Assembly: GCA_023663225.1 (NCBI GenBank)
Contig: JAMPHU010000036.1
Coordinates: forward strand, 1 to 32,170
Direction of reading: 5' to 3'
Source: Candidatus Gastranaerophilales bacterium
GTDB lineage: Bacteria; Bacillota; Clostridia; Lachnospirales; Lachnospiraceae
DNA: 32,170 nucleotides
The stretch's first letter is position 1. The number at the start of each line of letters is the position of its first letter. The notes below the pieces were generated by a model. It worked only from the letters and a program-made list of their open reading frames with translations, was not told the origin of the DNA and did no database searches. Shown piece by piece: positions 1-32,170 of this stretch. A program made the translations under genes and the position numbers.

Positions 1-1
1 A

Positions 2-88
2 CCGGAAACTTTTGCAGTCGGGGCAGATGAGCCAAGGCGTTCAACTGCTCTTGAACCGCGATCGGGATATTTGCACTTTTACAACTGA
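2..88 (+). CDS. Possible 3' end of a gene cut by the window edge
   Basis: One reading frame is open from base 2 to a TGA at 86-88 and would give 28 C-terminal residues. A second frame is also open here until about 170, so the assignment is weak. The stretch is richer in G and C than the promoter region that follows, which fits the tail of a coding gene. No family can be named from so short a piece. Confidence 0.25.
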   Translation, partial: PETFAVGADEPRRSTALEPRSGYLHFYN

Positions 89-111
89 ATATTGGTTAGC
101 AGGTTGTAAAT

Positions 112-141
112 TTCAAATTTATTCAAATTTCTTTCAAGTTT
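112..141 (+). repeat. Three near-tandem 9-bp repeats upstream of a promoter
   Basis: TTCAAATTT occurs at 112-120 and 122-130, and TTCAAGTTT at 133-141, just upstream of the -35 box at 145. The 10-11 bp period places each copy on the same face of the helix. They could be an activator or repressor array, or an AT-rich UP element. Confidence 0.6.
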
Positions 142-144
142 GTA

Positions 145-173
145 TTGACAAAGAAAAGTACATCTGTTAGAAT
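145..173 (+). promoter_or_regulatory. Sigma-A promoter of the left three-gene unit
   Basis: The -35 box is TTGACA (145-150) and the -10 box is TAGAAT (168-173), with a 17-bp spacer, which is close to consensus. A perfect 10-bp palindrome TGTAATTACA (173-182) overlaps the expected transcription start and could be an operator. The first start codon follows at 202. Confidence 0.8.
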
Positions 174-201
174 GTAATTACAAACAAAAAGAAAGGGCGG
201 C

Positions 202-462
202 ATGATCGCAAGGGTAAGGGAAATGGCAGGCGAAAGAGAGATTTTTAGAGCAAAAAAAGAGAATTTTCAAGAACTTTTGGACTATAAAAAGAGTTTCAAA
301 GGGAGCGGATGTTTGACTATAAAGCATGATTGGAACACAGGAGAATATGTACTTGTACATAGTGATAAAAGATGGGCGGCAAGCATTATAGAAAATATCG
401 TAAAAATGAAGTCTGCATTAGAAAATTTTGAAGAGTATCTCGCAGTTGAAGAAAGGGCGTAA
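202..462 (+). CDS. Hypothetical protein, 86 residues
   Basis: First gene behind the strong promoter at 145-173, preceded by a GAAAGGG ribosome site. The protein is charged, with an N-terminal basic/acidic helix-rich half, a short segment with beta-like character (residues 36-54, containing Cys, Asp and Trp), and a C-terminal helix that looks able to form a coiled coil. I recognise no family. The next gene's start is 11 bases after its stop, so the two are likely co-translated. The product may be a small regulator or accessory factor, but the sequence does not decide this. An internal ATG at 223 is an alternative start. Confidence 0.7.
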   Translation: MIARVREMAGEREIFRAKKENFQELLDYKKSFKGSGCLTIKHDWNTGEYVLVHSDKRWAASIIENIVKMKSALENFEEYLAVEERA

Positions 463-472
463 GGTGGAGACT

Positions 473-763
473 ATGAGATTTTACAAAGCAGAAGTAGGAA
501 CGGCACTTTTTGAAGAGTATGGAGAAGATTTAATTCCGGCTTGGATGGTGGCATCACCGGAATTTGGAAATGCTCGCCGGAAAGAGGTAGAGGATGCAGA
601 GCCGGAAGATATCGCCAAGGCCATCAGAGAGGCTGAGGATGACATGGACTTGTACGCCGCCCTTTGCGATTTAGCGGGCATGTCCGAGGAATGGGAAAAT
701 TCCGGCGACGATTGGGGCAAAATCGCTGACAAAGCCGCCGAAAAGTTGGGAGTTGAAATTTGA
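473..763 (+). CDS. Hypothetical acidic protein, 96 residues
   Basis: Start chosen at the ATG at 473 because AAGGTGGAG lies just before it; the frame is open further upstream to a TTG at 428, which has no ribosome site. The protein is strongly acidic in its second half, with many Glu, Asp and Ala, and is probably all-helical. No family recognised. The stop TGA shares a base with the start codon of the following ribbon-helix-helix gene (TGATG), which indicates translational coupling. The neighbourhood suggests a small phage accessory or regulatory unit. Confidence 0.7.
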   Translation: MRFYKAEVGTALFEEYGEDLIPAWMVASPEFGNARRKEVEDAEPEDIAKAIREAEDDMDLYAALCDLAGMSEEWENSGDDWGKIADKAAEKLGVEI

Positions 764-948
764 TGGGAATTAAAAAAGGAACAAGACTGACAGACACGCC
801 TAAGTCTATCCTATATCAAATAAGGGTAGACGAAGAAACGGATGGCAAAGTAAAAGAGATATGTGAAAGAGAGGGAATTTCAAAATCTGAACTTATTCGA
901 CAAGGGATAGACCTAAAATATAGGAATTTAGAAACTGCTAACCAATAA
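763..948 (+). CDS. Ribbon-helix-helix (CopG/Arc-type) DNA-binding protein
   Basis: A 61-residue protein whose residues about 15-52 fit the ribbon-helix-helix fold: a beta strand (YQIRVDEET), helix A (DGKVKEICEREG) and helix B (SKSELIRQGIDLKYR) after an 'IS' turn. Such proteins dimerise and bind palindromes or direct repeats, often in their own promoter. It is translationally coupled to the gene before it (TGATG overlap). The palindrome at 173-182 and the repeats at 112-141 are natural targets for autoregulation. Its last codons overlap the terminator hairpin. Confidence 0.82.
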   Translation: MGIKKGTRLTDTPKSILYQIRVDEETDGKVKEICEREGISKSELIRQGIDLKYRNLETANQ

Positions 949-966
949 ACGGTTGGCAGTTTTTTT
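934..966 (+). terminator. Rho-independent terminator of the left unit
   Basis: A 10-bp stem (934-943 with 951-960, one G-T pair), a 7-base loop, and then six T. The upstream arm begins inside the 3' end of the ribbon-helix-helix gene. It separates this unit from the late regulator that follows. Confidence 0.88.
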
Positions 967-1008
967 AGTTTGGAATAGAAACGCTGGCTTTAGGAAAGGA
1001 GACGCAAA

Positions 1009-1422
1009 GTGACAAGGGAACAGCTGGAATCATACAGGAGCATGAAAACAGAAATTGCAGAGCTCGAGTATGCTGTGTCGCATTTGACAGAAGGAGATTC
1101 TTTGATGGGGAATGATGTGATTATGGACTATAGAAGTGGGTATCCCGTTCCTCAGTCGGTGGTAGGCTTTGATTATCAAAAATATTTAAATTTAAAAGAT
1201 CGCTACCAAAAAAGGATTGCCATATTGCAGAAGCAGACAAGCGAAGTGGAAGAATTTGTGGAAGAGATTCCCGATAGTTTGACCAGGCGGATCTTCCGCA
1301 TGAAGTACATAGATAAGATGCCGCAAGCTTACATAGCGAAGACAATCCATATGGATCAAAGCAGTGTAAGCAAAAAAATATCAAAATATTTAAAATGGCA
1401 TAAAATTCATAAAATTCCATGA
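1009..1422 (+). CDS. Late-gene transcriptional regulator, ArpU / sigma-70 region 4-like
   Basis: 137 residues, GTG start after AAAGGAG. The N-terminal half is helical and coiled-coil-like, with a middle part (residues 56-85) rich in Lys and Glu. The C-terminal part (about residues 88-130) has a sigma-region-4 type helix-turn-helix: 'RRIFRMKYIDKMPQAYIAKTIHMDQSSVSKKISKYLK'-like spacing, with AYIAKT as helix 2 and QSSVSKKI as recognition helix. ArpU/RinA-type proteins sit just upstream of the terminase genes in Firmicutes phages and switch on late transcription. Its position before the packaging module fits that role. Function is inferred from fold and place. Confidence 0.8.
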   Translation: MTREQLESYRSMKTEIAELEYAVSHLTEGDSLMGNDVIMDYRSGYPVPQSVVGFDYQKYLNLKDRYQKRIAILQKQTSEVEEFVEEIPDSLTRRIFRMKYIDKMPQAYIAKTIHMDQSSVSKKISKYLKWHKIHKIP

Positions 1423-1492
1423 TATAATAAAACTTGGAGAGGTGGATGGGCAGTCACCAACAAAATTACTTGTATACGCTAAAATGTGGGAG

Positions 1493-1516
1493 GCGGTCAT
1501 GTGAATGGCCGCTTTT
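1493..1516 (+). terminator. Weak intrinsic terminator or attenuator
   Basis: GCGGTCA (1493-1499) pairs with TGGCCGC (1506-1512), a 7-bp stem with one G-T pair, followed by only four T. It lies between the late regulator and the recombinase. It may attenuate read-through rather than stop transcription fully. Confidence 0.45.
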
Positions 1517-1541
1517 GATATGCAAAAAAGAAGGTGAAGAG

Positions 1542-2093
1542 ATGAACACGGTTGAGCCGATCAGGGATAACGAAGTCGTGCTTGATATCGCAGACTATTT
1601 GAAAGAAAAGAATCAGCGCGACTATGTGATGTTCATGTTTGGAATCTATTCAGGATTGAGGATATGCGATATATTGCAATTCCGTGTCAGGGATGTACGG
1701 GGGAAGGATTATATTGTACGCAGAGAAAAAAAGACAGGGAAGGAAAAGCGCTTCCCTATCAATAAGAATCTGAAAAAGATATTGGGGGAGTACATCGGGG
1801 ATAAGAAGGATTATGAATTTCTGTTTAAAAATCCTAACGGATTAAACAAACCCATCACAAGACAGCAAGCATACAACATATTGTCTGCGGCTGGAAAGAA
1901 GTTTGGACTGGAGAGCATCGGAACCCATACGCTCAGGAAGACTTTTGGATATCACCTGTACAAGCAGACCAATGATGCGGCGTTGCTGATGGATATATTT
2001 AATCATTCAGATATTCACATAACGCTCCGCTACATAGGAGTGAACCAGGACTGCAAGGATAAGGCGTATAACAATCTATCGTATAACAGGTAA
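1542..2093 (+). CDS. Small tyrosine recombinase, catalytic domain only
   Basis: 183 residues, starting at ATG 1542 behind GAAGGTGAAG; the frame extends upstream to 1434 but that part has no ribosome site. The tyrosine-recombinase residues are present in order: Arg40 in SGLRICDIL, a basic loop with Lys63-67, the H-x-x-R box His129/Arg132, His155, and nucleophile Tyr164. The protein lacks the arm-binding and core-binding domains that occupy the first ~150-200 residues of full phage integrases. Proteins of this kind are common next to terminase genes in Firmicutes phages. It may resolve concatemers or dimers or act on a short site rather than serve as the main integrase. The large non-coding stretch just downstream could hold its target. 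Confidence 0.85.
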   Translation: MNTVEPIRDNEVVLDIADYLKEKNQRDYVMFMFGIYSGLRICDILQFRVRDVRGKDYIVRREKKTGKEKRFPINKNLKKILGEYIGDKKDYEFLFKNPNGLNKPITRQQAYNILSAAGKKFGLESIGTHTLRKTFGYHLYKQTNDAALLMDIFNHSDIHITLRYIGVNQDCKDKAYNNLSYNR

Positions 2094-2454
2094 GATATAA
2101 TCGGCAAGGCATTTTTCTTTTTGCCGCGCATTTGACATATTGAAGAATTGTCAAATACACCTGTGATTTTTTTCGCGCATTAAATAGTAGATTTGCAAAA
2201 GCAAATGATTTTACACAATAGTAGATATGTCAAGAAAAAAAGGCATAAGTTCCGACAAAGCGATAAGCAAAAAAAGACTCAGGCAAACAGATTTTGAAAA
2301 GCAAGAAGTAAAAAATTTTGAAAGATGAACCTAAAAACCTGAAAAAGGCATAGGTTCTTCCAGTCCCAAATAGCGTTGCGGGTCGGATGAGGCCCGACCC
2401 TTGTCTAGCTATTGTATTTTTTTTATGGGCGTTGCCGAATGGGAGGTGTAGTCT
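2094..2454. other. Non-coding packaging region, probable cos site
   Basis: 361 bp without a plausible gene, directly upstream of the Nu1-like small terminase. It holds an 8-bp inverted repeat (2130-2137 and 2149-2156), AATAGTAGAT twice (2183-2192, 2217-2226), ATTTTGAAA twice (2291-2299, 2315-2323), and AAAAAGGCATAAGTTCC at about 2236-2252 repeated with changes at 2342-2358. The GC-rich hairpin GGGTCGG/CCGACCC (2380-2400) lies near the right end. In lambda the cohesive-end nicking and terminase-binding sites lie in the same place, before Nu1. The cos assignment is inferred from gene order and repeats; I cannot identify the nicking site. Confidence 0.55.
2380..2400 (+). repeat. GC-rich hairpin upstream of small terminase gene
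   Basis: GGGTCGG (2380-2386) and CCGACCC (2394-2400) form a perfect 7-bp stem with a 7-base loop. No T run follows directly, so it is not a standard terminator. It could be part of the packaging site or a leader RNA structure for the terminase mRNA. Confidence 0.55.
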
Positions 2455-3042
2455 ATGGCTGTAAAACGGGAATCGGATGAATTTGAGGAATTGCTCGTAT
2501 CATCAAAAATACTGGAGTCCCTGTTTGGTGTGAAGGACAGGACGATCAGAGATTTGGCGGACAAGGGGATACTCAAACGCGATTCCCACGGCAAATATCT
2601 GTTTTGGAATTCCACCAAGAGTTATATCACAGCGCTCAAGGTCGCCAATGCAGGAAAGAGCAGCGCGAAGGCATCTGATGAGAGAGGTCTGGATCTGGAT
2701 GAGGAGAAGGCGCAGCATGAGCGCCTGAAAAGACAGATCACAGAGATCAAGCTGCAACTGATCAAGGGGCAGGTGCATAAAGCCGAGGATGTGGAAGCGG
2801 TAATGACGGATATGTTTGCCAGATTCCGGTCAAAGGTGACCGCGCTTCCCTCCAAGCTGGCTAAAAAACTGGAGGGAAAAACCAGAACAGAGATTCAGGG
2901 AATTTTGAGAACGGAGATCGATAATGCGCTTGTGGAACTGGCGAGCTACAATCCGGCAGATTTTTATTCTGACGAGCACATTGAAATATCGGAAGAGGCG
3001 GTCAGCGCTTTGGGGGTACATGAAAATGAGGATGAAGAATAG
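2455..3042 (+). CDS. terS: Terminase small subunit, lambda Nu1-like
   Basis: 195 residues; ATG preceded by GGGAGGTG. The N-terminal part (about residues 14-55) is a winged helix-turn-helix: 'SSKILESLFGVKDRTIRDLADKG' followed by a 'wing' with KYLFW. A central basic-acidic helix (residues 75-110) resembles the coiled-coil and terminase-contact part of Nu1 relatives. Nu1 binds the cos-side repeats and loads the large subunit. The gene lies between the repeat-rich non-coding region and the large terminase, as in lambda. Its last codons overlap the start region of the large subunit gene. Confidence 0.85.
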   Translation: MAVKRESDEFEELLVSSKILESLFGVKDRTIRDLADKGILKRDSHGKYLFWNSTKSYITALKVANAGKSSAKASDERGLDLDEEKAQHERLKRQITEIKLQLIKGQVHKAEDVEAVMTDMFARFRSKVTALPSKLAKKLEGKTRTEIQGILRTEIDNALVELASYNPADFYSDEHIEISEEAVSALGVHENEDEE

Positions 3043-4918
3043 AGAGGTCGGTTGGCATACGCTGCAGTTTATGAGCGGACTGGCGGAGCATTTGAGGCCC
3101 AAAGAGCCTATGACGATCAGCGAGTGGGCCGATCGATATATGGTTTTGCCGGAAGGCTCCAGCGAGGCCGGAAAATTTTCGACGGCTGCGATTCCCTATC
3201 AAAAAGCGATCATGGATGCCATTACGGATCCGGAGGTTATCGATGTGGCGGTGATGAGTTCTGCCCAGGTTGGAAAAACCACAATCATAATGTGTGGAAT
3301 CGCATACTACATTGATTATGAGCCTGCAACACAGATGCTTGTCATGCCGACAATTACAGATGGAGAAAAATTTTCAAAGACAAGATTCTCCAGGATGATA
3401 GCAGATGTTCCGCAGCTCGCGTCAAAGGTGGCGGATGCCAAGACGCGCAGCTCCAGTAATACGATCATGTTAAAAATCTATCCGGGCGGGAGTATCTCCA
3501 TTGGCGGAGCCAATTCCCCCAGCTCGCTTGCGTCGGATCCGCGCAGAATCATATGGATGGATGAAGTGGATCGCTTCCCTGAGTCGGCGGGAAGCGAAGG
3601 CAATCCGATCAAGCTTGCGGAAAAAAGAGCCACAAGTTACTGGAACAAAAAACATATCAAGACATCCACCCCCACGATTGCAGGGCGCAGCAAGATTGAG
3701 GATGCTTATAACGAGGGCAGTATGGAAGTATGGAATGTACAATGTCCCGAGTGCGGAGCATGGCAGCCGTATGATTTTAGGAGAGTTGACTTTAAATCGG
3801 TATCCATGGCTTGCATGGGATGTGGAGTGTTGATCTCGGAAAGGGAGTGGAAAGACAGTAATCACAAGTGGATAGCGCTGCATCCTGAGCGGAAGAAAAA
3901 GCGGTCTTTCCGCTTGAACGAGCTCGCCAGTCCGTTTGTGGATTGGGAGGATATCATAGCCGATTTTAGAAAGGCTTCCGACAGACTGAAGCGGTTCCAT
4001 GATCCGGAGGACATGAAGGTATTCATCAATACGGTATTGGGAGAAACCTGGGATGAAACCAAATATGTAGATAACGCAGTGGATGAGGATACCTTGGAGG
4101 CAAGGGCGGAAGTGTATGCGGCGGAGATTCCCGATGGGGTGTTGCTGCTCACGGCGGCGGTGGATGTACAGGATAATCGTTTCGAAGTGGAAATCCGGGG
4201 TTGGGCGAGAGGCTATGAGACGTGGGGCATCTATAAAACAGAGATCTATGGGGATCTGATCACAGATGAGCCATGGGATGCTTTAGAAGCGTATCTGAGC
4301 CAGCCATTGCATTTTGAAAACGGAACAGAGTTGAATGTGGCAGGTTTTACAGTTGATACCGGCGGGCATTTCACCAATCGGACATACAAGTGGATCAAGA
4401 AGATGAAGGCAAAAGGGAAAAATTGCTACGGAATAAAGGGGTATGCCGGAAAACCGGATATTCCTTTGCTTCACCACAGAACCGTCGTTAATATCAAAGA
4501 AGTGAAAAACGGGAAAGAGTTTGTTGTTGACCACACACTAATCCAAATCGTCGGCGTTGACTCCGGCAAAGAGGATATCACAAACAGGCTGAAAATCAAA
4601 AAGATCGGTGTCGGTTATTGCCACTTTCCTGCGGGAGACGGCAGAGGGTACGATGAAGCATATTTTAAGGGCCTGCTATCAGAAAAGCAGATCACGAAAA
4701 AAGTGAAAGGTGTCATCAAAAAGGTGTGGGTGAAAAAGAGCGGCGTAAGAAATGAGCCGCTCGATCTGTTCAACTACAATTATGCTGCGCTTGAGTTACT
4801 GCGGCCGGATTGGGACAAGCTGGAGGAAAAACTAAAGCAGGGTAAGAACTATATGCAGCGGCCTCAGAAGATCAGGGAGAGAACGAGGCGAAAATCTATC
4901 AAGGGAATCGAGGCGTGA
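3020..4918 (+). CDS. terL: Terminase large subunit, lambda gpA family
   Basis: About 632 residues. The ATPase domain has a Walker A variant SSAQVGKTT and Walker B RIIWMDEVDR. A zinc-knuckle-like CPECG...CMGCG pair follows around residues 240-275. The C-terminal nuclease part includes AAVDVQDNRFEVEIRGW and FTVDTGGHFTN, with acidic residues expected to bind metal. This enzyme cuts concatemeric DNA and pumps it into the procapsid through the portal. Three ATGs lie close together (3020, 3026, 3032) and overlap the end of the small subunit gene; none has a strong ribosome site, so the exact start is uncertain and translational coupling is likely. Confidence 0.95.
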   Translation: MKMRMKNREVGWHTLQFMSGLAEHLRPKEPMTISEWADRYMVLPEGSSEAGKFSTAAIPYQKAIMDAITDPEVIDVAVMSSAQVGKTTIIMCGIAYYIDYEPATQMLVMPTITDGEKFSKTRFSRMIADVPQLASKVADAKTRSSSNTIMLKIYPGGSISIGGANSPSSLASDPRRIIWMDEVDRFPESAGSEGNPIKLAEKRATSYWNKKHIKTSTPTIAGRSKIEDAYNEGSMEVWNVQCPECGAWQPYDFRRVDFKSVSMACMGCGVLISEREWKDSNHKWIALHPERKKKRSFRLNELASPFVDWEDIIADFRKASDRLKRFHDPEDMKVFINTVLGETWDETKYVDNAVDEDTLEARAEVYAAEIPDGVLLLTAAVDVQDNRFEVEIRGWARGYETWGIYKTEIYGDLITDEPWDALEAYLSQPLHFENGTELNVAGFTVDTGGHFTNRTYKWIKKMKAKGKNCYGIKGYAGKPDIPLLHHRTVVNIKEVKNGKEFVVDHTLIQIVGVDSGKEDITNRLKIKKIGVGYCHFPAGDGRGYDEAYFKGLLSEKQITKKVKGVIKKVWVKKSGVRNEPLDLFNYNYAALELLRPDWDKLEEKLKQGKNYMQRPQKIRERTRRKSIKGIEA

Positions 4919-4921
4919 CAC

Positions 4922-5167
4922 ATGACAGTAACAATTAAAAATAAACAACAGCTTTTGGAAGCAAAGGAAACGCTGGGGGACTTAAAAAAGGCAAGGAAAA
5001 AGATACTGGTGGGCGGGCAGTCCTACTCAATCGAGTCCAATCAGATGAACAGGGCAAGTCTCGCGGAGATATCGAGAGAGATAGAAGCATATGAGACGGC
5101 CATTGACGCCTACGAGTCCCACGGGACGAGCAAACGTAGGACTGTGAGAGCGGTGCCGTGGGGATAG
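4922..5167 (+). CDS. Head-tail joining protein, gpW-like
   Basis: 81 residues, starting 3 bases after the large terminase stop. The protein is helix-beta-helix in pattern: N-terminal helix with KQQLLEAKETLGDLKKARK, a short beta segment LVGGQSYSIES, and a second helix, then a basic C-terminal tail with RRTVRAVPWG. Lambda gpW (68 residues) has the same length class, pattern and position between gpA and the portal. gpW plugs the filled head and prepares it for the tail connector. The stop overlaps the ribosome site region of the portal gene. Confidence 0.75.
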   Translation: MTVTIKNKQQLLEAKETLGDLKKARKKILVGGQSYSIESNQMNRASLAEISREIEAYETAIDAYESHGTSKRRTVRAVPWG

Positions 5168-5175
5168 GAGGGATT

Positions 5176-6813
5176 ATGGGATATTTTGCAGATCGAAGAA
5201 AACTCAGAGAGATAAAACGGGAACTGAAAATTGTGCAGGCGGAGAATCTGGTTGCAAAAACTAAGGCGAACACCGTTCTGATGGATGCGCAGACAGATGC
5301 GGCGCAGCAATTTGTGGCTTCCGGATATTCTCACGGAGGTGCATCCACATCGGCGACATGGGCGAAGCGGTATCATTCGGAAAGCCTTTCTCCTAAGAGC
5401 GATATCGAAGAGAACCGTAAACTGTTGAGACAGCGGACAAGGGATCTTGCAATGAACGCGCCGATCGCGGCGGCAGCAATCAACTCAACGAGAACTTCCT
5501 GCATTGGAACGGGACTGATACCCAAGCCGAAGATCGATTATGAATTTCTGGGAATGTCAAAGGAGGAAGCGGCGCGCCTCCAACAGACAATCAAAAAAGA
5601 ATTTGCGGTGTGGGCGGAAAGTACGCTGTGCGACACATGCGATCTCAACAATTTTTATGAATTGCAACAGATCGCCTTTAATGACTGGCTGAAGGACGGT
5701 GAGTCCTTTGCGCTGTTGACATATGGTGAAAAGCTGGATTATATGCCGTATCAACTGAGAGTCAAATTGATCTCCGCAGATAGGATCAGCACGCCGAACA
5801 GCATAGACGGAGACTATGATGGTTTTGATAAAAAGGCAGACAATGGAAATACCATTATGAATGGTGTGGAGATCGATGCGGACGGAAAGGTCACAGCCTA
5901 TTACATTAGTTCCAATTTCCCGGGGGAGTATGCGGGAAAGATTGCGAAGTGGGCGAGAGTGGAAAAGCGCGGGAAGAAAACAGGAAACCCTAACATCCTG
6001 CACATATTTAATGCGGATAGGGCGGAGCAATACAGAGGCGTGCCGTTTCTGGCGCCGATTATAGCGTCTCTCAAGCAACTGACGAGGTTCACGGAGGCAG
6101 AAATCATGGCGGCGGTGATCAATTCCATGTTTGCGCTGTTCATTTGTACAGAGACAGGGAACGATGTCCGCGGGTTCGGCGGCGTGGATGAAGAGAATGG
6201 AGACGGCGGACAAGCGGGGCCGAAAAATCAGGATGATGAGATGAGTCTGGCAGCGGGTACGATTAATTTTCTCAAGACGGGAGAAAAAGTGGAGGCGGTC
6301 GAATCAAAACATCCGAGTCAAAATTATGAGCAGTTTGTTTCTGCCTTCGTAACCATGATCGGCGCTGCGCTGGAAATATCGCCGGAAGTCCTACTGAAAA
6401 AGTTTTCCAATAACTTTTCCGCATCAAAAGGAGCGTTGAATGAGACATGGCGCTCTTTTTCCATGCGCAGAAAATGGTTTGTAAATGATTTTTGTCAGTC
6501 AGTATATGAGATATGGTTTGCCGAGGCGGTGGGCAATGGAAGAATATCCGCCCCAGGATTTTTTGCGGATCCGTTGTTGAGGAAGGCGTACACAAACGCA
6601 ACCTGGACAGGACCGGCGCAGGGCTGTCTCAATCCGGTACAGGAAGTCAATGCAGCGGTCACCAGAATCAAAGAAGGGTTGTCAACCCGCGAGGACGAGT
6701 GTGCGGCGATCAATGGGAGCGACTATGATGACAATGTCCGGACACTGATCGATGAGAACGAGCGGTTGGCGGAGGCGAATAAAAGTATTAACACAAGGAG
6801 GGAAAGAAAGTGA
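5176..6813 (+). CDS. Portal protein, lambda gpB family
   Basis: 545 residues; ATG at 5176 chosen because AGGAGG lies just upstream (the frame opens at a GTG at 5158). The sequence has the lambda-family portal pattern: 'RQRTRDLAMNAPIAAAAINS' near residue 90-110, conserved Trp/Asp in 'FNDWLKDGESFALL', and 'HIFNADRAEQYRGVPFLAPII' in the wing/clip part, then 'SPEVLLKKFSNNFSASKGAL'. Portals form the twelve-subunit ring through which DNA enters and leaves and on which the tail joins. The stop overlaps the protease start (GTGA). Confidence 0.95.
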   Translation: MGYFADRRKLREIKRELKIVQAENLVAKTKANTVLMDAQTDAAQQFVASGYSHGGASTSATWAKRYHSESLSPKSDIEENRKLLRQRTRDLAMNAPIAAAAINSTRTSCIGTGLIPKPKIDYEFLGMSKEEAARLQQTIKKEFAVWAESTLCDTCDLNNFYELQQIAFNDWLKDGESFALLTYGEKLDYMPYQLRVKLISADRISTPNSIDGDYDGFDKKADNGNTIMNGVEIDADGKVTAYYISSNFPGEYAGKIAKWARVEKRGKKTGNPNILHIFNADRAEQYRGVPFLAPIIASLKQLTRFTEAEIMAAVINSMFALFICTETGNDVRGFGGVDEENGDGGQAGPKNQDDEMSLAAGTINFLKTGEKVEAVESKHPSQNYEQFVSAFVTMIGAALEISPEVLLKKFSNNFSASKGALNETWRSFSMRRKWFVNDFCQSVYEIWFAEAVGNGRISAPGFFADPLLRKAYTNATWTGPAQGCLNPVQEVNAAVTRIKEGLSTREDECAAINGSDYDDNVRTLIDENERLAEANKSINTRRERK

Positions 6814-7892
6814 AGAAAATCAACATTAAAGGGCCTATCGTGTCTAACGATACAGCGTGGCTCTACAATTATTTTGGCTGGGATGCTTCCAGTCCAAATA
6901 CTTTACGGAAAGGATTGGAGGAGGCAGCGGGCGAGGATGTTGTGTTAGAGATCAATTCTCCAGGGGGCGTGTGTATCTATGGGTATGAGATGTACACAGC
7001 ATTGATGGAGTATGAGGGCAAGATAACTGCACACGTGATCAGTGCCATGTCTGCGGCCACGCTTTTGGTGTGCGCGGCGGATGAAGCTTTGATATCTGAC
7101 ACAGGTATCTTTATGATCCACAATGTACAGTCCAGAGCAGACGGAGATTACCGCGACATGCAGATGGAAGCGGATGCGCTCAGGGAGTTTAATGCCGGAA
7201 TTATCAATGCGTATGTCCGGAAAACCCAAAAGAGCAGGGAAGAGATTCAAGCGCTTATGGATAATGACAGTTACATGAGTCCTAAGACGGCGATAGAGCA
7301 TGGCTTCATTGACGGGTACATGTTCGGGGATCCGAATATGGAGGAGCATGTTGCAGCGGACGATCTGGCAGCCAAGATTGTGGCAGCGGACATGCCGATC
7401 ATTCCGGAGGACAAAGCGAAGGAAGTCATACAGGCGATCAAACTGTCGAGCACAGAAGTGCAGAATATCGGCGATACGGCCGTTTCTGATAAATCAAATG
7501 AAGGAGGAAAAACCGACATGGAAACATTAGCTGAATTTTTGGATGCGAACCCCGAGGCGAAGCAGGAAGTTGATGCCATGAACGCAGCGGCGAGAGCAGA
7601 GGGGATCAAGGAGGAGCGAGAGCGCTTACAGTCGCTTGACGCGATCGCTGCCACCGTGACCGCTGATGCGCTGCACAGTGCAAAGTACGGCGAGAACCCT
7701 GTAGATGGGCCCACGCTGGCATATCAGGCGATGGTCAACGGGGACAAGCTGGCCGCTGCCTATATGGCCGCAGCGAAAGAAGATTCTGAAATCTCCGGTG
7801 TGAACGATGTGGGCATTGGGACGCCGGACGCCGGAGAAGATCAGACGGATGAAGCTGACACAATGGCGGCATACGTCAACAATCGATCTTGA
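6810..7892 (+). CDS. Head maturation protease, ClpP-like, with C-terminal scaffold part
   Basis: 360 residues, GTG start overlapping the portal stop and preceded by AAGGAGGG. The protease domain spans about residues 1-190 and has the ClpP-type sites: oxyanion loop INSPGG (49-53), nucleophile Ser81 in SAMSAA, and His104 in MIHN. The third catalytic acid is probably in DNDSYMSP near residue 151-153. The C-terminal ~124 residues are Ala/Glu-rich and helical, like a scaffolding protein. In lambda the equivalent gpC gene contains Nu3 in frame, and the same arrangement is visible here (see nested start at 7518). The enzyme clears scaffold from the procapsid interior. Confidence 0.93.
   Translation: MKKINIKGPIVSNDTAWLYNYFGWDASSPNTLRKGLEEAAGEDVVLEINSPGGVCIYGYEMYTALMEYEGKITAHVISAMSAATLLVCAADEALISDTGIFMIHNVQSRADGDYRDMQMEADALREFNAGIINAYVRKTQKSREEIQALMDNDSYMSPKTAIEHGFIDGYMFGDPNMEEHVAADDLAAKIVAADMPIIPEDKAKEVIQAIKLSSTEVQNIGDTAVSDKSNEGGKTDMETLAEFLDANPEAKQEVDAMNAAARAEGIKEERERLQSLDAIAATVTADALHSAKYGENPVDGPTLAYQAMVNGDKLAAAYMAAAKEDSEISGVNDVGIGTPDAGEDQTDEADTMAAYVNNRS
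7518..7892 (+). CDS. Nested in-frame scaffold protein, Nu3-like
   Basis: Inside the protease gene an AAGGAGG (7501-7507) lies 10 bases before an in-frame ATG (7518), codon 237 of 360. Translation there gives a 124-residue protein identical to the protease C-terminus. It is rich in Ala, Glu and Asp, and helical near its start (LAEFLDANPEAKQEVDAM, then EGIKEERERL), as expected for a scaffold. In lambda, Nu3 is made from an in-frame start inside gene C. The start signal is seen; production of the protein is inferred. Confidence 0.7.
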   Translation: METLAEFLDANPEAKQEVDAMNAAARAEGIKEERERLQSLDAIAATVTADALHSAKYGENPVDGPTLAYQAMVNGDKLAAAYMAAAKEDSEISGVNDVGIGTPDAGEDQTDEADTMAAYVNNRS

Positions 7893-7916
7893 AATAAGAG
7901 AAGGGAGGAAATTAGT

Positions 7917-8273
7917 ATGTCTTTATTGAACAAAGAGGCTTATGCCATGGGAAAGGACAAGCTGGTATATGACGCGAAGCATCCCATTGACGGGGCGGCG
8001 GTCAGGGTGGCGATTTCCGCAGACGGCAGCGGAGAGATCAAGCGCGGTCAGGTTTTGGACTGTGCGGACGGCGTATACCGCGTTCACGCTGAGGGCGGAA
8101 CTGTCAGTGTTATCGCGGCGGAAGATACAAGTTACTCGCCATCGGATGACACGGAGATCACCGTTGCGGTGTACACTAGCGGAACTTTCCGTGCCAGTGA
8201 AGTGATCGCGGATCCGGAACTCACAGCCGGAGATGTTGAAGTATTCAGAGCCAAGGGCATTTATTTAAAGTAA
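7917..8273 (+). CDS. Head decoration protein, lambda gpD-like
   Basis: 118 residues; ATG after GGGAGGAAATTAGT. The protein is mostly beta-strand and glycine-rich, with 'GEIKRGQVLDCADGVYRV' and 'AVYTSGTFRASEVIA' typical of the gpD trimer family. The length matches lambda gpD (110 residues). These proteins bind the expanded capsid at three-fold sites and stabilise it against DNA pressure. It lies between the protease/scaffold and capsid genes, exactly as in lambda. Confidence 0.88.
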   Translation: MSLLNKEAYAMGKDKLVYDAKHPIDGAAVRVAISADGSGEIKRGQVLDCADGVYRVHAEGGTVSVIAAEDTSYSPSDDTEITVAVYTSGTFRASEVIADPELTAGDVEVFRAKGIYLK

Positions 8274-8285
8274 AGGAGAGGGAAT

Positions 8286-9581
8286 ATGGTTATTGAGACG
8301 CACAAACTGATCAACACAATCAAGAAAATGTATCCTGTAGTCCAGTTTTTCAAGGACCGCTATTTTCCGGATGGCAAGACTTACTATTCGGAGAAGGCGT
8401 TGATTGAGACCAAGCGGGGCGGGCGCAAGGTTGCGCCTTTTGTGATCCCTGTAGTGGGCGGCATCGTGCAGGATGCGGAAGGGTATCGCGCGTATGAGGT
8501 GAGAGCGCCTTACATTGCGCCCAAGATGCCCATCACCGCGGAGGAGTTGGAGAGAAAGGCTTTCGGGGAGTCCCCCGAATCCGACAGGACACCGGCGCAG
8601 AGGGAAAATGAGATCGAGGCCGAGCATATGGATGACATGCGAAATGCCATCTACCGCAGGCAGGAGCTCATGTGTACGGAGATCATCACTACAGGACAGA
8701 TATTGATGAGACATTACGGATCCGCAGATGACGCAGCGAACAACAGGAATTACAAGATGCAGATACTCCGGTTCTACGAGGATGAATTTCCGAATCGATA
8801 TTTGTTCACGAAGGACTGGAATTCCATGAGTGCTGCGGAGAAGATCCAGGAGCTCTACAGAATCGCACTGATTCTGAAAAAGAGAGGCGTCAACGCGACA
8901 GATATCGTTATGACGGGGGACGTGTCCATGAAGCTTATGACGGACAAGGAGTTTCTTGATTTTTATGACAAACTCCATGTCAACACGGGAGTCATCAACC
9001 AGGAGAAGCTTCCTAACGGCGTGACCTGCAACGGCGATATCAATGTAAATGGTGTGATCTTCAAGCTGTTTACCTACGAGGAGGTGTATGAGGACCTGGA
9101 CGGCACCGTCAAGGAGTTTCTGCCCAAAGGTACGATCGCATTTCTACATCCCGCAATGGGAACAACGGTGTACGCGCAGGTCAGCTTTGTCAAAGGGTCC
9201 TCTTTTGTATCCTATGCAGAACGCATTGTGCCGAGAGTTGTTGCGAGCGAGAATGACAACATCGTTGAGGTACAGATGTTTTCCAGGCCGGTACCGTATC
9301 CCCTTGATTGGGAAGGCTGGCTGGTTGCCAATATTTATGATCCTGTGGCGGAGAATCAGGACGATGAGGACGCGGATGCGCCCTCCGTGCAAAATAGCGA
9401 CGAGCTGATCGAGGAGGGCATTGCCTTGAAGACCGCAGAAGAGATCCAGGCAATGAGCAAGAAGGCTGATGTGATTGCATACGCTGAGTCGATCGGACTT
9501 TCCGGACTGACTGATAAAAGCAGTCTGGATGAACTGAAAGCAGACGTTCTGAATTATCAGGATGAGACTTTCGGGGACTGA
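8286..9581 (+). CDS. Major capsid protein, lambda gpE family
   Basis: 431 residues; ATG after GGAGAGGGAAT. The N-terminal stretch has the gpE family pattern: 'VQFFKDRYFP' followed by 'KVAPFVIPVVGG', and later 'MTGDVSMKLM' and 'LPKGTIAFLHPAMGTTVYAQ'. It is about 90 residues longer than lambda gpE (341). The extra C-terminus (from about residue 375) contains 'IQAMSKKADVIAYAESIGL' and 'SLDELKADVLNY', which resembles a small HeH/SAP-type helical motif. The acidic linker before it (ENQDDEDADAPS) suggests a separate appended domain. Confidence 0.93.
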   Translation: MVIETHKLINTIKKMYPVVQFFKDRYFPDGKTYYSEKALIETKRGGRKVAPFVIPVVGGIVQDAEGYRAYEVRAPYIAPKMPITAEELERKAFGESPESDRTPAQRENEIEAEHMDDMRNAIYRRQELMCTEIITTGQILMRHYGSADDAANNRNYKMQILRFYEDEFPNRYLFTKDWNSMSAAEKIQELYRIALILKKRGVNATDIVMTGDVSMKLMTDKEFLDFYDKLHVNTGVINQEKLPNGVTCNGDINVNGVIFKLFTYEEVYEDLDGTVKEFLPKGTIAFLHPAMGTTVYAQVSFVKGSSFVSYAERIVPRVVASENDNIVEVQMFSRPVPYPLDWEGWLVANIYDPVAENQDDEDADAPSVQNSDELIEEGIALKTAEEIQAMSKKADVIAYAESIGLSGLTDKSSLDELKADVLNYQDETFGD

Positions 9582-9592
9582 GGAGGTAGCGC

Positions 9593-9766
9593 ATGATCAA
9601 AGCCAAGACGACGATTATTGCGGGCGGAAAACCATTTCAGGCTGGGCAGACCGTAACTGGTCTGTCCAAGCTGGATAGGAAATGGATGTCGGAGGCCGGA
9701 TACATCACGGAGACTGTGGAGAAGAAAAATGCCGCCGAACCATCGGCGCAGGAGGAGCATGAATAG
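9593..9766 (+). CDS. Small head-region protein, 57 residues
   Basis: A short gene with an excellent ribosome site (AGGAGG, 7 bases before the ATG at 9593) directly after the capsid gene. The first half has a beta-barrel-like pattern, 'TTIIAGGKPFQAGQTVTGL', and a Trp-containing helix 'LDRKWMSEAGYI', followed by an acidic tail. Short proteins of this form occur in many phages after the capsid gene and have no assigned function. Its 3' end overlaps the next gene's start by 8 bases. Confidence 0.78.
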   Translation: MIKAKTTIIAGGKPFQAGQTVTGLSKLDRKWMSEAGYITETVEKKNAAEPSAQEEHE

Positions 9767-10112
9767 TTTTAAAGGAGCCTATCAGGATGATCTGGCGCAC
9801 GCGTTCTTTGACGAGGAGGAATTTGCTGAAAGGCACACCGTTGACGGAGTGGAGTGTACCGTCATCCTTACGGATGTGACGAGCGTCATTGCGACTCCCG
9901 TCAGTGCGAAATATGCGATTAATCCGAAGGAGACCGCGATCAATAAGGCCAGCTATGTTATTGATATCAGGGATACGGATGTTGAGAAACTGAAGCGGAC
10001 GAAATTCACCAGCGGCGCCATGATCAATCTGGATGGAAAAAAATATTTTGTGCAAGACGTGAAGCACTCAAACGGAATGTACAGACTGACCATAGGTATT
10101 CACGCGGTATAG
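9759..10112 (+). CDS. Head-tail joining protein, lambda gpFII-like
   Basis: 117 residues. The ATG at 9759 is chosen over an upstream codon because GGAGG lies just ahead and it overlaps the preceding stop, suggesting coupling. The protein has an acidic N-terminus ('FFDEEEFAERHTVDGVECTVILTD') and a beta-rich remainder ending in 'GMYRLTIGIHAV', as in the gpFII/head-tail attachment family (lambda FII, 117 residues). gpFII binds the head connector and provides the tail docking site. Confidence 0.82.
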   Translation: MNSFKGAYQDDLAHAFFDEEEFAERHTVDGVECTVILTDVTSVIATPVSAKYAINPKETAINKASYVIDIRDTDVEKLKRTKFTSGAMINLDGKKYFVQDVKHSNGMYRLTIGIHAV

Positions 10113-10128
10113 GACAGGGGGTGATTTT

Positions 10129-10752
10129 GTGATAAACACTACGCTTTACATTGATGTTAAGGAAGTCAAGCGGAGATTGGGAAAATTATCAGATCAATCG
10201 GGAAAGGTGATTGCGAGAGCAGCAAATCGCGCTTACACGAAAGGCAAAAACGCGGTCGCCAAAGAGGCTGAGAATGATTACCTGGTTGTCAAGAACGATG
10301 TGAACAATGACAAGACGCTGAAAATCACAAAAGCGACATATGCAAAGCCGACAGCGATCCTGAGATATACCGGAAAACATAGGAACCTGTATCTCTGGGA
10401 CAATAAAAATGCCGTGTCACCGAATCAAACCATCCGTTGGTCCCATGGAAAGCCAAACGTGGAGGCTTATGAGGCAGCAGTCACAAGAGGGCACGCGAAA
10501 GTGAAACTGCGGGGCGCAAACAAAGCGTTCCTTCAAAAGGTGCGGAGTGGTGAGAACGGTGAGTTTGTCGGACTTTTCAGGAGAAAAACGTCGGCAAGAG
10601 GTTCCAAATTGGTAGGTGTCAGCGCGCCGGCAATTCCGCAGATTTTAAAGAATGAGCGGATCCTGGAGCAATTCAGGCGTTCCGCAGGTCCAATGCTCGA
10701 GAAAAGGCTCGAACATGAAATTGAAGCGGTGCTGAAAGGAGTGGCACGATGA
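10129..10752 (+). CDS. Minor tail / tail completion protein, gpZ-like
   Basis: 207 residues; GTG start after GGGGGTGATT. The N-terminal helical part 'VKRRLGKLSDQSGKVIARAANRAYTKGKNAVAKEAENDY' and the later 'SAPAIPQILKNERILEQF...MLEKRLEHEI' match prophage minor tail protein Z. Strongly basic. Family members act at the head-tail junction in tail completion, here between head joining genes and the sheath. The stop overlaps the next start (ATGA). Confidence 0.8.
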   Translation: MINTTLYIDVKEVKRRLGKLSDQSGKVIARAANRAYTKGKNAVAKEAENDYLVVKNDVNNDKTLKITKATYAKPTAILRYTGKHRNLYLWDNKNAVSPNQTIRWSHGKPNVEAYEAAVTRGHAKVKLRGANKAFLQKVRSGENGEFVGLFRRKTSARGSKLVGVSAPAIPQILKNERILEQFRRSAGPMLEKRLEHEIEAVLKGVAR

Positions 10753-11243
10753 CAGATCTTGATTTACAAAACGCTCTTATCAGGGAACTTGAGGAGCTAG
10801 TCGAACACCAAAGCCTGAAAAAGCTGGACGGGGAAGTCTGGAAGGACTTTCATATTTACAGGCAGGACAAACCCTATAAGAATGACGATGCGGCTGACGA
10901 TGCGGATGCCGATGTGGACGACGATCAGGAAGATTACATTATCGTCATGCTGGATAATGAGGACACGGATGAGGACGGGAGATGGATCGTCGATGTCCAT
11001 ATGCTGATCAGTATTAGGCTTTTTGAGGAGGAGCATCAAGGGAACCTGATCCTTGCCACTCTGATGAATCAGATCGATCTACACCTCAGTAAAAAAGGAA
11101 TCATTGCGGGCCGCTATGAAATGGAGCTGGAGAAACACAAGAGGTTTAATCAGGAGTGTTATCCCAATTATTACGAGTGTGATTTTATCACAAGGTGGAA
11201 GCTGCCTGCAGTCAACATGGAAGGGATTGAGGAATTGATATGA
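10749..11243 (+). CDS. Connector-region protein, possibly tail terminator
   Basis: 164 residues, start overlapping the previous stop (ATGA). It has an acidic insertion of about 20 residues (DDAADDADADVDDDQED) before 'YIIVMLDNEDTDEDGRWIVDVHMLISIRLFEEE', a beta-alpha-beta pattern similar to tail terminator proteins such as lambda gpU. Position between the gpZ-like protein and the sheath fits a tail-terminator role, but the family assignment is by pattern and place only. The stop overlaps the next gene start (ATGA). Confidence 0.7.
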   Translation: MTDLDLQNALIRELEELVEHQSLKKLDGEVWKDFHIYRQDKPYKNDDAADDADADVDDDQEDYIIVMLDNEDTDEDGRWIVDVHMLISIRLFEEEHQGNLILATLMNQIDLHLSKKGIIAGRYEMELEKHKRFNQECYPNYYECDFITRWKLPAVNMEGIEELI

Positions 11244-11473
11244 CAGTCATGTATTTGGGGCCTGACTTAAAAGGGATTGTCCGGCACAATCAGATTTTTG
11301 CCTATCATCCTGAGGAGGTGATAGGCCGAGCCTGCGAGGTGTGCGGTCTGGCCAGGCATCTCTTTGTGCCAATGGAAAATATTGTACCGCAAAAGAAGGA
11401 GCTCGCAAGACAGGGATCCTTTTTAAATTTATCCTATCAAAAAATAAAGAAAGCAGAAAAGAACAGGAGGTAA
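11240..11473 (+). CDS. Hypothetical small connector-region protein, 77 residues
   Basis: Starts inside the stop of the preceding gene (ATGA) and ends 3 bases before the sheath gene start. Basic C-terminus (KKAEKNRR), a short beta part, and two cysteines in 'RACEVCGL'. I do not recognise a family. Its strict coupling to both neighbours suggests a structural or assembly role at the head-tail junction. Confidence 0.72.
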   Translation: MTVMYLGPDLKGIVRHNQIFAYHPEEVIGRACEVCGLARHLFVPMENIVPQKKELARQGSFLNLSYQKIKKAEKNRR

Positions 11474-11476
11474 ATC

Positions 11477-12925
11477 ATGGTGGATTACAAACATGGAATC
11501 AGCACCGATAGAGATGCTGATATTGCTGCGGACGCGTGGCAGGCCGCAAGGGTGCAGGTGGCGATTGGAACTGCGCCGGTGAATCTTCTTGACAATCCGT
11601 CCGGCGCGGTCAATGTACCGATTCTGGTGACGAACCGCGGCGAGGTAAAGACATGCCTTGGAGCATGTACGGATTATGAGAATTACACGCTGATGCAGAC
11701 CAGCCTCGCATCATCCAAGGTCGGCATTGCGCCCGTGGTGATGATCAATGTGCTGGATCCGGAGAAACCGAAGCATGTGACGGCCGTAGCGGGAGAGGAG
11801 TACGAACTGACGAAGGGAAGTACGACAGTTCCCGTCTCCGGCATTTTGCTGGCGTCCCTGGTGGTATCCTCAGGGGATAAGCAGGGGACGGCAGATGTGG
11901 ACTATGTGGCGGCATTTGATACAAATGGCTATGTATCTGTGGCTGTGACGGAGGATGGCATGTTTGCCGCTGCGGAAAAGCTCACAATCGCATATACCAT
12001 GTTAAATCCCGCGGGAGTCAGCATTGAGGATGTGATCGGCGGTGTGACGGAGAATGGAGTGAGAACCGGAATTGAGTTGGTGGATGAGATTTACAGTAGA
12101 TTCAAGATGGTGCCGGAGATCATTTCTGCGCCGAAGTTTTCTGTACATCCTGCGGTGGCGGCAGCGCTGGAAGCGAAGGCGGAGCTGGCCGGAGACCTCA
12201 CAAACGCGATCGCGGTGGTGGATATTGAGTCCGCTGCCACCACAAAGATTGAAAGTGTAAAGGATGCGAAGGATAAGCTGGGATGCTACACCAGATGGAC
12301 CGTATTGTGCTGGCCCAAGGTACTGATGGATGGGCGTGAGATTTACGCATCCGCGGCGGTTGCGGCAATGCTGCAGTTCATCACTGCCGAAAATGGAGGT
12401 GTGCCGACCTCTCCCGACAACAAAGCGGTGCCCATCGACGGAGTCGTGGTTGAGGGCGGCGCAGAGCTGCACTTGACGACGAGACAGGTGAATGATTACC
12501 TGAACGCATTTGGGATCCTTTCCTTTGCGTATCTGGGAGGATGGAAGTGTTGGGGGAACAACACAGCGGCCTATCCGGACAGAAAAGAACCCAACGAGCG
12601 GTTTATCAAGTGTGTCATGGTGGGGAATTATCTGGAGAACCGCTTTAAGACCGAGTATCTGTCCGTCATCGGCACAGACGGAAAAAGTAAGACGATCGAG
12701 TCCATAGTGAGCAATTTCAATGCGGACTTGAACGCTTTGACGCCGGACTATCTGGCAGGCGCCGAGGTGATCTTTAACAAGAGCGAGAATCCTAAGAGCC
12801 AGATGATCGAGGGGCACTATGTCTTCCATACCCGATATGCGGACTATACGCCGATGGAGGCTGTTGACAATAAGTTTACTTGGGATTCTCAGATTTTGGA
12901 AAATGCGTTTGAGGGAGGTGAATAA
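11477..12925 (+). CDS. Contractile tail sheath protein, P2 gpFI-like
   Basis: 482 residues; ATG after AGGAGGTAAATC. N-terminal beta domain with 'APVNLLDNPSGAVNVPILVTNR', a middle insertion with Ig-like beta strands ('YELTKGSTTVPVSGILLASLVV'), and a C-terminal sheath core with 'DKLGCYTRWTVLCWPKVLMDGREIYASAAVAAML' and 'FNADLNALTPDYLAGAEV'. This is the subunit that forms the contracting outer tube. It places the phage among myoviruses. The following gene is the tube protein, as in P2. Confidence 0.93.
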   Translation: MVDYKHGISTDRDADIAADAWQAARVQVAIGTAPVNLLDNPSGAVNVPILVTNRGEVKTCLGACTDYENYTLMQTSLASSKVGIAPVVMINVLDPEKPKHVTAVAGEEYELTKGSTTVPVSGILLASLVVSSGDKQGTADVDYVAAFDTNGYVSVAVTEDGMFAAAEKLTIAYTMLNPAGVSIEDVIGGVTENGVRTGIELVDEIYSRFKMVPEIISAPKFSVHPAVAAALEAKAELAGDLTNAIAVVDIESAATTKIESVKDAKDKLGCYTRWTVLCWPKVLMDGREIYASAAVAAMLQFITAENGGVPTSPDNKAVPIDGVVVEGGAELHLTTRQVNDYLNAFGILSFAYLGGWKCWGNNTAAYPDRKEPNERFIKCVMVGNYLENRFKTEYLSVIGTDGKSKTIESIVSNFNADLNALTPDYLAGAEVIFNKSENPKSQMIEGHYVFHTRYADYTPMEAVDNKFTWDSQILENAFEGGE

Positions 12926-12927
12926 TC

Positions 12928-13461
12928 GTGAAAGCGAACTTAATTCCGGATAAAATCAATAATTTTAATGTTTACACGGGTACCGCGACCGAGGCAAACA
13001 AATTGATCGGTGTGACCGACGAGACAACTCTTATTGATCTGCAGAATATGTCGGAGACGATCAGCCTGGCAGGCATGGCCGGAGAGATCGATTCTCCCAC
13101 CGTAGGGCAGTATCAGAGCATGTCCATTACGATCAATTTCTCTAACATTGCCAAGAGTTCCCTGCAGGTGGCAGCGCAGGACAATGTGCCTTTGATCTTT
13201 AGAAGCGCGCAGGAATTTATCAATCCGCAGGACAGCACGAAAAGCATGAAAAATCGTACTATCACAGTGCGCGGCATGACAAAGGGAATTAATTTTGGCA
13301 CGCTGAAAAAGAGCGGGTATGGCAAACCCAGCGTCACAAAAGAGGTGGTTTATTACAAGGAAGTGATCGATGGGGAAGTCGTTGCCGAGATCGACAAATT
13401 CAATGGCAAGGCCATTATCGGCGGAGTCGATCAGACAAAGGATATTTTGGAGTATATCTAA
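12928..13461 (+). CDS. Tail tube protein, P2 gpFII-like
   Basis: 177 residues, GTG start 2 bases after the sheath stop, with GGGAGGTG upstream. The family pattern of the P2 tube is visible: 'INNFNVYTGTATEANKLIGVTDETTLIDLQNMSETISLAGMAGEIDSPTVGQYQSMSI' at the N-terminus, and a beta-rich body. It polymerises into the inner rigid tube through which DNA passes. The gene after it encodes the tape-measure chaperone. Confidence 0.92.
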   Translation: MKANLIPDKINNFNVYTGTATEANKLIGVTDETTLIDLQNMSETISLAGMAGEIDSPTVGQYQSMSITINFSNIAKSSLQVAAQDNVPLIFRSAQEFINPQDSTKSMKNRTITVRGMTKGINFGTLKKSGYGKPSVTKEVVYYKEVIDGEVVAEIDKFNGKAIIGGVDQTKDILEYI

Positions 13462-13486
13462 AACGATACGGAGGAGTCGAAGAAAA

Positions 13487-13894
13487 ATGAAAGATGAAAA
13501 TGATATGATCACCACGGATGAGATGACAGATGAAATGGCAGCGGTAGAGGCGGCAGCGGACAGTTCCGCCCAGGAGACAGGAGACAGTCTGGAGAATATA
13601 AACGACAGGCTGCCGTATGTGATCCGCCTGTCCAAGGCTTATGATCTGGAAGGGATGGAGATTCGCGAGGTGGATCTGAGCGGACTGGATGACCTGACCA
13701 CGTCTGACGGAGAGTATATCGATCGGGTAATGGCGAAGATGGGGTATCATCCCAAGGACAAATTCAGGGATCTTCTCTACACAAAGCACATTGCCATGAG
13801 AGTGACCAATCTCCCCGTTGAATTTTTCAACGCGTTGAGGTGGAAGGATCTGCAGGCAATATCGTCCAGGATAACCGTCTATTTTTTATTCTAG
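13487..13894 (+). CDS. Tail assembly chaperone, P2 gpE-like (unshifted product)
   Basis: 135 residues; ATG at 13487 behind GGAGGAG. The N-terminus is very acidic and Met/Ala-rich. The C-terminal half, with 'DDLTTSDGEYIDRVMAKMGYHPKDKF' and 'HIAMRVTNLPVEFFNALRWKDLQAI', matches tape-measure chaperones. It ends in a slippery TTTTTTA directly before its own TAG. In P2 and lambda the matching gene makes a short and a shifted long form in a set ratio, and these coat the tape measure during tube growth. Confidence 0.87.
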   Translation: MKDENDMITTDEMTDEMAAVEAAADSSAQETGDSLENINDRLPYVIRLSKAYDLEGMEIREVDLSGLDDLTTSDGEYIDRVMAKMGYHPKDKFRDLLYTKHIAMRVTNLPVEFFNALRWKDLQAISSRITVYFLF

Positions 13895-14076
13895 GGGCGT
13901 CGGATGATTTGACCGACAACCTGTGGAAAACGGCGGTGCGGGTAGCTATGAGGTTGAACTGTTCCCCGGAATATCTGCTACATCTGCCCATCAATCGATT
14001 GATGAGGATAGTGGAGTACATCATAGAGGCGGACGAGGAAACAAGGCGGGCACGGGATCAGAATAGGAAGAGATAG
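13487..14076 (+). CDS. Long tail chaperone by -1 frameshift (E-E' fusion)
   Basis: A -1 slip at T TTT TTA (13882-13888) moves the ribosome from the first frame into one that stays open to 14076. The joined product is 196 residues: 134 from the first frame plus 62 from the second, which begins 'ILGASDDLTDNLWKTAV' and ends in a basic, helical stretch. A short stem (13899-13903 with 13913-13917) lies ten bases after the slip site and could help. P2 E' is made in the same way at T TTT TTG. The site and frames are seen; frameshifting itself is inferred. Confidence 0.85.
13882..13917 (+). promoter_or_regulatory. -1 ribosomal frameshift signal
   Basis: Heptamer T TTT TTA (13882-13888), in the right phase for X XXY YYZ slippage, is followed after one codon by TAG (13892-13894). 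The 5-bp hairpin GTCGG/CCGAC (13899-13903, 13913-13917) is a possible stimulator. Confidence 0.85.
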
Positions 14077-14086
14077 GAGAAGCGAC

Positions 14087-17000
14087 ATGGCATCAAAAAC
14101 AGAATATCAGTTAATGTTAAAATTGGGAGCCAACACTTCTTCGAGTTGGAACAAAACGCTGGGGAAGGCGGAAGCGGCATTATCAGAGCTTGATTCTTAT
14201 TCCAGCAAGATTATGAAGGGAATCGCCGCAGGCGTAACGGCGGCGGCAGGCGCCGCGGCGGTTGCCATTTCCAGCTCCGTAGAAGTTTACTCAGGCTTTG
14301 AGTCGGAAATGGCAACAGTACAGTCCATATCAGGAGCAACGGCGCAGCAATTTTTGGAAATGAAGGATGCCGCGATGGATGCCGGCCGGAGCACGGTATT
14401 CTCAGCGACAGAGTCCGCGTCGGCATTGGAGTACATGTCTCTGGCAGGATGGAATACGGAAGAGTCCATAGCCGGATTGCAACCCATCCTGAAATTGGCG
14501 GCGGCAACGGGCAAGGAACTGCAGACAACCAGTGACCTTGTAACGGACTCTATGTCGGCGTTGGGACTGGAAGTTGCAGATCTGGATATGTACCTGGATA
14601 AGCTGGTGCAGGGCAACAACAAAGCAAACAATACTGCGGAACAACTGATGGAGGGACTGGTAGAAGTCGGCGGAGCGGCAAGGACGCTGGGGGCAGACCT
14701 GGATGATACAATCACCGCCCTTGGCGTTCTGGCTAACAATGGCACCAAAGGTACGGAGGCAGGCAATGCTTTAAACGCCATGATGGTGCGATTGGCGGGA
14801 AATACAACCGCTCTGAAGGAACTGGGCAAACTAAAGGTAGATATCTGGGATGACAACGGGGAGTTTGTCGGATTCGAGGAGGCTCTGATCAGAATTGACG
14901 ACGCCCTGTCCGGACTTACGGATGAAGCCAGGACAATGAGCCTGAAAAACATTGCCGGTACCCATTATTATTCGCAGATGTCTTATTTGCTGGATGCCGT
15001 CAAGGAAGCCACGGATGAAAATGGGAATGTGGTCGCGGCGTGGCAGGAGCTTGAGACACAGGTGTCTGACAGTTCCGGCGCGCTCAAAACTATGTATGAC
15101 ATCACCACAGACACGCTTTTGTTTGCCCAGAAGCGTCTTACTTCAGCGAAAGAGGATATGCAGATCAGGGTCACGGATGTATTCGCGGACGATTCCAAGG
15201 ATTTTCTCATGTGGCTGTCGGAAAAGATGCCCCAGGCGACAGATTCCATTGTGGATTTCGCGGAGACGCACAGCGGCGTATTCTCCGATGCGCTGGAAGG
15301 TGTGGAAGAGGGCATTGAATGGCTGTGGGAGAATGGAATTGCGGCAGGGGAATGGATTATCAAGCATAAGAGTGCGATCATAGGCGGATTGAAAGGCGTG
15401 GCGACCAGTTTTGTGGCGATCAAAGCTGCGCTGGCAGGCGTCAAGATTGTGGAGCTGTTCACCAATCCGCTTTCGGCCATTCCGGCGGCAGCGGCGATTG
15501 CCGTAGCGGGTATCGGCGCTGTGGCGGGAGCGATTCGTGATGCGGAGACGGCGGCGGTCAATGCCAATCTCGCGGATCATTTTGGGAGTATCTCCCTATC
15601 CATGAGCGAGATCGAGGCGGCGGCCCAAGGCATTGTGAGTTCCAACTCTCTGACCGGCGTCTTGGATGCGTTGGAAGCGTTTGACGATCTGGACTCCTTC
15701 TCGGAAAAAATGGACGACGCCGTCCAGACGTTGGACAAACTGAATTGGAAGATATCGATCGGTCTTGAACTGACGGAGGGTGAGGAGGAGGAATATCAGA
15801 AAGCGATAGCGGATTTCGCGGCAAACGCGCAGGAGTATGCATTGCAGGCACAGTATTCCGTCGCTCTGGTCATGGACTTTGCTTTTGACGAGAATGATCT
15901 GGAACAGAGCAATTTGGTGTCGAAAGTAAATCAATTCTATGCCGACCAACGCCAGGAGCTTGTCAGGCTTAGCACAGAACTCAATGAAGCGATGACGGAC
16001 GCATTTAACGACGGGCTGTTGGAACCCGATAAGATTGAGACGATTGCAAGAATTCAGAGAGACATGGCAGAGATAGAAAAAAGTCTGGCAGTAGGGGACT
16101 ATCAAGCGGAATTGGCCATGCTGGAGATGGAGTATTCCGGAGAGAATCTGACTGCGGAATCATTTCTGAGTCTGGCGGGGCAGCTTGATGAGAATAATAT
16201 GGAATTAATCGATGCTTACAAGTCAAGGTATGCAAGGAAATACAGCGCGACTACAGCATCGCATGAAGGGGGAGCTATCACAGACGAGGAATATCAGACA
16301 TTGTTACAGGATGCAAATGACGAACTGGCGAGGCTAACCGCAGACACACAGATGCAGAGTATGCAGTTTTTATTAAATACGATCAATAGCACCTATGAGG
16401 ACGAAATAAGACAGTATCAGGAAGCGGCGGAACAGGCGTTGGAAAAATGGGGCGATCCTGTATATGACTGGCAGTGGGCAAGCAATCCCGGCCTTATGTT
16501 TGAAACTGTAATGGGAGACATAGCAGAAAACGGCCCTGATGAGACATCCAGAAAGGCCATAGCCGAGTTGTTGGAGCCGATGGAAGACTCCATTGGTGAA
16601 ATGTATGCAATGAGAGACCAACTGTGGGATATTCTGACACCGGAAATGCAGCAAACGTTGGATGAAATACTTGCAGAATACGATCAACTGTATGGAATGA
16701 CCGTCTACAAAAAGGCTTTTGGATATGGCGGAGATACGGAAGGATTAGTCAACGATTTTATCAACAGGGCGGAAGCTTCTGCTCAGTATGCCAATGTCGC
16801 AGAATATGCGGCCCGCTATGTAAATCCTTTAGATGACGACTTGGCGGAATACACGACGACTGCGGTGGAGACAAGCCTGACAGAAAGTATGGAGTCTGCC
16901 AAGACAGAGACCGTGGAGCCTGTCATTGAGGAGATGTATGCGTATTCGCAGGAGTATCTTGATCAGATATTTGCAAAAGGACTGCATACAGCGATAGCGT

Positions 17001-17428
17001 TTGAACTGGAAGCACATTCCCGCCTGAATTACTTAAAATCCGGTGAGACGGAAATTATGAGCAACGCCGCGGGAGGGATTTATAGCAAACCGATTCTCAC
17101 AACCTTTGCGGAGGAGGGCCCGGAGGCGGCTGTTCCTCTCGACGGATCCGCGAGGGCAAAAAGCATCTGGACAAGAGCAGGGCAGATCCTCGGTATGCTC
17201 CCACAGGAGGCAGGAAACAGAGATCAGGCGCTTTTGGCAGGATTAAGTGTAGGACGGCAGGAGAGCCGGACGGAGGGAAATATACAGGTATCTTTCAGTC
17301 CGACAATTACGATACAGGGCAATGCCTCAAAGGATGATGTGCATGGTGCTCTCACCATGACCCTGGAGGAGCTGCGAGAGATGCTTATGGAGATCAAAAG
17401 GGAGGACCAGAGAGTTTCGTTTGGATAG
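14087..17428 (+). CDS. Tail tape measure protein
   Basis: 1113 residues; ATG after AGATAGGAG. The N-terminal ~400 residues contain the TP901/P2-type tape-measure domain: 'MATVQSISGATAQQFLEMKDAAMDAGRSTVFSATESA', 'MSLAGWNTEESIAGLQPIL' and 'GTKGTEAGNALNAMMVRLAG'. A hydrophobic segment around residues 455-485 ('NPLSAIPAAAAIAVAGIGAV') could cross a membrane. The C-terminus has 'AAGGIYSKPILTTFAEEGPEAAVPLDGS', usual for this family. It sets tail length; by the common rule of about 0.15 nm per residue the tail would be about 165 nm (estimate). Confidence 0.95.
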   Translation: MASKTEYQLMLKLGANTSSSWNKTLGKAEAALSELDSYSSKIMKGIAAGVTAAAGAAAVAISSSVEVYSGFESEMATVQSISGATAQQFLEMKDAAMDAGRSTVFSATESASALEYMSLAGWNTEESIAGLQPILKLAAATGKELQTTSDLVTDSMSALGLEVADLDMYLDKLVQGNNKANNTAEQLMEGLVEVGGAARTLGADLDDTITALGVLANNGTKGTEAGNALNAMMVRLAGNTTALKELGKLKVDIWDDNGEFVGFEEALIRIDDALSGLTDEARTMSLKNIAGTHYYSQMSYLLDAVKEATDENGNVVAAWQELETQVSDSSGALKTMYDITTDTLLFAQKRLTSAKEDMQIRVTDVFADDSKDFLMWLSEKMPQATDSIVDFAETHSGVFSDALEGVEEGIEWLWENGIAAGEWIIKHKSAIIGGLKGVATSFVAIKAALAGVKIVELFTNPLSAIPAAAAIAVAGIGAVAGAIRDAETAAVNANLADHFGSISLSMSEIEAAAQGIVSSNSLTGVLDALEAFDDLDSFSEKMDDAVQTLDKLNWKISIGLELTEGEEEEYQKAIADFAANAQEYALQAQYSVALVMDFAFDENDLEQSNLVSKVNQFYADQRQELVRLSTELNEAMTDAFNDGLLEPDKIETIARIQRDMAEIEKSLAVGDYQAELAMLEMEYSGENLTAESFLSLAGQLDENNMELIDAYKSRYARKYSATTASHEGGAITDEEYQTLLQDANDELARLTADTQMQSMQFLLNTINSTYEDEIRQYQEAAEQALEKWGDPVYDWQWASNPGLMFETVMGDIAENGPDETSRKAIAELLEPMEDSIGEMYAMRDQLWDILTPEMQQTLDEILAEYDQLYGMTVYKKAFGYGGDTEGLVNDFINRAEASAQYANVAEYAARYVNPLDDDLAEYTTTAVETSLTESMESAKTETVEPVIEEMYAYSQEYLDQIFAKGLHTAIAFELEAHSRLNYLKSGETEIMSNAAGGIYSKPILTTFAEEGPEAAVPLDGSARAKSIWTRAGQILGMLPQEAGNRDQALLAGLSVGRQESRTEGNIQVSFSPTITIQGNASKDDVHGALTMTLEELREMLMEIKREDQRVSFG

Positions 17429-17438
17429 GAGAGTACAT

Positions 17439-17660
17439 ATGGGCGGATATTATTACACTACCAAGCAAGGCGATATGTGGGATTATATCGCATGGCTGGT
17501 TTACGGCAACGAAAAAATGATAGAGAAACTGCTCAATGCAGAGGAGAACAGGGAGATCATGGACACTTATATTTTCTCAGCGGGCGTAAAAGTATGGTGT
17601 CCGGAAGCGGCAGAACAGACAGCGGCAAGTGACTTGGCGCCATGGAGGGAGAATCAATAA
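17439..17660 (+). CDS. Tail protein X, LysM-like
   Basis: 73 residues, ATG at 17439 behind AGGAG. The sequence 'YYTTKQGDMWDYIAWLVYGNE' and 'FSAGVKVWCPE' match the P2 gpX family, a LysM-like fold at the baseplate or tube base. The stop codon overlaps the next gene start (TAATG). Members link tube, hub and central spike. Context fits: between the tape measure and the hub protein. Confidence 0.88.
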   Translation: MGGYYYTTKQGDMWDYIAWLVYGNEKMIEKLLNAEENREIMDTYIFSAGVKVWCPEAAEQTAASDLAPWRENQ

Positions 17661-18676
17661 TGGAAACGATGCGGTCAAAATTGATCTTGGAGTACAACGG
17701 AGTGGATGTGACGGATGCGATAGCTGACTCCTGCAATTCCTTTACATGGAACGATAATGCCTCCGGAACATCGGACACTTTCTCCATGAATCTGGATAAT
17801 ATCGATCAGAAGTGGATGAACGGCTTCTATCCGTCAGACGACGATACCTTCAAGGCGTGGATACAGCTCCAGGAATGGGCGGCGGACTATAAGCAGGGGA
17901 AGTTATATTGCGGCTGTTTTATGATCGATTCGCTGCAATACAGAGGGTTTCCGGAGACGTTAGAGTTGTCCGGAATCTCCACGCCGATCAACAGCGCTTT
18001 TAATGTGAAGCAAAAGAGCCGAACCTGGAGCAAGACGACGCTGCAGACAATATTGAGCGATATTGCAAAGGACGCGGGGATTAATCTGGTATTCGATGCG
18101 GAGGATATCCGTATCGATTCGGCCAACCAAACGGGAAAGACCGATCTTGCATTTGCCTGTTCAATGTGCAGCGAGTATGGACTATCCATCAAGCTGTACA
18201 ATAAAAAAATGGTGGTGTACGACCAGAATGTGTATGAGCGCAAAGCGGCAAGATATGAGATTACGCATGGTCAGTTGGGGGGAAGTGACACCTATAAAAT
18301 CACAAAGCAGGCGACAAGTCTGTACGACAGTGTAAAAATTCAGTATACCGACGGAAAAACCGGAGGTACGCTGACATATGTGTATACGATTCCCGGGAAA
18401 GCAGGCAACCGCCAGATGATCCTCACGACAAAGGCTGAATCTTATGCGGACGCTGAAAAAAAGGCAAAAGCCGCTCTCAGGGAGAATGTGAGGGAAAGCA
18501 GAAAGATTACACTTAAGATGATGGGAAGCGCCAAGTATATGGCTGCGGATTGTTTCAATTTATCCGGCTTCGGGAAGTTGGATGGAAAATATTTTATCGA
18601 AAGCGTGACACACCAAAAGGCCGGAGGACAATATACCGTTTCCCTGACGGCGCATTTGGCCGTGACTGATTTTTAG
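17660..18676 (+). CDS. Baseplate hub protein, P2 gpD-like
   Basis: 338 residues; ATG at 17660 overlaps the gpX stop, and GGAGGGAGAA lies upstream. The beta-rich order matches phage late control gene D / tail hub proteins: N-terminal 'LILEYNGVDVTDAIADSCNSFTW', middle 'TLQTILSDIAKDAGINLVFD' and 'SMCSEYGLSIKLYNKKMVVYD', then 'YKITKQATSLYDSVKIQYTDGKTG' and 'KLDGKYFIESVTHQKAGGQYTV'. It forms the ring that joins tube and spike. The gene after it is interrupted by the RHH-Rha cassette, which separates it from the spike gene. Confidence 0.9.
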   Translation: METMRSKLILEYNGVDVTDAIADSCNSFTWNDNASGTSDTFSMNLDNIDQKWMNGFYPSDDDTFKAWIQLQEWAADYKQGKLYCGCFMIDSLQYRGFPETLELSGISTPINSAFNVKQKSRTWSKTTLQTILSDIAKDAGINLVFDAEDIRIDSANQTGKTDLAFACSMCSEYGLSIKLYNKKMVVYDQNVYERKAARYEITHGQLGGSDTYKITKQATSLYDSVKIQYTDGKTGGTLTYVYTIPGKAGNRQMILTTKAESYADAEKKAKAALRENVRESRKITLKMMGSAKYMAADCFNLSGFGKLDGKYFIESVTHQKAGGQYTVSLTAHLAVTDF

Positions 18677-18695
18677 GAGATTAATGTTATTTTCC

Positions 18696-18774
18696 TTATT
18701 GACTTTTGAACACTCCGATTTAACGCAATCAATATTGATGTGGTTAGAAAGGTTCAAAAAGTTATTGACTTTTG
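18696..18774 (+). repeat. Duplicated -35 region
   Basis: TTATTGACTTTTG occurs at 18696-18708 and again at 18762-18774, 66 bases apart. Each contains TTGACT, but only the second has a good -10 box. A regulator could bind both copies, or a promoter has been duplicated. Confidence 0.7.
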
Positions 18775-18800
18775 GGACACATAAGTTATAATAAACTTAT
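18765..18800 (+). promoter_or_regulatory. Promoter with operator palindrome for the RHH-Rha cassette
   Basis: -35 TTGACT (18765-18770), 16-bp spacer, -10 TATAAT (18787-18792). A perfect 7-bp inverted repeat, ATAAGTT (18781-18787) and AACTTAT (18794-18800), brackets the -10 box with a 6-base centre. This is the expected place and symmetry for a ribbon-helix-helix operator that shuts its own promoter. Confidence 0.8.
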
Positions 18801-18825
18801 GGAACACGAAAGTGAGGTGATGAAT

Positions 18826-19002
18826 GTGAGTCCAAGAACTGGAAGACCAATAGTGGGGGGAAAAAAGGATATTGATGTTAAAGTCCGATTTGACAAGGAA
18901 ACGCATGATAAACTTCTTGAATATTGCGAAAAGCACAGTGTAACAAGGACAGAAGCAATAAGAAGCGGCGTTAGACTATTGGTTTCAGATGAAAAGAAAT
19001 AG
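18826..19002 (+). CDS. Ribbon-helix-helix repressor, Arc-type
   Basis: 58 residues. I chose the GTG at 18826 because GTGAGG ends 8 bases before it; the ATG at 18820 is too close and an ATG at 18799 would be at the transcription start. The N-terminal arm 'SPRTGRPIVGGKK' is basic, then comes the strand 'DVKVRFDKET' and helices 'HDKLLEYCEKHS' and 'RTEAIRSGVRLLV'. These proteins bind as dimers to inverted repeats; the palindrome over its own -10 box is the obvious target. It is followed by the Rha gene in the same unit. It sits in a late tail operon in an AT-rich cassette, like Arc in phage P22. Confidence 0.88.
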   Translation: MSPRTGRPIVGGKKDIDVKVRFDKETHDKLLEYCEKHSVTRTEAIRSGVRLLVSDEKK

Positions 19003-19037
19003 AGCGTTACCGCCCTGAGAAAGTAGTAAACGCTCTA
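19000..19037 (+). repeat. 9-bp inverted repeat between the RHH and Rha genes
   Basis: TAGAGCGTT (19000-19008) and AACGCTCTA (19029-19037) can form a stem with a 20-base loop. No T run follows. It could be an mRNA stability or attenuation element, or a second operator for the RHH protein. Confidence 0.6.
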
Positions 19038-19118
19038 TCAACACCAATCCGCAAGGGAATTGATAAATACAATATATCATTTTTCTTGTGGAAATTCAAG
19101 TACAAGGAGAATGATATT

Positions 19119-19880
19119 ATGCTAAAATTAGAGCAAACCATTGACAGTCGAGAAGTAGCGGAAATGGTAGAAAAGACACATTCAGAGCTGCTCAAAGATA
19201 TGCGCCGATATACGAGCCAATTTAACGAAGGGAAAATTCCCTCCGTTGAATTTTTCACAGAAAGTACCTATGTTGACGCTAAAGGCGAAACCCGACCTTG
19301 CTACCGTATCACAAAGAAAGGCTGTGAATTTATCGCTCATAAGCTGACAGGAATAAAAGGAACAATCTTTACCGCCCGTTACATCAACCGCTTTCACGAA
19401 ATGCAGGACATTCTTTCACAGAAGGAGAGTGAACCGCAGTTGCCGTGGTTTATCCACAAATTTAGGGGTAAATACATTATGAAGTTTGAGGACTTTACAA
19501 AGCTGACAGGTGTTAATCCGTCCGGCAACTATACCGCATGGAAAAGAGCAGACAGATTACAGGGCGGTCTTGATTATAACGGCTGGGCATGGTATACAAC
19601 GGTCAACAGGGAGGAATTTGAGAAAGAATATGGTTTTGACTATGGTGACGATAAATGCATGTTTTATCTTTATCCCTGTGGTATCAGAAGGGCATTGGAG
19701 ATATACAGACGGGAAAGTGGTAGAAAAATAAACCAAGGGGTCTACAACATGATTTTGGATGGATTAAAAACTATTGAACCGTCTAAGAAAGGATTGGCAG
19801 TAAAGAACCCAGAACATATTGAAATAGGCAGCGAATACGGAAAGTTTCCAGTCCAGATTAAGATTATTGTGGGAAAATAA
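19119..19880 (+). CDS. Rha family antirepressor
   Basis: 253 residues; ATG at 19119 behind AAGGAGAATGATATT. The N-terminal ~90 residues are the Rha domain: 'DSREVAEMVEKTHSELLKDMRRY', 'SVEFFTESTYVDAKGETRPCYRITKKGCEFIAHKLTG' and 'FTARYINRFHEMQ'. Residues 110-205 form a second domain with 'YIMKFEDFTKLTGVNP' and 'YPCGIRRALEIYRRE'. Rha proteins are phage antirepressors or regulators acting on the lysis-lysogeny choice. Here the gene is downstream of an RHH gene under an operator-controlled promoter and has its own terminator. Such proteins are usually elsewhere in the early region; the position inside the tail operon is unusual. Confidence 0.85.
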   Translation: MLKLEQTIDSREVAEMVEKTHSELLKDMRRYTSQFNEGKIPSVEFFTESTYVDAKGETRPCYRITKKGCEFIAHKLTGIKGTIFTARYINRFHEMQDILSQKESEPQLPWFIHKFRGKYIMKFEDFTKLTGVNPSGNYTAWKRADRLQGGLDYNGWAWYTTVNREEFEKEYGFDYGDDKCMFYLYPCGIRRALEIYRRESGRKINQGVYNMILDGLKTIEPSKKGLAVKNPEHIEIGSEYGKFPVQIKIIVGK

Positions 19881-19907
19881 AAGGCTTTATTAAAAATTCA
19901 AATTCAG

Positions 19908-19946
19908 AAAACTACTGTCCATAGCAATAGATGGCAGTAGTTTTTA
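19908..19946 (+). terminator. Rho-independent terminator of the RHH-Rha cassette
   Basis: AAACTACTG plus CCAT (19909-19922, one bulged T) pairs with ATGGCAGTAGTTT (19931-19943), followed by a T run. It closes the cassette just before the spike gene's ribosome site. Late transcription through this region must pass it, so it may also act as an attenuator. Confidence 0.88.
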
Positions 19947-19964
19947 TTATGGGAAGGAGGCATC

Positions 19965-20339
19965 ATGGTATCTTTATATTACGCGAAAATATCAACAATC
20001 AATTATAAGGCGGGCACGGCCGGAGTGACGCTTGAGGACAGGGAAAAACAGGTGATTCAGGATGTGCCTTTTTTGGCTGCTTTCTACGAAATGCCGAGTC
20101 CTGGAGATACTGTGGCGGTGTTGTTTGAGGAGATCGCCGGACAGATCGGGAAGGGCGTCATACTGGGGAAGATTTTCTTGAGTGGCAAACCGCCTGGGAA
20201 AAGCGGGCCGGATATTTTTTATAAGCAATTTAAAGATGGAGCAAGTGTCATGTACAGCACGTCCTCGCAAGAACTGGAGATAACGGCCAGGAAGCTTGTT
20301 GTAGACGAGTTGCTGTACAATACTTTAACACAGAGGTAA
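19965..20339 (+). CDS. Baseplate spike protein, gpV-like
   Basis: 124 residues; ATG after GGGAAGGAGGCATC. The first ~70 residues are OB-fold-like: 'YYAKISTINYKAGTAGVTLEDREKQVIQDVPFLAAFYEMPSPGDTVAVLFEE', then 'GVILGKIF'. A short tail follows. P2 gpV is longer (211 residues) and ends in a beta-helix; here only the OB part and a short C-terminal strand region are present, so this may be a short spike. The gene order, between hub and gpU/gpW, supports the assignment. Confidence 0.82.
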   Translation: MVSLYYAKISTINYKAGTAGVTLEDREKQVIQDVPFLAAFYEMPSPGDTVAVLFEEIAGQIGKGVILGKIFLSGKPPGKSGPDIFYKQFKDGASVMYSTSSQELEITARKLVVDELLYNTLTQR

Positions 20340-20343
20340 AGGC

Positions 20344-20988
20344 ATGGCAAATGTGGGAAGTTTCGGAGATGTAGATTTCTTGTGCATTTCCGTCAATCGG
20401 AAAAATCAAATACTTTCATTTCACGATTTGACGCGCAACGCCACGGCATCCTTTGCAGAACATGAGAGAAACGGCGCAAAGGCATATCTGGAATTTGGCG
20501 GAGACGGGTTGGATGAACTGGCATTGACCATAGAGGCAGATGCACAGTATGGAATCAAGCCATTGGAGGTCGAGGATAAATTATTTGCAAAGAAGTCAGC
20601 GGGACAGGCTGAAAACTTTGTGATTGGCGGGAAACAGGTGGGAGATAATCCCTATGTGATCACGAGCATCGTTGAAACCTTCAAAGCATTGCATGTGGAC
20701 GGAAGGCCCATAAAGATATCTTTCCAGTTGACGTTGAAGGAGTATGCGAATCAGGTGGCGGCGATCGACATTATTCCGCCTGCGAGACAGTTGGGAGACG
20801 GCATACAGACAGCGAAGGCAACCAGTAGCGATACCTACGTTGTTGTCAAAGGGGATTGTCTCTGGAACATCGCAAGAAAGTTTTATGGGAGCGGGCAGGA
20901 GCACACACGGATTTACAATGCGAACACAGGTCAGATTAAAGATCCGAATCTGATCTATCCAGGGCAGGTGCTTATCATTCCCAAGTAG
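20344..20988 (+). CDS. Tail protein gpU fused to a C-terminal LysM domain
   Basis: 214 residues. Residues 1-150 match P2 gpU-like proteins: 'YLEFGGDGLDELALTIEADAQYGIKPLE', then 'NPYVITSIVETFKALHVDGRPIKISFQLTLKEY'. After a short linker, residues 163-213 form a LysM motif: 'YVVVKGDCLWNIARKFYGSG' and 'NLIYPGQVLIIPK'. Gram-positive contractile-tail systems often attach LysM domains to tail or baseplate proteins. The domain could bind peptidoglycan or mediate baseplate assembly. Confidence 0.85.
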   Translation: MANVGSFGDVDFLCISVNRKNQILSFHDLTRNATASFAEHERNGAKAYLEFGGDGLDELALTIEADAQYGIKPLEVEDKLFAKKSAGQAENFVIGGKQVGDNPYVITSIVETFKALHVDGRPIKISFQLTLKEYANQVAAIDIIPPARQLGDGIQTAKATSSDTYVVVKGDCLWNIARKFYGSGQEHTRIYNANTGQIKDPNLIYPGQVLIIPK

Positions 20989-20996
20989 GAGGGCGT

Positions 20997-21278
20997 ATGA
21001 AACTAGATTTTATTATCGCAAAAAAATTGACTGCAACGGAGCGGGATGCAATCGAAAACAGCATCAGTACGATTGCAAGCACACCTTACAGTACGGCTCC
21101 GTTCCTGCGGAATATGGGAATCAAGGACTATCCGCCGAAAAATAACTCTGAGATTGCCAAGAACAGATATGCGACGGAGGTCATTGCACAGACGGCAATG
21201 TGGGAAGACAGGGCCCAGGTATCGGAGATTAGGTGTACAGAAGATAACGAAGCAAGGGTGGTGATCAAGAATGGCTAA
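20997..21278 (+). CDS. Baseplate wedge protein, gp25/P2 gpW-like
   Basis: 93 residues; ATG after GTAGGAGGGCGT. The N-terminal 'ATERDAIENSISTIASTPYSTAPFLRNMGI' and central 'ATEVIAQTAMWEDRAQVSEIRCTEDNEARVVI' match the gp25 (P2 gpW) family of wedge proteins, about 100-130 residues. It docks the sheath end to the baseplate. The stop overlaps the gpJ start, and the gene order gpW-gpJ-gpI is as in P2. Confidence 0.88.
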   Translation: MKLDFIIAKKLTATERDAIENSISTIASTPYSTAPFLRNMGIKDYPPKNNSEIAKNRYATEVIAQTAMWEDRAQVSEIRCTEDNEARVVIKNG

Positions 21279-22428
21279 GATCGGAGTGCTGGAGAATCTG
21301 CCTGAAATTAACATGCTGGCGGATGAGGGAATAACTTTTGAATCCATATTGCATGAGATGATAGCGGATTATGAGGGGCGATGGAAAGAGCTCACTGGAG
21401 AAGAGCTGATTTTGTATCCGGCGGACAGCCGTAGAATCATGCTGAATGTGGCGGCGGGCAAACTGTATCAGTTGGCGACCATCATCAACGAAAGGCACAA
21501 ACTGAATTTCCTGCAGTACATGTATGGAGATTTTCTGAAAAATTGGGCGGGAAACTTCGGATTTCAGGAGGATGGTATCGCGTCTGCGACGATAACATTG
21601 AGATTTTATTTATCAGTGGATCAACCCGCGGATATTATCATTCCGGCAGGCACAAGGGCGACGGCCGGAGATCAAGTATATTTTGCGACAAAAGAAGAAC
21701 TTGTGATCATCGCGGGGGAGATTTATGCAGATGTAGAGGCGGTCTGCACATCTGCGGGAACAGCGGGAAACGGGTATGCGAAAGGGCAGATCAATATCAT
21801 TGCGGATCCGGTAAACTTAGTGGAAAAAGTTGAAAATATTACAGAAAGCACCGGAGGGCATGATGAGTACACAAATCAGGAATTGAGGGAATTGATTTAC
21901 AACTTCCCGTCAACCTATTCCACCGCGGGACCCAAAGAGTGCTACGAAGAAATTGCCAAGTCATACCGGAGTGATATCGTCGATGTAAGAGTGATCACCA
22001 ACAAAGAGGCAGTGGTGCAAATTTATGTATTGCTTAGGGATGGAATTTTGCCGGACGAGGAATACAGAAGCGCGTTAGGAAGGTACATAGAGGAATTGAA
22101 GCGGACACCGGACACGGACAAAATAGAGATTCTGTCGCCGCAGGCGGTGAATTACAACCTGAATATTACTTACTATATATCTACGAACCAGAAGGATGTA
22201 GCGGATGGATTGAAAGAGGCGATAGAGGATGCGGTGGAGACGTTTGTAAAATATACGCATGAGAAGATCGGAAGGGCAATCAATCCCAGCACGCTTGTGT
22301 CTTTTACAAAGGCCGCAGGCGCATACAGATTGGAAGCCAACGGATTGTCGTACAGAGCACTTGCGCAGGATGAAGTAGCAATATGCACGGAGTCTGTTGT
22401 GACGTTTGGCGGATTAGAGGAGGAGTAG
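21271..22428 (+). CDS. Baseplate protein J
   Basis: 385 residues; the ATG at 21271 lies inside the end of the gpW-like gene. The family pattern is clear: 'FLKNWAGNFGFQEDGIASATITLRFYLSV', 'IIPAGTRATAGDQVYFATKEELVI', 'AGTAGNGYAKGQIN', 'ESTGGHDEYTNQELRELIYNFPSTYSTAGPKECYEEIAKSY' and the C-terminal 'INPSTLVSFTKAAGAYRLE'. gpJ forms the outer arms of the baseplate wedge together with gpI and gpW. Confidence 0.93.
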   Translation: MAKIGVLENLPEINMLADEGITFESILHEMIADYEGRWKELTGEELILYPADSRRIMLNVAAGKLYQLATIINERHKLNFLQYMYGDFLKNWAGNFGFQEDGIASATITLRFYLSVDQPADIIIPAGTRATAGDQVYFATKEELVIIAGEIYADVEAVCTSAGTAGNGYAKGQINIIADPVNLVEKVENITESTGGHDEYTNQELRELIYNFPSTYSTAGPKECYEEIAKSYRSDIVDVRVITNKEAVVQIYVLLRDGILPDEEYRSALGRYIEELKRTPDTDKIEILSPQAVNYNLNITYYISTNQKDVADGLKEAIEDAVETFVKYTHEKIGRAINPSTLVSFTKAAGAYRLEANGLSYRALAQDEVAICTESVVTFGGLEEE

Positions 22429-22429
22429 T

Positions 22430-23599
22430 ATGTATCGATTTGACGATGTGGAAAGTACATTCCTGTCTTTGCCGCCGAATCTGCAAACCACAGAGAATGA
22501 GTGCTTTGGATATGCTCTGGATCGGCAGATGAAGAGGATGCACAAACTGGCCAAACAGATCACGGTATGGAGCAATCTTGATGATGTGGATCCCAAATAT
22601 TATGACTCCCTGGCAATAACCATCAGGGCGCCGTACTATAAATCTGAGTATGGCGACAAGCAAAAGTTGGGACTGATCAAGTCCGCGCTGTTGACGCGTA
22701 GAAATGCGGGCACTTTAAAAGCGATCGAGGAATTGTTGTCTCATACGCTCATCAATGCCGTATTTATTCCGTGGTATAAATATGGTGGAAAACCGTACCA
22801 TTTCAAGATTATAGTGGATGCTGATGAAACAGACGATAGCAGTTTGAGAGAATTTATCCGGAAAATTGCATCTGTCAAAAGTGCACGTTCCATTTTTGAA
22901 GGAGCTGTAATTGTAATAATTATTTACAATGTGGAGCAGATCGTTTTGCGGAATGTCAGATTTAAGATGAAGATCCCATTTTGGTATGAACTCACATTTG
23001 ATGGAAGCTGGTTGTTGGATGGTAGCGTGATCCTCAATGCTAAAAGGCGGTACGGCCTGGTGCTTGGCTTTCGTTCCTCTCAAGGAAGGGTCCATACCCC
23101 TGAGAGGATTCATCTTTTCTCTGTCAGGTTTACCAAGGCAAAAGTAAAGATATCTGAAATAGTTGGTGTCAGAGCGAGATTTTGTTTTGGCACTGATTTT
23201 TGGGATACTCGCTACTTTGATGGAAGCTGGTTGTTGGATGGCAGCGTGATCCTCAACAATCAAAGAAGGTACGGCCTGATACTCGGTATGCCCTATAGAC
23301 TTATGCTCGAGAACCGCACAGAGGATATCCAGATGCGCACTCTGACTGCAAGATGGGAACAGCGTATAGCGGAAGATATAGCAGCTAAGGCGGGAGTCCA
23401 TCTTGAGGTTGAGCCACTTGCAGATAGACAGGAAAAGATGGTGTGCAGGATCCACTTAGAGGTAGATTTTTCCGAGCAGGAAATGTTGAGCAATTTTACT
23501 GTGGAAACCAAAACCCCGGATTATTGGTATTTTAATGGCAAATTTTTATTTGACGGAACTAAAAAATTTAATTCAAAATATGAAATGGAGGAAATTTAG
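22430..23599 (+). CDS. Tail protein I with C-terminal repeat domains
   Basis: 389 residues. The N-terminal ~190 residues are the P2 gpI-like part: 'FALDRQ'-type start (GYALDRQMKRMHKLAKQITVW), 'LDDVDPKYYDSLAITIRAPYY' and 'NAGTLKAIEELLSHTLINAVF'. The C-terminal half contains two close copies of 'FDGSWLLDGSVILN' (coded at 22997-23036 and 23216-23255) followed by 'RRYGL.LG', and a diverged third copy near the end ('FNGKFLFDGTKKFN'). Such repeats occur in Firmicutes baseplate proteins and may support fibre attachment. P2 gpI is 176 residues, so the extension is an addition. Confidence 0.88.
   Translation: MYRFDDVESTFLSLPPNLQTTENECFGYALDRQMKRMHKLAKQITVWSNLDDVDPKYYDSLAITIRAPYYKSEYGDKQKLGLIKSALLTRRNAGTLKAIEELLSHTLINAVFIPWYKYGGKPYHFKIIVDADETDDSSLREFIRKIASVKSARSIFEGAVIVIIIYNVEQIVLRNVRFKMKIPFWYELTFDGSWLLDGSVILNAKRRYGLVLGFRSSQGRVHTPERIHLFSVRFTKAKVKISEIVGVRARFCFGTDFWDTRYFDGSWLLDGSVILNNQRRYGLILGMPYRLMLENRTEDIQMRTLTARWEQRIAEDIAAKAGVHLEVEPLADRQEKMVCRIHLEVDFSEQEMLSNFTVETKTPDYWYFNGKFLFDGTKKFNSKYEMEEI
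22997..23255 (+). repeat. Near-identical 40-bp direct repeats in the gpI gene
   Basis: A 40-base unit at 22997-23036 and 23216-23255, differing at about one position (GGT to GGC), codes for the 'FDGSWLLDGSVILN' motif. The 219-base spacing is in frame. Silent identity at most codons suggests recent duplication or gene conversion. Confidence 0.85.
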
Positions 23600-23602
23600 C
23601 AA

Positions 23603-24007
23603 ATGAGTACAACGCAAACAGAGAAAAACAAAAATGTGATCATCACAAGGAAGGCGAGGGAGAATCTCGTCAAGGCAAGAGCAGGGGCGATCCAACTCCC
23701 CAAGATCGTGGGGATGGTGTTTGGTAATGGCGGCGTTGATTCGTCCGGCATAGTCATACCGCCAACAGAAGATCAGAGTACGCTTGCAAACGAGATCTAT
23801 CGTAAGGAGATCGATGGGTACAGTTTTCCCGCGGATACTACCTGCAGATATGAGTGCACTTTGGCAGAGAATGAGCTGGCTGGCGAGGAGATCAGCGAAG
23901 TTGGGCTCTATGATGAGAATGGGGATGTGGTCTGTATCAAGACATTTACTCGTAAGGGCAAGGATGGCGATGTAGAGCAGACCTATACACTAGACGATAT
24001 TTTCTAA
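23603..24007 (+). CDS. Tail-collar fibre N-terminal-like protein
   Basis: 134 residues; ATG 3 bases after the gpI stop, with GGAGGAAATT ahead. The sequence 'VIITRKARENLVKARAGAIQLPKIVGMVFGNGGVDSSG' and 'TCRYECTLAENELAGEEISEVGLYDENGDVVCIKTF' resembles the N-terminal collar domain of phage tail fibres, here as a stand-alone protein. It probably forms the fibre-to-baseplate link. The assignment rests on pattern and place. Confidence 0.75.
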   Translation: MSTTQTEKNKNVIITRKARENLVKARAGAIQLPKIVGMVFGNGGVDSSGIVIPPTEDQSTLANEIYRKEIDGYSFPADTTCRYECTLAENELAGEEISEVGLYDENGDVVCIKTFTRKGKDGDVEQTYTLDDIF

Positions 24008-24032
24008 AAATCGTCACGGGAAGGAGAAAAAA

Positions 24033-24575
24033 GTGAAAGATTATACAAGTAATAACCCTGTTTTTTCTGAAAACATTAAGCTTCTCGAGACGACGACTCC
24101 TGGACATGCTGATAATTTCAATTTAATCGTCAAACAATTGCTCCAGAATACGTTGGTATTAAAGAAACTAGCAGATGAGCAGCAAAAGGTGATCGAAAAT
24201 TGTCCGGAAGATGTTACGGAGGCGCTTGAAACCACGAAGGAGGAAGTGCTTGGCAAAGTCGAGGAAATATTAGATTCTGCGCCGGAATCGCTTAACTCCT
24301 TTAAAGAGCTGGCGGATGCATTGGGAAATGACCCGAACTATGCTGCTACAATGATTAAAAAGTTTGCCGAGCTATCAACAGCAGCGTATGCGCAGACGAT
24401 CACATCCTACGATGATCTGATGGCCAACTCAGTGGAGGGATATCTGGTGGACGCGGTGGCAGTTAAAGCGGGCCTCGAGGCGCTTGCAACTAAAGTTAGA
24501 GATTTGGAAGCTAAACTTGGCACGCAGGTGACTTATAGTGTGAGCGGCGAGATGCTGACGATCACACCCAAGTAA
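24033..24575 (+). CDS. Tail fibre-like protein, short
   Basis: 180 residues; GTG start after AAGGAGAAAAA. The N-terminus 'YTSNNPVFSENIKLLETTTPGHADNFN' plus 'QLLQNTLVLKK' is shared with the large fibre gene at 25172. The middle has the fibre repeat motif 'SAPESLNSFKELADALGNDPNYAATM', known in tail fibre repeats. The C-terminus is helical with 'VRDLEAKLG', perhaps a trimerising coiled coil. It may be an accessory fibre, an adapter, or a fibre truncated at its receptor-binding end. The following gene may complete it. Confidence 0.75.
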   Translation: MKDYTSNNPVFSENIKLLETTTPGHADNFNLIVKQLLQNTLVLKKLADEQQKVIENCPEDVTEALETTKEEVLGKVEEILDSAPESLNSFKELADALGNDPNYAATMIKKFAELSTAAYAQTITSYDDLMANSVEGYLVDAVAVKAGLEALATKVRDLEAKLGTQVTYSVSGEMLTITPK

Positions 24576-24589
24576 GGGAGGACAATATT

Positions 24590-25117
24590 ATGGCAATCAA
24601 ATTTAGTGATACCACTCCAACCGCGGGTAAGTTTGGCACTGTTGGAATCACACAAATAAAGCATCTTGATGGCAAGATATACAGATTCGTAGACGCAACG
24701 ACAAAAGTAAATGATTGGTCTATAGCAAGAATTCCGGATTTGGGTGAGGGTGTGTTACCAGATCCATATTGTTTTTCAGCTACGGGTTCCACCACGGTGT
24801 TTAGCGGAGCAGCTACCGATGTAACTGTCAGTGGTTCGCTCCATGTTGGTGGGAGAGTTAGCAATGACCCCTATGGTGCAATTACGATTGTAGGCACCAT
24901 AGGAGGGAAAGAATTTTTGCGAGAGACTGTAACAACCTACCATGATGCGGATGATAGTCCTGAGGTAGTTGATAAAAACATTACATTTAGCAAAAATGTT
25001 GGCGCTGTGAATGATGGTACGATAGTCATATCTTTCATAACCACATACGATGGCGCGGGACCTACATTGTGGCACCAATTGAATAATGTCAGTGGAAGCA
25101 TTACCTACACCAATTAA
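24590..25117 (+). CDS. Hypothetical structural protein, fibre cassette
   Basis: 175 residues; ATG after AAGGGAGGACAATATT. Beta-rich, Gly/Thr/Ser-rich, with a strand order like 'TVFSGAATDVTVSGSLHVGGRVSNDPYGAITIVGTIGG' and aromatic 'LWHQLNNVSGSITYTN' at the end. No family recognised. It lies between two fibre-like genes and is AT-rich, so it may be a fibre head or adhesin-like receptor-binding part, perhaps recently acquired. Confidence 0.65.
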   Translation: MAIKFSDTTPTAGKFGTVGITQIKHLDGKIYRFVDATTKVNDWSIARIPDLGEGVLPDPYCFSATGSTTVFSGAATDVTVSGSLHVGGRVSNDPYGAITIVGTIGGKEFLRETVTTYHDADDSPEVVDKNITFSKNVGAVNDGTIVISFITTYDGAGPTLWHQLNNVSGSITYTN

Positions 25118-25171
25118 ATAATAGCATATATTAAAACAATATTCAGATCGCTCTATAAGGAAGGAGAAGAT

Positions 25172-27301
25172 ATGAAGAGCTATACTAATGGCAATCCTCA
25201 ATTTTCAGAATCAATCCAGATCACGGAGGCAACTGATCTTAGTCATGCCGACAATGTAAATCCGGCGCCGATGCAGCTACTCCAAAATGATTTGGTGCTG
25301 CGGGAAACAAAAGTGGACAAGGAAGCTGGGAAAAGCCTGGTATCGGATACGGAGAGAACTGAGTGGAACGCCACGTACCAACAGGCTACCAGCTACACGG
25401 ACCAGAAGATCGCGGATCTCATAGGCGGCGCGCCATCCACGCTGGATACACTCGGGGAGATAGCCAAGGCCATGGGTGATAATAAGGATGTGGTCGAGGC
25501 CCTGGAAGAGGTAATCGGCAAAAAAGCAAACGAGGCGGAATTTGACAGCCATGTCAAGGATACAACAGCGCATGTCACGGCAGAAGAGAGAGAAAAGTGG
25601 AATAGCAAAGCAGAAAACGTCACCATGAAGGCGGCGTCGGCAAGTTACGCAGGAAAGGCCGGTCTGGTGCCGGCCCCTGCGGCGGGAGATCAGGGAAAAT
25701 ATCTACGTGGTGATGGTACATGGGATAAGTTTCCCGCAGATATTACTGGCAATGCGGGGACAGCAACCAAAATGCAAACTGCCCGAACCTTAGATGGCGT
25801 GTTATTTAGCGGTGAAAAAAATATTATACATTACGGTACATGTACTACCGCTTCAAGCACAGCAACCAAAACAGTTGGTTGTATAGGTTTTGTACTGGAA
25901 TTTGGCGCGACAATTAAAGTAAAATTCATAAACACTAATATAGCCGCGAACCCGACGCTTAATGTCCAAAACACCGGAGCAAAAGCAATATACTATCGTA
26001 GTAAGCCGATCGCTGCAGAATACCTTGTCGCCACCCATACCTACGAGTTTGTGTACAATGGGTCGGAGTATGAGTTGGTGGGGGATATCAATACAGATAC
26101 TAATACTACATATGTGGCAGCGACAGCCAGCCCTAAACTAAATGGTCTGGCCACTATAGGTACATCTGCTAGATATGCCAGGGAAGATCATGCACACCCT
26201 AATGAGGCAACTATTATATGTTCAGGGACTTCAAGTGTTGCATATAGAATCCTAGAGATAAATTCAAATGTTGTAGGCACTGTGACAATAGGGTACATAT
26301 ATAACGATACTGAAAATGAGGATTATCACGAAGTAATTGCCACATATATTATCCAAAAAGATGATAATAGTCCTATAAAAATAGACGTCTTGTCATATAT
26401 TGGTGATATTTATACTGCAGGTGGATGGATTGTTCCGTATGAGATGATTTGCAATGTAAAGGGTAATAATACCTATTTGTATTTACCAGATTTGAAATAC
26501 ATGACCTATTCAATCGGAGAACCTAAGACTTTAGCCGGCAATGGGTCCATAGTATGTGTATGTCATCCTAGTATTACATCTATTAGTATATACAATGTTG
26601 CAACTTTAGATTGTGCACAATCGCGGAGAGACCTGTTTTTTGGTGATTATTTAAATCTTAATGCTAATATTATGTGTGCGGAAAGAATAAATGCTGTATA
26701 TAGTCATTTGGATAATATTGATATTAATACGTTAATCGCCAAATATAAAACAAATTATAAAATCAATTTTGATATGGATGGTTTCTATCCTATTGTGACT
26801 TCCACTATTAATCTTGGAAATAGTAATTATAAGTGGAAACAGTTGTATGCATCTACAAGTACTATTAGTACATCAGATCGCAGTGTCAAGAAAAACATTT
26901 CTGCATTGACAGATAAACATGTTGAATTTTTTAAACTATTGCAGCCTGTATCATTCCAGTTTATTGACGGTGATTCCGGTAGGACGCATATTGGCTTTAT
27001 ATCACAAGATGTAGAAGACGCTATGAAACAAGCAGGATTAACGAGTCTTGATTTTGCAGGATTCTGTAAAGATATACAGAAGCAATTTACCGGAGAATAT
27101 AAAGACGATGGAACCCCAATAGTAGAGGCCGTTCTTGATGAGAATGGCGATCCGGTATACATATATTCATTAAGGTATGAAGAGTTTATTGCATTAAACA
27201 CCATGATCATCCAGCGACATGAAGATCGTATTGCAATATTGGAAGAAAAGCTTGACGGAGTACTGAAACGACTTGAGAAGGTAGAAGGAATTCTCATGTA
27301 G
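25172..27301 (+). CDS. Tail fibre with S74 self-cleaving chaperone domain
   Basis: 709 residues; ATG after GGAAGGAGAAGAT. The N-terminal 30 residues are like those of the 24033 protein; residues 80-125 carry the 'IGGAPSTLDTLGEIAKAMGDN' fibre repeat. The centre (about 290-560) is AT-rich and beta-rich, the likely receptor-binding part. From residue 560 the peptidase S74 chaperone begins: 'TSDRSVKKNIS' with Ser568 and Lys573 spaced five residues apart as in the known Ser-Lys dyad, then 'HVEFFKLLQPVSFQFIDGDSGRTHIGFISQDV' and a C-terminal coiled coil. The domain helps trimer folding and is cut off, leaving about 567 residues. Confidence 0.92.
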   Translation: MKSYTNGNPQFSESIQITEATDLSHADNVNPAPMQLLQNDLVLRETKVDKEAGKSLVSDTERTEWNATYQQATSYTDQKIADLIGGAPSTLDTLGEIAKAMGDNKDVVEALEEVIGKKANEAEFDSHVKDTTAHVTAEEREKWNSKAENVTMKAASASYAGKAGLVPAPAAGDQGKYLRGDGTWDKFPADITGNAGTATKMQTARTLDGVLFSGEKNIIHYGTCTTASSTATKTVGCIGFVLEFGATIKVKFINTNIAANPTLNVQNTGAKAIYYRSKPIAAEYLVATHTYEFVYNGSEYELVGDINTDTNTTYVAATASPKLNGLATIGTSARYAREDHAHPNEATIICSGTSSVAYRILEINSNVVGTVTIGYIYNDTENEDYHEVIATYIIQKDDNSPIKIDVLSYIGDIYTAGGWIVPYEMICNVKGNNTYLYLPDLKYMTYSIGEPKTLAGNGSIVCVCHPSITSISIYNVATLDCAQSRRDLFFGDYLNLNANIMCAERINAVYSHLDNIDINTLIAKYKTNYKINFDMDGFYPIVTSTINLGNSNYKWKQLYASTSTISTSDRSVKKNISALTDKHVEFFKLLQPVSFQFIDGDSGRTHIGFISQDVEDAMKQAGLTSLDFAGFCKDIQKQFTGEYKDDGTPIVEAVLDENGDPVYIYSLRYEEFIALNTMIIQRHEDRIAILEEKLDGVLKRLEKVEGILM

Positions 27302-27376
27302 AGAGCATCGGGGAGGCAATCGCCCTGATGAGAACAGGGATAGATAGTAGCGTAAACGGAGAGAGGAGGGATCATA

Positions 27377-27460
27377 TTGATAATCAGGGCAAGTCCCCAA
27401 GATGTAAACAGAGTAATAAGGTCAAAAAAATTTAGCCGTCCAAAGAGGACGGTTTTTTAG
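27377..27460 (+). CDS. Possible 27-residue leader peptide before the lysis genes
   Basis: A TTG at 27377 follows GAGAGGAGGG by 6 bases, a strong ribosome site. The frame is open for 27 codons to TAG at 27458-27460. The product (MIIRASPQDVNRVIRSKKFS... basic C-terminus) has no family. The last codons span a terminator hairpin and T run (27436-27458). This suggests a leader whose translation would break the hairpin and control the genes that follow. A fortuitous ORF is possible. Confidence 0.45.
   Translation: MIIRASPQDVNRVIRSKKFSRPKRTVF
27436..27458 (+). terminator. Intrinsic terminator before the lysis module
   Basis: CCGTCC (27436-27441) pairs with GGACGG (27447-27452) across a 5-base loop, followed by six T. 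It lies after the fibre gene and overlaps the mini-ORF's 3' end. It could end the fibre transcript or attenuate the lysis genes. Confidence 0.85.
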
Positions 27461-27477
27461 TGAAAAGAGGTGAGAAC

Positions 27478-27798
27478 ATGGATGTGACAACATTAATCAT
27501 AGCTATGAGTATTCCGTCAGCAATTACCGGTTTTTGTTTTTGGATGCTGCAAAAGCATTTAGAGAAACAGGAAAAGAAGAGGGATGAAAAGGAAAGTGCC
27601 AGGGAAAAAAGCGAGATACTCATGGTAAAGAGCATTGGAGCGGCGATTGCCTTGGGAGAAGCTACGGCGGAAGCTGTAGCAAGAATTCCGGATGCACACT
27701 GCAATGGAGATATGCACGCTGCTCTGGAATATGCTCGGAAAATAAAACATGAGCAAAAGGATTTTTTCGTGGAGCAGAGTGTACATGAAATTTATTAG
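27478..27798 (+). CDS. Small membrane-anchored prophage protein, 106 residues
   Basis: ATG at 27478 chosen over a GTG at 27460 because AGAGGTGAG lies ahead. One N-terminal membrane segment (residues 5-24, 'TLIIAMSIPSAITGFCFWML'), then a charged coiled-coil region, and a conserved-looking C-terminal part 'GAAIALGEATAEAVARIPDAHCNGDMHAALEYA'. I recall similar proteins next to holin genes in Lachnospiraceae prophages, but no function is established. Perhaps a lysis-timing or spanin-like component. Confidence 0.72.
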   Translation: MDVTTLIIAMSIPSAITGFCFWMLQKHLEKQEKKRDEKESAREKSEILMVKSIGAAIALGEATAEAVARIPDAHCNGDMHAALEYARKIKHEQKDFFVEQSVHEIY

Positions 27799-27807
27799 GA
27801 GACAGCA

Positions 27808-28146
27808 ATGAAATCAAGGCGAAGGAGAATGAAAGAAATTCATCCGCTGAGAAAAATGAAAGAAGTCATAGGCAGGATAGGCACACTGAATCTGGTGCTG
27901 ATTCTGGTCGGTGCTTTTTTTGTTTGGTTCGATTGGCAGATGCTTGAAATATTCCGTGAGTACGAAAGTATACCGGAAACCTATGCCTGCGCAGTTGTAG
28001 CGGCCACGATAGGCGAGTGCGGTATCTGCGGATGGATTCGAACCAATAAGGACCGGCGGCGGGAGTATCAGTGGGAGCAGGAAGCAAAGAAGCAGGCTGA
28101 AAAATCAGCAGAATTAAAGGAAAGTGAGGGAAATGTAAATGAATGA
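27808..28146 (+). CDS. Two-segment membrane protein of the lysis module
   Basis: 112 residues; ATG after TTAGGAGACAGCA. Two hydrophobic stretches: residues about 27-48 (LNLVLILVGAFFVWFDWQML) and 58-78 (AVVAATIGECGICGW), with basic N- and C-terminal ends. The C-terminus is highly charged. The gene lies between a membrane-anchored protein and the holin. It may be an antiholin or holin-like component; the sequence does not decide this. Its 3' end overlaps the holin start. Confidence 0.7.
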   Translation: MKSRRRRMKEIHPLRKMKEVIGRIGTLNLVLILVGAFFVWFDWQMLEIFREYESIPETYACAVVAATIGECGICGWIRTNKDRRREYQWEQEAKKQAEKSAELKESEGNVNE

Positions 28147-28480
28147 AGTTATTTTTGAAATCATCAAAGTAATTGTTATGATGGCAGTACTGATCATCGC
28201 CAGGTATCTTGTACCTTGGATACGGGAGAAGATCGGTGCGGACAAGCTGGCGATGGCTGAGAAGTGGGCCAGATATGCGGTGCTAAAAGCACAGCAAGTT
28301 CTCTGGTCTGAGACTGGCCAAGATCGAAAAACATATGTGACAGAGTTTTTGCAGGAGATTTTGATTGCCAAGAAGATTGCGCTGTCTGATGAGCAGTTGG
28401 ATGTGCTGATCGAGGCGGCGGTTAAGCAGATGAAAATTGAAGAAAATGCGGGAATTGAAGTCACAGGAGGAGCAGTATGA
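28139..28480 (+). CDS. Phage holin, LLH family
   Basis: 113 residues, start overlapping the preceding gene. A single N-terminal membrane segment (IIKVIVMMAVLIIARYLVPWI) is followed by a soluble helix with 'EKWARYAVLKAQQVLW' and 'RKTYVTEFLQEIL', as in LLH holins of Firmicutes phages. Holins open the membrane so that the lysozyme reaches the wall. The stop overlaps the lysozyme ATG (ATGA), which fits a holin-endolysin pair. Confidence 0.87.
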   Translation: MNEVIFEIIKVIVMMAVLIIARYLVPWIREKIGADKLAMAEKWARYAVLKAQQVLWSETGQDRKTYVTEFLQEILIAKKIALSDEQLDVLIEAAVKQMKIEENAGIEVTGGAV

Positions 28481-29133
28481 AAATAAGTCAGAATGGGATC
28501 GATTTGATCAAGCAGTTTGAGGGCTGCCGGTTGGATGCCTATAAGTGCCCCGCAGGAGTGTGGACTATTGGATATGGCCACACGGCGGGCGTGGAGCAGG
28601 GACAGAAGATATCTGCGGCGCAGGCGGAGGCGTATCTGCGTGCAGACCTGGAGAAGTATGAGAAAAAGGTGGACAAGTACAGCAAGTATGGATGGAATCA
28701 GAATGAATTTGATGCCATGGTGTCTTTTGCGTACAATGTCGGCTCTATTGATCAATTGACAGCGGGCGGTACCAGAACCAGGACGGTGATCGCTGAAAAG
28801 ATGCTGCAGTACAATAAGGGCGGCGGCAAGGTGTTGTCGGGGCTTACCAGACGTAGACAGGCTGAGAGGAAACTGTTTTTGCAGAGTTGCACTGGTGCAA
28901 CAACGGAAGATGGAATCTCCTCCACGTCAAGAGCTACCGTCAGACAAGGGAGCCGTGGGGCCGATGTCACATATCTGCAGCAGCGGCTTGTTTCTTTAGG
29001 ATACTCGCTGGGCGCGGTTGATGGCATATTTGGCAGCAAGACTCGAACCGCGGTTATGGCATTTCAACGGGATCATAAGCTGACGGTGGATGGCATTGTT
29101 GGGCCTAAGACATGGGCTGCATTAAAAGATTAG
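28477..29133 (+). CDS. Endolysin: GH24 lysozyme with peptidoglycan-binding domain
   Basis: 218 residues, ATGA overlap with the holin. The N-terminal ~140 residues are a T4/P22-type lysozyme: the motif E-8aa-C-5aa-T is at Glu15, Cys24 and Thr30, within 'KQFEGCRLDAYKCPAGVWTIGYGHT', and 'FDAMVSFAYNVGS' follows. Residues 150-217 form a PG_binding_1 domain ('QGSRGADVTYLQQRLVSLGY', 'VDGIFGSKTRTAVMAFQ', 'VDGIVGPKTWAAL'). No signal peptide, so export needs the holin. It cuts the glycan strands of the host wall at the end of infection. Confidence 0.94.
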   Translation: MKISQNGIDLIKQFEGCRLDAYKCPAGVWTIGYGHTAGVEQGQKISAAQAEAYLRADLEKYEKKVDKYSKYGWNQNEFDAMVSFAYNVGSIDQLTAGGTRTRTVIAEKMLQYNKGGGKVLSGLTRRRQAERKLFLQSCTGATTEDGISSTSRATVRQGSRGADVTYLQQRLVSLGYSLGAVDGIFGSKTRTAVMAFQRDHKLTVDGIVGPKTWAALKD

Positions 29134-29141
29134 AGGAGTAA

Positions 29142-29173
29142 AAAAGGCGGTAGGGGTTAGCCTATCGCCTTTT
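29142..29173. terminator. Bidirectional terminator after lysozyme and micro-gene unit
   Basis: A 13-bp stem (29142-29154 with 29161-29173, one G-T) with a 6-base loop has a T run on its right side on the plus strand and T on the left side of the minus strand. It can end both the lysis transcript and the convergent minus-strand unit. Confidence 0.88.
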
Positions 29174-29205
29174 CTGTGCCTTTTCCAAGCAAAACCGCGC
29201 GTATT

Positions 29206-29289
29206 TTACATAAATAGTAGAATCAAACCGACTACCACAACAAACAACCAAACGACCGCCGCCAGCAACTTAAAAATATTCTTTATCAT
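29206..29289 (-). CDS. Hydrophobic micro-protein, 27 residues
   Basis: ATG on the minus strand at 29289, TAA at 29206-29208. The product (MIKNIFKLLAAVVWLFVVVV...LILLFM) is one almost uninterrupted membrane segment with two Lys at the N-end. The ribosome site is poor. It is downstream of a better-supported 37-residue ORF on the same transcript and just before the bidirectional terminator. It could be a toxin-like or regulatory micro-protein, or an accidental ORF. Confidence 0.4.
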   Translation of the reverse strand: MIKNIFKLLAAVVWLFVVVVGLILLFM

Positions 29290-29326
29290 ATTGATTTTAC
29301 AGACAGACTGTGATATTTTTTAGGTA

Positions 29327-29344
29327 GGGGAGGTTTCCCTCCCC
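29327..29344 (-). repeat. GC-rich GNRA-type hairpin
   Basis: On the minus strand GGGGAGG-GAAA-CCTCCCC makes a 7-bp stem with a GAAA tetraloop, between the two micro-genes. No T run follows, so it is not a terminator. It could stabilise the RNA or be a processing site. Confidence 0.7.
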
Positions 29345-29349
29345 CAATC

Positions 29350-29463
29350 CTATCGGATACTCTCGATAATCATTTTGATGACTGCTATGAGAGTTCCAAT
29401 TTCTAAGGCAAGTTGTGTGAGTGCTCGAACCACTTTTATCAGCTTGCCTATTTTTTTGTCCAT
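29350..29463 (-). CDS. Amphipathic micro-protein, 37 residues
   Basis: ATG at 29463 (minus strand) has a textbook AAAGGAGG 7 bases upstream and a promoter behind it; the stop is TAG at 29350-29352. The product (MDKKIGKLIKVVRALTQLAL...) has a basic start and then a helix with alternating hydrophobic and polar faces ('EIGTLIAVIKMIIESIR'). No family recognised. Its form resembles small membrane-active peptides and type I toxins, but this is only a likeness. The gene is the first of a two-ORF unit running towards the lysis genes. Confidence 0.6.
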   Translation of the reverse strand: MDKKIGKLIKVVRALTQLALEIGTLIAVIKMIIESIR

Positions 29464-29490
29464 CTGTATCCCTCCTTTCTTGATAATATA

Positions 29491-29519
29491 AGCATACATT
29501 ATTTTTTATATATTGTCAA
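29491..29519 (-). promoter_or_regulatory. Promoter of the minus-strand micro-gene unit
   Basis: On the minus strand: -35 TTGACA (29519-29514), 17-bp spacer, -10 TATGCT (29496-29491). Start of transcription is expected near 29484, leaving about 20 bases before the ATG. Confidence 0.68.
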
Positions 29520-29530
29520 TATTTATTTAT

Positions 29531-29540
29531 AAAATATTTT
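29531..29540. promoter_or_regulatory. Palindrome between divergent promoters
   Basis: AAAATATTTT, a perfect 10-bp palindrome, lies between the minus-strand promoter and the HTH gene promoter. It is a possible operator for the HTH protein; AT-rich context makes chance likely too. Confidence 0.3.
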
Positions 29541-29560
29541 ATATTATTAAAACTTTTTTA

Positions 29561-29589
29561 TTGAATAAATATAAAATGTGGTGTATTAT
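29561..29589 (+). promoter_or_regulatory. Promoter of the small HTH gene
   Basis: -35 TTGAAT (29561-29566), 17-bp spacer, -10 TATTAT (29584-29589). The ribosome site GAGAGGAG follows at 29601-29608. Confidence 0.68.
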
Positions 29590-29619
29590 ATTAAAAAGAG
29601 GAGAGAGGAGAATGTAAAA

Positions 29620-29838
29620 ATGGATGTCAGAGAATATATTAAGCTTTGTTGCGTTAAAAGAGGAAATATCTCAGAGGCAGAACTTGCACGCAGAACGGGG
29701 CAGACTCCGCAAAATATGAATAACAAGTATAAGCGGAATACCTTCAAAGTCTCTGAATTGGAAAAAGTAGCAGAGGCGCTTGGCGCCTATCTTAAAATAT
29801 CATTTATTGACAAGGAAACCGGTGAACCTATAATATAA
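29620..29838 (+). CDS. Small XRE-type helix-turn-helix regulator
   Basis: 72 residues; the ATG at 29620 follows GAGAGGAGAATGTAAAA. The HTH is 'SEAELARRTGQTPQNMNNKYKRN' (residues about 22-45) and a further helix 'VSELEKVAEALGAYLKISFID'. Its own promoter, AT-rich surroundings and place after the lysis genes suggest a moron. It may control itself and the divergent minus-strand unit. The last phage gene before the chromosome boundary. Confidence 0.83.
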   Translation: MDVREYIKLCCVKRGNISEAELARRTGQTPQNMNNKYKRNTFKVSELEKVAEALGAYLKISFIDKETGEPII

Positions 29839-29862
29839 AAATTTATACGTATGACATGAATG
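29839..29862. other. Approximate right attachment junction (attR)
   Basis: Phage coding ends at 29838, and a chromosomal GH18 frame resumes at 29855 (HEWGYTYGPP...). Directly before this the frame is stopped by TGA at 29852-29854. In intact relatives the frame would continue as a LMTYEWGY-type sequence, so the crossover should lie within these bases. The matching attL is outside the window, so the core cannot be defined. Confidence 0.45.
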
Positions 29863-30301
29863 GGGCTATACATATGGTCCGCCCATGGCGGTGGCTCCCA
29901 TCAACCAAGTCCGCAGAGTGGTGGAGTACGCGCTGACAGAGATTCCGGCGGAGAAGATCAATCTGGGCATCCCCAATTACGGTTATGATTGGCCGCTTCC
30001 CTATGAGAGAGGCTTGACCAGAGCGACCACCATCGGCAATGTGCAGGCTGTGCGTATCGCTGTGGAGCAGGGCGCAGCCATCGGTTTTGACGAGCTTTCC
30101 ATGAGTCCCTTTTTTACTTATGCGGACAGGGAAAGCGGTGTGTTACACGAGGTCTGGTTTGAGGATGTGAGAAGCCTGCAGGCCAAGTTTGATCTGATCC
30201 GAGAGTACGGACTGCGGGGTTGCGGATATTGGCAGATTATGCAATGGTTTCGGGCGAATTGGCTGCTGCTTGCGGAAAACTTTGTTGTGCGGAAAGAGTA
30301 A
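29855..30301 (+). pseudogene. C-terminal fragment of a GH18 spore-type lysin, split by the prophage
   Basis: 148 in-frame codons (the first 10 before ATG 29885) encode 'HEWGYTYGPPMAVAPINQVRRVVEYALTEIPAEKINLGIPNYGYDWPLPYERG' and on to a normal C-terminus. This is the end of a glycosyl hydrolase 18 protein of the YaaH/YdhD/SleL type, which usually has N-terminal LysM domains and cuts spore cortex. The catalytic DxxDxE motif lies upstream of this part in the family and is missing here. The start is interrupted by TGA at 29852. The remainder of the gene should be on the other side of the prophage. No ribosome site precedes the internal ATG, so a product from this piece is unlikely. Confidence 0.85.
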
Positions 30302-30354
30302 CCCTGATTTGCCGGATAGCATTGAGTCTGCCGATTAACTTGTTGTGACTGGAA

Positions 30355-30600
30355 TTAGCGGCCTTTACCATCGTAAAAAATGCACTTTATATTTTGTTTG
30401 GCAAACCATTTTGTTATTTCATCTTTTACAGTATCAACGTCATCCAGAGGAGGGGTAAAATCACCTAACCAGATCAGCATGGTTTCTTCCTTTGTTAGGG
30501 CAGATTCAATAATAGCATTGTAGTGCTTTTGTCCATTTGTAATGACTAATGAATGATTGTACATAAAGATATTTTTTTCCAGTCTAAACGTGTAACTCAT
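30355..30600 (-). CDS. Hypothetical chromosomal protein, 81 residues
   Basis: ATG at 30600 on the minus strand, preceded by GGGAAG. The protein has an N-terminal beta-rich part and 'TKEETMLIWLGDFTPPLDDVDTVKDEITKWFAKQNIKCIFYDGKG', suggesting a small alpha/beta fold. No family recognised. It has its own promoter (below) and is separate from the hic genes. Confidence 0.72.
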   Translation of the reverse strand: MSYTFRLEKNIFMYNHSLVITNGQKHYNAIIESALTKEETMLIWLGDFTPPLDDVDTVKDEITKWFAKQNIKCIFYDGKGR

Positions 30601-30632
30601 GGCGATTCACTTCCCATATTGATTTGTTAGTA

Positions 30633-30661
30633 ATTATAGCTTGTTTTTATCGGGCAGGCAA
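30633..30661 (-). promoter_or_regulatory. Promoter of the 81-residue gene
   Basis: On the minus strand: -35 TTGCCT (30661-30656), 17-bp spacer, -10 TATAAT (30638-30633), about 33 bases before the ATG. Confidence 0.65.
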
Positions 30662-30682
30662 GTTTGAAAGGAGATTTTATCG

Positions 30683-30721
30683 AAAAAGGAACTCCCTCGA
30701 TTCCATGTGAGATCGGGGGAG
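30683..30721 (-). terminator. Terminator of the hicAB unit
   Basis: On the minus strand a 10-bp stem (30721-30712 with 30701-30692, one G-U) is followed by TTTTT. It starts just after the hicB stop. The same structure follows the second hicB. Confidence 0.85.
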
Positions 30722-30732
30722 CTGATGAGATG

Positions 30733-31143
30733 TCAAGCTTGCTGTTTTTGCTGATAGAGGGCGATCAAAGAATCTTGAAGAACCTGTGAAAAATTAATGT
30801 GGTTGTTTTCCGCAAAAGTATTGAGCCATGCGGGAATCGTGAGATTTTTTCTCACAGCTTTTTCGCCATATTTTTCAGCGTAAGCATCCATATCCAGAAC
30901 AAGTATACTTACAAAGCCGCCTGGATCGGGGGTAATGCTCTCTAATGGACTCGCTTCGGGGGCTGACTTTCCATCCTCCAGTTCGTCAAGAACCCAGCCG
31001 GATGCAGCGTCCATACCCATAAGAATCGCTTCAGCCAACGTGTTGCCTCCGCTGACACAGCCGGGAAGATCGGGAACTACCACAGCATAAGCTCCATCTT
31101 TCTCATCATCAGGATAGAAACAAGCGGGATAAGTTAATTTCAT
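30733..31143 (-). CDS. hicB: HicB family antitoxin (paired with hicA)
   Basis: 136 residues; ATG at 31143 behind AAAGGAGC. The N-terminal domain has the HicB pattern 'YPACFYPDDEKDGAYAVVVPDLPGCVSGGNTLAEAILMGMDAASGW' (a partial RNase H-like fold that blocks HicA). The C-terminal part 'VRKNLTIPAWLNTFAENNHINFSQVLQDSLIALY' is the DNA-binding, RHH-like region. It lies 34 bases downstream of hicA in the same unit and would neutralise the toxin and repress the promoter. Confidence 0.93.
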   Translation of the reverse strand: MKLTYPACFYPDDEKDGAYAVVVPDLPGCVSGGNTLAEAILMGMDAASGWVLDELEDGKSAPEASPLESITPDPGGFVSILVLDMDAYAEKYGEKAVRKNLTIPAWLNTFAENNHINFSQVLQDSLIALYQQKQQA

Positions 31144-31177
31144 AAGAAGCTCCTTTATGGTGTGCAGTATCAGACTT

Positions 31178-31357
31178 TTATAGTCCGGCCTGTTTAAAAA
31201 TCTGTTTGACTATTTGTGGGGCAATGTCTCCTGGATGATGGGGGATTGTGACCTTGCCCGATTTTGATGGATGTGTGTATTGGCAATGAGAACCTTTTGC
31301 TTGTTTGAATTGCCACCCATCTGCTAAAATGATTTTTTCTATCTCCCGGAATCTCAT
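31178..31357 (-). CDS. hicA: HicA mRNA interferase toxin
   Basis: 59 residues from ATG 31357; the frame opens at a TTG at 31375 but that has no better site. Family features: 'REIEKIILADGWQFKQAKGSHCQY' with catalytic His24 in G-S-H, followed by 'KSGKVTIPHHPGDIAPQIVKQIFKQAGL'. HicA cleaves mRNA in the ribosome-dependent or free state and is inhibited by HicB. The promoter directly upstream and the hicB gene downstream give the usual hicA-hicB order. Confidence 0.92.
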   Translation of the reverse strand: MRFREIEKIILADGWQFKQAKGSHCQYTHPSKSGKVTIPHHPGDIAPQIVKQIFKQAGL

Positions 31358-31379
31358 GCCGTAACCGCCTGACAACTAT

Positions 31380-31408
31380 ATTATACGCATTATACGCATA
31401 AATATCAA
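31380..31408 (-). promoter_or_regulatory. hicAB promoter with tandem operator-like repeats
   Basis: Minus strand: -35 TTGATA (31408-31403), 17-bp spacer, -10 TATAAT (31385-31380). ATGCGTATA is repeated in tandem over the spacer and -10 (the plus-strand reading is TTATACGCAT-TATACGCAT at 31381-31399). HicB is expected to bind there. Confidence 0.8.
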
Positions 31409-31477
31409 GAGGAAATTTTATATTTTTGAAAATTTACTTATAGAAGTTTCCATTTCCGATGCCGGTAGAGAGGATTG

Positions 31478-31517
31478 AAAAAGAGGCTCCCCCGATTTTA
31501 TGTAAGATCGAGGGAGC
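31478..31517 (-). terminator. Terminator of the second hicB
   Basis: On the minus strand an 11-bp stem (31517-31507 with 31496-31486, one G-U) is followed by C, T and A-complement T run at 31482-31478. It is a near copy of the terminator after the first hicB. Confidence 0.82.
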
Positions 31518-31527
31518 TGATAAGATG

Positions 31528-31905
31528 TCAAGCTTGTATTTTGGAGAGAAGCGCTTCCTGTAATACATGGGAAAAGTTTATTCCCATAGAGATGGCACGA
31601 TCATTCAGCCATGATGGTATCGTTAATGTTTTTTTGACTGCCTTGGTGTCCTTGTACTGGTTGACGTCACAGGACACAAGCGTTGCAAAACCATCATTAG
31701 GACTATAGTCCGAAATATCAGATGGAGCGGCGATACTATCACCATGTTCCAACAAGGTCAAAAGATAGCCGGTAAGGGCCTCTTGTGCCATTTCCATAGT
31801 TTCAGAGATGGTAGAATCGCTACTATAACAGCCTTTCAAGTCTGGAAATTCTACCCAATAGGCATCGTCTTCTTTGTGAAAAATAGCAGGATATACAAAC
31901 AACAT
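31528..31905 (-). CDS. hicB: Second HicB family protein, without a hicA
   Basis: 125 residues, minus strand, ATG at 31905. N-terminal 'VYPAIFHKEDDAYWVEFPDLKGCYSSDSTISETMEMAQEALTGYLL' and C-terminal 'KKTLTIPSWLNDRAISMGINFSHVLQEALL' match HicB, and the protein is similar to the first hicB over both domains. No toxin gene is on either side: upstream on this strand lie 265 bp with no ORF. An orphan antitoxin could repress in trans, act as an anti-addiction protein against other HicA toxins, or be left after loss of hicA. Confidence 0.88.
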   Translation of the reverse strand: MLFVYPAIFHKEDDAYWVEFPDLKGCYSSDSTISETMEMAQEALTGYLLTLLEHGDSIAAPSDISDYSPNDGFATLVSCDVNQYKDTKAVKKTLTIPSWLNDRAISMGINFSHVLQEALLSKIQA

Positions 31906-31928
31906 AGCAAAACATCCTTACAAAAATA

Positions 31929-31957
31929 ATTATAGCACGTGCGACACGTATAGACAA
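31929..31957 (-). promoter_or_regulatory. Promoter and operator palindrome of the second hicB
   Basis: Minus strand: -35 TTGTCT (31957-31952), 17-bp spacer, -10 TATAAT (31934-31929). A perfect palindrome ACGTG-CGA-CACGT (31937-31949) fills the spacer, an ideal operator for HicB autorepression. Confidence 0.78.
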
Positions 31958-32061
31958 ATTTAAATTCTGATTAGACATTTTTTATAGCATTTATTAACTG
32001 TTATATCTTATCTTCAAAAAGTCTGCAAACCTTTGAAAATGCTAAATTTATAGCAAGTGAG

Positions 32062-32167
32062 TTTGCCCTTAGACTTTCCCTTGTGTTATATCCTTTTCCC
32101 TCATGTTACGAACACTCATAAGGGCAAAAATAAGGGAAAGAAAAACCTGTAACAAAGTATAACACAA
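32062..32167. repeat. Set of overlapping inverted repeats at the right edge
   Basis: TTTGCCCTTA (32062-32071) with TAAGGGCAAA (32119-32128); CTTTCCCTT (32074-32082) with AAGGGAAAG (32132-32140); TTGTGTTATA (32081-32090) with TATAACACAA (32158-32167). The first two pairs cross, so they cannot all form at once in one stem. No gene is visible. They may be binding sites or an RNA with alternative folds. Confidence 0.6.
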
Positions 32168-32170
32168 AAT

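Follow-up and report, generated by a model that had tools for sequence, protein, structure and literature searches.

Lying between two tail genes of the window (the whole stretch of DNA analysed, 32,170 nt, which is one entire contig, G000:C41, of a 111-contig genome) is a gene cassette that we read, with a probability of about 0.77, as a late-operon moron carrying an immunity-I-like switch: a ribbon-helix-helix (RHH) repressor, an antisense RNA, an mRNA helix (helix II) that alternates with a Shine-Dalgarno pairing, and the antirepressor Rha. The immI region of phage P22 is the standard example of an antirepressor held under an RHH repressor and an antisense RNA. The cassette is real and conserved, and it is more complete than first noted. 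The sequences establish which parts it has and in what order, how they are conserved, the covariation and the strand to which each helix belongs; transcripts, RHH binding, the working of the switch, the antirepressor effect and a role towards other phages are inferred. A sequence-only reading had given the order promoter, RHH gene, Rha gene and terminator, sited between the tail genes D and V, and gene, promoter and domain calls bear this out; to those four parts we add a predicted antisense RNA gene in the gap between RHH and Rha, and an RNA structure ahead of Rha whose alternative pairings exclude each other.

Parts of the cassette and its repressor

The features are as follows, with coordinates counted in the window.

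17642..18676, plus strand: tail hub gene D, left flank (PF05954; PHROG 52, tail)
18765..18792, plus strand: cassette promoter, TTGACT-16-TATAAT (11/12 consensus positions; retained in the relatives G062 and G065)
18773..18781, plus strand: operator repeat 1, TGGGACACA, in the spacer that separates the -35 box from the -10 box (read by eye)
18800..18808, plus strand: operator repeat 2, TGGAACACG, directly 3' of the -10 box (read by eye)
18826..19002, plus strand: RHH (Arc/CopG-fold) repressor gene, GTG start, 58 aa (PHROG 876, transcriptional repressor)
18993..19064, minus strand: predicted antisense RNA of about 72 nt, folding into two hairpins (minus-strand promoter and terminator; fold -22.8 kcal/mol; ends inferred)
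19000..19037, minus strand: helix I, formed by 19000-19008 and 19029-19037, the hairpin of the antisense terminator (covariation, A-C/G-U asymmetry, U-tract opposite the last RHH codons)
19049..19091, plus strand: helix II of the mRNA, 19049-19065 with 19075-19091 (folding and covariation)
19071..19099, minus strand: antisense promoter, TTGAAT-17-TATATT (promoter scan; position and 17-nt spacing conserved over pairs)
19074..19117, plus strand: alternative hairpin, helix II 3' arm (19074-19089) with the Rha Shine-Dalgarno region (19102-19117) (dG -18.2 kcal/mol, z -5.3)
19119..19880, plus strand: Rha-family antirepressor gene, 253 aa (PF09669, E 1.8e-23; PHROG 373, anti-repressor)
19909..19945, plus strand: terminator AAACTACTGTC...GGCAGTAGTTTTT, hairpin and T-run (read from sequence; kept in G065, loop changed)
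19965..20339, plus strand: V-like baseplate gene, right flank (PHROG 9992, weak, E 0.0011; 80% nucleotide identity to G065)

The start given earlier for the cassette, 18696, takes in the promoter, listed here at 18765, together with an extra upstream copy of TTGACTTTTG. This word occurs twice ahead of the RHH gene (18699-18708 and 18765-18774, 66 nt apart), and the promoter scan returned no promoter at the upstream copy (18699-18708). The junction from D to the cassette measures 88 nt in the window and is much shorter, 21 nt, in G065. At the other end, the terminator is missing from the terminator scan, the likely reason being a loop longer than the 8 that the scan allows. Domain and PHROG matches downstream of the V-like gene identify gpU-LysM, gp25-like W and J; the gpU-like tail protein (20344-20988) has a fused LysM domain. 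The rest of the window's genome yielded no second cassette copy and no other Rha domain.

The AlphaFold2 single-chain model of the RHH protein (pLDDT 81) has helices at residues 24-37 and 41-57 and no strand assigned, and its top Foldseek matches are RHH proteins (ORF56, AmrZ, P22 Arc and CopG-like; probability about 0.9, E 0.17-0.7, with none at E<=0.001); judged by this model, the protein would have the strand-helix-helix fold of RHH repressors. It has no match above cut-off to the Pfam RHH model, and in a PDB sequence search RHH matches were weak (best E 0.029) and Rha matches chance-like. The N-terminal domain of the window Rha scores 83.3 bits against Rha/Phage_pRha (PF09669), whose cut-off is 29.9. 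Antirepressor activity is the label of this family, and by analogy Rha may act on this or other prophages.

For comparison, 258 loci gave 168 distinct Rha starts, and at 53 of them an RHH gene (E<1e-3) lies no more than 450 nt upstream; the RHH-Rha gap is 80-180 nt in 45 of the 53, and 108-132 nt in 40 of these 45. Clustered at 75% identity of the gap, the 45 pairs form 32 groups, with a median pairwise gap identity of 55%.

The -35 and -10 boxes are kept in the window, G062 and G065, and by eye paired words flank the -10 box in each: TGGAACAC twice in G062 and TGGTAATCA twice in G065, at the same spots as the window's repeats. Under the script's own choice of RHH starts, operator repeats (direct or inverted) were present at p<=0.05 in 30 of the 45 pairs, a count outside which the window falls because the script's RHH start was wrong there. 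Once RHH starts had been re-chosen, a promoter was obtained in 38 of the 45 loci, and among these RHH likeness goes with operator-word likeness (r 0.381 over 703 comparisons, 0/1000 permutations). Where gaps are under 65% alike the correlation persists (r 0.274 over 638 comparisons, 0/1000 permutations), carried mostly by the 13 of 638 comparisons with RHH proteins over 60% alike: there the mean operator-word match is 6.5, against 3.6-4.1 in the lower bins, and words scoring 7 or more are shared in 6/13, against 12/625 below. Operator words thus appear to covary with the RHH protein, which probably binds its own promoter. At one locus (L043, about 4660-4702) the promoter upstream of RHH is apparently reduced, by eye, to one repeat with no -10 box, and looks as if deleted between its two operator repeats.

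An antisense RNA gene and two exclusive pairings in front of Rha

The RHH-Rha gap is 116 nt long in the window, and its minus strand shows a sigma-70-like promoter and a terminal hairpin with a U-tract. We predict that an antisense RNA of about 70 nt is encoded there, with a terminator end that overlaps the RHH stop codon. Promoter scores of at least 10 occur on the antisense strand in 32/45 gaps and on the sense strand in 0/45 (means 10.4 and 7.4, with shuffles at 7.5); the antisense spacing is 17 in 43/45 pairs, and the antisense -10 box is 38-52 nt away from the start of Rha in 40/45. Thirteen pairs score below 10, including the window (9.5, p 0.095 alone). Among 108 control Rha genes without RHH within 450 nt, only 9 reach 10 on the antisense strand; this control is impure, as L106, L111 and L166 match the RNA model, their RHH being cut off or of another type. 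Past antisense helix I, at least 5 T in 8 nt are found in 44/45, by a search that favoured T-rich tails. The RHH proteins end in lysine, or lysine and an acidic residue, in 40/45 cases, which the U-tract on the opposite strand may explain.

The Shine-Dalgarno sequence of Rha (19104-19113) lies outside the predicted antisense RNA (19064-18993), and in the window it and the 3' arm of helix II form 16 consecutive pairs at -18.2 kcal/mol. This pairing beats shuffles (p<=0.05) in 38/45 pairs, with significant pairing absent in the other 7, and helix II does so in 43/45. With a fixed window, Shine-Dalgarno pairing is found in 36/45 pairs (mean z -3.1) against 8/108 Rha genes without RHH (mean z -0.21); as a group, these 108 of the 168 Rha upstreams have neither antisense promoter nor Shine-Dalgarno pairing. 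At equilibrium the window leader favours the closed state by 3 kcal/mol (-38.4 against -35.4 for the open one), and it adopts the closed hairpin when the part covered by the antisense RNA is blocked in folding. This small advantage of the closed state is a point against the switch, in that the open state would have to arise while the mRNA is being transcribed. Of helix II the predicted antisense RNA covers the 5' arm alone, so that the 3' arm should be released when it binds; and as the Shine-Dalgarno sequence is an alternative partner for that 3' arm, the antisense RNA probably shuts Rha off indirectly.

The mechanism that we propose has two brakes. The RHH protein would repress its own promoter through the two short-word copies on either side of the -10 box, and a predicted transcript of about 70 nt, running from the gap promoter to the RHH stop codon, would pair with the RHH-Rha mRNA. 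In free mRNA helix II would form first and leave the Rha Shine-Dalgarno sequence open; once the antisense RNA takes the 5' arm, the freed 3' arm would fold onto the Shine-Dalgarno sequence and shut Rha translation, a step predicted from two conserved, mutually exclusive pairings. To judge from P22 and other antirepressors, both brakes would hold in a lysogen, and a fresh host without RHH or antisense RNA would see a burst of Rha acting on phage repressors. The RNA brake may be needed because readthrough of the late operon passes the RHH operator.

By its sequence, two exclusive pairings of one arm, with the antisense RNA covering just the partner by which the ribosome site stays free, would place the leader with antisense-induced ribosome-site sequestration of the pSK41 type: for the antisense RNA pSK41 RNAI of staphylococcal RepA_N plasmids, the cited part of PMC5703833 gives the proposal that it brings about a stem-loop in which the ribosome-binding site is sequestered. 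The pSK41 RNA differs in controlling a plasmid replication gene, and that part of PMC5703833 names no RHH partner for it. By the same source, as far as cited here, the window switch shares its control logic with pT181 as well, where the same pre-emptor logic terminates transcription (PMC5703833). The antisense RNA could accordingly act by premature termination, the Shine-Dalgarno hairpin being a terminator and not a ribosome block, and 10/45 pairs have a run of at least 5 T within 12 nt before the Rha start; but 27/45 have not even a 4-T run there, and TATGCT stands directly 3' of the hairpin in the window, which leaves termination unlikely, if worth keeping in mind.

The control head in other phages

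RNAalifold found no structure in a MAFFT alignment of 33 diverse gaps, because MAFFT left the helices unaligned. A model (R1) built from 6 close sequences gave 46 matches at E<=1e-4 across 51 sources, and from those 46 a second model (R2) was built; the window, which is outside the training set, matches R2 with 49.8 bits (E 1e-6). Searches against Rfam 15 gave only chance-level matches for window positions 18600-20050 and matched no family for the gap RNA of 16 relatives.

Genome scans with R2 found matches in at least 8/138 at the level of the genus (E<=0.01), at least 9/299 in the family and at least 4/398 in the phylum (both E<=0.001), counts that are lower bounds; the loose first look missed the window's own genome. 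An RHH gene stands directly upstream in 20 of 27 R2 matches examined. Without four that duplicate training rows and two that had been located by way of RHH, 21 matches remain, of which 15 have RHH; two of these 21 are known only as second matches in fetched loci. Three R2 matches (L264, L265 and L266) look false. Scoring of 21 modules gave Shine-Dalgarno pairing in 16, antisense promoters of at least 10 in 16 and sense promoters in 0; minus the training copies L282, L260 and L263, the counts are 13/18 for pairing and 14/18 for antisense promoters. With the window RHH alone as query, viral contigs yielded 3 loci; the RHH alignment was too varied for a scan by DNA pattern.

The same RHH-RNA head precedes other antirepressor families: P22_AR_N (L181, L133), ORF6N (L258, L261) and Bro-N (L278). 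In L218 the RNA lies 3' of a Rha frame and 5' of an ORF6N protein, and in L290 it lies 5' of a Bro-N protein with no RHH called. R2 matches at E<=3e-5 in 6 of 8 phage regions examined, which were taken from 35 and 15 records with RHH matches; LF2 and Javan751 are not convincing. In Javan119, Javan197, MismyG and phi30c the head is followed by a short frame and then a gene annotated as antirepressor, which is Bro-N with ANT in the three cases tested among these four. Two Ruminococcus phages with related Rha were set aside: their Rha lies in an HTH-regulator region, with no RHH annotated before it and no R2 match.

Several further observations concern the surroundings of the head. The first frame 3' of the RNA is often a short one of 67-91 aa that lacks a confident Pfam match (L157:3773-3973, L153:1108-1323, L273:2292-2540, L274:2297-2569), and in streptococcal phages the antirepressor gene comes next after such frames. 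Two others under the same head (L134:3145-3477 and L156:3332-3670; 111 and 113 aa) are alike by eye and have no Pfam match. Paired RHH-RNA units with different RHH sequences stand close together in L171, L153, L150, L261, L291, L131, L120 and L133, and a skipping-rope RNA (RF02924, 63 bits) at L171:2903-2982 lies upstream of a tandem module.

The pairs tend to stand among late genes. The neighbours of 20 of the 45 pairs, a hand-chosen sample with one nearby frame of 110 aa or more each, comprise 12 head, tail or lysis genes, one HNH/terminase-like gene (L012) and 7 with no match or no known role, and no repressor, integrase or replication gene is among them; against this, an integrase lies some 2.2 kb upstream of one pair outside the 20 (L168). 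A second sample, drawn differently (random choice of 20 Rha genes without RHH, and the largest neighbour of each), has 12 neighbours with roles as repressor, antirepressor, integrase or in DNA metabolism, and the remainder are a portal (L149), weak late-type matches (L196, L134, L215; L134 has a module nearby) and 4 unknown. By annotation, the unit lies between hyaluronate lyase and hyaluronidase genes in Javan119 and Javan197, between minor capsid and scaffold in MismyG, and after the lysin in phi30c.

A toxin-antitoxin-like arrangement, in which RHH would be the antitoxin and Rha the toxin of an addiction unit, draws on the RHH antitoxins among the fold matches and on a 2009 survey that, in its cited part, counts phage repressor-antirepressor pairs (Xre with Bro-N) as toxin-antitoxin-like (PMC2701414). 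We think it improbable in view of the long structured gap of nearly fixed length with its predicted antisense gene, the joining of the head to several antirepressor families, and Phage_pRha being the sole Pfam domain in the window Rha.

Both helices covary, in alignments that were fitted to the structure model and hence lean towards structure: over the 46 R1 matches 91.4% of cells are paired, against 67.7% when shuffled and 36-53% when slid, with a covariation score of 0.682 against 0.235 and both sides changing in 27/28 pairs (shuffles reach 22.7); over the R2 alignment (39 matches) the figures are 88.7%, against 53.9% and 40-45%, and 28/28 against 25.1. The inner two pairs of helix I are weak in covariation. 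A strand test, which is independent of the absolute level of pairing, makes use of the fact that any G-U pair on one strand corresponds to an A-C mismatch on its complement. In helix I the ten outer pairs have 1 G-U and 17 A-C (the two inner pairs 3 and 7), against 78 and 26 in helix II and its top (Fisher p 2e-8); in 31 rows unlike any training row, which include three suspected false matches, the counts are 2 and 19 for helix I (inner pairs 1 and 7) against 46 and 11 for helix II (p 1e-8). This asymmetry indicates that helix I is kept in the antisense strand and helix II in the mRNA. It bears on a further alternative, that the conserved RNA is only a sense-strand leader and that the antisense promoter arises incidentally from A/T-rich pairing that is conserved. 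The antisense -10 and -35 boxes do lie in and beside the 3' arm of helix II, so that structure constrains both; but the avoidance of sense G-U and tolerance of A-C in helix I is the mark of folding in the antisense strand, and the T-rich tails after antisense helix I (in a search that favoured them) and the almost invariable 17-nt spacing also oppose this explanation, which we regard as very improbable.

The sequence-only reading would have been weakened by random, unrelated genes at this place in relatives; what the relatives examined have is the same cassette (one) or a clean empty site (four distinct). The former is G065, with the cassette at the same D-V joint. Five loci share the tail module but not the cassette (G058, G055, L061, L062 and L064), and in these D and V stand 11 nt apart, measured from the last sense codon of D to the start of V with the stop codon included; L061 and L064 are alike, hence four distinct junctions, and L063 stops within D and is uninformative on the junction. 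In two empty-site genomes, a genome search marks one stop codon within each match to a hub D relative (L079 in G058, L080 in G055).

Over alignment columns, nucleotide identity between the window's genome and G065 amounts to 81% and 80% in the flanking genes D and V, to 91% and 86% in the two parts of Rha and to 86% in the terminator stretch, and drops to 54% in RHH and 47% in the gap; at the protein level it is 44-45% for RHH and 87% for Rha. From this profile it follows that RHH, operator and antisense part were exchanged, or diverged much faster, while Rha stayed. G062 is close to the window in promoter (86%), RHH (95%) and gap (83%), and its Rha differs (71% in the N-terminal part); upstream of the promoter identity is only 51%, and the nearest long frame downstream of its cassette is a portal gene. 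That the cassette is a decayed insertion without present role is hardly credible: relatives live without it and a terminator within the tail operon might be costly, but Rha is 91%/86% identical to that of G065 where the flanks are 80-81%, the RHH and Rha frames are both open in the window, and operator words track RHH.

Known systems and a possible class of second-immunity modules

In P22, by the annotation of NC_002371, immI consists of arc, a 70-nt sar whose terminator end lies over the arc stop codon, ant and a terminator, between genes 16 and 9; the 'ant moron' is described, in the cited part of PMC2629481, as a late-operon insertion with a high rate of genetic flux. The likeness to immI first seen in the window holds, and now extends to RHH, an antirepressor-family gene, own promoter, own terminator and a late-gene site, plus a predicted antisense RNA ending at the RHH stop. 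In both, RHH lies directly 5' of the antirepressor on the same strand, with one promoter ahead of both; an antisense RNA, only predicted in the window, lies between repressor and antirepressor and ends at the repressor stop; and the cassette is a moron among late genes. The two differ in the following respects. P22 sar starts right before the ant start codon and covers the region in front of ant, from a promoter inside ant and across a gap of 68 nt, whereas the window's antisense promoter lies within the 116-nt gap and the predicted RNA ends short of the Rha Shine-Dalgarno sequence. P22 mnt, a second, divergent RHH repressor, has no counterpart in the window: no RHH-like frame occurs between D and the cassette promoter among frames of 40 aa or more. 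The P22 Ant family is P22_AR_N and that of the window Phage_pRha, although relatives (L181, L133) carry P22_AR_N under the same head. As it lacks these three P22 features (mnt, an antirepressor of the Ant family, an antisense RNA that reaches across the ribosome site), the window cassette is not P22 immI by strict membership; R2 had no match to the P22 region up to E 1.

Other systems share some of these elements. The copG-rnaII-repB operon of pMV158 joins an RHH repressor and an antisense RNA that both restrain the downstream gene (cited parts of PMC5703833 and PMC4485353), a double brake like that predicted here, differing in that the pMV158 target is a replication initiator. Antirepressors of the Gifsy and Fels phages lie outside the immunity region and act on other prophages, and are small proteins under LexA or a phage repressor; the cited part of PMC3121763 mentions no antisense RNA for them. 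Among the open-licence PMC papers listed, judged by title and abstract opening, we found no RHH-Rha unit with an antisense RNA.

We put at even odds that the cassette represents a class of second-immunity modules in Gram-positive phages that has yet to be described, with a mobile head (RHH, operator and antisense leader), interchangeable antirepressors (Rha, P22_AR_N, ORF6N, Bro-N/ANT) and late-operon insertion, in which RHH, operator and antisense RNA would change together while the antirepressor stays (as between G000 and G065), as if they were incompatibility groups deciding whose antirepressor a resident prophage silences.

The plan of P22 immI is thus found in many Gram-positive prophage sequences and with several antirepressor families; with it come a different predicted antisense mechanism and an RNA without a match in Rfam. 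An RNA brake against readthrough is offered as a hypothesis for the late-operon siting of such units. Prophage-to-prophage control becomes testable in commensal gut and oral bacteria, including the annotated Streptococcus phage MismyG.
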